Origin: a virus
Reading direction: 5' to 3' (one strand)
Length of the DNA: 47,756 bases
Virus record (IMG/VR): IMGVR_UViG_3300048914_000243
Location: 1 to 47,756 of that record
The notes below the pieces were generated by a model. The model had not been told where the DNA came from, made no database searches, and saw only the letters and a list, made by a program, of their open reading frames with translations. The translations under genes were made by a program, and so were the position numbers. Positions 1 to 47,756 of this stretch are shown here, one piece after another (position 1 is the first letter of the stretch; each line of letters starts with the position of its first letter).

Positions 1-127
1 CACGCGTCGCCGGCACGTCCCGCTCGACGTCGACTACGACGCGCACACGTCGCCGACGCCGGCGTCGCACGCGCTGTCGGCCGGCCGCACGACGTGCCGC
101 TCGATCACGAAGGAACGGCCGCTGGAG
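1..127. repeat. Terminal direct repeat, left copy
   Basis: These 127 bases are identical to the last 127 bases of the window. The most economical reading is a circular genome assembled with an overlap of one k-mer (127 is a common assembler k), not a genuine terminal redundancy. The repeat is coding: it lies inside one small gene that reads straight through the junction. Confidence 0.95.
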
Positions 128-205
128 CCGCACGAGCACCCCGCGCTGACCCACTTCGCGACGTGCCCGGCGCGTCAGCTGGCCCGCACGGCGGTGTCCG
201 CATGA
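2..205 (+). CDS. Small Cys-containing protein, 3' part (spans junction)
   Basis: Continuation of the gene that begins with GTG at 47550. The frame entering at base 2 is the same frame that leaves the right end, and bases 128-205 add the last 25 residues and a TGA. The stop overlaps the ATG of the next gene (ATGA at 202-205). No start codon is needed here because the gene is only split by the contig cut. Confidence 0.7.
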   Translation, partial: TRRRHVPLDVDYDAHTSPTPASHALSAGRTTCRSITKERPLEPHEHPALTHFATCPARQLARTAVSA

Positions 206-351
206 CGCCGCCGTTCGGCTCGCCGCGCGCCCCGTCCGACCCGCACGGCGACATGCGCGCCGCCTTCCTGGCGTCCCTCGAGTTCGGGGTCAACCCGCTC
301 GTCGGCCGCGACACCCCCGAACCCATCGAGACCGAGAGGGACCGCACATGA
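202..351 (+). CDS. Hypothetical protein, 49 aa
   Basis: ATG overlaps the previous stop (ATGA) and the stop at 349-351 overlaps the next ATG, so the gene fits the operon's coupling pattern. The product is rich in Pro and Asp, with a short helical stretch around residues 18-30. A longer in-frame version from base 94 exists but would overlap the previous gene heavily. Family not recognised. Confidence 0.55.
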   Translation: MTPPFGSPRAPSDPHGDMRAAFLASLEFGVNPLVGRDTPEPIETERDRT

Positions 352-656
352 CCACCCTGACCCCACCGAGCACCCGCACGGACGCGGCCGTGCTCGCCGG
401 CCTCGAGTTCCAGCCGCCCTGCCAGCACTCCGACCACCGTCAAAGCCACGTGGTCGACCAGCCGGCGTCCTGGGTCGTCAAGACCGCGAAGTGCCCGGCT
501 TGCGGCAACCGCCCGGACACGTTCTTCCTCTGCGACAGCGGACTCGAGCAGCTCCGTGAGTCCCGCGGGCTCTGCTGCATCGTCTGCCCCCACGAGTTCA
601 CGTTCGCCGAGGCGTACACCGCGATCCTCTCGATCCGCGGGGGTGCGCGCTCGTGA
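348..656 (+). CDS. Zinc-finger-like hypothetical protein, 102 aa
   Basis: The product has a C-x2-C pair in its middle (CPAC) and a later CC-x2-C group (CCIVC), which together look like a four-Cys zinc ribbon, with one or two further Cys between and before them. The N-terminus is Thr/Pro-rich. Start and stop both overlap neighbours by four bases. A nucleic-acid or protein-binding role is likely for such a fold, but no specific function can be assigned. Confidence 0.65.
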   Translation: MTTLTPPSTRTDAAVLAGLEFQPPCQHSDHRQSHVVDQPASWVVKTAKCPACGNRPDTFFLCDSGLEQLRESRGLCCIVCPHEFTFAEAYTAILSIRGGARS

Positions 657-940
657 GGACGATCCGCCCCGCGGCCACCCCGTACCGGCCGGGCGACCCG
701 ATCAGCGTCATGTACGTCGACGACGTCCACGGCGCCGGCGTCGCGACGCTCAAGGTCGAGCGCTGCACCGCCCGCTCCACGCCGGGCATGTGGCAGGTCA
801 CCGCGCGCCGCCTCGACGGCCGCCTCTTCGACGCCGCCGTCGACGAGCTCGGCCGCGACCGCAACGGGTACGTGAACCGACCCGACCCCACCCACCCCGC
901 ACCGGCTTCGACGACCCGGCAGGAGGGCGCTCGCTCATGA
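653..940 (+). CDS. Hypothetical protein, 95 aa
   Basis: GTG start overlapping the upstream stop (GTGA). The N-terminal half looks like a small beta barrel (alternating hydrophobic strands in residues 15-60), and the C-terminus is Pro/Thr-rich and probably disordered. It immediately precedes the larger ParB-like gene and overlaps its ATG, so the two are probably co-translated. No family recognised. Confidence 0.6.
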   Translation: MRTIRPAATPYRPGDPISVMYVDDVHGAGVATLKVERCTARSTPGMWQVTARRLDGRLFDAAVDELGRDRNGYVNRPDPTHPAPASTTRQEGARS

Positions 941-2418
941 CCAGCACCGTGACCGACATCAGTACCAGGTCCACGCGCGGCAAGCGCACCGAAGTCCCCG
1001 CGACCGTCCGCCGCCAGCCCGGCGCGTCCCCCGCCCTCGACGCCCTCACCGGCGCCGCCGGCACCCAGACCGTCGCCATCCCGCTCAACCTGCTCCACCC
1101 GCACCCGGACAACCCCCGCAAGGACCTCGGCGACCTCACCGAGCTCGCGGACTCGATCCGAGCGCACGGCGTCCGCCAGAACCTGCTCGTCGTGCCCGAC
1201 CCCGACCACGCCGGCGAGTACCGGCTCGTCATCGGTCACCGACGGACCGCGGCCGCGAACCTCGCCGGCCGCGCCACGCTGCCGGCCGTCATCGACTCGA
1301 CGCTGACGCCCGCGGGCCAGCTCGAGCTGATGCTCCTGGAGAACCTGCAGCGCACCGACCTCACGGCGATCGAGGAGGCCGACGGCTACCAGGGTCTCCT
1401 CGACCTCGGCGTCGACGAGGCGGCGATCGCGAAGAACATCGGACGCTCCCGCGCGACCGTCGCCAGCCGGCTCCGGCTCCGCACCCTGCCAGCCGCCGCA
1501 CGCGAGGTCGTCTCGACCCACCAGGCGAGCCTCGCCGACGCTGACCTCCTCGCGACAACTCTCGCGAGGGCCGACGTCGCGGCCTCGCCGGAGTCCGTCG
1601 CCCGGCTCACGGACGACCTCGGCCGCCCCGGCTTCGCCCACCGCGTCGCCAACGAGATCCAGCACCTCGAGCTGCAAGCCGCCCGGGCCGCCGCCCGCAC
1701 GGAGCTCGAGGCCACAGGCATCACCGTCGTCGACGCCGGCGAGTACGGCGGCGCACCGAAGAACACGCTGCCCCTTCGCCAGCTCGGCGACAAGCCCGGC
1801 TACGACGCCAAGTCGCTCACCCCCGCGAAGCACGCGAAGTGCCCGGGTCACGTCGCGTGGATCGGCACCTACCGCGCCGAGCCGGAGTTCGGCTGCCAGA
1901 ACTGGAAGACCCACGGCCACCACGACCGCTACGCGTCGTCCAGCTCGTCCGCCGGCTCCGACCTCACCACCGAGCAGCGCCGCGAGATCGTCGCGAACAA
2001 CAAGGCCGCGCTCGCGGCCGAGGGCGTCCGCCGCGCGTGGATCCGCGACGAGCTGCTCGCCCGGGCGAGGATGCCTGCCGACGCGGTCGTGTACGTCGCC
2101 CAGATCCTGAGGGTGGGCCACCAGGCGCACTACAAGGAGCGCGAGCTCCACAGGCAGCTCGTCGGCGACGCGCTCATCGCGGTGCTCGAGGCCAACGAGC
2201 CGCCGCGCACGGCGGACACGGCGATGCGTCGGCTCGTCGCTCACGCGGCAGCGCAGGTCGAGGTCCAGATGGAGAAGGACTTCTGGCGCAAGAGCGACCA
2301 CCGGCGCGGGCAGTTCGCCCACCACCTCTCGACCCTCGCCTCGTGGGGCTACGAGCTGGCGGACGTCGAGCAGCTCGTCGTCACCGCGGCCACGCCGGAG
2401 GCCGGTGAGCCGTCGTGA
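937..2418 (+). CDS. ParB/RepB/Spo0J-family nuclease-domain protein, 493 aa
   Basis: ParB-type DNA-binding protein. Visible motifs: an NPRK box near residues 59-62, the GHRR nucleotide-binding box near 100-103, ENLQR near 135-139, and a helix-turn-helix near 155-180. Chromosomal ParB proteins bind CTP through the GHRR/GERR box and spread from parS sites; whether this one does so is inference. The C-terminal third departs from ParB and carries two Cys (about residues 308 and 323) plus a Ser-rich linker. No ParA gene lies nearby, so segregation is unlikely to be its main job; nuclease, transcription or DNA-protection roles are alternatives. An in-frame extension upstream to 556 is rejected because it overlaps two other genes; the ATG at 937 overlaps the upstream stop. 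Confidence 0.85.
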   Translation: MTSTVTDISTRSTRGKRTEVPATVRRQPGASPALDALTGAAGTQTVAIPLNLLHPHPDNPRKDLGDLTELADSIRAHGVRQNLLVVPDPDHAGEYRLVIGHRRTAAANLAGRATLPAVIDSTLTPAGQLELMLLENLQRTDLTAIEEADGYQGLLDLGVDEAAIAKNIGRSRATVASRLRLRTLPAAAREVVSTHQASLADADLLATTLARADVAASPESVARLTDDLGRPGFAHRVANEIQHLELQAARAAARTELEATGITVVDAGEYGGAPKNTLPLRQLGDKPGYDAKSLTPAKHAKCPGHVAWIGTYRAEPEFGCQNWKTHGHHDRYASSSSSAGSDLTTEQRREIVANNKAALAAEGVRRAWIRDELLARARMPADAVVYVAQILRVGHQAHYKERELHRQLVGDALIAVLEANEPPRTADTAMRRLVAHAAAQVEVQMEKDFWRKSDHRRGQFAHHLSTLASWGYELADVEQLVVTAATPEAGEPS

Positions 2419-2783
2419 TCCTCTTCAAGGTCGCCTACGCGCTCTCGGCCCTCGCGGTCTCGTTGTTCTGCGGCGTCGGCATCGGCGGCTTCGTCGCATC
2501 GGTGCTGGCGATGTGGAACCCGGGCAACGCCCGCTGGCGGGCGACCGCCCTGCTCGCTCGGCGGCTGATCGACGCCACCGCGCGCTGGATCTTCACGGTC
2601 ATGGCGGTATCCGCAGCTGCGGTAGGCGAGCGGGGCAATGCGCTGATCGCTGGGGCAGCCGCAGCCGTGGAGTGGTGGTTCTGGTGGAACGACGACAACC
2701 GCGGGAAGCGGTGGCGCGCGCGCGTCCGGGAGCGCATCCGTGAGGCCGGCGGGCGCCTGGTCGTCGAGCCGGTGGAGGCCTGA
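2415..2783 (+). CDS. Small membrane protein, 122 aa
   Basis: GTG start overlapping the ParB-like stop. Residues about 3-33 are strongly hydrophobic and form one or two membrane helices; a second hydrophobic block lies near 58-88 and ends in a Trp-rich patch. The last 30 residues are Arg-rich, suggesting a cytoplasmic tail. Function unknown; superinfection exclusion or host-membrane interference are possibilities only. Confidence 0.65.
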   Translation: MILFKVAYALSALAVSLFCGVGIGGFVASVLAMWNPGNARWRATALLARRLIDATARWIFTVMAVSAAAVGERGNALIAGAAAAVEWWFWWNDDNRGKRWRARVRERIREAGGRLVVEPVEA

Positions 2784-2786
2784 CCA

Positions 2787-3728
2787 ATGTCCACCGCACC
2801 CGCCGTCGACCTGACGATCAGGCCGTGCCTGCACCCGCGCGCCGGCCATGAGCACGGCACGTACCTCGCACACGACCGCGACGGGTGCCGCTGCGGTCCG
2901 TGCGTCGCCGCGAGCCGGCGGCACCACAAGGCCACTGCCTACCGGACCGCGACAGGGACCTCGTCCTACGTGGACGCCGGTCCCGCCAGGGAGCACGTGC
3001 TCAGGCTCCTAGGGGTGCTCACCGCCCGTCAGATCGAGGCGCGCTCGGGCGTGCACCGCACGGCGATCCGCGTGCTGGTCGGCGACTTCCCGGGCCGCCC
3101 GAGGTCGAAGCGGATCACCAGGACGACCGAGGCGGCGCTGCTCGCCGTCCGGGCCGACCGGGTGGGCAACGAGAGCTCCGGGCTCGTCGACGCGACCGGG
3201 ACCCGACGGCGCCTGCAAGCGCTCGTGGCGCTCGGATGGCCCGTCTCGCACCTGCGGGCGCGAGTTGGCGCATCGTCCCGCACGACGTGGCTCCTGACGT
3301 CCGGTGGGGGCGCGGCGAGCGACTTCGTGACGGTGAGGCTCCGCGACGCGGTGCTGTCGCTCTACGACGAGCTGAGCATGACGCTGCCGGCACCCGGCAG
3401 AGGCGCGACACGGGCCCGCGGCATGGCAGCCGCGCGAGGGTGGGCGCCGCCGCTGGCGTGGGATGACGACTCGATCGACGACCCCTCGGCCGCGCCCCAG
3501 CGTGGCGTGCCTGGCGACGTCGACTCCGACATCGACGAGGTGATCGTCGAGCGGGTACTCGCCGGCGACCGGATGACGCTGAGCCGGTCCGCGCGCGGGG
3601 TCGTCGTCGCACGGCTCGCGGAGGCAGGCGAGTCTGACCGGCAGATCGCGGCGCGGCTCGGAGTGGTCGAGATGACCGTCCTGCGTGACCGCCAGCGTCT
3701 CGGCATCGAGTCGAGGTGGGTGGCGTGA
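2787..3728 (+). CDS. HTH DNA-binding protein, paralogue A, 313 aa
   Basis: The N-terminus has a Cys/His cluster (residues about 14-40, including a C-x-C-x2-C run) that could bind zinc. The middle and C-terminus contain helix-turn-helix-like segments, the last near residues 282-308. The protein shares a module with the gene at 7594-8397: an RRLQAL..GWP segment, a YD(E/D)LSMT segment, and a GWAPPLAWDD-x2-IDDP segment followed by an ARVLAG-like helix and a C-terminal HTH. The shared module is found in actinophage HTH proteins, but no biochemical role is known to me. Start follows the upstream stop by three bases. Confidence 0.7.
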   Translation: MSTAPAVDLTIRPCLHPRAGHEHGTYLAHDRDGCRCGPCVAASRRHHKATAYRTATGTSSYVDAGPAREHVLRLLGVLTARQIEARSGVHRTAIRVLVGDFPGRPRSKRITRTTEAALLAVRADRVGNESSGLVDATGTRRRLQALVALGWPVSHLRARVGASSRTTWLLTSGGGAASDFVTVRLRDAVLSLYDELSMTLPAPGRGATRARGMAAARGWAPPLAWDDDSIDDPSAAPQRGVPGDVDSDIDEVIVERVLAGDRMTLSRSARGVVVARLAEAGESDRQIAARLGVVEMTVLRDRQRLGIESRWVA

Positions 3729-4051
3729 CGCCGATCCTGGCGTCGTTCCCGGAGCTCGACGGCACGCAGGCGTGCGCGGACGAGGACCCGGACCTGTTCT
3801 TCCCGTACCCCACGGACGGGGCCGGGATCGCGGCCGCGAAGGCCGTCTGCGGGCTCTGCCCTCTCCAGCGGCCGTGCCTCGCGTGGGCGCTGCAGCACGG
3901 CGACGACGGCGTGTGGGGCGGCCTCACCGCGGAGGAGCGCCGGTCTCTGCAGCGCAGGTTCCGCATCCCGCGCATCTCCTACCCACCGCCGCCAACCGGC
4001 CGGCCCACCCCGAACGACCCATCCACCGGCTTCGACGACTCGGAGGACTGA
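3725..4051 (+). CDS. WhiB-family transcriptional regulator, 108 aa
   Basis: Contains the WhiB signature: one Cys near residue 17, a C-x2-C-x5-C cluster near 42-51, and the G-V-W-G-G turn followed by a basic TAEERR helix. Wbl proteins bind a 4Fe-4S cluster and act with the primary sigma factor in Actinobacteria; phage versions can repress host wbl genes, as shown for mycobacteriophage TM4. The chosen GTG overlaps the previous stop (GTGA); an in-frame GTG at 3716 would add three residues. It sits between an HTH gene and a ParB-like gene in the early operon. Confidence 0.92.
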   Translation: MTPILASFPELDGTQACADEDPDLFFPYPTDGAGIAAAKAVCGLCPLQRPCLAWALQHGDDGVWGGLTAEERRSLQRRFRIPRISYPPPPTGRPTPNDPSTGFDDSED

Positions 4052-4054
4052 TCC

Positions 4055-4936
4055 ATGCACATCACCTCACCGTTGGACGCGGCGCTCGACGCCGCCATCC
4101 CGGGCGGCGGTCGACCACCGCGAGCACCGGCGTTCGCGCCAGGTCTGCAGCGCGTCGAGATCGCCGACCTGCACCCGGACCCGAACAACCTGCGCGACGC
4201 CGTGACCGACGTCGCCGAGCTGGCGGCCTCGATCGAGCAGGCCGGCCTGCTGCAGCCGATCATCGCCCGCCGTGACGGAGACCGTCTGGTCGTCGTGTGC
4301 GGCCACCGGCGTCTCGCCGCGCTCAAGCGCCTCGGCTGGCCGTCGGTCGACGTCGTCGTGCGCCGAGAGATGCCGCCCGACCAGGTGCTCGTCGCGATGC
4401 TCGCCGAGAACGGGCAGCGCGTGGCCCTCGACCCGATCGAGGAGGCGCGGGCGTTCAACCGGCTCAAGGTCCAGGACCGCCTCACCGACCTGCAGGTCGG
4501 GCAGCGGGTGGGCCGGGCCCAGGCGTTCGTGTCGGACCGGCTGGCGCTGCTGAACCTCTCCCCGCAGGAGCAGGAGGAGGTGCGCGCGGGCCAGCGCAGC
4601 ATCGTCCACGCGACCCGGATCGGGCGTGTGAAGGCCGGCAAGGTCCGCAACCGTGTGAGCGTCGGCTGGCACCTGTCGACCGACCACCCGCTCGCGCGCC
4701 GCGCGGCCGCTCGCTGCGTGAAGCTCGCGCACCCCCGTGGCGCGCGGATCGGCAGCGTGGCCTGTGGTGGCTGCTGGGAGTCCGTGATCCGCGCCGACGA
4801 GAAGCAGGCCCTGCACGACCACTCGGCCCGCCGCGGCGAGTGCGCCCTGTGCGGCGCACCGACGTCCGGCGTCCGCGCGGCGCCGGGCGCCCCGGTCGCC
4901 GTGCCGGGCGAGACGACGCCGGCGGTGACCCCGTGA
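4055..4936 (+). CDS. ParB-like nuclease-domain protein, second copy, 293 aa
   Basis: Second ParB-N-domain protein of the phage. Motifs: NNLR near residues 44-47, GHRR near 83-86, ENGQR near 118-122, then an HTH near 139-165. The C-terminal part has two C-x2-C pairs (CGGC and CALC) that could form a zinc finger. It is shorter and clearly diverged from the 493-aa protein upstream. With no ParA gene in the genome, a regulatory or DNA-modifying function is more likely than partition. Starts three bases after the WhiB stop. Confidence 0.85.
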   Translation: MHITSPLDAALDAAIPGGGRPPRAPAFAPGLQRVEIADLHPDPNNLRDAVTDVAELAASIEQAGLLQPIIARRDGDRLVVVCGHRRLAALKRLGWPSVDVVVRREMPPDQVLVAMLAENGQRVALDPIEEARAFNRLKVQDRLTDLQVGQRVGRAQAFVSDRLALLNLSPQEQEEVRAGQRSIVHATRIGRVKAGKVRNRVSVGWHLSTDHPLARRAAARCVKLAHPRGARIGSVACGGCWESVIRADEKQALHDHSARRGECALCGAPTSGVRAAPGAPVAVPGETTPAVTP

Positions 4937-5163
4937 TCGCCGCGGTGCAGTCGTTCCCGGTCCAGCGGGTGGCGCGCAAGCTCATCCGCCCCGGCGTGAT
5001 CGTCTCGACGGTCATCGCCGCGGGGCGCGCGGAGACGGTGACGTTCACTGCGGACGAGCTCGCGTTCCATCACCTCGCGACCACCGTCGTGCTCGGTGAG
5101 CCCGAGGACGCGTTCGCGCAGCACCGCCGTGTCGTCGCCCAGGTCACGGCAGGTGTGCGATGA
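4933..5163 (+). CDS. Hypothetical protein, 76 aa
   Basis: GTG overlaps the ParB-like stop (GTGA), and its own stop overlaps the ATG of the exonuclease gene. The product looks like a small mixed alpha/beta domain with alternating hydrophobic residues (about 10-45) and a C-terminal helix. A longer frame open from 4297 is an alternate-frame artefact of the ParB-like gene. Family unknown. Confidence 0.6.
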   Translation: MIAAVQSFPVQRVARKLIRPGVIVSTVIAAGRAETVTFTADELAFHHLATTVVLGEPEDAFAQHRRVVAQVTAGVR

Positions 5164-5819
5164 GCGCCCCGCTGGTGTTCATCGACACCGAGACGACCGG
5201 GCTGCACCCGGAGCGTCGCGCGTGGGAGATCGCGATGATCCGCACCGACGAGAACGGCCACTCGAAGGGGTGCTCCTTCTTCCTCGGCGACGTCGACCTG
5301 TCCCGCGCGGACCTGCGCGGCCTGCACGTCGGCGGGTTCTACGACCGGCACCCGCTGTTCAACGGGCAGCACACGAACCACTCCGGTGCCGAGCGCAGCT
5401 GGTACTCCGCCAACCCGTTCGGCGGCCACGCCGACTACCGGATCCTGTCCGAGGCCCAGGCCGCCCGGCACGTCGAGAAATGGACCCGCGGCGCGCACCT
5501 CGTAGGTGCCGTCCCGTCCTTCGACGCCGAGACCCTCTCCGGGCTGCTGCGCCACCACCACCTCGTGCCCTCCTGGCACCACCACCTCATCGACGTCGAG
5601 GCCCTCGCCCTCGGCTACCTCCGCGCACAGCTGACGTTCGCGCCGGCGGCCGACGTCATCGATCTGCCCACCGATGTCGCGGACCTCCCGTGGTCGTCCG
5701 ATGACCTGTCGCGCGCGATCGGCGTCGAGCCGCCGACCGACGAGCGGCACACCGCGATGGGCGACGCCCGCTGGGCCAAGGCCATCTACGAGCGCGTGAT
5801 GGGTGGAGGTACCCGATGA
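5160..5819 (+). CDS. DEDDh 3'-5' exonuclease (DnaQ/RNase T superfamily), 219 aa
   Basis: All five signature residues are visible: D9 and E11 in the N-terminal FIDTETTG block, D122 in the middle (SFDAE), and H197 with D202 in the HTAMGDA block. This is the two-metal exonuclease fold of the DnaQ epsilon subunit, ExoI and RNase T. Length is typical of stand-alone phage members. A role in end trimming, recombination, proofreading or RNA turnover during early infection is inferred; substrate cannot be told from sequence. ATG overlaps the upstream stop. Confidence 0.9.
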   Translation: MSAPLVFIDTETTGLHPERRAWEIAMIRTDENGHSKGCSFFLGDVDLSRADLRGLHVGGFYDRHPLFNGQHTNHSGAERSWYSANPFGGHADYRILSEAQAARHVEKWTRGAHLVGAVPSFDAETLSGLLRHHHLVPSWHHHLIDVEALALGYLRAQLTFAPAADVIDLPTDVADLPWSSDDLSRAIGVEPPTDERHTAMGDARWAKAIYERVMGGGTR

Positions 5820-6019
5820 GCTTCCTCGACGACCTCTTCGGTGCGGCACCCCGCCCCGCACCGAAGGCCAACAAGCCGACCCGTCCGCTCCCTCAGATCC
5901 GCGGCCGCCGCGAGGGCGGCGTGCTGTGGGTGCGCGCCGAGGACGTAGCCGACGCCCTCGAGTCGCAGGCCCCGACGGTGAACGCACGGCTCATCGCGAA
6001 GCTGCGAGGCACCCGATGA
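5816..6019 (+). CDS. Hypothetical protein, 67 aa
   Basis: Short acidic N-terminus (FLDDLFG) followed by a Pro/Arg-rich stretch and a segment (VLWVRAEDVADAL) typical of small DNA-binding or adaptor domains. Start and stop overlap both neighbours by four bases. The N-terminal aromatic/acidic stretch could be a clamp- or replisome-binding peptide, but that is speculation. Family unknown. Confidence 0.55.
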   Translation: MSFLDDLFGAAPRPAPKANKPTRPLPQIRGRREGGVLWVRAEDVADALESQAPTVNARLIAKLRGTR

Positions 6020-6381
6020 CCCGCGACGAGTCCAAGCACGGCGCCGCGCGCTCGATGGCCGAGCTCGTGGAGCGGACGGCCGCTGCCGCGCCGCCGCGGC
6101 GTGAGCTCGGGCGCGCCCGGCTGTACGTCAGCGCCGAGGAGCTGGTGCGCTTCCTCGACCTGCCGGCCGGTACCCACGTCCGTGCCGTGCAGGCCTCGAT
6201 CGACCCGCCGTCGGTGTGGATCGTCATCGAGCACGTGGACCTCCCGGAGGTTCTCCCCGACCAGGAGTCGCCCGCGCTGCAGTCCGAGGTCGTCCTCGAG
6301 GGCGGCAGCCGCCGCTTCGTGTACGACTTCCCGGCGTTCCGCGATCGCGTCAACCACGCCCGACGGTGGGTGCTCCGATGA
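6016..6381 (+). CDS. Hypothetical protein, 121 aa
   Basis: ATG overlaps the upstream stop, and the stop overlaps the next ATG. The product has a basic N-terminus, then a compact alpha/beta region from about residue 35 on. The segment LYVSAEELVRFLDLPAGTHV resembles the LWVRAEDVADAL segment of the 67-aa protein just upstream, suggesting a shared small motif. No function assigned. Confidence 0.6.
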   Translation: MTRDESKHGAARSMAELVERTAAAAPPRRELGRARLYVSAEELVRFLDLPAGTHVRAVQASIDPPSVWIVIEHVDLPEVLPDQESPALQSEVVLEGGSRRFVYDFPAFRDRVNHARRWVLR

Positions 6382-6686
6382 GCTGGACGCTGAGCATCGG
6401 TGACGAGACCCCCGTGGACGGGCACACCTACAACCTGACCCCCATGTGGCGTCTCGCCGGCGTCGTCGAGTACTCGACGAAGGAGCTCGACGAGCGGCCG
6501 GTCGCGCAGCTCGCAGTCCGCGCCCGTGAGGGCCTGGTCCGCGCGGTGGAGCTGAAGCCGGCCTTCGTGGCGCTCACGCCCAGCAACGGGTGGGGCGACT
6601 ACGACGACTTCGTCGAGGTGCTGTTCGGGCTCTGGCGTGCAGCGGCGTCCGCGGACCGGATGCTCACGGCCAGGTGGTCCGGATGA
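6378..6686 (+). CDS. Hypothetical protein, 102 aa
   Basis: Start is the ATG overlapping the previous stop; the longer open frame from 6216 overlaps the previous gene and is not needed. The product has a beta-rich N-terminus (residues 1-30) and two helices (about 45-60 and 75-95). It precedes the clamp-like gene and overlaps it. Not recognised. Confidence 0.6.
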   Translation: MSWTLSIGDETPVDGHTYNLTPMWRLAGVVEYSTKELDERPVAQLAVRAREGLVRAVELKPAFVALTPSNGWGDYDDFVEVLFGLWRAAASADRMLTARWSG

Positions 6687-7597
6687 CCAAGACCGAGGTC
6701 CTCATCCCCCGCGGTGACACCCGCTCGGCGCTCGCGGCTGCGCTGCCGCACGTGGGCGGCGACCCGGACCACGTGACGTCGCGTGTGCGGCTGTCGTTCG
6801 TGGCGGCCGGCGGCGACCCGGGTGTGCACCTGCTGGTATCGGCGGCGGACGGGTACAGCGCGGCGGTGTCGCGGGTGTACCTGCACGAGGTCGTGCAGCT
6901 GCCCGCGCTGGCCGTCGTCGACCTGCCGGTGCAGTCGGTGAAGGACGTGCTGGCGGTGTTCAAGCCGCCGCCGGGGAAGGACGCCCGTCAGGTGTGGCTC
7001 GCGGAGTCGTTCCGACTTGTCGTCGACGACGAGGACACGACGTGGGAGGAGGCCGGCCAGCTCCTGGACGGCCGCTCCCTCACGGTGCCGCGGCTCGCTC
7101 CCCTGCCCGACTCCGAGACGGCTTACCCCGACGTGCCTGGTGTCCTGGTCCGGACCCTCGCGAGTCCGCTCGTCGAGGGTCAGGCGTTCGCCGTCAGCGC
7201 CACGCTCCTCGCCCGGGTCGTGGCCTCCGCGAAGGCCCACGGCGAAGGCCGGGTCGACGTCGCGCACCACGAGCCGCGCCGCGGCCGCATGTTCGTCTGG
7301 TCGGCCGGCCCGAACCTGCTCGGTGCGGTCTCCCCGATCCGCCTGGACGACGACGACCGCGCCGACGAGCGCAAGGACCGCGACGCGTGGGCTGCCGAGC
7401 TCGCCCCGCTCGCCCGACCATCCGACTTCGATCCCGCCGCCCGCGCGGCGGGTGCGAGTGCCCTGCGCAAGGCGATGGAGGACGGGGGCGTCTTCACCTT
7501 CGCCGAGAACGGCATCTACGAGGTGAACCTCGACCAGCTGCCCGACGTCGACGTCGACCTCTACGACGACACGGACGACGGCGAGGCCGACTCATGA
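6683..7597 (+). CDS. Probable sliding-clamp-like protein (DnaN fold), 304 aa
   Basis: Several stretches resemble beta clamps: an early LLVSAADGYSAAVSRV segment matches the clamp pattern of a strand ending in (A/T)D followed by an aromatic and an Ala-Val-Arg strand, and the end of the folded region (LLGAVSPIRL near residues 212-221) resembles the final clamp strands. The length (304) is shorter than bacterial DnaN (about 370) but usual for actinophage clamp-like proteins. The C-terminus is strongly acidic. With no phage polymerase visible, it could recruit the host polymerase. Structure prediction would be decisive; I hold this as probable, not certain. Confidence 0.45.
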   Translation: MTKTEVLIPRGDTRSALAAALPHVGGDPDHVTSRVRLSFVAAGGDPGVHLLVSAADGYSAAVSRVYLHEVVQLPALAVVDLPVQSVKDVLAVFKPPPGKDARQVWLAESFRLVVDDEDTTWEEAGQLLDGRSLTVPRLAPLPDSETAYPDVPGVLVRTLASPLVEGQAFAVSATLLARVVASAKAHGEGRVDVAHHEPRRGRMFVWSAGPNLLGAVSPIRLDDDDRADERKDRDAWAAELAPLARPSDFDPAARAAGASALRKAMEDGGVFTFAENGIYEVNLDQLPDVDVDLYDDTDDGEADS

Positions 7598-8397
7598 CCA
7601 CCACCGTGAAGCACGCGACCGTGCTCGCCAAGCGCCGCAAGCTCGGCATCGCCGCCGGCACGTGGCAGCCGTTCGTCGACGCCGCCCCGGCGATCGCGCA
7701 CATCGCGGACCTCCGCACGAACTACCGGATGTCCGTCGACGCGATCGCTGAGGCCGCCGGGCTCGGCTACGCCACGGTCTCCCGGCTCGCGTACCCGGAC
7801 ACGGGCGTGCCGATCCAGTGGGGCATCCGACCACGCGTCGAGCAGGCCATCCTGCGCACGACGATCCTCGACGCACCCGACCAGGCGTGGGTCGCCGCGT
7901 TCGGTGCCGCCCGCCGGCTCCAGGCGCTCGCGGCGATCGGGTGGCCGGACGCGACTCTCGCGCTCGAGGTGGGCGTGACGCGGCAGTGCATCCGCCACTG
8001 GCGTGAGACGCCGCACCTCGCCGCGCGCAACCTTCGTCGGGTCGTCGCGCTGTACGACGACCTGTCGATGACACCGGGGCCGTCGGACTGGTGGCGTCGT
8101 CGAGCCGCCGAGCAGGGCTGGGCGCCGCCGCTCGCCTGGGACGACGAGACGATCGACGACCCGCAGGCAGGCCCGCAGCTCGGCGGCCCCAGCGTCGGCG
8201 TCGACGACGCTGTCGTGGCCCGGGTGCTCGCCGGCGAGCCGGAGTCCACCACGGCGGCCGAGCGCGTCGTGCTCGTCCCGCTGCTGCACGCCCGCGGCCT
8301 GAACGACTCCGAGGCGGCCGCGCTGCTCGGCGTCTGGCCGGAGACCGTGCTGCGGATCCGCCGCCGCCTCCGTGTGGGCGGGAGGTACGCGGCGTGA
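7594..8397 (+). CDS. HTH DNA-binding protein, paralogue B, 267 aa
   Basis: Shares with the gene at 2787-3728 the ordered blocks RRLQAL..GWP, YD(E/D)LSMT, GWAPPLAWDD-x2-IDDP, ARVLAG and a C-terminal helix-turn-helix. It lacks paralogue A's N-terminal Cys cluster and instead starts with a basic leader and an HTH-like segment (about residues 47-63). Probably an ancient duplication or a modular exchange within the early operon. DNA binding is likely; target unknown. ATG overlaps the upstream stop. Confidence 0.7.
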   Translation: MTTTVKHATVLAKRRKLGIAAGTWQPFVDAAPAIAHIADLRTNYRMSVDAIAEAAGLGYATVSRLAYPDTGVPIQWGIRPRVEQAILRTTILDAPDQAWVAAFGAARRLQALAAIGWPDATLALEVGVTRQCIRHWRETPHLAARNLRRVVALYDDLSMTPGPSDWWRRRAAEQGWAPPLAWDDETIDDPQAGPQLGGPSVGVDDAVVARVLAGEPESTTAAERVVLVPLLHARGLNDSEAAALLGVWPETVLRIRRRLRVGGRYAA

Positions 8398-8792
8398 CGC
8401 GCTACCTGACCCAGATGATCACCGACGTCGGCGGCGACCAGCTCGGCGACTGCTGGCGCACCGCCCTCGCGTGCCTGCTCGAGTTGCAGGTCGAGCAGGT
8501 CCCGCACTTCGCCGACGAGCAGCGCGACGTCGAGGGCGGCTGGTGGACGGCCGCCGTCGAGTTCGCGCTGGCCCACGGCCACGTCCTGGCCGACGCGGAC
8601 CCGGTGTTCCCGGTCCCCGACCCGACCGACGCGCACTGCATCGCGATCGGCCCCTCCCCGCGAGGCCCGTGGACGCACGCCGTGATCGTGACGTCCACCC
8701 GCGGCTCCCTCGTCTGGGACCCGCACCCGTCCCGCACCGGCCTCGCCGGCCCGCCGTCGATGCTCGCCATCCTCACCAGGGGGCCCCGATGA
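8394..8792 (+). CDS. Papain-like (C39-type) fold protein, 132 aa
   Basis: The arrangement fits a small papain-like cysteine peptidase: a helix starting with Cys (GDCWRTALACLLEL, catalytic Cys near residue 20), a later His (WTHAVIV) and an Asp-Pro-His-Pro-Ser turn after Trp (VWDPHPS). Family members occur in phages and bacteria and are usually annotated as hypothetical. Whether it cleaves a protein, acts as an amidase, or is inactive cannot be told. GTG start overlaps the previous stop. Its place in the early operon argues against a lysis function. Confidence 0.5.
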   Translation: MTRYLTQMITDVGGDQLGDCWRTALACLLELQVEQVPHFADEQRDVEGGWWTAAVEFALAHGHVLADADPVFPVPDPTDAHCIAIGPSPRGPWTHAVIVTSTRGSLVWDPHPSRTGLAGPPSMLAILTRGPR

Positions 8793-9100
8793 CCCGCACC
8801 CAGCGCACCGTCGGCCTCGACGAGCCACAGCTCGCGGCGGCCGCGGCGATCGCCCCGAAGCTGCTCGGCGCGTTCGACGTCGTGCAGTCCGAGTTCGTGC
8901 CGCCACGCCGGGTGTACGTCTCCAGGCACGCCGGCAAGATCTTCGTCCACGACGTCGACGACTTCCGCTGGCGCCTGTTCCTCGCCGCCCAGCGCCAGGC
9001 CGCCCGCGACGACTACGACGCCCTCCTGCTGCGCTCGTTCCCGCTCGACCTGATCCTCGCCGCCGACGCCGGCTACAACATCGTGGCGGCCCACGCGTGA
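8789..9100 (+). CDS. Hypothetical protein, 103 aa
   Basis: ATG overlaps the previous stop. An N-terminal helix (residues about 13-30), a short beta region with an RVYVSRHAGKIFVHDVDDF segment, and a C-terminal helical half. No Cys. Not recognised. The next gene's GTG overlaps its stop. Confidence 0.6.
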   Translation: MTRTQRTVGLDEPQLAAAAAIAPKLLGAFDVVQSEFVPPRRVYVSRHAGKIFVHDVDDFRWRLFLAAQRQAARDDYDALLLRSFPLDLILAADAGYNIVAAHA

Positions 9101-9549
9101 GCCCCGTCGACTACGCGAACACCGCGACCGCCCAGGCGAACCGAGAAGCGAAGGCCGCCGCGCTCGCGTCCGCAGCCCGTGCACTCGGGATCGCCCCTGG
9201 AGGGCTGACGGTCGGCACCGGGCACCGCCGCACCGTGTGGAAGGCCGCGGGCCTGACGCGCTCCCCGTCGGAGGACACATGGCACGTCGCCGCGCAACTG
9301 CTCGCGACCGCGGCGCCGGCCCTCGGCCAGCAGCAGCGCCCGTGCCGCTACGGCGACGGCCGCCCAGCGCACCTGTACCTAGGCGGCTGGCTGTGCGACG
9401 AGCACGCCCCCTGGGCCCGTACCGGCGGCATCCCCGTCCCTAAGCCGGGGACCACCCTCGACGACCTCCGCGCCCGCCGCTCCCAGCGGCTCGCCGCCGA
9501 GGAGGCCGAACGCAAGTCCAACCCGCCCGCACACATCCGGAGAGGCTGA
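9097..9549 (+). CDS. Hypothetical Cys/His-containing protein, 150 aa
   Basis: GTG start overlapping the upstream stop. The N-terminal 30 residues form an Ala-rich helix. A central region has two Cys (PCRYGDG near residue 83, LCDEH near 99) with nearby His, a possible metal site. The C-terminus is a charged helix. Family unknown. Confidence 0.6.
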   Translation: MSPVDYANTATAQANREAKAAALASAARALGIAPGGLTVGTGHRRTVWKAAGLTRSPSEDTWHVAAQLLATAAPALGQQQRPCRYGDGRPAHLYLGGWLCDEHAPWARTGGIPVPKPGTTLDDLRARRSQRLAAEEAERKSNPPAHIRRG

Positions 9550-9551
9550 CC

Positions 9552-9920
9552 ATGGACATCAAGCTGAACGACGAGCAGTTCGCGCAGGTGATCGGCAAGC
9601 AGATCCTCGAGTCGATCACCCCGGAGGCACGCGACAAGCTCGTCACGGACGCGATCGTCGCCCTGAACAAGACCGAGCGCGGCTACAGCGGCCGCACCGA
9701 GCCCTCGGCGCTGCAGCAGGCGTTCAACAACGCCGTCGGCGTCGCCGTGCAGAAGCTCGCCCACGAGCTCGTCGAGCAGTCGCCGATCCGCGACGCGATC
9801 GAGCAGGCCGCCCGGGAGTACATCGCGATCTTCCCCGAGGCGTGGGACCAGGCGGCGCTGCAGCGCGACGTCATGGCCGCGATCGTCCAGTTCGCCCGCG
9901 ACCACGCGTCGAGGGACTGA
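9552..9920 (+). CDS. Hypothetical helical protein, 122 aa
   Basis: Starts two bases after the previous stop with an AGAGG Shine-Dalgarno-like stretch upstream. The product is almost wholly alpha-helical and amphipathic, with no Cys, and could be a coiled-coil or small adaptor. Codon use matches its neighbours. No homologous family recognised by eye. Confidence 0.6.
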   Translation: MDIKLNDEQFAQVIGKQILESITPEARDKLVTDAIVALNKTERGYSGRTEPSALQQAFNNAVGVAVQKLAHELVEQSPIRDAIEQAAREYIAIFPEAWDQAALQRDVMAAIVQFARDHASRD

Positions 9921-9925
9921 ACGCC

Positions 9926-10129
9926 GTGACGACCACGATCACGCACACGGCGACCATCACCGGCTCCGAGTCCGGGTTCACGTTCGGCGACCTGCGAGCA
10001 CTCGTCGTCGCCGGTGACGAGTCCGGCGTCCCCGAGGACCGGCGGGTCACCCTGCACGTGTCCCGGGGCGACCAGCGCGACCCCGGGACGTCCACGCTGA
10101 CGCTAAGCCTGGACAGGGCGACGGCGTGA
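9926..10129 (+). CDS. Hypothetical protein, 67 aa
   Basis: The GTG at 9926 is the first plausible start after the upstream stop. The product alternates Thr-rich strands with one short helix (FTFGDLRALVVA), as in many small phage proteins of beta-alpha-beta type. Its stop overlaps the next GTG. Function unknown. Confidence 0.55.
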   Translation: MTTTITHTATITGSESGFTFGDLRALVVAGDESGVPEDRRVTLHVSRGDQRDPGTSTLTLSLDRATA

Positions 10130-10788
10130 GCGCCGCGGCGGACGTCGCGGCCGAGCGGGCGCGGCAGGACGCGAAGTGGGGCGAGCAGCACCACCCTGAC
10201 GGCACCGGGCCCGACGTGCGCCCGCTCGCCGCGCTCGTGGCGAACGCTCACGCGCAGGCGACCGCTCCGTGGCTCGCGGCGCGCGCACCGTCGATCACCG
10301 ACACGAAGGCGAATGCCGGCCAGGTCACGTGGCGGGACATCCTCCTCGAGGAGGTGTTCGAAGCGCTCGCCGAGGACGACCCCGCGCACCTCCGGACCGA
10401 GCTCGTCCAGGTCGCGGCCGTCGCGCAGCAGTGGGCCGAGGCCATCGACCGTCGAGCGGCGTGCGTCGAGGACCAGGCCGCTGTTGACGCCGAGGTCGAG
10501 CGGTGCCGCGCCGGCCTCCTGGAGTACGGGTACGTCGAGGTCGACGACTACCAGGGCCTGCGCCGTGGAGTGCGTGTGCACCACCGGCGCGAGCGGTTCG
10601 GGGACGCGTACCAGAACGGCACGGGCACGGTCGCGGCGGTGTTCCGGAAGGACAACTCGTCGTGGTCCAGGTCGTGGGGCGTGGACGACGTCGAGCTGCT
10701 CGTCGTCCGCGACAGCGCCCTGTTCGGGGCGCGTGTGTCCCAGCTGGCGCAGTACCACGTCCACCTCGCGGGGGTGGCCCGTGGCTGA
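10126..10788 (+). CDS. MazG-like protein with C-terminal extension, 220 aa
   Basis: The N-terminal 110 residues match the phage MazG-like (all-alpha NTP pyrophosphohydrolase) pattern: ERARQDAKWGEQ at the start, then a helix with LLEEVFEALAED and a helix with ELVQVAAVAQQWAEAI, giving the E-x2-E plus acidic second-helix arrangement. Such proteins may cleave non-canonical or alarmone nucleotides. The C-terminal half is a separate beta-rich domain of unknown function. GTG start overlaps the previous stop. Confidence 0.7.
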   Translation: MSAAADVAAERARQDAKWGEQHHPDGTGPDVRPLAALVANAHAQATAPWLAARAPSITDTKANAGQVTWRDILLEEVFEALAEDDPAHLRTELVQVAAVAQQWAEAIDRRAACVEDQAAVDAEVERCRAGLLEYGYVEVDDYQGLRRGVRVHHRRERFGDAYQNGTGTVAAVFRKDNSSWSRSWGVDDVELLVVRDSALFGARVSQLAQYHVHLAGVARG

Positions 10789-11131
10789 CCTCGTGGACCC
10801 ACAGAGCATCGAGGCCATCGTCGGCGTCGAGCGGCACGCGACGGAGCACTACGGCCGCGCGGTGTCGGGCGAGCAGGAGGTATACGTCCTGCACTCCCAG
10901 GCATGCAGGGAGACGACACCAGACCTGCGCGACTGCGCGTTCTCCGTCGCGCTGGACCGGGGCATCGAGCACCACGTCCCGTGGTCGTCGTGGCGTCGGT
11001 TGCTCGACCGTCCGGTGCTTCTGCACATCCGCCACGACGGGTGGCTCGTGCCCGACCTGGTCGCGCACATGGGCGACCTCGACGCGCCGGCCAGCGACGA
11101 CGGCGAGACCTCCCGGAGGAACCGCCGGTGA
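10781..11131 (+). CDS. Hypothetical protein, 116 aa
   Basis: GTG start inside the last codons of the MazG-like gene (eight-base overlap). The product is alpha/beta with a WSSWRRLLDRPVLLHI stretch and an acidic end. Two Cys (CRETTPDLRDC) are ten residues apart. Not recognised; probably co-translated with the MazG-like gene. Confidence 0.6.
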   Translation: MADLVDPQSIEAIVGVERHATEHYGRAVSGEQEVYVLHSQACRETTPDLRDCAFSVALDRGIEHHVPWSSWRRLLDRPVLLHIRHDGWLVPDLVAHMGDLDAPASDDGETSRRNRR

Positions 11132-11490
11132 GCGCGTCCACGCCCCGAACCCTCACGCCGGCGCAGTACCGCGCTGACGTGGCGTCTCGCATGTCCGAGG
11201 TGACGTTGCAGGCGCGAGTACTCGCGGCCGCCCGGGTCCTGGGCTGGCACGCGTACCACACCCACGACTCGCGGCGCTCGCAGCCCGGCTTCCCGGACCT
11301 CGTGCTCGTGCACGAGGGCCAGGAGCGCGTCCTGTGGCGCGAGCTCAAGAGGCAGCAGGGCCGGGTCCGACCGGAGCAGGCCGCGTGGATCCGGATCCTC
11401 ACGGGGGCCGGCGAGGACGCCGCGATCTGGCGGCCCGTCGACCTGCTCAACGACACCATCCACAACGAGCTCACCGGGAGAAGCGCATGA
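11128..11490 (+). CDS. VRR-NUC domain nuclease, 120 aa
   Basis: Shows the VRR-NUC core of the PD-(D/E)xK superfamily: GWHAYHTHDSRRSQPGFPDLVLV carries the G-x-PDL motif with the catalytic Asp, and RELKRQQGRVRPEQAAW carries E-x-K followed by the Gln-containing helix. The size is typical of phage stand-alone copies, which are linked to Holliday-junction or flap cleavage. Its place in the early operon fits recombination or replication-intermediate processing. GTG overlaps the upstream stop. Confidence 0.85.
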   Translation: MSASTPRTLTPAQYRADVASRMSEVTLQARVLAAARVLGWHAYHTHDSRRSQPGFPDLVLVHEGQERVLWRELKRQQGRVRPEQAAWIRILTGAGEDAAIWRPVDLLNDTIHNELTGRSA

Positions 11491-11792
11491 CCGACCCCGA
11501 CTGCGCGACGCCGACCACCGGCGTCGACCTGATGCCCTGGTTCGAGGGCACCGCGACGTGCACCGAGCACGGCTCGATCACCGCCCCGAGCACCGGCAAG
11601 GCCCTGCGCGTCCTCGAGTGGTTCGACGCCGTCTGCAAGCACTGCGAGCTCCCGCCCACGATCACCGTCACCGGCGTGCCTGACCACCCGCTCCTCAAGG
11701 ACTGCCTCCTGCGCGACCACGTCTGGGTCACGCACCACGGCGACGGCACCCACACCGCCGTCCCCACCCCACCAAGCAACCAGGAGGACTGA
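11487..11792 (+). CDS. Hypothetical protein, 101 aa
   Basis: ATG overlaps the VRR-NUC stop and its own stop overlaps the next ATG (TGATG). Contains several Cys (residues about 6, 29, 49 and 52, with a C-x2-C pair) that could form a metal site. No family recognised. Confidence 0.6.
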   Translation: MTDPDCATPTTGVDLMPWFEGTATCTEHGSITAPSTGKALRVLEWFDAVCKHCELPPTITVTGVPDHPLLKDCLLRDHVWVTHHGDGTHTAVPTPPSNQED

Positions 11793-12367
11793 TGAGCATC
11801 GACGACGACACGACCACGCTCCGCGAGTACTTCGAGCCCATCACCCTCCTCCCGACCGACACCCCACCCCCGCCCGTCTCCCCCGAGCTCGTCCGCGTCC
11901 TCACCGCCGACATCCGCAAGGCCACGGCCCGCACCATGCTCAACACCCCCGCGCTCGCGGAGGTCCTGATCTCGTTCGGGTGGCGTCCGGTGGCTCCAGC
12001 GTCGCTGCTGCCGCAGTGGGCGACCGCCTCCGACAGGGTGTGCATCACCGTGGCTTGCTCCCGCTGCGAAGAGCCGCTGACGAACGCCGGCGAGGACGGC
12101 GGGACGATCCACTGGGACACCGCTGAGGCCGGCAGGCAGCACGGGGAGGAGCTCGGCTGGGAGCTCGCCGGCGACCGCCTCCTGTGCGAGGCCTGCGCCG
12201 CTCAGCGCCGGTGCGCGACGGTCGGCCACGACTGGAAGCACGAGCCGGTGTGGCCCTCGGAGCACGGGCGCGTCGAGCTGTGGCGGTGCCTCGAGTGCGA
12301 GACGACGACCCGCACGGACCCGGCCGCCCGCGCGCGCCTCACCGTCGTCCACGGCGGGGCACGGTGA
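11792..12367 (+). CDS. Zinc-ribbon hypothetical protein, 191 aa
   Basis: The middle of the protein has C-x2-C (CSRCEE) and further C-x2-C (LCEACAAQ) and C-x2-C (RCLECE) pairs, consistent with one or two zinc ribbons. The N-terminal 35 residues are acidic and Pro-rich. ATG shares its A with the previous TGA stop. It may bind nucleic acid or protein; function not known. Confidence 0.6.
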   Translation: MSIDDDTTTLREYFEPITLLPTDTPPPPVSPELVRVLTADIRKATARTMLNTPALAEVLISFGWRPVAPASLLPQWATASDRVCITVACSRCEEPLTNAGEDGGTIHWDTAEAGRQHGEELGWELAGDRLLCEACAAQRRCATVGHDWKHEPVWPSEHGRVELWRCLECETTTRTDPAARARLTVVHGGAR

Positions 12368-13089
12368 TGGGCGACGTGGACGCTGTCGTCGCCGAGGCCG
12401 AGCGCCGCCTCGCAGTCGGTGCCTACGTCCCGCACCCGACGGTGCGCGCGCTCGTCGACGCCGTCCGCAAGCTGGGCCGCGAGGCGAGCGAGCTCGACGG
12501 CCCGACGCGCCTCGGTGACCTGTCGGCCTACCCGGCCAACCCTGGCGAGTTCGCGGCCCGCTGGAACGCCCGCTCCGCCGACGAACGGGCCGCGTGGCTC
12601 GGAGTCCTCATGACCGCGACCGCTGCGCTCGTCCCCCACCGTCCGGTTGATGGTTCTGGCCCGGTCCGCCAGTACCTCGAGTCCGTGCGCGAGAACCGCG
12701 GCCTGCCTGCGACGCCGTCCATCGAGGTCTCGGTTGCCGTCGCGAACGCCCTGATCGCCGAGCACAGCGACGCGGTCGAGAAGGCCGAGGAGCTCGGCAA
12801 GCTCGTCGACGACGACTACAACGACCTTAGGCACCGCAACCGGCGCCAGTCCGAGATGATCGCCGCCGCCGCGATCCGGCACCGGGCCGAGATCGCCACT
12901 GCCCTCGACACCGTCGAGCAGGCGCTCGAAGCCGAGATCCACCACGGCGAGGACAACGGCTTCCAGATCAAGCACCACGGCGGCCCTGGCGTGCACGCGA
13001 TCGCCGTGCCGGCGACCAACATCCGCGCCGCTGTCGAGGGCGCGAAGCGGCGCCTCGGGCTGCTCCCGCCGGCCAACGAGGAGCAGTGA
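12367..13089 (+). CDS. Hypothetical helical protein, 240 aa
   Basis: The ATG at 12367 directly follows a GTG that could also serve, and overlaps the previous TGA as TGATG. The protein is mostly alpha-helical, with a long charged helix around residues 125-200 that may form a coiled coil. No catalytic motif visible. Not recognised. Confidence 0.6.
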   Translation: MGDVDAVVAEAERRLAVGAYVPHPTVRALVDAVRKLGREASELDGPTRLGDLSAYPANPGEFAARWNARSADERAAWLGVLMTATAALVPHRPVDGSGPVRQYLESVRENRGLPATPSIEVSVAVANALIAEHSDAVEKAEELGKLVDDDYNDLRHRNRRQSEMIAAAAIRHRAEIATALDTVEQALEAEIHHGEDNGFQIKHHGGPGVHAIAVPATNIRAAVEGAKRRLGLLPPANEEQ

Positions 13090-13481
13090 TGAGCACCAAC
13101 GAGATCCCGCCGCTGCCGATCGGTGCGCGTGTCCGGTTCGGGTACCCGGGCAGCGAGGCCCGCCGGTGGTGGACCGTCCGAGCCGTCGACGGCCGCTTCA
13201 CCGTCCTGACGCGGCAGCGCGACTTCCGGCCGAAGGGCGAGTCGTTCTACACGATCATCGACCGCGTCCGAGGCGTCCGGGGCCCCTGCAACCTGATCGG
13301 CCAGGGCTGGGACGTCGACGAGCCGGGCGGACCGCAGGCGCTCCTGCGAGCGCTGAACTACCACCTCGAGGTCTCCGCCCGGCTCGCTGCCGGCGAAGGC
13401 CGCGTCGTGCTCGACGAGGCGTCGGTCAAGGTCTCGCATCGGAACAACGTGCCGGTCGAGGTCCTCGAGGTGCGGGACTGA
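13089..13481 (+). CDS. Hypothetical protein, 130 aa
   Basis: Starts at an ATG overlapping the upstream TGA. The N-terminal 50 residues look like a small beta barrel (GARVRFGYPG..RWWTVRAVDGRFTVLTR), as in SH3-like or KOW-like phage proteins; the rest is mixed. Function unknown. Stop overlaps the next ATG. Confidence 0.6.
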   Translation: MSTNEIPPLPIGARVRFGYPGSEARRWWTVRAVDGRFTVLTRQRDFRPKGESFYTIIDRVRGVRGPCNLIGQGWDVDEPGGPQALLRALNYHLEVSARLAAGEGRVVLDEASVKVSHRNNVPVEVLEVRD

Positions 13482-13765
13482 TGCGTAAGCGCGAGCCGCT
13501 GGCGACCGCCGACTTCCATCGCGCCGCGAACGCCGCGGCCCGCGGAGCGGGCATCTGCCGCACCTGCCTCATGCCGATCTGGAACGAGGGCGGCACCGTC
13601 GGCCACGTCCGACGTGCCGATGGCTGGTCCGACCGCATCGAGTTCAGCGGCGACTCGCTCGTCTGCTTCAAGGCAGTCGGGTACCGGCACGTGCCGCTGG
13701 ACGGTCGCGAGGCCGCCATCTACGACGCCGCCTTCACGCGCGCAACGGAGGCAGGGAGGAGGTGA
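13481..13765 (+). CDS. Hypothetical Cys-containing protein, 94 aa
   Basis: ATG overlaps the previous stop. A C-x2-C pair (GICRTCLMPIW) and a third Cys (LVCFKAVG) suggest a partial zinc-binding fold. The SD for the following micro-gene lies at the 3' end of this one. Family unknown. Confidence 0.6.
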   Translation: MRKREPLATADFHRAANAAARGAGICRTCLMPIWNEGGTVGHVRRADGWSDRIEFSGDSLVCFKAVGYRHVPLDGREAAIYDAAFTRATEAGRR

Positions 13766-13771
13766 GACCCG

Positions 13772-13849
13772 ATGGCTGAGACCGAGCGCTGCACTTCGTG
13801 CGGCGGACCGATCAACCAGCAGACCGGCGAGTGCCGGTGCTCCGACTGA
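13772..13849 (+). CDS. 25-aa zinc-knuckle-like micropeptide
   Basis: A short frame preceded by a strong Shine-Dalgarno (GGAGGAGGTGAG, ending about six bases before the ATG). The peptide has C-x2-C followed twelve residues later by C-x-C, a minimal four-Cys metal-binding pattern with a central GGPINQQTGEC turn. Short zinc-ribbon peptides of this kind occur in actinophages. The strong ribosome-binding site and regular Cys spacing argue for a real gene. Confidence 0.55.
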   Translation: MAETERCTSCGGPINQQTGECRCSD

Positions 13850-13879
13850 CTCCCCCACGGAAGGGATCCCCCACACCTC

Positions 13880-14968
13880 ATGGCCTGGAAGCGCGAGAGC
13901 GACACGATCGCGTTCGACCCGCGGGTGCTCGACGTCGTCGAGCACCCGCAGGCGGACCCGCGCTCGGTCAACGAGGTGTGGGGGTTCTTCTCCCGCATGG
14001 CTGCCATGACCGCCCAGCACGCCACCGACTACGTCGTGACCTACCCGGTCGCCCTGGCGCTCGCGGGCAACGACCACGCCGAGCTCGAGCGTCTGTGGTC
14101 GCAGTGTGCGTTCGCGGGCCTCGGTGACGAGATCACGCTCGAGAACGGGCGGCGCGGCTTCCGGTTGGTCAACGACCCGGAGTTCGTCCACATGAAGACC
14201 GCGGACGAGATCGCGTTCGAGGCGCAGCGCAAGCGCGACAACAGTGACACGCACATGACCGTGCGGATCCGGATGCGGGACGGTGACGCCTGCCGGTACT
14301 GCGGCCTCGTCGTGTGGTTCTCGATGCGCCGCGGTGACAAGCGGGGTACCTACGACCACCGTCCCCCGGGGCAGCCTGGCTCGGCCGAGACATCGGTCGT
14401 GGCCTGTGGCGCCTGCAACTCCGGGCGGGGCGCGCTCTCGCGCGAGCTGGAGCCGGAGGAGGGGTTGGCGGCGGCCGATGCGCGCTACCCGCTCCTGGCC
14501 CCGCCGCCCCAGCCCTACTGGTCGCCGTCGACCCGGGAGTGGCTGGCGGGTCACGCACAGGTCCTCAGCCAGTACGGCCTCACGCCGCCACCGGCGGCCC
14601 ATCCGAACGAGAAGCCCCTGCGTGCCGGCTCGCCGGCACCTGGCGCGGCCGCTCCGGCGCCTCGCGGCGACGAGCGACCAGCGACGGGCGACCCGGCGCG
14701 CTCGGCGACCTCAGCGGGCGCAGAGCGACCAACACGACCAGCCCGACCAGGGCCGGCCGCCAGCAAGTCCGGCAGAAACCAGCAGGACCGAAGCCTGCTC
14801 GATCCGGATCCGCCGGGACGGGTCGGGGCGGGACGGGACGGGCCTGGTCGGGAAGGGGTGGGCTCCGAGCCACCCGCTGCCGTGCCACCGACAGACCGAG
14901 GTTCCCCTGCACGCCGTCGTGGTCGCAGGGGTGGACGCCGCAACCGCAACACCGGAGGGAACCGATGA
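13880..14968 (+). CDS. HNH-type protein with N-terminal helical domain, 362 aa
   Basis: Residues about 125-185 hold an HNH-like nuclease core: RDGDACRYCG, then a YDHRPPG segment, then ACGACNSGRG, giving two C-x2-C zinc pairs around the central D-H. The N-terminal 110 residues are helical and resemble the leading domain of phage replication or regulatory proteins. The C-terminal 130 residues are Pro/Arg/Gly-rich and probably disordered. Could be a homing endonuclease or a replication protein that has acquired an HNH core. Start has only a weak SD. Confidence 0.7.
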   Translation: MAWKRESDTIAFDPRVLDVVEHPQADPRSVNEVWGFFSRMAAMTAQHATDYVVTYPVALALAGNDHAELERLWSQCAFAGLGDEITLENGRRGFRLVNDPEFVHMKTADEIAFEAQRKRDNSDTHMTVRIRMRDGDACRYCGLVVWFSMRRGDKRGTYDHRPPGQPGSAETSVVACGACNSGRGALSRELEPEEGLAAADARYPLLAPPPQPYWSPSTREWLAGHAQVLSQYGLTPPPAAHPNEKPLRAGSPAPGAAAPAPRGDERPATGDPARSATSAGAERPTRPARPGPAASKSGRNQQDRSLLDPDPPGRVGAGRDGPGREGVGSEPPAAVPPTDRGSPARRRGRRGGRRNRNTGGNR

Positions 14969-15762
14969 GCCCCACACGTCTCGGGCGTCAGATCGCCGAG
15001 GACATGGACTACCTGATCGGCGCGTGGCCGTTCCTCGTCGCGCTCGGCGTGCCCGGGACCGACAACCCGCGCCGGCCGCACCGTCGACCATCCGAGGAGC
15101 AGCGTGCCCGGGCCGCGCTCGAGGCGATGCAGGAGCGGATCGAGGCCCGCATGCCCGGGTACGTCCGCGGGACCGGTCCGATCGTCGCCCCCGTGCCGAT
15201 CGCGCTGCTCGACCTGCTCTCCCAGCTCGTCGGCACGGTCGCGGAGGTGTGCGACACGGTGACACAGACCGCCGGCGTCGAGCGGCCGCCGCAGCCGGTG
15301 TCGTCGTGGACGGACCCGCGCCCGTACCTGCAGGCCGCCCGGGCGTGGCTGTCCGTCGCGGCGGAGGCCGACGAGCGCACCGAGCCATGGGTCGCCGGCA
15401 GGCTGCACCCGCTGGCCGACGCGGTGGCGAGCCACCTGGGCGAGGTGCACGACGGCCAGACGATCGAGGCGCTGTGCCCGTGGTGCGGCGGCCGCACCGA
15501 CGGCCACCCGAACGGCGGGGAGCTCACGCTCGTCGTCTACGCCCGGCAGTCCCGCCTCGAGCAGGCCAGCATGCCGACCGAGGCGGCGAAGGTCGGCGCC
15601 GAGCGCGCTGAGGGCCCGGTGATCGTGTGCCGCGGCGTCAACTGCTCACCCCCGCCGTCGCACGTCGGCGTGTGGGTCGGCGAGCAGCCCGCGTGGCCCG
15701 AGCGCGAGTGGGCGTGGCTGTCGGACCAGATCCGCCCGCTCGAGGGGCGTGTGTCGTGCTGA
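14965..15762 (+). CDS. Hypothetical zinc-binding protein, 265 aa
   Basis: ATG overlaps the previous stop. The C-terminal half carries C-x2-C (LCPWCGGR) and a later C-x4-C (VCRGVNCSP), together a plausible zinc ribbon. The N-terminal half is helical, with an ALLDLLSQLVGTVAEVCDTV helix. The pattern recurs in actinophage early regions with no known function. The open frame extends upstream to 14539 only because of high GC. Confidence 0.6.
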   Translation: MSPTRLGRQIAEDMDYLIGAWPFLVALGVPGTDNPRRPHRRPSEEQRARAALEAMQERIEARMPGYVRGTGPIVAPVPIALLDLLSQLVGTVAEVCDTVTQTAGVERPPQPVSSWTDPRPYLQAARAWLSVAAEADERTEPWVAGRLHPLADAVASHLGEVHDGQTIEALCPWCGGRTDGHPNGGELTLVVYARQSRLEQASMPTEAAKVGAERAEGPVIVCRGVNCSPPPSHVGVWVGEQPAWPEREWAWLSDQIRPLEGRVSC

Positions 15763-15959
15763 CGCCCGGTCCGCTGCCCGTCGGCCACGGCAAGACGATC
15801 CACCACTGCAGGTGCCACCCGGACCACCCGGGCCACGCCGTGCCGTCGCTCGCCGCCCGGTGCGAGGCGCGCTCCGCCGCAGCCGCTCGCCGAGCCCTCG
15901 CCGACGTCATGTGCGACCGAGCACATCCGACGGGAGACGACCTTGAGCTCCGAGCCTGA
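15756..15959 (+). CDS. Hypothetical Cys/His-rich protein, 67 aa
   Basis: GTG at 15756 lies just inside the previous gene's end. The product begins with an HHCRCHPDHPGH cluster and has two more Cys, so metal binding is likely. Its 3' end overlaps the TTG-started gene downstream. No family recognised. Confidence 0.5.
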   Translation: MLTPGPLPVGHGKTIHHCRCHPDHPGHAVPSLAARCEARSAAAARRALADVMCDRAHPTGDDLELRA

Positions 15960-16173
15960 GCCGCTCGCGGGCACGCTGGAGGCGCGGGGTCTGCAGATGC
16001 CCCTCGCGGACGGCGAGCTGCTCGCTGAGGCGCTCCTGCTCGCGAAGGTCGTGCTCCCGGACGGCACGGTCGTCGTCCGGTGGGCGAGCACCGAGGGTGC
16101 GGACTGGACGTCGCGCCGAGCGTTGCTCGAGATCGCGCGTGACCGCGAGCGGTTCGCCCCAGGGAGGGAATGA
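15943..16173 (+). CDS. Hypothetical protein, 76 aa (TTG start)
   Basis: TTG at 15943 is preceded by a CGGGAGACGA ribosome-binding stretch, which decides the start. The product is alpha/beta (LLAKVVLPDGTVVVRWAS hairpin then a helix). It overlaps the end of the previous gene by 17 bases. Function unknown. Confidence 0.55.
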   Translation: MSSEPEPLAGTLEARGLQMPLADGELLAEALLLAKVVLPDGTVVVRWASTEGADWTSRRALLEIARDRERFAPGRE

Positions 16174-16427
16174 TGCGGATCCGCCTGACCTTGCAGCTCG
16201 ACATCAACGGGCGCCGACGGGAGCTCCGCGGCGACGACGACGTCGTCCGCGAGTACGTCCCTGAGGCCCGCGTCGACTTCGCCAACCATCACCCCGTCGG
16301 CTTCGTGATACCCCAGCCCGGCTACTTTCCAGACCAGGCGGCCGATTCACCGTGCGAGCGGTCCACGCCCGCCGACGGACGGCCAGCCCAGATGCGGATG
16401 CGGTGGGGCGACCTCGCGACCGGCTAG
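16173..16427 (+). CDS. Hypothetical protein, 84 aa
   Basis: Two consecutive ATG codons (16170 and 16173) follow an AGGGAGGGA ribosome-binding site; spacing favours the second. The N-terminus is a beta strand (RIRLTLQLDING) in a small charged domain, and the C-terminus is low in structure. No family recognised. Confidence 0.55.
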   Translation: MRIRLTLQLDINGRRRELRGDDDVVREYVPEARVDFANHHPVGFVIPQPGYFPDQAADSPCERSTPADGRPAQMRMRWGDLATG

Positions 16428-16447
16428 ATCCAGGAGGAGGAGCAGAG

Positions 16448-16777
16448 ATGAGCGACCAGGTGTTGAGCAACGACAGCGAGGGCGGCGAGTCGGGGTTCGC
16501 GACCGTGGCGGGATCGTGGACGTTCGGCAGCGCGGCCGCCAAGCACGGCGCCCAGGGGTTCGGGGCCGCGCTGGGTGTTCCGCGCGCTGCGGGGATCCGG
16601 CAGAACGACGTACAGCCCATCGGTGGTGTGCGGCTCGCCCGGGACGGCGACGGCTGGCGCGTCGACCTCCTCGCCCCGAACGGTGACGTGATCCGGTGGG
16701 CGCCCCCGGGGTTCGCGAGCGTGATGCACGACCGCAAGACGGACTCCGTCGACATCATGTGGGGTGAGCCGCGGTGA
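16448..16777 (+). CDS. Hypothetical protein, 109 aa
   Basis: An excellent ribosome-binding site (AGGAGGAGGAG) precedes the ATG, so this gene is probably translated strongly. The product has a Gly-rich first half and a beta-rich second half (VRLARDGDGWRVDLLAPNGDVIRW). It is one of the few early-operon genes not overlapping the one before it. Function unknown. Confidence 0.6.
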   Translation: MSDQVLSNDSEGGESGFATVAGSWTFGSAAAKHGAQGFGAALGVPRAAGIRQNDVQPIGGVRLARDGDGWRVDLLAPNGDVIRWAPPGFASVMHDRKTDSVDIMWGEPR

Positions 16778-16962
16778 GCGAGCCGAACCGCAGCGACGGC
16801 CGAGCCGCAGCTGCCCTCGCCGCCCTCGGCGTGGACCTCGCAACTGTCGTCGAGGGCAGCCTTCGGTACGAGCGGGACCATCTCGGCGCGCACATCCGCT
16901 ACGAGGTCTACCGCGAGCTGACGGACGACGAAGCGGCGATGGTGGAGGTGCTGACCCGATGA
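16774..16962 (+). CDS. Hypothetical protein, 62 aa
   Basis: GTG overlaps the previous stop. Small helical, acidic protein. It is probably the last substantial gene of the early operon, because a strong terminator hairpin follows at 17083-17110. Confidence 0.5.
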   Translation: MSEPNRSDGRAAAALAALGVDLATVVEGSLRYERDHLGAHIRYEVYRELTDDEAAMVEVLTR

Positions 16963-17021
16963 GCGACCTGCCTCCTCGCTTAGCACCGATCACCCGGACT
17001 TCGACCCCGCGTGGCAGGTGA
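16959..17021 (+). CDS. Possible 20-aa terminal ORF
   Basis: ATG overlaps the previous stop (ATGA) and reads 20 codons rich in Pro, Arg and Thr to a TGA just before the candidate promoter and terminator. The stop/start overlap fits the operon's style, but the length is too short for confidence. Confidence 0.2.
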   Translation: MSDLPPRLAPITRTSTPRGR

Positions 17022-17022
17022 C

Positions 17023-17049
17023 TTGACAGACGGGGCCTGTGGATAGAGC
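17023..17049 (+). promoter_or_regulatory. Candidate promoter
   Basis: A TTGACA hexamer (17023-17028) is followed after 15 bases by TAGAGC. The -35 is a perfect consensus, but spacing is short and the -10 poor. If used, transcription would begin near 17056 and meet the hairpin at 17083-17110, giving a very short RNA unless it reads through. Confidence 0.3.
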
Positions 17050-17082
17050 ATGTCTCTCGGTGGGTGCTTCGCGCCCTGAAAC

Positions 17083-17110
17083 AAGGCCCGAACCGGACGG
17101 TTCGGGCCTT
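17083..17110 (+). terminator. Rho-independent-like terminator of the early operon
   Basis: A perfect 12-bp stem (AAGGCCCGAACC with its reverse complement) closed by a GGAC tetraloop, followed by CGTGTTT. The U tract is weak, as is common in actinobacterial terminators. It lies 60 bases after the last possible early-operon codon. Confidence 0.75.
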
Positions 17111-17117
17111 CGTGTTT

Positions 17118-17269
17118 CCCCGGAGTCCTGCACGAGGACGCGCACACGACCGGGGAGCGCAGGCCGTCCCGGGGCGCTTGGCGGATCAGCCCCTCGGGTG
17201 CGGAGTCAGCGAGGCCTCGCCGCAGGCGGGTGTCGTCGAACCGTCGCACGGCCCGACGGCGCTGACTCC
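17118..17269 (+). ncRNA. Candidate structured RNA with three-way junction
   Basis: Between the early terminator and the HNH gene no convincing gene is seen. Instead there are nested stems: CCCCGG (17118-17123) with CCGGGG (17150-17155) enclosing a GTCCT/AGGAC hairpin; AGCGC (17156-17160) with GCGCT (17174-17178); and a 10-bp outer stem (17202-17211 with 17260-17269) enclosing a 6-bp hairpin with a GCA loop (17216-17230) and a 6-bp hairpin CCGTCG/CGACGG (17241-17259) that abuts the outer stem. Possible roles are late-operon leader, antitermination element or small RNA. High GC makes chance stems common, so only comparison can settle this. Confidence 0.35.
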
Positions 17270-17295
17270 TCAGCTCAAGGGCAGGGGCGGCGCTG

Positions 17296-18168
17296 ATGTC
17301 TGGTGGGTGGCACGGCAGCACGCGCCGCTCTCGCCTGCCTGACGACTGGCCCGCTCGCTGCGCGTTCGTGCTCGAGCGTGATGGCTACCAGTGCACGCAC
17401 GTCCGCATCGACACGGGCCGGCGCTGCACGGAGCGGGCGACGGATGTTGACCACGTCGATCGTGGTGACGATCACCGCTACGAGAACCTCGCGGCCAAGT
17501 GTGGCTGGCACCACGACCGCAAGACAGCAGCCGAGGGCAACGACGCGCGGCGCGCACTGTCGAAGACAGCGCGCATGGAGCTCGAGCGGCGCCCCGCGAA
17601 GCGCCATCCGGGCGTGCTGGACCCGGTGTCGGACACCGGGGGCCCTCCACCCCCTCCCCCGGGTCAACCCCAGACCGGGAGCGTTCTGGCGCTCGCTGTC
17701 TGTATGACTCTGGGGGTTGTTTCCGCAGGTCACGTGCCCGCCACTCTTGGCCGGGCGCGCGAGTCGCCGAGGTGTTACGGCAGCACGGCCGGCTCCAACC
17801 CGGCAAGCGGGGGTCCGACTCCTCCCGGCGGCGCCCGTCCCATCCCCTTCCTCCCCCTGTTGAGAGGTGCCGTCATGCGCAAGCTGCGCCGCAGCCTCAC
17901 GCTCCTCGCCTTCGCCGCGCTCATGCTCTTCGCCGGCACGAGCGCCGAGGCGGCGACGGGGTACAACGGCCTGCCGATCTACGCCGTGCCCGCCCACCAC
18001 TACGCCTTCACGTGGGGTGGGTACGACTACAGCTTCCAGGGCACCGACCTGGCGTCGAAGAGCAACCAGACGTGCGTCGGCCACTCCGACCTCGTCAAGA
18101 GGCGGGTCGTCCTGTGCCCCTGGTGCTCGTGGACCTTCGGCTGGATCCCGCACTGCACGCAGGTCTAG
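17296..18168 (+). CDS. HNH endonuclease (open frame continues to 18168)
   Basis: Residues 20-95 form a classic HNH core: ERDGYQC, RRC, a DVDHVD segment with the central His, then AAKCGWHHDRKT. HNH proteins next to terminase genes are standard in cos-type siphoviruses and help the large terminase cut DNA. The domain ends near base 17640, yet the frame has no stop until 18168 and runs through a Pro-rich tract, a tRNA and a separate secreted-protein gene. Either this protein has a long tail, or the readthrough is an artefact of high GC or a sequence error. ATG at 17296 has no clear SD. Confidence 0.8.
   Translation: MSGGWHGSTRRSRLPDDWPARCAFVLERDGYQCTHVRIDTGRRCTERATDVDHVDRGDDHRYENLAAKCGWHHDRKTAAEGNDARRALSKTARMELERRPAKRHPGVLDPVSDTGGPPPPPPGQPQTGSVLALAVCMTLGVVSAGHVPATLGRARESPRCYGSTAGSNPASGGPTPPGGARPIPFLPLLRGAVMRKLRRSLTLLAFAALMLFAGTSAEAATGYNGLPIYAVPAHHYAFTWGGYDYSFQGTDLASKSNQTCVGHSDLVKRRVVLCPWCSWTFGWIPHCTQV
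17622..17720. other. Candidate cos / packaging-initiation region
   Basis: Just after the HNH domain lies a 19-base inverted repeat (CCCGGTGTC, one base, GACACCGGG; 17622-17640), a C-rich tract and then a locally less GC-rich stretch. In many actinophages the cohesive ends lie between the HNH and terminase genes, and cos sites carry such dyads. I cannot identify the overhang, so this is positional inference. Confidence 0.25.
17763..17833 (+). tRNA. tRNA-Trp (CCA anticodon)
   Basis: A 71-nt cloverleaf: a 7-bp acceptor stem with one G-U pair, a 4-bp D stem with G18-G19 and A21 in the loop, a perfect 5-bp anticodon stem with loop CTCCAAC (U33, anticodon CCA, A37), a 4-nt variable loop, a 5-bp T stem with loop TCCGACT, and discriminator G73, the identity base for bacterial tRNA-Trp. 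No CCA end is encoded. Odd points: position 8 is A and 14 is T, an exchange of the conserved U8-A14 tertiary pair, and T55 is C. It lies between the terminase-side HNH gene and a secreted-protein gene. Confidence 0.8.
17875..18168 (+). CDS. Small secreted protein, 97 aa
   Basis: A GAGAGGTG ribosome-binding site five bases before the ATG decides this start, inside the frame that continues from the HNH gene. The product begins with a textbook signal peptide (MRKLRR, hydrophobic core, cleavage near AEA-A at residue 26-27). The mature part of about 70 residues is aromatic, with three Cys (C-x2-C near the end plus two flanking), suggesting a disulphide-bonded extracellular protein. Role unknown: cell-surface modification, exclusion or lysogenic conversion are possibilities. 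Confidence 0.7.
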   Translation: MRKLRRSLTLLAFAALMLFAGTSAEAATGYNGLPIYAVPAHHYAFTWGGYDYSFQGTDLASKSNQTCVGHSDLVKRRVVLCPWCSWTFGWIPHCTQV

Positions 18169-18246
18169 CCCGCGCATCACCTCGCGCACGCCGCATCCCG
18201 TCACGGGAGCCGGCCAACACTCGCCCCCGACATGGGAGGTCTCACC

Positions 18247-18744
18247 GTGGCCGGTAAGGGGTTCGCACCCGACGAGCACAACGCGCTGCAGCGCGGTCGG
18301 GACAAGGTGCCGACGACGCCGCTGCGTTCGCACGATCGCGTCTACGGCTTCGACCTGCCCGACGACGCGCTCGGCGAGACCATCGAGCGCGACGCGGACG
18401 GCAAGGTCATCTCGCGCGAGGCCGAGACCTGGCACCCGATCGTCCTCCGCTGGTGGGAGGCGTGGCGACGGTCGCCCCAGGCCGTGACGATGTCGACGGA
18501 TGCGGACTGGTTCGAGCTGCTCGCGTGCGCGCGGCTCTACCAGGACTACTGGACGAAGACCCGCGGCCGCACGATGCTCGCGGCTGAGCTGCGGCAGCGC
18601 ATGGCGAAGTTCGGCGCCACCCACGAGGACCGCCTGCGCCTGCGCCTGTCGGTCGAGCTCGGCGAGCCGACGCCGATCGGGGACCCGGGCGAGGGCGCGA
18701 CCGTGACCAACCTCGACGACCGGCGCGCTCGACTCGGCGGGTAG
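18247..18744 (+). CDS. terS: Terminase small subunit, 165 aa
   Basis: Directly upstream of the large terminase and of the size and composition of actinophage small terminases. The segment from about residue 25 (VYGFDLPDD) through WHPIVLRWWEAWRRSPQA and the helix FELLACARLYQDYWT is the recognisable part. It recognises the packaging site and stimulates the large subunit. GTG at 18247 is chosen because a GGGAGGT site ends six bases upstream; an in-frame ATG at 18232 lies inside that site. Stop precedes the next gene by three bases. Confidence 0.82.
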   Translation: MAGKGFAPDEHNALQRGRDKVPTTPLRSHDRVYGFDLPDDALGETIERDADGKVISREAETWHPIVLRWWEAWRRSPQAVTMSTDADWFELLACARLYQDYWTKTRGRTMLAAELRQRMAKFGATHEDRLRLRLSVELGEPTPIGDPGEGATVTNLDDRRARLGG

Positions 18745-18747
18745 CTC

Positions 18748-20430
18748 GTGCGCCGCGTCATTACGGCGCCGGGGTACGACCGTGCGCAGCGCCAGCGGTG
18801 CCTGTGGATCGCGATCTGGTGGATCGAGACCTTCGTCCGCCACGGCCCGGGCGACGTCCAGGGCGAGCCGGTGTCGCTGCCGGACGAGTTCACCGAGTTC
18901 ATCGTCGACGGGTACGCGCTCGACCAGAACGGGCGCCGCCTGCACGACTCGGCGTTCTTCTCGCGCCCGAAGGGCTGCAACAAGTCGGGCCTGGCCGCGT
19001 ACATCGCGCTGTTCGAGGCGCTCGGGCCGTGCCGTTTCGCGGGCTGGGCCAAGGGCGGCGAGACCTACGAGTTCCTCGGCCGAAAGTACACGTACCGCGC
19101 CGGCGAGCCGATGGGCAAGCACGTCAAGGTGCCCTACGTCCGGATCATGGCCACCGAGGAGGGCCAGACCGGCAACGTCTACGACACGATCCTTCACAAC
19201 CTGACCGACGACGACTGCCCGCTCTCCCAGCTGCGCGGCTACGGCCTCGTCGCGGGCGTCATGAAGATCGCGCTGCCCGGGGGTGGCGAGATCATCCCGT
19301 CGACGGCCGGTGCGGCGTCGAAGGACGGCGGCAAGGAGACGTTCGTCGTCTTCGACGAAAGCCACCTCTACAACACGCCCGAGCTGCGGCGCATGTACAA
19401 GACCGTCACCAGGAACCTCGTGAAGCGCCGCAAGACGGCCGGCACCTGGTTCCTCGAGACGACGACGATGTATGCGCCGGGCGAGGACTCGATCGCCGAG
19501 CAGACCTACGGGTACGCCGACCTGATCGCCGAGAACCGCACGCGCCGCGCGAAGCTGCTGTTCGACCACCGTTGGGCCGACCTCGAGGACCTGGAGGACG
19601 AGGAGCTGCTCGTCGCGGCCGTCGTCGAGGCCTACGGCGACGCGATGGCCTGGAACAGCCTCGAGTCGATCGTCGATGACATCTTCGACCCACGCCGCAC
19701 CGAGGCGGAGTCCAAGAGGTACTTCCTCAACGCGCTCACCGAGCGGGAGAACGCGTGGGTCACGCCCGCGCAGGTCGGGGTGGGCGTCAAGCTCGCGCGC
19801 AAGACCCCGAAGCCGAAGCCGCGCGAAGAGATCACGCTCGGCTTCGACGGCTCGGTGTCGGACGACTCGACGGTGCTCATCGCGTGCCGGGTCTCCGACG
19901 GGTTCCTGTGGCAGGTCTACGCCGAGGAGATCCCCGACGGCCCCGAGGCCGCCACCTGGCGTGTCGACCCGGCGAAGTTCGACGCGGCGGTCGGGTGGGC
20001 GTTCCGCACGTTCCGGGTGGTCGGCTTCTACGCCGACCCACCGTTCTTCCAGGATTCCATCACCAGCTGGGTGGAGGCCTACGGCAGCCAGCTGGTCGCC
20101 AGGGCGTCGCAGCGTGACCCGATCTCGTTCTGGACGAACCAGCCGGCGCGGATGGCTCCTGTGCTCGAGCGGCTGCACACGGCGATCTCGAGCGGCTCGG
20201 TGCCGATCAGCGGCGGCGCCAAGTCGTCGCTGAAGCGACACCTGATCAACGCCCAGAAGGTCGTCGACCGGTACGGGAAGGTCCTGGTCAAGAAGGTGAC
20301 CCCGAAGTCGCCGCTCAAGATCGACTCCACCCCCGCGGCCGCGCTGGCGTACCAGGCGCGCGCGGACTACCTCGCGTCCACCAAGCGCCACAAGGAAGCG
20401 GAGTTCGTGCCGCGCCGGATCAAGACGTAG
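18748..20430 (+). CDS. terL: Terminase large subunit, 560 aa
   Basis: Packaging ATPase and nuclease. A Walker A-like loop is at residues 72-81 (SRPKGCNKSG), Walker B at about 199-206 (FVVFDESH), and the C-terminal RNase H-like nuclease begins with GFDGSVSDD (D367). A later conserved FYADPPFFQD segment and an Asp near the C-terminus complete the nuclease. The length is typical. GTG start three bases after the small subunit. It should act with the HNH protein at cos and dock on the portal. Confidence 0.95.
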   Translation: MRRVITAPGYDRAQRQRCLWIAIWWIETFVRHGPGDVQGEPVSLPDEFTEFIVDGYALDQNGRRLHDSAFFSRPKGCNKSGLAAYIALFEALGPCRFAGWAKGGETYEFLGRKYTYRAGEPMGKHVKVPYVRIMATEEGQTGNVYDTILHNLTDDDCPLSQLRGYGLVAGVMKIALPGGGEIIPSTAGAASKDGGKETFVVFDESHLYNTPELRRMYKTVTRNLVKRRKTAGTWFLETTTMYAPGEDSIAEQTYGYADLIAENRTRRAKLLFDHRWADLEDLEDEELLVAAVVEAYGDAMAWNSLESIVDDIFDPRRTEAESKRYFLNALTERENAWVTPAQVGVGVKLARKTPKPKPREEITLGFDGSVSDDSTVLIACRVSDGFLWQVYAEEIPDGPEAATWRVDPAKFDAAVGWAFRTFRVVGFYADPPFFQDSITSWVEAYGSQLVARASQRDPISFWTNQPARMAPVLERLHTAISSGSVPISGGAKSSLKRHLINAQKVVDRYGKVLVKKVTPKSPLKIDSTPAAALAYQARADYLASTKRHKEAEFVPRRIKT

Positions 20431-20442
20431 GAGGCCGACGCG

Positions 20443-21831
20443 ATGCCCGCTCTGACGCCCGGCTCCGACGAGTGGTGGATGGTCCGGCTCGCCAAGGCGC
20501 TCGGCGAGGAGGAGAAGCGTCTGCACGAGCTCGACCAGTGGGGCGCGGGCACGCCGCCGCTGCCCGTCGAGCTGCCCGACCTGGTGAAGCCGCACTACCG
20601 GCGGCTCCTCGAGATCTCGCGGGTCCACCTGGCCGACCTGCCCGTCACGGCGCTGAGCCGGCGGCTCCTGCTGGTCTCGTTCCGGACGGCGGCGCCCGGC
20701 GACGAGGACGGCGACAAGGACGCCGAGAAGATGTGGGCCAAGTGCTCGTTCTCGGACCTCAAGCGGTGGGCGATCCAGTTCGGCCGCTCGTACACGCGCG
20801 TCGAGAAGGTCGGCGGCGAGGTCTTCGTCACCGCGGAGTCGCCTCGGCAGACGATCACCGAGCAGGACCCGCTCAGGCCCGGCGAGGCGCTCGCCGCCCT
20901 CAAGATCTACCGGGACGCGGCGAACGACCGTGACGTCGCCGTGCTCGACCGGCCCGGCTACCAGCGGGTCGCGTACCGGCAGGGCACCCGCGGCCTGCTG
21001 CCCGGGCAGGGTCGCTCGTGGCGCTTCAACTTGACGTCGTGGGAGCTGCAGGACGTCAAGGTCGACACCGGCCTGGCGCGGAACGCGGTGACGCTGTTCG
21101 ACCTCGAGGACGGGATCGGCCGGTACGAGAAGCACCTGCCGACGCTGCGCCGGATCAACCACACGATCGTGCAGCGGATGGTCCTCATCGCGCTGCAGGC
21201 GTTCCGGCAGCGCGCGCTCAAGGGCGCACCGAAGACCGACCCGCTCACCGGCGAGGACGTCGACTACGACAAGATCTTCTCCGGCGACCCCGGCCAGATG
21301 TGGATCCTCCCGCAGGCTGTCGAGTTGTGGGAGTCGGGCCAGGCTGACTTCACGCCCGTCCTGAACGCCGTGAAGGACGACGTCCGGTTCTTCGCGGTCG
21401 GCACCGGTACCCCGATCCACATCCTCCAGCCCGACGCGGCGAACGGCTCCGCTGAGGGCGCTGCACTCCTGCGCGAGCAGCTCGTGTTCGACGCGGAGGA
21501 CACGATCGAGCGCTGGCGCCCCCGTGCGGCCCGAACCCTCGCGTCCGCGTTCGCGCTCGCCGGGGAACAGGCCCGGGCTGACGAGATGAAGATCGAGTCC
21601 ATCTGGGCAGCCCCGCAGCGCGAGTCGCTGCAGGCGCGCGCGTCGGCGACGGTCCAGATGAAGGCCGCGGGCGTGCCCTGGGCGGCCCGCATGGAGATCG
21701 GTATGCAGGCGCGTCCGAGCCAGATCCGCCGGTGGGCGCAGCAGCGCACCACCGACGCCTTCCTCGGCGACGACGTCGACAGCGACCCGGCCGACGAGCC
21801 GGCCGCGGTGCCGGCGTCCGTCGGCTCATGA
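20443..21831 (+). CDS. Portal protein, 462 aa
   Basis: SPP1 gp6-like portal protein. It follows the terminase, has the usual length, and has the LEISRVHLADLPV N-terminal helix, the central GIGRYEKHLPTLRRINHTIVQRMV stem-helix region and a C-terminal acidic tail. Twelve copies form the DNA-entry channel at one capsid vertex. The start is ATG with GGAGG upstream. Its stop overlaps the MuF-like gene. Confidence 0.92.
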   Translation: MPALTPGSDEWWMVRLAKALGEEEKRLHELDQWGAGTPPLPVELPDLVKPHYRRLLEISRVHLADLPVTALSRRLLLVSFRTAAPGDEDGDKDAEKMWAKCSFSDLKRWAIQFGRSYTRVEKVGGEVFVTAESPRQTITEQDPLRPGEALAALKIYRDAANDRDVAVLDRPGYQRVAYRQGTRGLLPGQGRSWRFNLTSWELQDVKVDTGLARNAVTLFDLEDGIGRYEKHLPTLRRINHTIVQRMVLIALQAFRQRALKGAPKTDPLTGEDVDYDKIFSGDPGQMWILPQAVELWESGQADFTPVLNAVKDDVRFFAVGTGTPIHILQPDAANGSAEGAALLREQLVFDAEDTIERWRPRAARTLASAFALAGEQARADEMKIESIWAAPQRESLQARASATVQMKAAGVPWAARMEIGMQARPSQIRRWAQQRTTDAFLGDDVDSDPADEPAAVPASVGS

Positions 21832-22814
21832 CGCTCACCCCGGACCAGCTGGCCCGGATCAGCGACCGTCACGCGCAGCACAGCCAGGCGATCCTCGCGC
21901 GTCTTCTCAGGCTGCTCCTGGGGCTGTGGCGGCCGTTCAACGCCTGGACGGACGAGGACCTTGTCCGCGCCCACGCGGCACGCTCAGCGACGCTCGTCGA
22001 GTCCGCCTCCGCGCAGGTGTACCTGCTCGCGCGCGAGTACGTGCGCCAGGTCGCGATCGCCAACGGTCACGACGTCACGGACCTCCCACCGGCGGACGAT
22101 CCCGTCTACCCGCGACGCAACGTGACGGCGCTGGACGTCTACACGCGGCCGGCGGAGCAGTTCCGGTATGCGCGCTCGACGGGCGAGCCGGACGAGGCCG
22201 CGCTCGACGCCGCGCTCGCGCGGATCGAGGACGTGGTCGACCTGGACCTCGCGGCGACTCGGCGGCAAGGCTTCGCGGACGCGTTCGAGGCCCTCGGCGT
22301 GAAGCACTACCGCCGGGTGATCCACCCGGAGCTGTCCAAGGGCGGCACGTGCGGGCTGTGCGTCGCCGCGTCGACCCAGGTCTACCGGGCCGACGACCTC
22401 CTCCCGATCCACGCCGAGTGCAAGTGCGACGTCGCCGAGGTCGCACCAGGGAGCGACGCCGCGGACCTGCTCAACGGCATCGACCTGAGCAAGCTCTACG
22501 GCGACGCCGGCGGCAACGCGGCGGAGGACCTCAAGCGGACCCGGTACCGCATCGACGACCACGGCGAGCTCGGGCCAGTCCTCGTGCCGGAGCGGCAGAC
22601 GGAGTCCAAGGCTCACCGCTCCGCGCGCACCGCGAAGGTCGTGCGGCCGCTCAAGCCTGGCGCCGACCAGTGGCGAGCCGAGCTACAGACGCTGACCGGC
22701 ACCGAGCGGAGCCTCACGGCCCGTCTCGCCGCGGGCGAGGACGTCAGCACGCCACTGCAGTGGCAGCGGGATCGGATCGCGTCACTTCGCGACCGGCTCG
22801 GCCGCGCCGCCTGA
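21828..22814 (+). CDS. MuF-like capsid maturation/minor head protein, 328 aa
   Basis: A helical N-terminal half is followed by the MuF-type motif near residues 165-205: HPELSKGGTCGLCVAAS, then DDLLPIHAECKCDVAEV, giving C-x2-C plus H-x3-C-x-C. Such proteins sit next to the portal and join the procapsid. ATG overlaps the portal stop. The C-terminal 90 residues are charged, with no toxin domain visible, unlike some MuF fusions. Confidence 0.85.
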   Translation: MTLTPDQLARISDRHAQHSQAILARLLRLLLGLWRPFNAWTDEDLVRAHAARSATLVESASAQVYLLAREYVRQVAIANGHDVTDLPPADDPVYPRRNVTALDVYTRPAEQFRYARSTGEPDEAALDAALARIEDVVDLDLAATRRQGFADAFEALGVKHYRRVIHPELSKGGTCGLCVAASTQVYRADDLLPIHAECKCDVAEVAPGSDAADLLNGIDLSKLYGDAGGNAAEDLKRTRYRIDDHGELGPVLVPERQTESKAHRSARTAKVVRPLKPGADQWRAELQTLTGTERSLTARLAAGEDVSTPLQWQRDRIASLRDRLGRAA

Positions 22815-22823
22815 GACCGAACG

Positions 22824-22841
22824 GCCCGCCACCCGGCGGGC
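22824..22841 (+). terminator. Intergenic hairpin before scaffold gene
   Basis: A perfect 7-bp stem (GCCCGCC/GGCGGGC) with an ACCC loop between the MuF-like and scaffold genes, without a U tract. More likely an attenuator or mRNA-processing hairpin than a full terminator, because the late operon must continue. Confidence 0.4.
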
Positions 22842-22885
22842 GCCGGCCCCGACAGGGGCACCACCACTCCGACAGGAGACCGACC

Positions 22886-23581
22886 ATGCACACGCGCCTG
22901 CGCAAGTACTCGAACCCGCGACTGCGGTACTTCTTCCCGCCCGACCCGCCCCTGGAGGGCGGCGGCGGCACGGGCGGTGGCGGCGGGTCCGGCGCGCCCG
23001 CGGGCGAGAGCGGTGCCGGCGGCGCGGGCGGCAGCGGCGCCGCAGGAGACGACCGCGGATACCCGCAGGGCACGCCGGTCGCGGAGATGACGGACGCCCA
23101 GCAGGCGGCGTACTGGAAGTTCCACTCGCGCAAGCACGAGGACCAGGTCCGCGCGCTCGGCGACACCGCCGAGCTGCGCCGCAAGGCCGAGGCGTGGGAC
23201 AAGCACGAGGCGGAGAACGCCACCGAGATCGAGAGGGCGCGGCGCGAGGGCGAGGAAGCCGGCAAGGCCGCCGTCACCGCCACGCACCGCGCCGAGCTCG
23301 CCGAGTTCGCCCTCCGTGGTGCGCTGTCGGGTCTCGAGGACGGCAAGCGTGACGCCGTCCTCGCCGCCGTCGACTTCGCCAAGTTCGTCGGCGACAACGG
23401 CCGGCCCGACGAGACCAAGATCAAGGCCTTCGTCGCCACCGTCGCCTCGCCCCCCTCGAGCGCCGGCGACACGGGCGGCGGCCACGGCGGCCACCGCCCG
23501 CCCGGCAAGGGCTCGTCGCTCGCGTCCGGCGCCGAGCGCTACGCCGAGCGGCACGGCAAGAAGGACGCCGCCACCTCCTGA
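22886..23581 (+). CDS. Scaffolding protein, 231 aa
   Basis: Position just before the decoration and capsid genes, a Gly-rich disordered segment (residues 24-52), and a long charged helix (about 72-150) with REGEEAGKAA-type repeats are characteristic of scaffolds. The C-terminus is again Gly/His-rich and basic, as scaffold ends that bind capsid often are. ATG has an ACAGGAGAC site upstream. It would be expelled or cleaved during maturation. Confidence 0.85.
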   Translation: MHTRLRKYSNPRLRYFFPPDPPLEGGGGTGGGGGSGAPAGESGAGGAGGSGAAGDDRGYPQGTPVAEMTDAQQAAYWKFHSRKHEDQVRALGDTAELRRKAEAWDKHEAENATEIERARREGEEAGKAAVTATHRAELAEFALRGALSGLEDGKRDAVLAAVDFAKFVGDNGRPDETKIKAFVATVASPPSSAGDTGGGHGGHRPPGKGSSLASGAERYAERHGKKDAATS

Positions 23582-23774
23582 CTCTCACCTCTGCGGGTGA
23601 GCACCCGTCGCCACGACGGATCGTCCAGCCGCTCGCCGGCTGGCACGCAGCACGGCCCGCCATGGGCCAGGAACCGCCGCACGTGCGGCACCCCCGCCTG
23701 CACGAGCGGGAAGCACGGGGACGCCGCGCTCGCGGCAAGCACGCCCAGGATCACCAACACGAAGGAGAACCACC
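23582..23774 (+). other. 193-bp spacer between scaffold and decoration genes
   Basis: No gene with a plausible start and stop is visible here. The frames that remain open run into the decoration gene out of frame and lack ribosome-binding sites. The stretch includes short GC dyads and ends in the AAGGAG site of the decoration gene. Confidence 0.5.
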
Positions 23775-24161
23775 GTGGACATCAGCGTCCGCACGGAGAC
23801 CTTCGGGGGCGACGACCAGTCCTGGCTCGGGTCGGCACACGGCACGAGCTCGGGGCGCACGGTCACCCTCGACAAGAGCAAGTTCACCTCCGGCACGCAC
23901 TACCCGAACGGGTACCTGCGCTCCGGCACGCCCCTCGGCAAGGTCACCGCCTCCGGGAAGTACGGGCCCTACGACGACGCGGCCGTGGACGGCCGCCAGA
24001 CGCTCGTGGGCTTCCTGCTCACCCCGCAGTCGACCACCTCGGGTGGCAACGACCTCGTCGCGCCGCTCTTCGAGCACGGCGCGGTCGTGGAGGCCAACCT
24101 GCCCATCGCCATCGACGCCAACGGCAAGACGGACGTCGCTGGCCGGATCTGGTTCCGCTGA
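23775..24161 (+). CDS. Head decoration protein (lambda gpD-like), 128 aa
   Basis: The pattern of an N-terminal arm rich in Ser/Thr/Gly, then LDKSKFT..YPNGYLRSGTPLGKV, and a closing (R)IWFR strand is that of gpD-type decoration proteins that cap the capsid threefold axes. It precedes a gpE-like capsid gene, as in lambda. GTG start with AAGGAG nine bases upstream; ending right after the FR strand is usual. Confidence 0.87.
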   Translation: MDISVRTETFGGDDQSWLGSAHGTSSGRTVTLDKSKFTSGTHYPNGYLRSGTPLGKVTASGKYGPYDDAAVDGRQTLVGFLLTPQSTTSGGNDLVAPLFEHGAVVEANLPIAIDANGKTDVAGRIWFR

Positions 24162-24205
24162 CCAGCGGACCCGGCCAGACACAGCCCAGAGAGGACTGAA
24201 CCCCC

Positions 24206-25225
24206 ATGCCCCTGTGGACCGACGTCGTCACGCCTGCGGAGCTCACCGGGTACGCCCGGGCCGCCGTGGACGACTTCCCCGCAAACCAGGTCAGCCTGGC
24301 GCAGTTCCTGCCGAACGACCTCACGGACGACGTGGTCGCTCGCATCACCTCGGACGCGAACACCGGCGCCGACACGGCCCAGTTCCGCTCCTACGACGCC
24401 GAGACGCCGATCGGCAAGCGTGGTGGCGGCTCGCGCAAGACGTTCGACCTGCCGCCCCTCGGCCGCAAGGTCCGCGTCAGCGAGTACGACCAGCTGCGCG
24501 CCCGCAACGCCGACTCGCCCGAGTCCGTGCGCCTCGTCGTCGAGCGCGAGGCGGCCCGGCAGGCCCGGGCGACCGAGAACCGCATGGAGGTCGCGCGCGG
24601 CCAGGTGCTGCTCACCGGCAAGGTGACGATCTCGGAGAACGGCTTCGTCGCCGAGGCGGACTACGGCCGCGACGCCGGCCACTCCGTCACCGCGGGCACG
24701 GCCTGGTCGGCCGGCGGTGCGGCTCCGTTCGCGGACCTGGACACGTGGCGCGCGACGTACCTCGCCGACAACGGCGAGAACCCCGGCGCCGTGCTCTTCT
24801 CGCGCCGGATCTTCTCGGTGCTGCGCGGCAAGCTGGTCGGCCCCGGGGCCGTCACCAACATCGCGGCCAACGCCGCGGTGCAGGCGGCGTTCGACGACCT
24901 GGGTCTCGGGACGATCTTCATCTACGACCGGGCGGTGCGGATCGGCGGCACCATGACCCGCGTCATCCCGGACGACAAGCTGATCCTCCTGCCGGCCCCG
25001 GTCGACCGGAACTCCCCGGACGACACCACGCTCGGCGCCACCGTCTGGGGGCGCACGCTCGAGGCCAGCGAGCCGGACTACGACATCGAGCCCGAGGACC
25101 AGCCGGGCATCGTCGCCGGCGCCTACAAGGAGGACGACCCCATCGGGGTCTGGGTCAAGGCGACGGCGATCGGCCTGCCGGCGCTCGCCAACCCCAACCT
25201 CTCGTTCGTCGCGGACGTCCTCTGA
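24206..25225 (+). CDS. Major capsid protein (gpE family, HK97 fold), 339 aa
   Basis: Length and order match lambda gpE-type capsids of actinophages. Features include an N-terminal arm (ELTGYARAAVDDFPANQVSLAQFLPN), an E-loop region with FRSYDAETPIG.RG, a central spine helix (VRLVVEREAARQARATENRMEVARGQVLLTG) and a C-terminal beta region. GAGAGGA precedes the ATG. The stop overlaps the next ATG (TGATG). Confidence 0.93.
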   Translation: MPLWTDVVTPAELTGYARAAVDDFPANQVSLAQFLPNDLTDDVVARITSDANTGADTAQFRSYDAETPIGKRGGGSRKTFDLPPLGRKVRVSEYDQLRARNADSPESVRLVVEREAARQARATENRMEVARGQVLLTGKVTISENGFVAEADYGRDAGHSVTAGTAWSAGGAAPFADLDTWRATYLADNGENPGAVLFSRRIFSVLRGKLVGPGAVTNIAANAAVQAAFDDLGLGTIFIYDRAVRIGGTMTRVIPDDKLILLPAPVDRNSPDDTTLGATVWGRTLEASEPDYDIEPEDQPGIVAGAYKEDDPIGVWVKATAIGLPALANPNLSFVADVL

Positions 25226-25626
25226 TGGCCCCCCGCACCGCACGGCGGGTCACCGTCTACGTCCACGTGACCAACCCGGACACCGCCGAGTCGGTCGTCC
25301 TGGCTCCCGGCGACGAGGTGCCCAACTGGGCCAGCAAGCTCGTCACCAACCCGAAGGCCTTCGCCGGGGACGCCGCCGCCACGGCCGGTTCCACGAGCTC
25401 GTCGACGCCCGCCGCCACGGCGGGCACGGAGGGCAAGCCGCTGACCGCGGCGCAGAAGAAGGCAGCGGCCAAGAAGGACGCCGAGGCGAAGGCGGCAGCG
25501 GAGGCCGAGGCCGCCGCCCGCGCCGCGGCCGAGGCGTCCGGCGCCGACGACACCGACCCGGAGGACGACGACACGTCGTCCGACGACGGTGACGACGGCG
25601 ACGAGCCGCCGACGTTCAACCCCTGA
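25225..25626 (+). CDS. Head-associated protein with acidic tail, 133 aa
   Basis: Residues 1-45 form a small beta domain (VYVHVTNPDTAESVVLAPGDEVPNWA), followed by a Ser/Thr/Ala linker, an Ala/Lys/Glu helix (about 68-100), and a very acidic end. Similar proteins directly after the capsid gene are common in actinophages; their role in head assembly or head-tail joining is not established. ATG overlaps the capsid stop. Confidence 0.6.
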   Translation: MAPRTARRVTVYVHVTNPDTAESVVLAPGDEVPNWASKLVTNPKAFAGDAAATAGSTSSSTPAATAGTEGKPLTAAQKKAAAKKDAEAKAAAEAEAAARAAAEASGADDTDPEDDDTSSDDGDDGDEPPTFNP

Positions 25627-25633
25627 TCGACGC

Positions 25634-25665
25634 GCACCGACCCCGGCACCCCCCGGGGTCGGTGC
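25634..25665 (+). terminator. Hairpin downstream of capsid genes
   Basis: A perfect 13-bp stem (GCACCGACCCCGG and complement) with a six-base loop, right after the capsid-associated gene and before the connector SD. No U tract follows. It could lower expression of the connectors relative to the capsid, or protect the upstream 3' end. Confidence 0.55.
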
Positions 25666-25691
25666 ACGTCGAGACCCCGAGGAGGTAGGTC

Positions 25692-26054
25692 GTGACGAAC
25701 GCCCTGGGCATCACCGCGACCGACATCTCGACGGCCACCGCCGCGGAGATTGACGAGGCCGTCCGCATGCTCATCTCGAAGCGCCGCGCCCTGCCGCAGT
25801 GGATCACCGACGGACGAGTCGCCCGCGAGGACGTCGTCGACGTCGTGCGACGGGCCTTGCAGCGCGTCGCGAAGAACACCGGAGGCTACAAGGCCGAGCA
25901 CGAGGGCACCTACGGCTACGAGGTCCACGCGCTCGCGGCGTCCGGCTATCTGTGGTTCCCGGATGAGGACCTCGTACAGGTCTCCCCCGCGCCCAGCGGC
26001 GGCGCGATCCACGCCGCGACGATCACACCGGCACCCGGATGGGCCGGCTGGTGA
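25692..26054 (+). CDS. Head-tail connector (adaptor), 120 aa
   Basis: Helical N-terminal region (residues 15-60, with AAEIDEAVRMLISKRRALPQW and VVDVVRRALQRVAKN) and a beta C-terminus, the usual composition of gp15/gp6-like connectors between portal and tail. GTG start preceded by CGAGGAGGTAGG. Position, first of four small genes between capsid and major tail protein, supports the call. Confidence 0.7.
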   Translation: MTNALGITATDISTATAAEIDEAVRMLISKRRALPQWITDGRVAREDVVDVVRRALQRVAKNTGGYKAEHEGTYGYEVHALAASGYLWFPDEDLVQVSPAPSGGAIHAATITPAPGWAGW

Positions 26055-26383
26055 GCCTGCTCGACCGGGGCCCGCACACGCTGACCGTGACTCCGCGCAC
26101 GCGCACCAAGGACGCTCTCGGGGCGGCTGTGTGGACCCCGTCGACGCCCGTCGAGGCTCGCGGGGCCATGCAGCCGGTGAGCGCGACGGAGAGCACCGAG
26201 CTCGGCCTGACGACGGAGACGGTCTACCGCTTCCTTGGCCGAACCTGGCCTGGCGATGTCCACGCGGAGGTCAGCTGGAACGGGCGGCCGTTCGAGCAGG
26301 TCGGCGAGGCGAAGGTCCACGGCATGAGCCCGCGGACGGCGCACGTGGAGGTCATCCTCAAGGCGAGAGGGGCGGCGGTCTGA
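26051..26383 (+). CDS. Head-tail stopper/joining protein, 110 aa
   Basis: A small beta-rich protein typical of gp16-like stoppers: SLLDRGPHTLTVTPRT start, TVYRFLGRTWPGDVHAEVSWNGRPFEQVG centre and HVEVILKA end. GTG overlaps the previous stop (GTGA); an in-frame ATG at 26039 would add four residues. It would plug the connector and dock the tail. Confidence 0.7.
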   Translation: MSLLDRGPHTLTVTPRTRTKDALGAAVWTPSTPVEARGAMQPVSATESTELGLTTETVYRFLGRTWPGDVHAEVSWNGRPFEQVGEAKVHGMSPRTAHVEVILKARGAAV

Positions 26384-26718
26384 TGAAGTCCGTCGTATAC
26401 GCCAGCGCCGGCACGACGGCCGCCAAGGTCGCCGGCGAGCACCCGGAGATGGACGCCGTCGCCGACCGCATGGCGGCCGCGATCGTCACGACGGCGGCGC
26501 CGCACACACGCACGGGCGGCTTCGTGGGCTCCGTCAGCGTCCGACGCGTGCGCGGCAAGCGCGGCGTCACCGACCGCCTCGTCGAGGTCACGGACCCGGC
26601 CGCCGAGCACATCGAGTTCGGGCACGCCACCCGCGACGCCGTCGACGGGGACGCCGGCGACCTCCGGTGGATCCCGGGCTTGCACATCGTCAGCCGCGCG
26701 TACCAGGGGCTGCGATGA
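26383..26718 (+). CDS. Minor head/tail-joining protein (DUF5403-like), 111 aa
   Basis: Alpha-helical N-terminus, then TGGFVGSVSVRRVRGKRGVTDRLVEVTDPAAEHIEFGHATRD, which matches the pattern of the actinophage DUF5403 / HK97 gp10-like family. It occupies the gp10-like slot before the tail terminator. ATG overlaps the previous stop (TGATG). Confidence 0.7.
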   Translation: MKSVVYASAGTTAAKVAGEHPEMDAVADRMAAAIVTTAAPHTRTGGFVGSVSVRRVRGKRGVTDRLVEVTDPAAEHIEFGHATRDAVDGDAGDLRWIPGLHIVSRAYQGLR

Positions 26719-27143
26719 CCTACCTCGTCGACGTCGACCTGCTCGTGAAGAGCCTGCTCACCAGGTTCCTTCCCGATGTCGAGGCCGCGCCCGAGACCGA
26801 CGTCGACACGATCGACGAGCTGCCGATGATCATCTTCGCGGCCGGCCAGGGCGAGGGCACCAACGGTGCCCTCCGCCTGGCACAACTGGTGCCGGTCACG
26901 TTCACCGTGCTGGACACCCAGCGCGACGGGCGGTCGGCGATCGCCAACGGCAAGGCGACCTGTGACGCGCTCACCGAAGTGGTCGTCGAGCGGTTCCCCC
27001 GCTCGCGTGTGCCCGATGTCGGCGTCATCTCCTCGATCGAGGACGCGCGCCTGTTCACGCGCACCGCTGCGACTGCGCTCGGCGCCAAGGACGTCAGCCA
27101 GTTCAACGGGACGTTCACGTTCATCGTCCGTCCCCTCACCTGA
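26715..27143 (+). CDS. Tail terminator protein, 142 aa
   Basis: Position just before the major tail protein, size, and the pattern of a first helix (DVDLLVKSLLTRFLPDV), central strands (LVPVTFTVLDTQRDGRSAIANGKATCDALTEVV) and final strand (TFTFIVRPL) fit tail terminators such as lambda gpU. They cap the tail tube and set its end. ATG overlaps the previous stop; a longer open frame from 26667 is not needed. Confidence 0.72.
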   Translation: MTYLVDVDLLVKSLLTRFLPDVEAAPETDVDTIDELPMIIFAAGQGEGTNGALRLAQLVPVTFTVLDTQRDGRSAIANGKATCDALTEVVVERFPRSRVPDVGVISSIEDARLFTRTAATALGAKDVSQFNGTFTFIVRPLT

Positions 27144-27212
27144 TCCTCTCGACCCCGCCATGGGGTGCCGGGTCCGTAGTTCCTCTCACCCCGTGACCAG
27201 GAGGTCATCGTC

Positions 27213-27785
27213 ATGACGCTCAACGACAACGCTGTGGTGATCCCTGGCCGCGGCACCGTGCTCTACGCAACGCCCGGGACGGCCTTCACGGAGGACGACC
27301 TGGACGAGCTCGACCTCGACGCCGTCACCCCGGTCATCACGGCCGGGTACACCTGGCTCGGGCACACCTCGTCGGACAACAACGTCTCCCTGTCGAAGTC
27401 GGGCGGTGAGAAGACGACCAAGGGCTCGTGGTGGAACAAGGCCCTGCGCGTCTCGACCACCCCGATCGACTGGGACGTCACGGTCAACTCGCTGCAGGTC
27501 GACGCGGCCACGCTGGCCCTCGCCTTCCCCGGCGGCTCGCTGAACGGCACGACCGGCGTGTTCGAGGTCCCCGACTCCGTCGGCACCGTCGACAAGGCGG
27601 TCGTCGTCTACATCCAGGACGGCGCCCAGCACATGGCCTTGTGGTGGCCGAAGCTCTCGCTCTCCCTCGGTGACGCCCCGTCGATCGACCCGGAGAACTT
27701 CTTCGAGATCCAGCTCGCCGGCCGCTCGCTGAGCGTCTCGGGCAAGCGCATGGGCATCATCCCGCCCCGGCCGATCCCGGCCTGA
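27213..27785 (+). CDS. Major tail protein, 190 aa
   Basis: Tube subunit. Beta-sandwich pattern with an N-terminal arm, GYTWLGHTSSDNNVSLSKSGGEKTTKGSWWNK loop and a final strand FFEIQLAGRSLSVSGKRMGIIPPRP. A strong ACCAGGAGG site lies upstream, as expected for a highly expressed gene. It is flanked by a 69-bp spacer upstream and a stable hairpin downstream. Confidence 0.87.
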   Translation: MTLNDNAVVIPGRGTVLYATPGTAFTEDDLDELDLDAVTPVITAGYTWLGHTSSDNNVSLSKSGGEKTTKGSWWNKALRVSTTPIDWDVTVNSLQVDAATLALAFPGGSLNGTTGVFEVPDSVGTVDKAVVVYIQDGAQHMALWWPKLSLSLGDAPSIDPENFFEIQLAGRSLSVSGKRMGIIPPRPIPA

Positions 27786-27792
27786 CCTGACC

Positions 27793-27832
27793 CCCGGCCC
27801 GGCGTGATGGTGCGGACCCACGCCGGGCCGGG
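27793..27832 (+). terminator. Hairpin after the major tail protein gene
   Basis: A perfect 14-bp GC-rich stem (27793-27806 with 27819-27832) and a 12-base loop, eight bases after the major tail protein stop. No U tract. Probably a partial terminator or 3'-end stabiliser that lets tube protein exceed chaperones and tape measure. Confidence 0.6.
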
Positions 27833-27874
27833 TCACCACAACCTGCTGGTCCGCGCACCGAGAAGGGTCCGCAC

Positions 27875-28306
27875 ATGCCCACCAAGACCGGCACCACCAC
27901 ACGTCGCCCCGCCGCCGCGAAGGAGCCGTCCGACCGCCGTCCCTCGGCCGACGAGCTGCGCGCCGAGGCGCTCAACGAGCGGCCCGACGGCGCGGACCTG
28001 CTCCGCGACCCGCTCACGCTCCGCTCGCGAGACCGCGCCAAGATCCTCGGCCTGGGAGCCCAGATGTCCCAGGACAGCGCCGCGTACTCCGGCGGCCTGA
28101 ACGACGACGCCACCGCCGCCGACCAGCTCCAGGCCGTCACCGTCGGCCTCGAGCTCGTCACGAGGATCGACGAGATGCTCGAGGAGGAGTTCGCGCTCGA
28201 CCCGGCCGAGTACGGGTCGTGGGCAACCGTCGCCGGGGGTGGCCCGTCGCCCGACGAGCGGATCGTCACGCTGTTCAGCTGGTACGCGGGCGTCCTGGGG
28301 GAATGA
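27875..28306 (+). CDS. Tail assembly chaperone (gpG-like), 143 aa
   Basis: Disordered basic N-terminus, then a helical acidic domain (QLQAVTVGLELVTRIDEMLEEEFALDP). Position between major tail protein and tape measure is diagnostic for the gpG-type chaperone. The gene ends CTG GGG GAA TGA; a run of five G before AA, on which a -1 slip would lead into the next frame, lies directly before the stop. Confidence 0.82.
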   Translation: MPTKTGTTTRRPAAAKEPSDRRPSADELRAEALNERPDGADLLRDPLTLRSRDRAKILGLGAQMSQDSAAYSGGLNDDATAADQLQAVTVGLELVTRIDEMLEEEFALDPAEYGSWATVAGGGPSPDERIVTLFSWYAGVLGE

Positions 28307-28692
28307 GCGCGCTCTGCGAGCTGCTCGACGAGCACGGCAGAGCGGTCGAGGGTGACCTCTTCGAGCTGTACCAGGTCGACGTCCTCGACGTCTTCCGCGG
28401 GAAGCTGACCGCACGCCGTGCCCTCGACTTCGCAGAGCGCGCCTGCCACGACCCGCGCTCCCACCTCCGCGCCGAACTGCTCGGCGACAGCGAGTTCGTC
28501 GGCTGGGACGAGCGAGCCTTCCTGGCGGCGGAGATCGTCGACAACACCGCGGCCCTGTTCACGCTCGTGGCCAAGGCGCTCGGCCAGCGGGTCCGCCCGC
28601 CGACACCGGCGCACCGGCCCACCGTGGCCGCCGCCGCGGGCCCCCAGGCAAAGACGTTGGCCGACTTCAACCTGGCCGTGCTGACGACGTAG
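28303..28692 (+). CDS. Tail assembly chaperone extension (gpT-like), probably by -1 frameshift
   Basis: Open in the -1 frame relative to the upstream chaperone. A -1 slip on the G-run at 28297-28301 would fuse the two into a gpGT-type protein that recruits tail tube subunits to the tape measure. An ATG at 28303 overlapping the upstream TGA (ATGA) could also start it separately, giving 129 residues. The product is helical (ALCELLDEHGRAVEGDLFELYQVDVLDVF) with a Pro/Ala linker near the end. The heptamer G-GGG-GAA is not the classic X-XXY-YYZ form, so frameshifting is inferred from synteny and phase. Confidence 0.75.
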   Translation: MSALCELLDEHGRAVEGDLFELYQVDVLDVFRGKLTARRALDFAERACHDPRSHLRAELLGDSEFVGWDERAFLAAEIVDNTAALFTLVAKALGQRVRPPTPAHRPTVAAAAGPQAKTLADFNLAVLTT

Positions 28693-28705
28693 GGAGGGAC
28701 CGCGC

Positions 28706-31516
28706 GTGTCGACTCCCGGTGGCAAGTCGGTCGGCCGTCTCTCCGTCCGTGTCGTCCCCGACACGACCAAGCTGCGCGAGGACCTCAAGAAGGTCTTCGC
28801 CCGCATCGAGCGCACGATGCAGATCAACGTGCGCGTCGAGGCCGCGACCGCCGCCGCCCGCCGCGACGTCGACCGGTTCGTCAACGACGTCAACGGCCAG
28901 ACGGCCACCGTGAACGTCGGCCTCGACACCGCGGCCGCGCGCCTGCGCCTCACCTCGCTCGCGCGGCCGCGCCGGGTCCAACTGCTGCCCGAGGTCTCCA
29001 AGGTGGCCGCCGCCAAGGCCCTGAGTGCGCTCGCGGCTCTCTCGGGCAGCCGGGCGATCACCGAGCGCCTGCAGGGCATCGGCCGCGCGATCGGCGACCT
29101 CGACCGCAACATGCCCCGGTTCGCCGCGATCGCGCTCGGCGTCGCGAACCTCTCGTCGGTCCTGCTCGCTTCGACGAGCGGCCTGCTCGGGGTCGCCGTC
29201 AGCCTCGCGTCGATCGCAGCCGCCGGTGTCGCGATCCCAGGCATCCTCGCCGGCATCGGGATCGGTGCCGGCATCATGGTCGCCGCGCTGGTCGACGCCG
29301 GCGACCAGCTCGCGTCCCTCAAGCCGGCGTTCAGCCGCCTGCAGGACGTGATCTCCGCGGAGTTCTGGTCGCAGGCCCGCGCGCCGATCATCGAGCTGGC
29401 ACGCTCCCTGCTGCCCGAGATCAAGGCCGGCGCCGCTGGCGTCGCCGAGCAGCTCGGCCTGTGGACCGCCGCACTCTCCGGGTCGCTGCAGTCGGCGCTG
29501 TCCGGCGGCCAGCTCGAGGCGATGTTCGCGAACCTCGGCGACTCGATCTCCGTCGCTGCCGGCGGGACCGGCGCGCTCGCTGGCCTGCTCTCCACGCTTG
29601 GCACCGTCGGCTCGCAGTACCTGCCGCGCCTCGCTGAGGGGTTCGTCGGCGTCACGACGAAGCTGAACGACTTCCTGTCCGCGGCGGCGCAGAACGGCCA
29701 GCTGCAGTCGATGATCGACGTCGGCATCGCAGCGGCGCAGCAGCTCGGCGGTGTCCTCGCGAACGTCGGGCAGATCCTGCTCGCTGTCTCCAACGCGGCA
29801 CTCGACGCGGGCGCCGGCGGGCTCGCGTCCCTGAACGCGGGCCTCGGGGCGATCGCCCAGATCGTGTCCGGCCCGGTGTTCCAGACCGCGCTCATCACGA
29901 TCTTCTCGGGCGCTGCGGCGGCCGTCGAGGCGCTCGCGGGTGCGCTGGGCCCGATCGGCAACCTGCTGACCTCGCTCGCCCCGACCATCGGCTACGTCCT
30001 CACCATCGCGGGTCAGGCCGTCTCGGGCCTCGTCTCGCAGATCGCCGGCGCGCTGTCCCAGCCAGAGGTCGCCCAGGGCATCCACGCCCTGATCGATGGC
30101 CTCGCGGCCGGGCTGGCCGCGATCGGCCCAGCCCTCGGGCCCGTCGCGACGGCGCTCGGCACGCTCGCCGGCGTCGCCGGCACAGTCGCCGCGAACCTCG
30201 GCAACGTCCTCGGTGCCGCTCTGACCGCGATCGCGCCGCTCATCACGACGGTCCTGACCGCCGTCCAGCCGCTGATTCCGATCCTCGGCGGGCTGCTGGT
30301 CACGGCGATCCAGACCCTGGCTCCATGGCTCTCGACGGTCCTGACCGCCCTGCTGCCGCCGCTCGCCGCGGCGCTGGGCACGATCGTGCAGGCCATCGGG
30401 CCCGTCATCCAGGCGCTCGCACCGCTGACGCCGGTGTTCGCGACGATCGCGGGGAACGTCGCCGGTCTGCTGCCGGTGCTGTCCACGCTGGTCGTGTCGG
30501 TCTTGCAGGCCCTCGCCGCGATCCTGCCGCCGATCGTCGACGCGATGAACGCGTGGGCGGTGACCATCGCACCGCTCGAGCCCGCCCTGTTCGCGATGCT
30601 GCAGGCGATGATCCCGCTGACGACCGTCGGCCTGCCGCTGCTCGTCGACGTGATCCAGCAGGCGTCGGGCATGTTCATCGAGTTCATCGACTCGCTGGCG
30701 CCGATGGTGCCGGACCTGGTCGAGCTGGCTCAGTCGTTCGCCGATCTCGCGGTCGCGATGCTCCCCGTCGCAGTCGCGCTGATGCCGAGCCTGATCGAGT
30801 TCATGCACCTCATGTACACGCCGCTGACGGGTCTCGCGCGCCTCTTCCTCACGCTGCTGGTCCCCGCGGTCAGCGGGGCCTCGAAGCAAATCCGCGACGC
30901 GTCGGCGAGCGTCCAGGAGTTCACCGCCTGGCTGGGCAACATCCGCGACTCGGTGGGTGAGACGTCCCAGAAGGTCGCGGGCGCGTTCGCCAGCATCCGG
31001 GGTGCTGTCGAGGGCGCGTTCGCGAACATCGGGAACTGGCTGCGCGACTCCGGCAAGTCGCTGATCCAGGGGTTCATCAACGGGATCAACGACAAGATCG
31101 CCGACGCCAAGGGGGCCGTCTCGAACGTCCTGGACAAGGTGCGCAACCTGTTCCCGTTCTCGCCCGCCAAGGAGGGCCCGTTCTCGGGCCGAGGGTGGGT
31201 GCGCTACTCCGGCCAGTCGATCTCGACGGCGCTGGCGCAGGGCATCCGTGAGCGGACCCCGCTCGCCCGGACGGCTGCGCTCGACCTGGTCTCGGCCGCG
31301 CACCCCGGGGCGAACGGCCTGATCGCGGCCGCTGCGGCGTACACGGGCCCGTCCAACGGTGCTGCGGGCGTGGGCTCGAGCAGCGCCGCCCCGGCGGTCG
31401 AGCTGAGCGGGACCTTCTACAGCTACGACCCGACGGCGCTGCTCGCCGAGGCGCAGAAGAAGGCGCGCGACAAGCAGGCGGTCGCGCAGCTCCGCACGAT
31501 CACGAGGGCGAGGTAG
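28706..31516 (+). CDS. Tape measure protein, 936 aa
   Basis: Longest gene of the genome. The N-terminal region has LREDLKKVFARIERTMQINVRVE, typical of tape measures, followed by a hydrophobic segment (about residues 137-200) and a long series of hydrophobic Ala/Leu/Ile helical stretches (about 350-690) without obvious charge. The C-terminal region has a GAVSNVLDKVRNLFPFSPAKEGPFSGRGWVRYSG segment found in many siphovirus tape measures. No lytic transglycosylase or peptidase domain is seen. Tail length should be about 140 nm by the usual 1.5 angstrom per residue rule. GTG start with GGGAGGGAC upstream. Confidence 0.95.
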   Translation: MSTPGGKSVGRLSVRVVPDTTKLREDLKKVFARIERTMQINVRVEAATAAARRDVDRFVNDVNGQTATVNVGLDTAAARLRLTSLARPRRVQLLPEVSKVAAAKALSALAALSGSRAITERLQGIGRAIGDLDRNMPRFAAIALGVANLSSVLLASTSGLLGVAVSLASIAAAGVAIPGILAGIGIGAGIMVAALVDAGDQLASLKPAFSRLQDVISAEFWSQARAPIIELARSLLPEIKAGAAGVAEQLGLWTAALSGSLQSALSGGQLEAMFANLGDSISVAAGGTGALAGLLSTLGTVGSQYLPRLAEGFVGVTTKLNDFLSAAAQNGQLQSMIDVGIAAAQQLGGVLANVGQILLAVSNAALDAGAGGLASLNAGLGAIAQIVSGPVFQTALITIFSGAAAAVEALAGALGPIGNLLTSLAPTIGYVLTIAGQAVSGLVSQIAGALSQPEVAQGIHALIDGLAAGLAAIGPALGPVATALGTLAGVAGTVAANLGNVLGAALTAIAPLITTVLTAVQPLIPILGGLLVTAIQTLAPWLSTVLTALLPPLAAALGTIVQAIGPVIQALAPLTPVFATIAGNVAGLLPVLSTLVVSVLQALAAILPPIVDAMNAWAVTIAPLEPALFAMLQAMIPLTTVGLPLLVDVIQQASGMFIEFIDSLAPMVPDLVELAQSFADLAVAMLPVAVALMPSLIEFMHLMYTPLTGLARLFLTLLVPAVSGASKQIRDASASVQEFTAWLGNIRDSVGETSQKVAGAFASIRGAVEGAFANIGNWLRDSGKSLIQGFINGINDKIADAKGAVSNVLDKVRNLFPFSPAKEGPFSGRGWVRYSGQSISTALAQGIRERTPLARTAALDLVSAAHPGANGLIAAAAAYTGPSNGAAGVGSSSAAPAVELSGTFYSYDPTALLAEAQKKARDKQAVAQLRTITRAR

Positions 31517-31520
31517 CGGC

Positions 31521-32432
31521 GTGGACCCAATCGTCTACGCCGGGCCGTACACGCCGCCGCCGCCGGCCGGGGCCCGCTGGCCCGGACTGACGATGACGTG
31601 GACCGGCTGGGACGGGACCGTGTGGACCCTCACCGACGAGGCCGGTGGCGTCTACCTGCCCAACGCCGGCGTCAGGGGGCTCAACGCTCCGAAGTCCGAG
31701 ATCTACACGTCGGAGTCGCCCGCCCGTGACGGCGCGCGGTACCAGGGTGCTCGTCGGCTACCGCGCGAGGTGTTCTGGCCGATCGAGGTGTTCACCGACG
31801 GCGGGTCCGAGGCGTGGCTGAACCTGGACGCTGCGTTCTGGCGGACTCTCGACGAGGACCGGCCGGGGACCCTGCGTGTGACGCGCCCGAACCTCAACTG
31901 GCGTGAGCTCGAGTTGAGGTACGTCGACGACGGCGACCACTCGTTCGTGCCGGACCCGTCAGTCGTCGGCTGGGAGGTCTACGAAGTCACGCTCATGGCC
32001 TATCAGCCCTACTGGCGCGGCAAGACCATCGTCGCCGGGCCGTGGAGCGCGGCGGGCGACCAGCCGCCGCTGTACCCCGAGGGCGGCGGGCACGTCTCGG
32101 TCGCGGACGGGTCGACGCTCGGCGAGGCCGTCGTCATGAACCCCGGCGACGTCGACGTGTGGCCGCTCCACCGGGTCTCGGACACAGAGAACCCGGTGAC
32201 GATCACGCTCAACGGGCAGGACGTCAGCGTCCCCTTCGCGGTCGACGGCGAGCTGGTCATCGACACGGACAACCAGGTCGCGCTGCTCAACGGCGAGGAC
32301 GTGACCGGCGACATCGGTGACATCGACTTCGAGCCCCTCCAGCCCCGGGTGCCTACCACGATCGCAGTCGAGATCGTCGGGGCCGGCCAGGTCTCCACCG
32401 AGTTCGTGCCGCTCTACCGAAGGGCCTGGTGA
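31521..32432 (+). CDS. Distal tail protein-like minor tail protein, 303 aa
   Basis: First gene after the tape measure, the usual place of the distal tail (Dit-like) protein. Beta-rich, with a ring-forming type N-terminal domain (TWTGWDGTVWTLTDEAGGVYLPNAGVRGLNAPKSEIY) and a C-terminal domain with WEVYEVTLMAYQPYWRG and a strand-rich end. GTG start four bases after the tape measure stop. It would form the hexameric platform for tail tip proteins. Confidence 0.78.
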   Translation: MDPIVYAGPYTPPPPAGARWPGLTMTWTGWDGTVWTLTDEAGGVYLPNAGVRGLNAPKSEIYTSESPARDGARYQGARRLPREVFWPIEVFTDGGSEAWLNLDAAFWRTLDEDRPGTLRVTRPNLNWRELELRYVDDGDHSFVPDPSVVGWEVYEVTLMAYQPYWRGKTIVAGPWSAAGDQPPLYPEGGGHVSVADGSTLGEAVVMNPGDVDVWPLHRVSDTENPVTITLNGQDVSVPFAVDGELVIDTDNQVALLNGEDVTGDIGDIDFEPLQPRVPTTIAVEIVGAGQVSTEFVPLYRRAW

Positions 32433-32433
32433 C

Positions 32434-33579
32434 GTGGCTGCACGCCCGTTCCAGATCTCGGTGTACGACAAGGACCTCAACTTCCGCGGCCGCGTGCCTC
32501 GACTGCTCGAGGTCACGGCGAACCCGCGCCACATGGCTATCCAGACGGCCAGCTTCAAGATCGACGAGGACAACCCGCGCCGCACCGATCTCGTCGCAGA
32601 GGGTGCGCGCTGCGTCGTGCGGCTCGCCGGCCGCCACCTGATGTCGACCACCGTGGACACGAGCTCGGCCGAAGGACCGATGCGCAAGGCGACCCGGACG
32701 TTCACGCTGAGCGACGACCTCGCGATCTTCTACGACACCCTCGGCTGGCAGGTTCCCGGAGCGAGCCTGGCCGGCCAGGCCGCCGCCGAGTACTACGACG
32801 TCACCGGCCCCGCGGAGACCGTAGTCAAGACGCTCGTCGCAGCGAACGCGACGACCCGACTGGGCCGGCCCGTCACCGTCGCGCCCGACCTCGGCCGCGG
32901 CGACACGATCACCGTCTCCACCCGCATGCACACCCTCGCCGACCGCCTCATCGTGGCCGCCGACCTCGCCGGCATCGGGATCACCGTCCGTCAGGACGGC
33001 GACGGGTTCGTCGTCGACTGCTACGAGCCACGAACGTTCGCCCACACCCTGCGGGAACGCACCGGCGCGCTCACCTCGTGGAAGCACTCCACTGCCGCTC
33101 CGACCGTTACCCGCGTCGTCGTGGGCGCCGGAGGCGAAGGGATCGCCCGAGTCTTCCTTGGCCCGTACATCGACAGCGCACGCGAGGCGGCCTGGGGCGT
33201 CGTGCGCGAGGTTTTCGTCGACGCCCGTGACCTCAAGGTCGACGACCCCGAGCTCGCAGCGAAGGCCGCCACCCGGGCCGCCGAAGCGCTCGCGGCCGGC
33301 GCTCCGAAGTCCGGCCTCGCGCTCACGCTCGCCGACACCCCCGCGTTCGGCTTCCCGAACGCCGTCAACGTCGGCGACCGCGTCCCTGTCGACATCGGCC
33401 GCGGGACCGTCGTCACCGACGTCCTGCGCTCAGCGCAGATCACCTGGCGCGCCGGAGCGAACGGCGGCCTGAACGTCGAACCGCAGGTCGGCGAGATCTC
33501 CGACGACCCCGACACCGCGCTCGCAGACGCGCTGCGCGCCACGGCGGACCGCGTGCAGCGCATCGCGGTCGAACGCTGA
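32434..33579 (+). CDS. Minor tail protein (ReqiPepy6 gp37-like / Tal-like), 381 aa
   Basis: Begins ARPFQISVYDKDLNFRGRVPRLLEVTANPRHMAIQTASFKI, a pattern of gp37-like tail hub proteins of actinophages, and continues with an ADRLIVAADLAGIGITVRQDGDGFVVDCYEP segment similar to the hub domain of T4 gp27-like proteins. The C-terminal region is helical, then beta. It probably forms the tail hub below the distal tail ring. GTG start just past the previous stop. Confidence 0.8.
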   Translation: MAARPFQISVYDKDLNFRGRVPRLLEVTANPRHMAIQTASFKIDEDNPRRTDLVAEGARCVVRLAGRHLMSTTVDTSSAEGPMRKATRTFTLSDDLAIFYDTLGWQVPGASLAGQAAAEYYDVTGPAETVVKTLVAANATTRLGRPVTVAPDLGRGDTITVSTRMHTLADRLIVAADLAGIGITVRQDGDGFVVDCYEPRTFAHTLRERTGALTSWKHSTAAPTVTRVVVGAGGEGIARVFLGPYIDSAREAAWGVVREVFVDARDLKVDDPELAAKAATRAAEALAAGAPKSGLALTLADTPAFGFPNAVNVGDRVPVDIGRGTVVTDVLRSAQITWRAGANGGLNVEPQVGEISDDPDTALADALRATADRVQRIAVER

Positions 33580-33592
33580 CGAGGAGCTGAAC

Positions 33593-34546
33593 ATGACGAT
33601 CGCCTCGAGCGGTTACGGCGGGTACGTCGCGAGCGAGCCGACGTGGTCCGCGCTCACTGCGGCGTTCGGGTCGGAGTACGGCGTCGCGGACCCGAGCCAC
33701 TGGCGAGCGACGGTCGTCCCCACAGCCGACCGGACGATCGCGCTCTCCGCAGGCGACGGGTGGGGGCGGGGTGTCCGTGACCGGTCCGACACCGCGGTGC
33801 AGAAGACCTTCGACGCAGTGAGTGGCGCTGCCGGGACGCCTCGGTACGACATGGTCCTGGCCCACCGAGACTTCGCCGGCCCCGGCGGGACCACGACGTT
33901 CACGGTGATCAAGGGTGGAACCGACCCGATCGCGCTCATCAACAGTCGCCAGCGGCTGGAGGTGGACCTGACCGTGGACGACCAGCCGCTGTGGCTGGTC
34001 CGCCTCGAAGCCGGCTCCACCGAGATCAAGGGCCTCATCGACGTCCGCGTGTGGCAAGCGAACGCGGGTGCGGTCGCGACGTCCGAGCTCGTGCTGCAGT
34101 ACCTCACGAAGCTCGGCACGCAGGTGTTCATCGGCACCGACCTGTGGACACGCACGTTCGGCCCCGATGGCACGGTCGTCTGGCGCAAGACCGCTCTCCA
34201 GTCGCCGATCAACCTCCTCGCAGCGGGTCTCGTTCTCGACGGCGGGCCTTCGGCTCCGCCCGCGGGGCTCCTGATGCAGGCGGGCACACTGGCCTTGACC
34301 ACCGATCAGGTCGGCTACGCGACGGTGGCCTTCCCGGCACCATTCCCCAACGGGTTGCTCAGCTTCGTCGCCATGAACGGTGACGACTCCGCCGGGAACG
34401 ATGTCTCGATCAACGTCGCGGGCCTCCCTTGGGGGACGGGCACCAAGGCCGCGGTCACCTACCGTCTTCGCGGCCCAAACGGCACGACGCGCGTCCCCCT
34501 TGCGGGGTTCCACCACCGGATCAACTGGATGGCGATCGGCTGGTGA
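33593..34546 (+). CDS. Minor tail protein with gp53-like C-terminal domain, 317 aa
   Basis: N-terminal half resembles baseplate upper proteins of actinophages (ASEPTWSALTAAFGSEYGVADPSHWRAT, GDGWGRGV). The last 90 residues (VAFPAPFPNGLLSFVAM...INWMAIGW) match the pattern of gp53-like tail-fibre C-terminal domains, which pack at fibre tips. A GAGGAGC site precedes the ATG. Likely adhesin or tail-tip component. Confidence 0.7.
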   Translation: MTIASSGYGGYVASEPTWSALTAAFGSEYGVADPSHWRATVVPTADRTIALSAGDGWGRGVRDRSDTAVQKTFDAVSGAAGTPRYDMVLAHRDFAGPGGTTTFTVIKGGTDPIALINSRQRLEVDLTVDDQPLWLVRLEAGSTEIKGLIDVRVWQANAGAVATSELVLQYLTKLGTQVFIGTDLWTRTFGPDGTVVWRKTALQSPINLLAAGLVLDGGPSAPPAGLLMQAGTLALTTDQVGYATVAFPAPFPNGLLSFVAMNGDDSAGNDVSINVAGLPWGTGTKAAVTYRLRGPNGTTRVPLAGFHHRINWMAIGW

Positions 34547-34959
34547 GCGCCGTGGACGCTCCCGCCAGCATCCCGCCTCTGTACTGGCTGCTCGCTGTCG
34601 TGTTCCCCGCCCTGTGCACGGTGGTGGTCGCGCTCATCACGCGCCCGGTGAAGCGCGCGGCGCGAGCAGCGGAGGCTAACTCAGCCCAGGCGGCCACGAA
34701 CGCGCACGCGGCGGCGACGAGCGCGGCGCACGCCGCAACTGAGCTGACGCCGAACCACGGGTCGTCCACCAAGGACCAGGCCACCCGGATGGAGCTCAAG
34801 CTCGACGAGCTCGCCACCGAGCTGGCGTCGGTGAAGGCGACGGGGACTGCCACGAGCAAGGACATCGGCGGCATGCGCGAAGAGCTGCGCACCGAGCGCC
34901 GCGAGCGGCTCGCGCTGGCCGACCGCTTCGACGAGCACGTCCGCACCGCCAGCTCCTGA
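34543..34959 (+). CDS. DUF2746-like membrane/coiled-coil protein, 138 aa
   Basis: One membrane helix (residues about 12-33), an Ala-rich coiled segment, then TPNHGSSTKDQATRMELKLDELATELA and an Arg/Glu-rich coiled coil near the C-terminus. This layout is characteristic of DUF2746 proteins of mycobacteriophages and relatives, located near lysis genes and proposed as holin-like or spanin-like partners. GTG start overlaps the tail gene stop. Confidence 0.72.
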   Translation: MSAVDAPASIPPLYWLLAVVFPALCTVVVALITRPVKRAARAAEANSAQAATNAHAAATSAAHAATELTPNHGSSTKDQATRMELKLDELATELASVKATGTATSKDIGGMREELRTERRERLALADRFDEHVRTASS

Positions 34960-35032
34960 CCCACCACCGCATCGACCCCCGCACCAACCGGTGACGGGGA
35001 CCTCGTCATGCCCGCACGCACAGGAGGCACCG

Positions 35033-36328
35033 ATGGCCGAGAACTGGATTCCAGGCGCGATCCGCAAGGAGATCGCGAAGTTCGCCCGCCCGCACAGCGG
35101 CGCTCGCGGATGCGTCGGGCACATCGCGGTGAGCGAGGCCGCCTCGCTGTTCGGGTACTTCTCGGGTGCCGAGGTCTGCTCCACGGTGTACATCCGCCGG
35201 GGGTCGCCGGACCAGATCGCGGACCCCAACGGGATGGCCGACTTCGAGCAGTACGTGCCGCTCGACAAGGTCGCGCCGGCGAACTTCGAGGGCAACACCA
35301 CGATGTGGTCCTTCGAGTCGCAGGGCGGCGTCACGAACGCCGACGGCGAGGCGTGGGACGACGCGCAGGTCCGCCGCATCGTGTGGCTGCTCGTCTGGCT
35401 CCACCAGAACCGCGGCATGCCGCTCGACCTCATGGCCGACTCGCGGGGCTCGAGCCGCGGCTACGGCCCCCACCGCCTCGGCATCTCACCGTGGCGCGTG
35501 TCCGGCGGCGAGAAGTGGTCGACGTCGAACGGCAAGCGGTGCCCGGGCAACGTCCGCGTCCAGCAGGGCGCGGGCATCGTCGAGAGCGCCCGCGCGCTCG
35601 CCGGGCTCGGCCCCCTCGCCGTCCCGGTCGGCAACCCCACGGGCAACGGCGGGACGGCGAAGAACTGGCTGCAGCGCGGCGACAGCGGCCCGGCCGTGGC
35701 CGAGCTGCAGCGGCTCCTCACGGCCGCCGGCTTCCCGCTTGAGGCGGACGGCGTGTTCGGGCCGCTCACCGAGGAGGCCGTCAAGCACTACCAGGCGTCG
35801 CGGAACCTCGTCATCGACGGCCTCGCCGGCGCCGCGACGCTCGGCGCGCTCCGCGCAGGGGCATCCTCGATCGCCACGGCGCCCACCGACCCGGTGCTCC
35901 GGCAGGGGTCGAAGGGCCCGGCCGTCGGTCGGCTGCAGCGGTTCCTCAACTCCATCGGCGCCGGCCTCGTCGTCGACGACGACTTCGGGCCGGAGACCGA
36001 CGCCGCGGTGCACCGCTACCAGGCGGCCGTCGGGCTCACGAGCGACGGCGTCGTCGGCCCCCTCACGTGGGCGAAGGTCAACGGTGGCATCACCCCCGCC
36101 GCCCCGGCGGCCCCCGCTGCGGCCGTGCTGCGACGGGGCTCGAGCGGAGCCGAGGTCAGCCAGCTGCAGGCCGTGCTGAACCGCAACTACCCGGCGTACT
36201 CCCGCCTCACCGTCGACGGCGCGTTCGGCCCCGCGACGGAGGCCGTCGTCAAGGAGTTCCAGCGCCGCAGCGGCCTCGCCGCCGACGGCATCGTCGGCCC
36301 GCTCACCCGCGCCGCGCTCGGCCTCTGA
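35033..36328 (+). CDS. Endolysin: amidase plus three PG-binding repeats, 431 aa
   Basis: The N-terminal 180 residues fit an N-acetylmuramoyl-L-alanine amidase (Amidase_2/PGRP fold): H30 in GHIAVSEA, a FESQGG segment, then GYGPHRLGI and KRCPGN providing the second His and the conserved Cys. Three peptidoglycan_binding_1 repeats follow (about residues 206-270, 283-345 and 362-428), each with an RxGSxGxxVxxLQ helix and a DGxFGPxT / DGVVGPLT turn. It degrades host cell wall after holin action. ATG has AGGAGG seven bases upstream; a longer frame from 34991 lacks this. Three repeats is more than the one or two usual for phage lysins. Confidence 0.9.
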   Translation: MAENWIPGAIRKEIAKFARPHSGARGCVGHIAVSEAASLFGYFSGAEVCSTVYIRRGSPDQIADPNGMADFEQYVPLDKVAPANFEGNTTMWSFESQGGVTNADGEAWDDAQVRRIVWLLVWLHQNRGMPLDLMADSRGSSRGYGPHRLGISPWRVSGGEKWSTSNGKRCPGNVRVQQGAGIVESARALAGLGPLAVPVGNPTGNGGTAKNWLQRGDSGPAVAELQRLLTAAGFPLEADGVFGPLTEEAVKHYQASRNLVIDGLAGAATLGALRAGASSIATAPTDPVLRQGSKGPAVGRLQRFLNSIGAGLVVDDDFGPETDAAVHRYQAAVGLTSDGVVGPLTWAKVNGGITPAAPAAPAAAVLRRGSSGAEVSQLQAVLNRNYPAYSRLTVDGAFGPATEAVVKEFQRRSGLAADGIVGPLTRAALGL

Positions 36329-36331
36329 GCC

Positions 36332-36478
36332 GTGCGGCTCCGCTGGCTCCTCGCCGTCGCGCTCGGAGCCCTGTTCCTCGCGCTCGCGGCCACGTGGCTC
36401 GGCATGAGCGCCGCGCTCGTCCTCGCGCTCGAACCCGTGCGCGCCCTGCACCACATCCTCACGTCGATCGGAGCCTGA
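36332..36478 (+). CDS. Small membrane protein in lysis cassette, 48 aa
   Basis: A GTG-started frame three bases after the endolysin stop and three bases before the holin ATG. It starts MRLRWLL and has one long membrane helix (about residues 5-32) with a basic N-terminus and a short tail. Tight packing between endolysin and holin suggests a second holin, antiholin or similar lysis partner. No SD, so translation is probably coupled. Confidence 0.55.
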   Translation: MRLRWLLAVALGALFLALAATWLGMSAALVLALEPVRALHHILTSIGA

Positions 36479-36481
36479 CCG

Positions 36482-36997
36482 ATGTCCCGTCTCTTCGCGG
36501 CCGCCTGGTGGCGGTCGATCGCCGGCGCGCTCCTGCGCACCGGCCTCGCAGCCCTCGTGCCGTTCATCCCGCTCCTGTTCGCGAACCCGGCTGGCTCCTG
36601 GCGCGTGGCCGCGCTGACCGTCGCCCTCGCGCTCGTGCTCGCCGTCGCGTCCGCGCTCGCCTCGCTCCCCGACCCGACGTCGGGCACATGGTGGGAGATC
36701 GCGACGCAGCGGGCTCTGCGGCAGTTCGGCCAGATGGTCGCAGCGGCCGCCGCGTCCGCGGCCCTGCTCACCGACGTGCACTGGCGCGCCGTGCTGATCG
36801 CCGCCGCCAGCTCCGCCCTGTCGACCCTCGTGATCGCGGCTCTGGCGTCCCTGCCTTCCGGCGCCGATCCGAGCCGGTCGGCCGCCGTGATCGGCCACGT
36901 GACCGTCAGTGGCGGCACGGCATCCATCAACGGCGTCGAGCTCGGCGGTTCGCCGACCCGCGCCGCGCTCGACGACGCGTCACGCCATCTCGCCTGA
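36482..36997 (+). CDS. Holin (r1t-like), 171 aa
   Basis: Three or four hydrophobic helices: about 12-35, 42-60, 84-100 and 105-123, with a basic WWRSIAGALLRTG start and a TQRALRQFGQMV helix linking the second and third. This is the pattern of actinophage r1t-type holins. The C-terminal 45 residues are polar. It follows the endolysin in the lysis module and should make the membrane lesion. Confidence 0.8.
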   Translation: MSRLFAAAWWRSIAGALLRTGLAALVPFIPLLFANPAGSWRVAALTVALALVLAVASALASLPDPTSGTWWEIATQRALRQFGQMVAAAAASAALLTDVHWRAVLIAAASSALSTLVIAALASLPSGADPSRSAAVIGHVTVSGGTASINGVELGGSPTRAALDDASRHLA

Positions 36998-37043
36998 GCA
37001 CCCCGCCCCGTTCCCGTCGTGCACGCGCTCGTGAGGAGCTGAG

Positions 37044-38045
37044 ATGGCAACGTTCGACTTCGAGCCCAAGCTCGCCGTCGGCGAGGACATGAAGCCGGTG
37101 GCCTATGCCGTCGGCCAGGTGTACGCGATGGCGGACACCTCGTTCACGACCCCGCTGTCCGTGACCGACCTGGCCGGCGTCCCGATGGGGACGACGATCC
37201 AGGCCAACGAGCGCGGTGTCCTGCCGGCGATCCGCACGACCGACCAGCCCATGGTTCGTTGGAAGTCGGCCGACTTCGTGCTCACCTGGGCGTCGATGGA
37301 GGGCATGCGCGACCAGGCAGTCGCCGCCAGCGAAGACTCCCACGCGTCGCGGCTGGCCGCCGAGACCGCGGCCGCAGCCGCCGCGCTCGCGGCAGCCAGC
37401 TCGACGATCCCGCCGGGTGGCGACACGGGCAACGTCCTCACGCGCAACGAGGCCGGCGCCGCGGTGTGGCTCGCGCCGTCGGGCGGCTCCGGCAGCGGCG
37501 GCGGCTCGGTCGCGTGGTCCAACGTGTCCAACAAGCCAACGACGTTCCCGCCGTCGGCGCACACGACGAGCATCGCGGACCTCCGGAAGGGAACGGACGG
37601 CGCGACGGTCCTCGCGACCTGGGCCCAGAAGTTCCTGGCGGCCGGATCGGGCGACACGGCCCGTGCCGAGATCGGCGCCGGCACCGGGAACGGCACGTCC
37701 GACCTGACCCTGGGCACGCTCCCCGGCCAGGCGATGCCAGGGACGAAGACGTTCAAGGCCGACGAGATCAGGCTCTCAGCGGCGGTACCGGGCCTCACCG
37801 CGATCACGACGCAGGGCGCCGTCGAGGAGCTCGCGGGCCGCCCGTCCGGTGGCGGCTCCGTGCCGTCGGGGATCCTCGTGCTCGTCTTCTACAACACCGT
37901 CTCCGGGTCCTGGCCGAACCGCCCCACCGACATTCCGGCCGGCGCGCACGTGATCTGGGCAGGTCCGCTCGACATCGGCTGGCCGCCCACCGGTGGCACG
38001 AAGGCCCAGGCTGGCGCGGACTTCTACTGGGGCCTTGCGGCATGA
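37044..38045 (+). CDS. Tail fibre-like minor tail protein, 333 aa
   Basis: N-terminal adaptor-like region (FDFEPKLAVGEDMKPVAYAVGQVYAMADTSFTTPLSV), then an Ala-rich helix (about 88-120) suggesting a trimeric coiled coil, a Ser/Gly-rich linker, and a repeat-like segment (SIADLRKGTDGATVLATWAQKFLAAGSGDTARAEIGAG) as in tail fibres. A GAGGAGCTG site precedes the ATG. Probably attaches the spike below. Confidence 0.72.
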   Translation: MATFDFEPKLAVGEDMKPVAYAVGQVYAMADTSFTTPLSVTDLAGVPMGTTIQANERGVLPAIRTTDQPMVRWKSADFVLTWASMEGMRDQAVAASEDSHASRLAAETAAAAAALAAASSTIPPGGDTGNVLTRNEAGAAVWLAPSGGSGSGGGSVAWSNVSNKPTTFPPSAHTTSIADLRKGTDGATVLATWAQKFLAAGSGDTARAEIGAGTGNGTSDLTLGTLPGQAMPGTKTFKADEIRLSAAVPGLTAITTQGAVEELAGRPSGGGSVPSGILVLVFYNTVSGSWPNRPTDIPAGAHVIWAGPLDIGWPPTGGTKAQAGADFYWGLAA

Positions 38046-39199
38046 CGATCACCACGGTCGCCGGTCTCCCGTATTGGGCTACGACCGCGGGCACGGGCTA
38101 CACCGCGCCGGGCCGCCTGACGTTGCCGACCACGATGGACCGGTCCTCGCTGGTGTCGGGCGCGTTCATCGCGAACCGTCGGACGTCCGGCCTGCTGCCG
38201 GGCTGGACGCCGTCGATGCTGACGCCCGTCCCTCCGAACAGCTCCGGGCAGATCCCGATCAAGGACCCCGGCCCCTACGAGAACAAGATCTTCTGGGGCA
38301 CCGTCCTGATGCAGTCGCCGACGATGCCGGTGTTCCGCAACTGCGCGTTCCCGGGCAAGGACCCTCGTACCGCGACGTCGGCGACCGGCGTCATCAAGGC
38401 CTACGGCTCCGGGTACTACCAGTGGTGGGCGGAGGACTGCCTGCTCGACGCTGGCCTGTGGATGGACCCCACGGTCCAGCGCCCCGATGGTGCGGCGCCG
38501 ATCGACTTCAAGACGTGGAACCGGGCCGTCGCGACCCGGGTCAATGGTCTGCACGGCGGCCGCGGGACGCTGCTGCGCTGCGAAGTCACACGGGTCGGGG
38601 ACACGGTCCAGTCGGTGCAGACGCCGGCGGACGCGTCCGACACGTCGTTCACGCGGATCAAACACTCGTGGCTGCACGGGAACGCGTACTACCTCGGGGC
38701 CGACTACGCCTCGCTCGGCCTGCCGGCCGACGGCAACCACGCCGACGGCTTCCAGTTCTCCACAGGCCAACACTTCTACATCGAGGGCAACCTCATCGGC
38801 GGCCCGCGGGACACCACCGGGTTCGAGACCTACAACCCGGCGACCAACCCGGACGGCGCGTCCTTCAACTCCGGGGACGACGCATTCAACGCCGGAATCA
38901 TGGTCTCCCAGGGCGGCACGCAGCCCCCGTCGAGCCTGCAGCTCCTCGGTGACATCGAGATCACCAAGAACATCTTCTGGGGCGGCAAGTACTGCATCAA
39001 CCACCCCCAGAGCTCGACGCGGCCCAACCCGTTCACGACCTTCGCCGCGCACGACAACCTCTACGTCCGGCGCGCGGACGGCCGCTACGTCATCCGCAAC
39101 GCAGCCTTCGCGGACCGGTACTGGAACGAGCGCGTGATCGACCTCGACGGCTTCGGTGGCTTCACCGTCGGCGAGCTCATCACCTTCACGAACGGCTGA
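38042..39199 (+). CDS. Tail spike-like protein (beta-helix), 385 aa
   Basis: Short repeating strand/turn units through residues 80-340 (for example FYIEGNLIGG, ITKNIFWGGKYCI, HDNLYVRRADGRYVIRNAAF) suggest a right-handed parallel beta-helix of the pectate lyase-like type used in actinophage tail spikes. An HADGFQFSTG segment holds the Asp/His-rich turn often seen in such folds. Likely receptor binding or surface-polysaccharide processing. ATG overlaps the previous stop; a terminator follows. Confidence 0.68.
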   Translation: MTITTVAGLPYWATTAGTGYTAPGRLTLPTTMDRSSLVSGAFIANRRTSGLLPGWTPSMLTPVPPNSSGQIPIKDPGPYENKIFWGTVLMQSPTMPVFRNCAFPGKDPRTATSATGVIKAYGSGYYQWWAEDCLLDAGLWMDPTVQRPDGAAPIDFKTWNRAVATRVNGLHGGRGTLLRCEVTRVGDTVQSVQTPADASDTSFTRIKHSWLHGNAYYLGADYASLGLPADGNHADGFQFSTGQHFYIEGNLIGGPRDTTGFETYNPATNPDGASFNSGDDAFNAGIMVSQGGTQPPSSLQLLGDIEITKNIFWGGKYCINHPQSSTRPNPFTTFAAHDNLYVRRADGRYVIRNAAFADRYWNERVIDLDGFGGFTVGELITFTNG

Positions 39200-39220
39200 C
39201 ACAGGCCCCCCACCACCCAC

Positions 39221-39250
39221 GAGAGCCCCGACCCAACGGTCGGGGCTCTC
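39221..39250 (+). terminator. Terminator after spike gene
   Basis: A perfect 13-bp stem (GAGAGCCCCGACC and complement) with a CAAC tetraloop, 22 bases after the spike stop, followed by TCCGTT. It separates the spike gene from the last two tail genes, which may therefore be expressed at a lower level or from their own promoter. Confidence 0.75.
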
Positions 39251-39278
39251 TCCGTTCACGCCCGCGAGGGAGACGCAC

Positions 39279-40664
39279 GTGGCCGACCAGGTCTACACGA
39301 ACACCGCCGAGGGCGGCACCGACGGCACCGCCGTCGTCGGCGACACCGCTGGCAACACCGGAGGCGCGTCCGGCGACTACCTCAAGACAGCCGTCGGCAC
39401 GTGGACGTTCGAGGCGGACGCTGCCAAGGGCGGCTCCCTCGGCTACCAGCTGGTCCTCGGCGGATCCGCCGGCTACCTGCGCGGCGACGACCCCGCGCCC
39501 TCCGGCCGCGGCGGCATGGGCGGCTGGTTCTACTGGAACGGCACCAACCCCGGCGGCACGCTCTGGCTCGGGTCGATCCGAGACGTCGCCGACGCCTCCC
39601 TGGCGTCCTGCGGCATCTTCACCAACGGCACGTTCCGCGCCGGCGCGGGCACCACCCTGCAGGCGACGTCCGCGATCACCCTGCCCAGCGCGGGCCTGTA
39701 CCGGTTCCAGCTGTTCGAGACTCCCGGCGCGTCGACGACGACCTGCACCGTCGAAGCGAAGGTCTGGGACCTCTCGGGCACGCAGGTCGGCTCCACGTAC
39801 AACTCCGGCCCGACCCTCACTGCCGGCTCCACGAACCCGCCGGCTCGCTTCCGGTTCGGCGCGGCGACAGCCGTCACCGGCCACACCGTCCTGTTGCTCG
39901 ACAACCTCCGCTGGGGCCACGTCGCCACCGGCGACCTCGGCGACGTCGCCAACGCCGCCCCGACCGCGACCATCACCGGGAACCAGCACCTCCCGGCCGG
40001 CGTCCCGGTGACCGCCACCGTCACGCCGTCCGACGTCGACGGGACCATCGCCGCGACCAACTGGTCCATCGTCGCGGCGAAGTCCACCGCGAGCATCGGC
40101 ACCCTCACCCACACAGCGGACCCGACCGTCAACGGCTCCGCCTCCCCTGCCCTCGGGAACCTGGTCACGCTGCAGTGCGACGTCATCGACAACGGCGGCG
40201 TACACGCCTCACCCATCCCGACCACCGAGATCCGCACCCCGATCCCCGGTTCGACCACCGCCGTCCCGCTCGCCCTCGACGGCACCCACGTCGTCGGCAC
40301 CATGACCCGCGTCGGCTCCGCCACCACGGACGGCGCCGCGCTCGCGGACGCGACGAACACGACCTACATCGAGTCGGGGGCCGTCTCCGCGTCTGAGCAG
40401 TCCGAGCGGTACAGGTGGCAGCCCTCCGACGCGCGGGCCACGTCGTCGAAGATCCTCACGCTCGGGACCGACACGGGCACCTGCAACGCGATCGTGCGCG
40501 TCTACGAGGGCGACACGCTCCGGCAGGCGTTCTCGCCGGTGCTCATCAACGCCACTCCGACGGACTACACCTTCACGCTCTCGACGGGCACGATCGCGGC
40601 GGTCACGGCCGGTGGCCAGGAGGCGTGGGGCAACCTGCGGTTCGAGGTCGGGTTCACCTCATGA
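39279..40664 (+). CDS. Tail protein with jelly-roll and PKD-like domains, 461 aa
   Basis: Residues about 30-220 look like a concanavalin/CBM-type jelly roll (FEADAAKGGSLGYQLVLGG...GGWFYWNG...YRFQLFETPGAS...TVLLLDNLRWG). Residues about 228-310 (NAAPTATITGNQHLPAGVPVTATVTPSDVDGTI...) match a PKD-like fold. The final 130 residues are again beta-rich. Such domains bind sugars, so this is a candidate host-surface adhesin. GTG start with GAGGGAGAC upstream. Confidence 0.68.
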   Translation: MADQVYTNTAEGGTDGTAVVGDTAGNTGGASGDYLKTAVGTWTFEADAAKGGSLGYQLVLGGSAGYLRGDDPAPSGRGGMGGWFYWNGTNPGGTLWLGSIRDVADASLASCGIFTNGTFRAGAGTTLQATSAITLPSAGLYRFQLFETPGASTTTCTVEAKVWDLSGTQVGSTYNSGPTLTAGSTNPPARFRFGAATAVTGHTVLLLDNLRWGHVATGDLGDVANAAPTATITGNQHLPAGVPVTATVTPSDVDGTIAATNWSIVAAKSTASIGTLTHTADPTVNGSASPALGNLVTLQCDVIDNGGVHASPIPTTEIRTPIPGSTTAVPLALDGTHVVGTMTRVGSATTDGAALADATNTTYIESGAVSASEQSERYRWQPSDARATSSKILTLGTDTGTCNAIVRVYEGDTLRQAFSPVLINATPTDYTFTLSTGTIAAVTAGGQEAWGNLRFEVGFTS

Positions 40665-41146
40665 CGACGGGGCGCATCTACCAGGCGCGCCTCACGGGCA
40701 CCGTCGAGGTCAGGGGCCGGATCTACCAGGCGCGCCTGACGGGCACCGCTCCGGCTGCGACGAAGGGCCGGATCTACCAGGCGCGTCTGACCGGCACGGG
40801 CGCGGTCCTCCTGGCGCCGTTCGCGGACCGGGCGGTCGAGCCGCTCTCTCCGCAGACGATCACCGCGGTGCTCGCACCCGGCTCGATCGCGCCCGACTCG
40901 TACATCTGGCGCGTCGTCGACGAGCCGGGGTCGACGTCGGTGGTCCTGACGGGAACGGGTGCGACGGTGACGTGTCGTGCCCCGGCCGGTCGGACCGGTG
41001 CCTTCGTGGTGATCGGCGTGCGGGCCGTGAAGGGCGCGCAGAGTTCGCCGGAACGCACGATCCGGATCCTGTCGCTGCCGCAGATCATGTGGCACCTCAA
41101 CGCCGCGGGCCAGTGGGTGCCCGTGTCGCCGACCGTCGCCCTGTAG
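40661..41146 (+). CDS. Tail-tip protein with triple 11-residue repeat, 161 aa
   Basis: Residues 4-14, 19-29 and 36-46 are the same 11-residue unit GRIYQARLTGT. Between copies at DNA level only synonymous positions differ, so the repeat is kept at protein level. Residues 50-140 form an Ig-like beta domain (LAPGSIAPDSYIWRVVDEPGSTSVVLTGTGATVTCRAPAG), and the end (MWHLNAAGQWVPVSPTVAL) is typical of last minor tail proteins in actinophages. ATG overlaps the previous stop. Confidence 0.65.
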   Translation: MTTGRIYQARLTGTVEVRGRIYQARLTGTAPAATKGRIYQARLTGTGAVLLAPFADRAVEPLSPQTITAVLAPGSIAPDSYIWRVVDEPGSTSVVLTGTGATVTCRAPAGRTGAFVVIGVRAVKGAQSSPERTIRILSLPQIMWHLNAAGQWVPVSPTVAL

Positions 41147-41210
41147 CCAACGACGACGAAGCCCCCCGCACCGACCATCAGGTCGGTGCGGGGGGCTTCG
41201 TTGTCGTTGG
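41147..41210. terminator. Bidirectional terminator at end of late operon
   Basis: A 30-bp stem (41147-41176 with 41181-41210) broken by only one G-U pair, closed by an ATCA loop. It exactly fills the gap between the convergent last tail gene and the leftward immunity/integration genes, so it can stop transcription from both sides. Confidence 0.9.
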
Positions 41211-41486
41211 TCAGCGCGCCGCCCGGCCCCACAACCGGAAGACGACGAGACGCCCCTGCAGGTCACGCAGCCGGGCGGGGCGACTCGTGGTCTTCGGGGC
41301 GTCGACCTTCCGGACGACCCGCCCGGCACGGCGGTACCGGCGGACGTTGCCGCGGTACGACAGCCAGGTCTGCCGCCAGTGGCCGCTCTTGGTCCGGAAG
41401 TACCGGGCTCCACACGACTGGCACCGGTACCTGCTCCCGGGGACGGCGCGGTCGGGTCGGCACTGTGGCGCAAGGACGCAGGTCAT
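41211..41486 (-). CDS. Small zinc-finger-like protein, 91 aa
   Basis: Leftward gene whose ATG overlaps the stop of the gene upstream (TGATG). The N-terminus has Cys at residues 3 and 9 and a C-x2-C pair (YRCQSCGARYF), a plausible zinc ribbon; the rest is highly basic (more than a fifth Arg/Lys), suggesting nucleic-acid binding. Last gene of the leftward module. Function unknown. Confidence 0.6.
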   Translation of the reverse strand: MTCVLAPQCRPDRAVPGSRYRCQSCGARYFRTKSGHWRQTWLSYRGNVRRYRRAGRVVRKVDAPKTTSRPARLRDLQGRLVVFRLWGRAAR

Positions 41487-41722
41487 CAGACCTCTTCCAT
41501 GACGAGACGGATCCCGTTCCAGTCGAGCCCAGACCTGTACTCGGCGTCCGCGTGGTGCAGCGCCCGCCACGCGTCGTCCGTGAGCCTGGCCTGCTCCTCG
41601 CCCGGGCGCACCCCGAGGTGGCCCAGGACCGGACCGGTGAGCGTGGGCGTGCGGTCGTCGCGGCCCTGCGCACGCTCCACCTGCTCGATCGCGTGGCGCA
41701 CGCGACGTCGGCTGATCTTCAT
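41486..41722 (-). CDS. Hypothetical protein, 78 aa
   Basis: Leftward ATG at 41722. Helical protein with a basic start (MKISRRRVRHAIEQVERAQ) and an acidic end (WNGIRLVMEEV). A longer frame reaches 41770 but would overlap the Xis-like gene. No SD is evident. Not recognised. Confidence 0.55.
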   Translation of the reverse strand: MKISRRRVRHAIEQVERAQGRDDRTPTLTGPVLGHLGVRPGEEQARLTDDAWRALHHADAEYRSGLDWNGIRLVMEEV

Positions 41723-41766
41723 GGACGGGACGGTACTACTCGCCGGGCGGACAAACCGGGTGAATC

Positions 41767-42192
41767 TCACCCACCGGCGAGGCGGGCGACGACGGCCCGC
41801 GAGATCCGCCAGTCCCTCCCGACGCGTTCACCGGGGATCGAGCCGTGGGCGAGCCGCTGGCGCACGGCCGACGCGGTGACGCCGAGCAGCTCGGCGGCCT
41901 CGGGGACGCCGATCGTGCCGGACGGCTCGTCGCCGGCCTGGACCCGCGCGTCGAACTCGGCCGTCGGGATCACCTCGAGCCCGAGCAGCGGGGTGCTGTG
42001 CGCGCGTCCGCCGAGGGCGAGCGCGCGCACGATCGCCTGCGTGAGGTCGGGGGCGTCGAGGGTGATGTGGACCTCGACCCATCCGGTGTCGGTCCGGCCG
42101 GTGGCGGGCCCGTGGCCGCCGAGGGCATCGATCAGTTCGTCGTCGATCGGGGTGCGGGTCGCGTACTCGATCCGGGCGTTGTAGTCGGTCAC
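41767..42192 (-). CDS. Excisionase-like HTH protein, 141 aa
   Basis: The C-terminal 55 residues form a MerR/excisionase-type winged helix (GTIGVPEAAELLGVTASAVRQRLAHGSIPGERVGRDWRISRAVVARL). The N-terminal 80 residues are a separate alpha/beta domain without a recognised family. GTG start with GGGAG upstream. Its position beside the attP/integrase region makes a role in excision or regulation likely, but a second Xis-type gene lies at 45439. Confidence 0.68.
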   Translation of the reverse strand: MTDYNARIEYATRTPIDDELIDALGGHGPATGRTDTGWVEVHITLDAPDLTQAIVRALALGGRAHSTPLLGLEVIPTAEFDARVQAGDEPSGTIGVPEAAELLGVTASAVRQRLAHGSIPGERVGRDWRISRAVVARLAGG

Positions 42193-42272
42193 GTCGTGCT
42201 CCCGTGGTGGTGGTGGATCATGGACTTCCCGGGGGCGGGAGACGATTCGCGCGTCTCCCGCCCCCGGCCGGT

Positions 42273-42479
42273 TCACCGCCGGGGCGGCCACCGGAACCCG
42301 CGCCGCTTGAGCGGTGCCAGCGCGTTCATGATCGAACGGTGGTCGCTCGGCGTACCCGAGAACGTCGTCACGTGCTCTCCGTTCTCCGTGTACACCTCGG
42401 GGTGCCCCTTCCGGTTGATGACCACCACGAACCCAGCGGCGGTGATCGCCTTGAGGAGCTTGCGCAGGTCCTTGTCCAT
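42273..42479 (-). CDS. HicA-like small protein, 68 aa
   Basis: The pattern LRKLLKAITAAGFVVVINRKGHPEVYTENGEHVTTFSGTPSDHRSIMNALAPLKRRGF resembles the HicA (dsRBD-like) fold: first helix, strand with GF-x-V, a Lys-Gly-His at the usual catalytic His position, and a last helix. A perfect AGGAGG site lies six bases from the ATG. HicA toxins cleave mRNA and pair with HicB; no HicB is evident here, so it may be an RNA-binding regulator instead. Transcribed from a good leftward promoter overlapping a palindrome. Confidence 0.6.
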   Translation of the reverse strand: MDKDLRKLLKAITAAGFVVVINRKGHPEVYTENGEHVTTFSGTPSDHRSIMNALAPLKRRGFRWPPRR

Positions 42480-42512
42480 GTCTACCTCCTTTCCTGTTGT
42501 TCGGACAAGACG

Positions 42513-42541
42513 AGCATACCGCCTACCTTGCGCTAGCGCAA
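42513..42541 (-). promoter_or_regulatory. Sigma70-type promoter for HicA-like gene
   Basis: On the minus strand TTGCGC (42541-42536) and TATGCT (42518-42513) are separated by exactly 17 bases. The -35 box is inside the palindrome at 42526-42543, so a dimeric protein bound there would block RNA polymerase. Confidence 0.6.
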
Positions 42542-42543
42542 GG
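42526..42543. promoter_or_regulatory. 18-bp perfect palindrome, probable operator
   Basis: CCTTGCGCTAGCGCAAGG is a perfect dyad between two divergent genes and overlaps the -35 of the leftward one. The nine-base half CTTGCGCTA recurs at 45100-45108 upstream of the early HTH gene, suggesting one regulator sees both. Confidence 0.6.
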
Positions 42544-42565
42544 CGAAAGCGAGACCGATTGCTCG

Positions 42566-42571
42566 TACACT
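42566..42571 (+). promoter_or_regulatory. -10 element for leaderless gene
   Basis: TACACT ends six bases before the ATG at 42578, so a transcript from the usual distance would start at the A of the start codon. No SD is present. No convincing -35 is visible. Confidence 0.4.
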
Positions 42572-42577
42572 CGTTCG

Positions 42578-42805
42578 ATGGAGTACGGAAACCGGCTCGT
42601 GAACCACGCCGACCCGAAGGACGTCGAGCCCATCGCCCCGCAGCGGAACGCCCTGGTCGCGTCCGAGCTCTACGACGGCACCACCCCGACCCTGCCCGTC
42701 TGGGCTGTCGCGAAGTCGCGCGACTACATCTGCGTGCGACAGCGCGTCGGGTCGGAGACCGACTGGTTCGCCTGGATCCCACGCGACCGCGTGACCCCCC
42801 GGTGA
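42578..42805 (+). CDS. Hypothetical protein, probably leaderless, 75 aa
   Basis: The only rightward gene within the leftward module. It has no Shine-Dalgarno, but a -10-like TACACT sits at a distance that would make the mRNA leaderless, a common arrangement in Actinobacteria. The product is a small beta domain (ALVASELYDGTTPTLPVWAVAKSRDYICVRQRVGSETDWFAWIP). Likely lysogenically expressed. Function unknown; it is divergent to the HicA-like gene, with which it may form a pair. Confidence 0.6.
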   Translation: MEYGNRLVNHADPKDVEPIAPQRNALVASELYDGTTPTLPVWAVAKSRDYICVRQRVGSETDWFAWIPRDRVTPR

Positions 42806-42806
42806 T

Positions 42807-43023
42807 GGGTGCTCGTTGGGTGCTACGCGCTCCTACACACCGCAACACGCTGCACATTCATCAACACCCGACGGCACCCCGACGGGCGCCGCGCGCACCC
42901 CGCGACGAGCGTTTGCGCAGGTCAGCGGCCCGAAAGCGCGGATGAGTCAGTCGATACGCCGGGTATCGACGAAACGCCGCCTGACCTGCATCTTTGCCAC
43001 CGTGGGTGCTCTCCGGGTGCTCT
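42807..43023. other. attP: Candidate attP with paired arm-type repeats
   Basis: Next to the integrase stop, GGGTGCTC-type heptamers occur as two direct pairs, 42807/42818 and 43004/43015. Members of each pair are 11 bases apart, one helical turn. Between them lie a dyad (42951-42969) and an inverted pair of GCAGGTCAG (42917-42925) and CTGACCTGC (42981-42989). Paired arm-type sites flanking a core are typical of tyrosine-integrase attP regions. The core cannot be named without the host attB, and no tRNA 3' end is recognisable. Confidence 0.5.
42951..42969. repeat. Inverted repeat in attP region
   Basis: TCGATAC and GTATCGA flank a GCCGG spacer, a perfect 7-bp dyad. It may be the integrase core-binding dyad or the integrase transcript's terminator; it lies 54 bases beyond the integrase stop. 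Confidence 0.45.
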
Positions 43024-44174
43024 CAGCCCTCGTCGATGCCCTCGGCCGAAGGCTCCGCGAGCCGGATCAGACCATCCGTTGCGTCGCGCATCCGCTCGTC
43101 GTCGTCCGGCCACAGGTGGGCGTAGGTCTGCAGTGTCTCGGTCGCGTCACGGTGTCCCAGGCGGTGCGCGACCGCGACCGGTGACGAGCCGCCGGCGATG
43201 AGCAGCGACGCGTGGAAGTGCCGCAGCTCGTGCCAGCCCTCCCCCGCCACGACGCCGACCGCGTCGGCCGCGGTCCGCCAGATCTGCCACGCGACCTTGT
43301 GCGTGACGGCACCGCCGCGCGTCGTCGTGAACACCAGGGCCCCGCCGTCCCCCCGCGGGCCGAGCGCCTCGAGCGTCGCCTTCCCCACGGCGACCACGCG
43401 CACGCTCGATGCCGACTTCGGCGGACCCCAGACCGGCCGGCTCGATGTCGCCTTCCGGGTGAGCTGCCGGTCGACCCTGACCAGCGCGCCGCCGGTCGTC
43501 TCCTCGATCCGGTCCCACGTCAGCCCGCGCAGCTCGCCCGAGCGCAGCCCGCTCGCTGCCGCCAGCACGAACATCGGCCGGTACCGCTCGGCCGCCGCGT
43601 CCGTGAGCTGCTGCACCTTCGCGACGCTGTACGGGACCACCGGCATCCGCGCCACCGGCGGCAGGTTCACCCGCCGGCAGGGGCTCGCCACGACCCGCCG
43701 CTCCTCGACCGCCAGCGCACACACCCCCGCGAGGTACACGTAGGCGACGTGCACCGTCGACGGCGCGAGCGAGCTCGACCACGACGTGACCGCCGCCTGG
43801 ATCGTGGACCGGTCCACCTTCGACCACGGCACATCGCCCAGAGACGGCAGGATCGTCCGGTCGAGCCGGCGCCGGATCGTCGCGAGCGACGTGTCCCGCT
43901 GGTGCACCTGCTCGATGTACCACCGCTCCGCGACGTCCCGGACCGTCACGGCGCTCGCGGCGGGCGAGACGTAGTTCCCCGACCGCTGGTCGACGCCGAC
44001 CTTCTCGAGGTGCGCGACCGCAGCGTCCTTGGAGTCGAACGCAAGCTTGCGACGCTGGCCGTTCACCTCGGTCCAGCACGCCGCCCAGCGCTTCCCGACC
44101 CCGTGCCGCGGGCCCTTCACGCGCCCGCGACCGGTCGGTGAGGGAACCGTCCAGCGGTCCTCGATGTGCGCCAC
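43023..44174 (-). CDS. int: Tyrosine integrase, 383 aa
   Basis: All catalytic residues of the tyrosine recombinase family are visible: R211 (SGLRSGELRGL), K253 in the beta hairpin, H315 and R318 (WHELRHFHASLL), H341 (GHRD) and nucleophile Y351 (TYAHL). The N-terminal 65 residues form an arm-binding-like AP2-type domain (KRWAACWTEVNGQRRKLAFDSKDAAVAHLEKV), followed by the SAM-like core-binding domain (about 75-165). It integrates the phage into the host chromosome. GTG start; leftward transcription into the attP region. Confidence 0.95.
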   Translation of the reverse strand: MAHIEDRWTVPSPTGRGRVKGPRHGVGKRWAACWTEVNGQRRKLAFDSKDAAVAHLEKVGVDQRSGNYVSPAASAVTVRDVAERWYIEQVHQRDTSLATIRRRLDRTILPSLGDVPWSKVDRSTIQAAVTSWSSSLAPSTVHVAYVYLAGVCALAVEERRVVASPCRRVNLPPVARMPVVPYSVAKVQQLTDAAAERYRPMFVLAAASGLRSGELRGLTWDRIEETTGGALVRVDRQLTRKATSSRPVWGPPKSASSVRVVAVGKATLEALGPRGDGGALVFTTTRGGAVTHKVAWQIWRTAADAVGVVAGEGWHELRHFHASLLIAGGSSPVAVAHRLGHRDATETLQTYAHLWPDDDERMRDATDGLIRLAEPSAEGIDEG

Positions 44175-44315
44175 GCCAGGCCCTCCGGGTCTCCCTCGAA
44201 CCGCTTCGAGAACGGTATCGACGCGTCACCCGTCCGGGCGCTGGCCCGTTCGAGTGAAGTTCGTTGGTGGTTTGCCCCGACTCATCCCGAGTGCCCGCGA
44301 ATTGGGGGGTGAACC

Positions 44316-44366
44316 ATGTTGGCACCCGGGGCAACGATCACCGCCACCAGACGATGGGGGTGGTAG
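44316..44366 (+). CDS. Possible 16-aa leader ORF
   Basis: ATG with a GGGGGGTGA-like ribosome-binding stretch, 16 codons ending in Trp-Gly-Trp, and a TAG four bases before the TTG start of the next ORF. Could be a coupled leader peptide, or chance. Confidence 0.2.
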   Translation: MLAPGATITATRRWGW

Positions 44367-44369
44367 GGG

Positions 44370-44564
44370 TTGGACGACTTCGAGCTACTTGCGCGACTCG
44401 GCGTGGAGATCCACGTCTCGCGAGTTCTGCAGTCTGAGATGTGCCTGCTCGAGGGTGAGAACGTGGCCGTGCTCAGACACGATCTGTCGCCCCGCGCTCG
44501 ACGGGAAGCCGCGGCGTGGCTGGTTGCTGAGGTGCTGTGCCAGGACGCCGAGGGCGTCGTGTGA
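44370..44564 (+). CDS. ImmA-like remnant or small regulator, 64 aa
   Basis: TTG-started protein (ARLGVEIHVSRVLQSEMCLLEGENVAVLRHDLSPRARREAAAWLVAEVL) whose order of elements resembles the start of ImmA/IrrE proteins, where RR-x-x-LAHELGH carries the metal site. Here the HExxH is replaced by WLVAEVL, so a protease activity is not expected. It overlaps the repressor 3' end in convergent orientation by 92 bases, which is unusual. Third-position GC is lower than in neighbours. Could also be unrelated to ImmA. Confidence 0.45.
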   Translation: MDDFELLARLGVEIHVSRVLQSEMCLLEGENVAVLRHDLSPRARREAAAWLVAEVLCQDAEGVV

Positions 44565-44874
44565 CGAAGCGTTCGCCGGCCGGGCTCCCCCCGGCCTGCG
44601 TACTGGGGGCGGTGTCTCGTGGCTCGTCATGATCGCCACCTGCCTTCGGGAGGTAGCCCGCGTCTTCGAGCGCTGCGTCGAGCACTCGCAGGTACGGGGT
44701 GCCGGTCAGGTTCGCGAGGGCACGGAGGTGGTCCGCCTCGGGTAGCGATCGCAGCTGGCGCCAGTTGCCCAGCGCCGTCGGGCTGATCCCGAGCTTGAGC
44801 GCGACCTGCCGCTGCGACACGCGGTACGGCTCGCCGTCCATGTGCGCCTGCACCACGTCCCAGAGCTTGCCCAT
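44473..44874 (-). CDS. XRE-family HTH protein, probable immunity repressor, 133 aa
   Basis: Residues about 18-42 form an HTH (VSQRQVALKLGISPTALGNWRQL) followed by a helical segment (ADHLRALANLTGTPYLRVLDAALEDAGY) as in Cro/C1 proteins. The last 55 residues are Pro/Arg-rich and probably disordered; no peptidase or dimerisation domain is visible. It is divergent from the early HTH gene, with an operator-like palindrome between, the standard layout of an immunity switch. ATG at 44874 is preceded by GGGGAGG and GGAGG stretches; a GTG at 44883 is an alternative. Confidence 0.75.
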   Translation of the reverse strand: MGKLWDVVQAHMDGEPYRVSQRQVALKLGISPTALGNWRQLRSLPEADHLRALANLTGTPYLRVLDAALEDAGYLPKAGGDHDEPRDTAPSTQAGGSPAGERFVTRRPRRPGTAPQQPATPRLPVERGATDRV

Positions 44875-45142
44875 CCTCCACACCTCCCCTCGCCTGTGCT
44901 GTCGAGGCTCATGCTCGACGCCGCCCCACCCGGCGCACCACCACGCTGGACACCTGAACCGACGGCGCTCGCCAGCGAATCCGCGTGATCGTGGGCACCA
45001 AAGTACCGGTCAGGTTGCGATACGTCGCCGCAGGTCAGCGCTGATCTGCGGAACTACACCCGGGTGACCCGTTGACGGCTGGACACTGGCGCTGGCACTC
45101 TTGCGCTATGTCACTGGACACTATGCACGAGGAGGACTTACA
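44875..45142. promoter_or_regulatory. Divergent immunity-control region
   Basis: 268 bases without a gene between the repressor and the early HTH gene. It holds the palindrome at 45028-45051, three copies of CTGGACAC (44946, 45079 and 45114), a CTTGCGCTA element at 45100 and a TTGACG candidate -35 at 45072-45077 without a clear -10. The early rightward and repressor promoters must lie here. Confidence 0.65.
45028..45051. promoter_or_regulatory. Operator-like palindrome
   Basis: A 24-base dyad whose halves CCGCAGGTCAGC and GCTGATCTGCGG differ by one base from perfect symmetry. A 12-base identical half (CGCAGGTCAGCG) recurs at 42916-42927 in the attP region. Very likely the repressor or Cro-like binding site. 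Confidence 0.65.
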
Positions 45143-45442
45143 GTGAGACCAACGAACAGAGCACCGATTGGAGAGGTCTGGATGCTCCTCACGGACCGGA
45201 AGAGGCTGGCGAAGCTCCTGCTCATCCAGGGGGTGACGCACCGCGAGCTGTCGCAGGCCGCCGGGTGGAAGTCGCACTCGTACCTTGGCCGGCTGCTCCG
45301 GGGCGAGGTCAGCACGCTCGAGCCCGAACCGGCGGCGCGCATCGCGGCGTACCTCGGCGTCGGCGTGGACGACCTCTTCATGGTCCGAACGTCCACCGGC
45401 GTAGCGCAGAACGCGTCACGCCGTATGGCGCAGTCGGCATGA
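45143..45442 (+). CDS. XRE/Cro-like HTH protein, first early gene, 99 aa
   Basis: Residues about 22-78 form an XRE helix-turn-helix (LAKLLLIQGVTHRELSQAAGWKSHSYLGRLLRGEVSTLEPEPAARIAAYLGVGVDDLF). A perfect AGGAGG at 45130-45135, seven bases before the GTG, fixes the start; an ATG at 45182 with GAGAGG upstream is a weaker alternative. As first gene of the early operon, divergent from the repressor, it is the Cro counterpart. Confidence 0.78.
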   Translation: MRPTNRAPIGEVWMLLTDRKRLAKLLLIQGVTHRELSQAAGWKSHSYLGRLLRGEVSTLEPEPAARIAAYLGVGVDDLFMVRTSTGVAQNASRRMAQSA

Positions 45443-45648
45443 CCGCCGCAGCGACCGACGCGGGCGACCAGTTCCTGGTCGTGCCAGAGGTTGCGGCGCG
45501 GCTGCGCGAGTCGGAGTGGGCCGTCCGGCAGCTCATCCGCCGCGGAGAGCTGCAGGCCTTCCGCTTCGGCAGGGGGAAGCGGTCCCCGTACCGCGTCGCG
45601 GCCGCCGAGCTCGACGCCTTCATCGCCGCCAGCCGCGTCAACGCCTGA
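45439..45648 (+). CDS. Excisionase-like HTH protein, 69 aa
   Basis: Whole protein is a MerR/Xis-type winged helix (FLVVPEVAARLRESEWAVRQLIRRGELQAFRFGRGKRSPYRVAAAELDAFI). Its size and position, second in the early operon, fit an excisionase made on induction. It is a different type from the two-domain Xis-like gene at 41767-42192. ATG overlaps the upstream stop. Confidence 0.75.
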   Translation: MTAAATDAGDQFLVVPEVAARLRESEWAVRQLIRRGELQAFRFGRGKRSPYRVAAAELDAFIAASRVNA

Positions 45649-45707
45649 CGGCTCCCCAGCACCCGCACAGTCCCGACCGTCTTCGACGACACGGAAGGAC
45701 CGCCACG

Positions 45708-45932
45708 ATGACCAGCTCGAAGCCGCGCCCGGCACACCGGGCCCGGTACGACGTCCCGGCCAGGGCCCGCGACGCACGCCTCGGCGCGCTCGCCGCCCTC
45801 GGCCTCACCCCGCGGGGCGCAGCGCCCCGTCACCGCGCGACCGACGTGTTCGCCCCGGTCGCCCGCGACCTGCGGGCGGCCGACTACTCGCTCGCCGAGC
45901 TCATGACGGCGCCCGCCGGCGGTGCCCGGTGA
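45708..45932 (+). CDS. Hypothetical protein, 74 aa
   Basis: Basic, Arg/Ala-rich protein with a short helix-forming C-terminus (RDLRAADYSLAELM). A GGAAGGAC site lies upstream of the ATG. Its stop overlaps the next GTG (GTGA). Not recognised. Confidence 0.55.
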   Translation: MTSSKPRPAHRARYDVPARARDARLGALAALGLTPRGAAPRHRATDVFAPVARDLRAADYSLAELMTAPAGGAR

Positions 45933-46189
45933 AGGCCCGCCAGCTCGCGGCCAGCTACCTCCGCGAGCAGCGGGCCGCCCGCAACGGCACGACCCGCTCG
46001 TGGGAGGTCTTTCGCCGTGCGGCGCTCGCCGCGGCGGAAGAGGCCGCGTTCCTCCTCAACAAGTCGTCGGGCAGCACCGAGGGCGAGTGGCACTACTCGG
46101 CATTGGCCATCGAGAACGCGGCTGCGTGGGCGCTCCTCGACGAGCGCACCACCCGCGCCCTGCAGCGCGCCGCGGCGGAGGACCTCTGA
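45929..46189 (+). CDS. Hypothetical helical protein, 86 aa
   Basis: GTG start overlapping the previous stop. Almost entirely alpha-helical (ASYLREQRAARN..SWEVFRRAALAAAEEAAFLL..ALAIENAAAWALL). Stop overlaps the next ATG. Function unknown. Confidence 0.55.
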   Translation: MKARQLAASYLREQRAARNGTTRSWEVFRRAALAAAEEAAFLLNKSSGSTEGEWHYSALAIENAAAWALLDERTTRALQRAAAEDL

Positions 46190-46506
46190 TGGGCGCCGCC
46201 GAGGAGCAGTGGATGCGCGAGCAGGTCGCGCGGGCCGTCCGGCCTCTGCGTGAGGCCGACGAGCGGGCGCTGCAGCACAGGCAGGGCCGTTCCTGCCGGA
46301 CCGCCCTCGGTGCTGGCCTGGTGCTGCTCGGTGTCGTGCTCGTCGTGGTGTTGCTGGCCGCGATGGCGGCTGGCGCAAGCGCGGCTGACGACACCGGGAC
46401 GACCTACACGGCGGACTCGCTCGTCACCGCGATGGTCGTGGTGATCGCCCTGGCCGTCGTGATCCTCGGGATCGCGGCCGTGATCGCGCACTGGCGGCGG
46501 CCATGA
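46189..46506 (+). CDS. Two-helix membrane protein, 105 aa
   Basis: Two strong hydrophobic segments at residues about 39-64 and 79-100 separated by a polar AADDTGTTYTAD loop, with a basic N-terminal helix of 35 residues. Topology: both ends cytoplasmic. Early-operon membrane proteins often act in superinfection exclusion, but there is no direct evidence. ATG overlaps the upstream stop. Confidence 0.65.
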   Translation: MGAAEEQWMREQVARAVRPLREADERALQHRQGRSCRTALGAGLVLLGVVLVVVLLAAMAAGASAADDTGTTYTADSLVTAMVVVIALAVVILGIAAVIAHWRRP

Positions 46507-46907
46507 GGCCCCCGGTCCGCAGCGAGGCGCACCCGGGTGACGTCCTGCGTCCGCTGCGCGCCCAGGTGGCGATCGCGCCGAACCACGGGTCATCCATGAG
46601 GGACCGTGTCGACCTCGTCGTGGAGCTCCTCGACGCGCCAGACCCGGCGAACATCCGCGCGATGCGGCGTGCGAACGACATGCACCGGCGCCGGAACATC
46701 CGCTGGAACGTCGACGCCGAGGCGCTGGCGCCGCAGGTTCCGGACCTCACGGCGCACTACTCATGGCCCACGACTTGCACAGCGCGTTGGTTCCCCACCG
46801 AGGAGCTGCTCGACGACAACCGGCCGTTCGCGTGCACCCGGCGCGGCGGCCACACGGGCCGGCACGCCGCTGGTAGCGGCGGGCTGATCGTGGCGGTCTG
46901 GGCATGA
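46503..46907 (+). CDS. Hypothetical protein with PNHGSSMRD motif, 134 aa
   Basis: The segment APNHGSSMRDRVDLVVELL matches a TPNHGSSTKD segment in the DUF2746-like protein at 34543-34959. The rest has two Cys (TCTARW, ACTRRGGHTG) typical of small actinophage proteins ending in GGHTGRH...W. No membrane helix. Function unknown. ATG overlaps the previous stop. Confidence 0.6.
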   Translation: MRPPVRSEAHPGDVLRPLRAQVAIAPNHGSSMRDRVDLVVELLDAPDPANIRAMRRANDMHRRRNIRWNVDAEALAPQVPDLTAHYSWPTTCTARWFPTEELLDDNRPFACTRRGGHTGRHAAGSGGLIVAVWA

Positions 46908-47200
46908 GCGCCGGGACGCTGACGCCGACCGAGGCGCTGCTGGCGCAGGCCGCCGCGGTGACGCCCGCCGAGGTGCACGCCGCCCGGCTCTCCCTCATCG
47001 CGACGGCCGGGGCGATGACTCGCGAGCTCGACACGACGCTCCTCGTCGCTGGCGACGGTCGCGCGGGCAACACCCTGCTCGGCGGTCCCCGACGCGCGGC
47101 GCACTTCCAGACCCGCTCGTCGTGCGCGATCCGCTCGTGCACCCTGCTGCGCCGCGACCCCGACCCGGACGAGCAGCGACCGATCGGGGGTGAGCGCTGA
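46904..47200 (+). CDS. Hypothetical protein, 98 aa
   Basis: ATG overlaps the upstream stop. N-terminal helices rich in Ala (LLAQAAAVTPAEVHAARLSLIATAGAM), then a basic Cys-containing C-terminus (SSCAIRSCTLLRR). Not recognised. Confidence 0.55.
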   Translation: MSAGTLTPTEALLAQAAAVTPAEVHAARLSLIATAGAMTRELDTTLLVAGDGRAGNTLLGGPRRAAHFQTRSSCAIRSCTLLRRDPDPDEQRPIGGER

Positions 47201-47553
47201 TGCCCACCCAGACGTGGCAGGAGTCCTCCCTCACCGACCTGACCGAGGAGACCGAGCGCGCGTTCTTCGGGGTCATCGAGTCCATCCCGGTCGGCCGCCG
47301 CTTCTCCGTCAACGACCTGCGCCACCGCCTCGACGCGATGGACGTCCCGGACAAGCAGCGCGGCGGCCTGTTCAACCGCGCGCTCGCGGCCGGCCTGATC
47401 GTCGCGGTCACGGCCAGCGCGTGGGGCGTGGACTACCCGGTCCGGATCCCGTCGACGGGATCGACGGCCCACAACGCGACGGTCCGCGTCTACCGGCGGG
47501 TACGCCCGGAGCGGCCTGTGCCGGAGACGTCGGTGGGCGGTGACGTGTCGTGA
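47200..47553 (+). CDS. Winged-helix-like hypothetical protein, 117 aa
   Basis: The middle (FFGVIESIPVGRRFSVNDLRHRLDAMDVPDKQRGGLFNRALAAGLIVAV) fits a winged helix as used in phage DNA-binding proteins: three helices and a wing-like YPVRIPSTGSTAHNATVRVYRR region. ATG overlaps the previous stop (TGATG). Its stop overlaps the junction-spanning gene. DNA binding is likely. Confidence 0.6.
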   Translation: MPTQTWQESSLTDLTEETERAFFGVIESIPVGRRFSVNDLRHRLDAMDVPDKQRGGLFNRALAAGLIVAVTASAWGVDYPVRIPSTGSTAHNATVRVYRRVRPERPVPETSVGGDVS

Positions 47554-47756
47554 GCATCCGGACCGTCTGTTCCGAGTGCGACGGACCGATCGTGCTCGTC
47601 CTGGTCGTGCCCGAGCGGCTCGCGAAGGGCACGCGTCGCCGGCACGTCCCGCTCGACGTCGACTACGACGCGCACACGTCGCCGACGCCGGCGTCGCACG
47701 CGCTGTCGGCCGGCCGCACGACGTGCCGCTCGATCACGAAGGAACGGCCGCTGGAG
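47550..47756 (+). CDS. Small Cys-containing protein, 5' part (spans junction)
   Basis: GTG start overlapping the upstream stop as GTGA. The first 69 codons lie here and the frame continues at the window start (from base 128 of the left end) to a TGA at 203-205, giving about 94 residues. The N-terminus has a C-x2-C pair (residues 7 and 10), and two more Cys lie further on (about residues 58 and 82), so a zinc-binding fold is possible. It belongs to the tightly packed early operon. Function unknown. Confidence 0.75.
   Translation, partial: MSIRTVCSECDGPIVLVLVVPERLAKGTRRRHVPLDVDYDAHTSPTPASHALSAGRTTCRSITKERPLE
47630..47756. repeat. Terminal direct repeat, right copy
   Basis: Exact second copy of the first 127 bases of the window. 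Joining the two ends restores one open frame across the junction, which supports a circular molecule of 47,629 bp. Confidence 0.95.

What the first reader, a model, noticed from the sequence alone, without database searches (positions are those of the whole stretch)
42478..42805. Divergent HicA-like and leaderless genes on one palindrome
An 18-bp perfect palindrome overlaps the -35 of a good promoter for the HicA-like gene. Facing away is a small gene with a -10 placed so that its mRNA would lack a leader. The half-site recurs upstream of the early operon. This could be an undescribed phage-encoded toxin/regulator pair expressed in lysogens.
Basis: partly seen in the sequence, partly recalled or inferred. 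Interest (0 to 1): 0.6.

Follow-up and report, generated by a model that had tools for sequence, protein, structure and literature searches.

The report
Phage HicA-like toxin with built-in repressor
A bacterial virus carries a small operon of a HicA-like RNA-cutting toxin candidate and the DNA-binding protein that appears to read the mirror-image DNA site in front of it; the same two-gene unit recurs in many actinobacterial viruses and genomes, and its regulator is a type not described as a partner for HicA toxins in the literature I could search.

Summary
The perfect 18-bp palindrome (42526-42543) overlaps the -35 of the HicA-like gene's promoter. The partner is not the divergent 75-aa gene but the next gene in the same operon (41767-42192, -): an uncharacterised ferredoxin-like domain plus a winged HTH. 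In 200 Cellulomonadaceae genomes all 11 strong HicA-like hits have this gene directly downstream; most viral relatives do too. The palindrome lies over the -35 with a 17-bp spacer in most relatives, with different letters, and the letters track the recognition helix: TTGCG operators go with R3 lost and R7 gained (9/10 versus 1/26 of the others). A first subset predicted later-fetched loci, with one miss. Between the genes lies a conserved RNA hairpin with a 7-nt loop (26/29; about 6% of control hairpins). A genome holding two copies has lost hicA and hairpin from one but kept the operator before the HTH gene. The unit behaves like a hicAB module whose antitoxin/repressor is not HicB-like. The window has its attP (3' end of rnpB) 0.4 kb away, so the operon becomes a prophage end. 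Toxicity and neutralisation are inferred, not shown.

The parts
42526..42543 (.). 18-bp perfect palindrome CCTTGCGCTAGCGCAAGG: operator overlapping the -35 (42536-42541, - strand) of the HicA-like promoter
42513..42518 (-). -10 TATGCT of the HicA-like operon promoter, 17-bp spacer to the -35 inside the palindrome
   Evidence: same geometry in relatives
42502..42509 (-). CTTGTCCG, extra half-site-like sequence just after the -10 (CTTGTCAA in most relatives, CTTGTTC in most of the TTGCGC class)
42273..42479 (-). HicA-like gene, 68 aa, PHROG 2089; invariant H26 and predicted a-b-b-b-a fold
42229..42267 (-). intergenic RNA hairpin: 16-bp perfect stem, 7-nt loop CGCGAAU, no U-tract; conserved in relatives
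41767..42192 (-). downstream partner gene, 141 aa, GTG start: N-terminal ferredoxin-like domain + HTH_17 winged HTH with recognition helix VTASAVR; proposed operon repressor/antitoxin
42578..42805 (+). divergent 75-aa ORF with TACACT at 42566-42571; a neighbour, not the conserved partner
42938..42964 (+). attP core identical to the 3' end of host rnpB (RNase P RNA), between the operon and the integrase
43023..44174 (-). tyrosine integrase

Best explanation
The site is the operator-promoter of a two-gene lysogeny operon: HicA-like gene, RNA hairpin, then a gene for a ferredoxin-like/winged-HTH protein. Steps and status. (1) The HTH protein binds the palindrome as a dimer and blocks the promoter by covering the -35, so the operon represses itself (indirect evidence: co-variation, later-fetched loci and a natural hicA deletion; about 0.85 likely). 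(2) The HicA-like protein is an RNase-type toxin of HicA fold with His26 as active residue (inferred from fold and invariant residue; about 0.55). (3) The downstream protein also keeps the toxin in check, directly through its N-terminal domain or only by keeping its synthesis low (inferred; direct binding about 0.4). (4) Because the operon sits at a prophage end beside attP, it serves the lysogen, for example as a defence or stability module (inferred from position).
For: The downstream HTH gene is next to the HicA-like gene on the same strand in 32 of 37 loci, and in all 11 strong hits in 200 Cellulomonadaceae genomes. The palindrome overlaps the -35 with a 17-bp spacer in most relatives although its inner letters differ. 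Recognition helix and operator change together: TTGCG operators have lost Arg at position 3 and gained Arg at position 7 in 9 of 10, others 1 of 26; four genome loci fetched later (L075, L076, L078, L080) fitted. A scan of all IMG/VR for the bare 14-mer gave 61 stretches, of which 3 distinct ones sit upstream of this operon; L093 fits, L116 is the same locus as L075, L089 does not fit. In L179 hicA and hairpin are missing and the operator stands directly before the HTH gene. His26 is invariant in 30 homologues, the fold is the HicA a-b-b-b-a, and the PADLOC HicA-like model hits at 1.6e-6.
Against: No toxicity or binding was measured. The HicA-like protein is below the Pfam HicA cut-off (13.8 against 27 bits) and Foldseek E-values are weak. 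The Gly before the His is not invariant. Related HicA-like genes without this HTH gene exist in Dismasvirus phages, and a predicted orphan HicA-like protein of phage LeBron was not toxic (PMC13148394), so toxicity is not assured. Two exceptions to the operator-helix rule (L003, L089). Corrected for kinship there are only 3 independent pairs, all concordant (sign test p 0.25).
Confidence: 0.6

Rival explanations
1. The operon is real and self-repressed, but the HicA-like protein is a non-toxic RNA-binding protein that acts on its own mRNA (for example the 7-nt-loop hairpin) or on phage/host RNA; the module is a regulator, not a toxin-antitoxin system.
For: Orphan HicA-like genes without the HTH partner; LeBron gp82 not toxic (PMC13148394); an intergenic hairpin with loop length fixed at 7 nt in 26/29 loci against about 6% of control hairpins; HicA has a dsRNA-binding-type fold.
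Against: Catalytic His invariant; related phage HicA-like proteins of Adephagia and Amelie are strongly toxic, and His and Gly mutants of the former are not (PMC11373665, PMC11797047).
Confidence: 0.25
2. One reading: HicA-like gene and divergent leaderless 75-aa gene are a toxin/regulator pair on one palindrome.
For: A 75-aa homologue stands divergently at the same palindrome in L075/L116, L076 and, without hicA, L179.
Against: Most HicA-like loci have other divergent genes; the 75-aa family occurs at 34 places in 25/200 genomes mostly without HicA; no DNA-binding domain recognised in it; the recognition helix that tracks the palindrome is in the downstream protein.
Confidence: 0.06
3. The downstream HTH protein is an excisionase (RDF) and the palindrome belongs to recombination control.
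For: TIGR01764 'excisionase family DNA-binding protein' passes its cut-off (36.4 against 28.8 bits); PHROG excisionase families match; attP and integrase are adjacent.
Against: Extra N-terminal domain; the operon is also found without a nearby integrase in most fetched loci and away from rnpB; the site overlaps a -35 at fixed spacing, as an operator would; another HTH_17 candidate lies among the early genes (45265-45648).
Confidence: 0.06

Closest known systems
Class 3 hicAB operons (HicB with C-terminal HTH; Gerdes 2024, PMC10865869)
   Same: Toxin gene first, antitoxin/repressor gene second with a C-terminal HTH, palindromic operator in the promoter.
   Different: The partner's N-terminal domain is predicted ferredoxin-like (b-a-b-b-a-b), not the HicB partial RNase H fold; the genes are separated by about 80 nt with a conserved hairpin; the HicA-like member is below the Pfam HicA cut-off.
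Adephagia gp91/gp90 HicAB-like pair (PMC11373665)
   Same: Actinophage-borne HicA-like toxin with conserved His, antitoxin expressed in lysogens, hairpin between the genes.
   Different: Order is antitoxin first; gp90 is a 65-aa HicB-like protein without a DNA-binding domain; the hairpin there is followed by a T-rich tail like a terminator.
HicA-like genes of Microbacterium (Dismasvirus), Gordonia and Mycobacterium phages
   Same: Found by BLAST with the window protein and mostly annotated as HicA-like toxin.
   Different: No HTH partner in the Dismasvirus-type loci; other neighbours in the Gordonia and Mycobacterium phages looked at.
Excisionase/MerR-like HTH_17 proteins (TIGR01764)
   Same: DNA-binding domain.
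   Different: Extra uncharacterised N-terminal domain, tied to a HicA-like gene and a promoter operator.

Membership tests
HicA toxin (PF07927) | Sequence score above the Pfam gathering cut-off | tested here: not met
   13.8 bits against 27; 22 of 30 homologues hit at E up to 1, best 0.0011; PADLOC HicA-like 1.6e-6
HicA toxin (PF07927) | a-b-b-b-a dsRBD-type fold | tested here: met
   AlphaFold2 model, pLDDT 80, order H-E-E-E-H; 1whz (Thermus protein, by my knowledge the HicA TTHA1913) TM 0.58, probability 0.72, but E 0.76
HicA toxin (PF07927) | Catalytic histidine after a Gly | tested here: met
   H26 invariant in 30 homologues; the preceding Gly is usual but not invariant
HicA toxin (PF07927) | RNase toxicity | not testable with these tools
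   needs expression assays
HicAB class 3 | Partner with HicB partial RNase H fold (b-b-b-a-b) | tested here: not met
   model pLDDT 95 shows b-a-b-b-a-b; PDB hits for that domain are ACT/BMC/PII-type, no HicB among the 50 listed; no HicB family among the 25 Pfam families listed for 30 members
HicAB class 3 | C-terminal HTH in the partner | tested here: met
   HTH_17 in 30 of 30
HicAB class 3 | Toxin gene first, palindromic operator in the promoter | tested here: met
HicAB class 3 | Partner neutralises the toxin | not testable with these tools
   co-expression needed
Excisionase (TIGR01764) | Excisionase-type HTH domain | tested here: met
   36.4 bits against 28.8; a domain-level model only
Excisionase (TIGR01764) | Required for excision, acting at att sites | not testable with these tools
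   needs a deletion lysogen; the operon is mostly not next to an integrase in relatives

The most novel reading that the evidence does not exclude
The conserved 7-nt-loop hairpin between the two genes is the cognate RNA of the HicA-like protein: the toxin binds or cleaves it to set the ratio of toxin to repressor, so the module is controlled at DNA level by a new ferredoxin-like/HTH antitoxin and at RNA level by its own intergenic element.
Probability: 0.2. Interest if true: 0.75.

Novelty: new variant of a known kind. Interest (0 to 1): 0.52.

Why it matters
'HicA-like toxin' is a frequent label in actinophage genomes, often with no antitoxin in sight. This shows a conserved partner and a self-contained control region for one branch of the family, across several actinobacterial families and their phages. 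The letter-by-letter co-change of operator and recognition helix gives a ready test set for how this HTH type reads DNA, and the hairpin with a fixed loop size gives a concrete RNA substrate to test with the HicA-like protein.

Tried and rejected
The 75-aa gene as partner: no hit in phages, only a 19-residue hit in IMG/VR, conserved divergently in a few loci only. Half-site at the early operon: chance level. Hairpin as the same element as in Adephagia: rejected, that one has a T-rich tail and a different stem. Hairpin as anti-RBS switch: its 3' arm pairs with the HTH gene's RBS in the window (shuffle p 0.005) and in a related group of loci, but own pairings are not better than pairings with other loci's RBS (p 0.20); left open. 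Rfam: no family for the hairpin, only chance hits. Sequence search of solved structures: no HicA hit for the HicA-like profile; the HTH domain matches gp37 4j2n_A. rnpB as a shared integration site of the relatives: no RNase P in their fetched loci. Integrase next to the operon in relatives: only two hits in the fetched flanks.

Full report
What is there. The window is a 47,756-base IMG/VR virus record. On the - strand, right to left, lie: a perfect 18-bp palindrome CCTTGCGCTAGCGCAAGG (42526-42543), a promoter whose -35 TTGCGC lies inside it and whose -10 TATGCT follows after 17 bp, a 68-aa HicA-like gene (42273-42479), a 16-bp perfect hairpin with a 7-nt loop (42229-42267) and a 141-aa gene (41767-42192) with an HTH_17 domain. 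Facing away is a 75-aa ORF (42578-42805) with a TACACT ending six bases before its ATG but no -35 at 16-18 bp. The palindrome is unique in the window; the half-site claim for the early operon is at chance level.

Which gene is the partner. Relatives of the HicA-like protein were fetched from IMG/VR and GTDB genomes. The HTH gene is directly downstream, same strand, in 32 of 37 loci; it is missing only in distant members (two Bacillota MAGs, three loci of Dismasvirus type). In an even sample of 200 Cellulomonadaceae genomes the HicA-like gene occurs in 12 and every one of the 11 strong hits has the HTH gene about 300 bases on; in 396 genomes of the phylum it occurs in 11. It is thus an accessory unit. 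The 75-aa protein has no relative in phage records. Homologues stand divergently at the palindrome in L075/L116, L076 and L179, but the family is found at 34 places in 25 of 200 genomes, mostly without HicA-like or HTH genes. It is a neighbour with its own life.

Who reads the palindrome. In most relatives an 18-bp palindrome or near-palindrome of the form NCTTGNNNN|NNNNCAAGN overlaps the -35, 17 (rarely 16 or 18) bp from the -10 and about 53 bp before the toxin ATG, but with different inner letters. Operators with TTGCG (window, L011, L020, L036 in the first set) pair with recognition helices that lack Arg at position 3 and have Arg at position 7 (VTASAVR, VSAQRAR, VTPQAVR), while TTGT and TTGCT operators pair with SRQAVL-type helices. 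I saw this in the first set and then checked loci fetched later: L075, L076, L078, L080 with TTGCGCTAGCGCAA have VTQQAIR, VSPQAVR, VTASAVR, VTPSAVR; L073, L074, L077, L079 with other operators have SRQAVL or TRQAVL. A blind scan of IMG/VR for the bare 14-mer gave 61 stretches, three distinct ones upstream of this operon (L116 being the same locus as L075); L093 fits (VTQQRVR), L089 does not (ISRQAIV). Sum: 9/10 against 1/26 (Fisher 1e-6, which ignores kinship). On a tree built without the helix columns the operator class changed 4 to 5 times; three independent pairs are all concordant, too few for significance. In one genome (G509) a second copy of the locus has lost hicA and the hairpin; the operator CCTTGCGCTAGCACAAGG now stands directly before the HTH gene (L179). 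I take the HTH protein as the operon's repressor.

The proteins. AlphaFold2 gives the HicA-like protein the HicA order a-b-b-b-a (pLDDT 80); 1whz, which I know as the Thermus HicA TTHA1913, has the highest Foldseek probability in the list (0.72, TM 0.58) but a weak E-value. His26 is invariant in 30 homologues. It misses the Pfam HicA cut-off but hits PADLOC HicA-like. The partner is modelled at pLDDT 95: b-a-b-b-a-b ferredoxin-like domain, then a winged HTH; PDB neighbours of the first domain are ACT, PII and BMC proteins, not HicB, and no Pfam family covers it convincingly among those listed for 30 members. So it works like class 3 hicAB (toxin first, HTH antitoxin second, palindromic operator; PMC10865869) but fails the HicB-fold test and is not filed as a member. 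None of the 14 HicA contexts listed in PMC10865869 is described with such a partner.

The hairpin. Between the two genes nearly all loci carry a GC-rich stem of mostly 12-20 bp with diverged sequence and no U-tract. The loop is 7 nt in 26 of the loci against 3 with 5 nt and one with no clear hairpin of this kind; loop position 5 is A/U in 25/26, position 6 is A in 20/26, and the 5' arm is purine-rich. Other perfect hairpins of 11 bp or more in the same loci show loops spread from 3 to 12 nt, 7 nt in about 6% (one of the seven listed is the L051 hairpin itself). Loci fetched later (L074, L075, L078, L080) again have 7-nt loops, and the L089 and L093 sequences read the same way. An RBS switch is possible in the window and one group but not general.

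Where it sits. BLAST of 42806-43022 against 200 Cellulomonadaceae genomes stops at 42964 in hit after hit; 42938-42964 equals the 3' end of rnpB, confirmed by Rfam RF00010. This is the attP core beside the integrase. In a lysogen the operon lies about 0.4 kb from the prophage end, just downstream of rnpB. Several viral relatives also carry it within about 1.4 kb of a contig end (L002, L009, L011, L034, L036), though not at rnpB. This is where prophage-expressed genes often lie (cf. the discussion in PMC11373665).

Function. Related phage HicA-like proteins are strongly toxic in Adephagia and Amelie, with loss of toxicity on His or Gly mutation in the former (PMC11373665, PMC11797047), but the LeBron protein was not toxic (PMC13148394). 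Toxicity and neutralisation here remain inferred. Novelty: a new variant of the HicA toxin-antitoxin kind, with the toxin step unproven.

Noticed in passing
window 42938-42964: attP core identical to the 3' end of RNase P RNA (rnpB) of Cellulomonadaceae; an inverted repeat GTCGATAC-GCCGG-GTATCGAC overlaps its end. 42819-42937 also resembles the flank of rnpB in G560 (79%).
   Followed up: partly
G579:C1 174791-176939, G580:C5 151525-171214, G538:C1 454177-455311: Two copies of the rnpB 3' end lie 1 to 20 kb apart, suggesting that rnpB is an integration hot spot in this family; a 75-aa-family gene lies between the copies in G579.
   Followed up: no
window 41145-41210: 31-bp inverted repeat with 4-nt loop after the tail genes, probably a bidirectional terminator.
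   Followed up: no
window 17763-17835: Phage tRNA-Trp (CCA) gene within the late region.
   Followed up: no
L179 against L151 (same genome G509): Paralogous loci with and without hicA plus hairpin, HTH region 90% identical: a natural toxin deletion that keeps the operator.
   Followed up: yes
window 42502-42509: A half-site-like CTTGTCCG just after the -10, CTTGTCAA in most relatives and CTTGTTC in most of the TTGCGC class; it sits near the expected transcript start and is unexplained.
   Followed up: partly
L008, L023, L027, L040, L041, L044, L050: The 5' arm of the hairpin (GAGGACCGG) is repeated at or near the RBS of the HTH gene, which would allow an alternative RBS-blocking pairing.
   Followed up: partly
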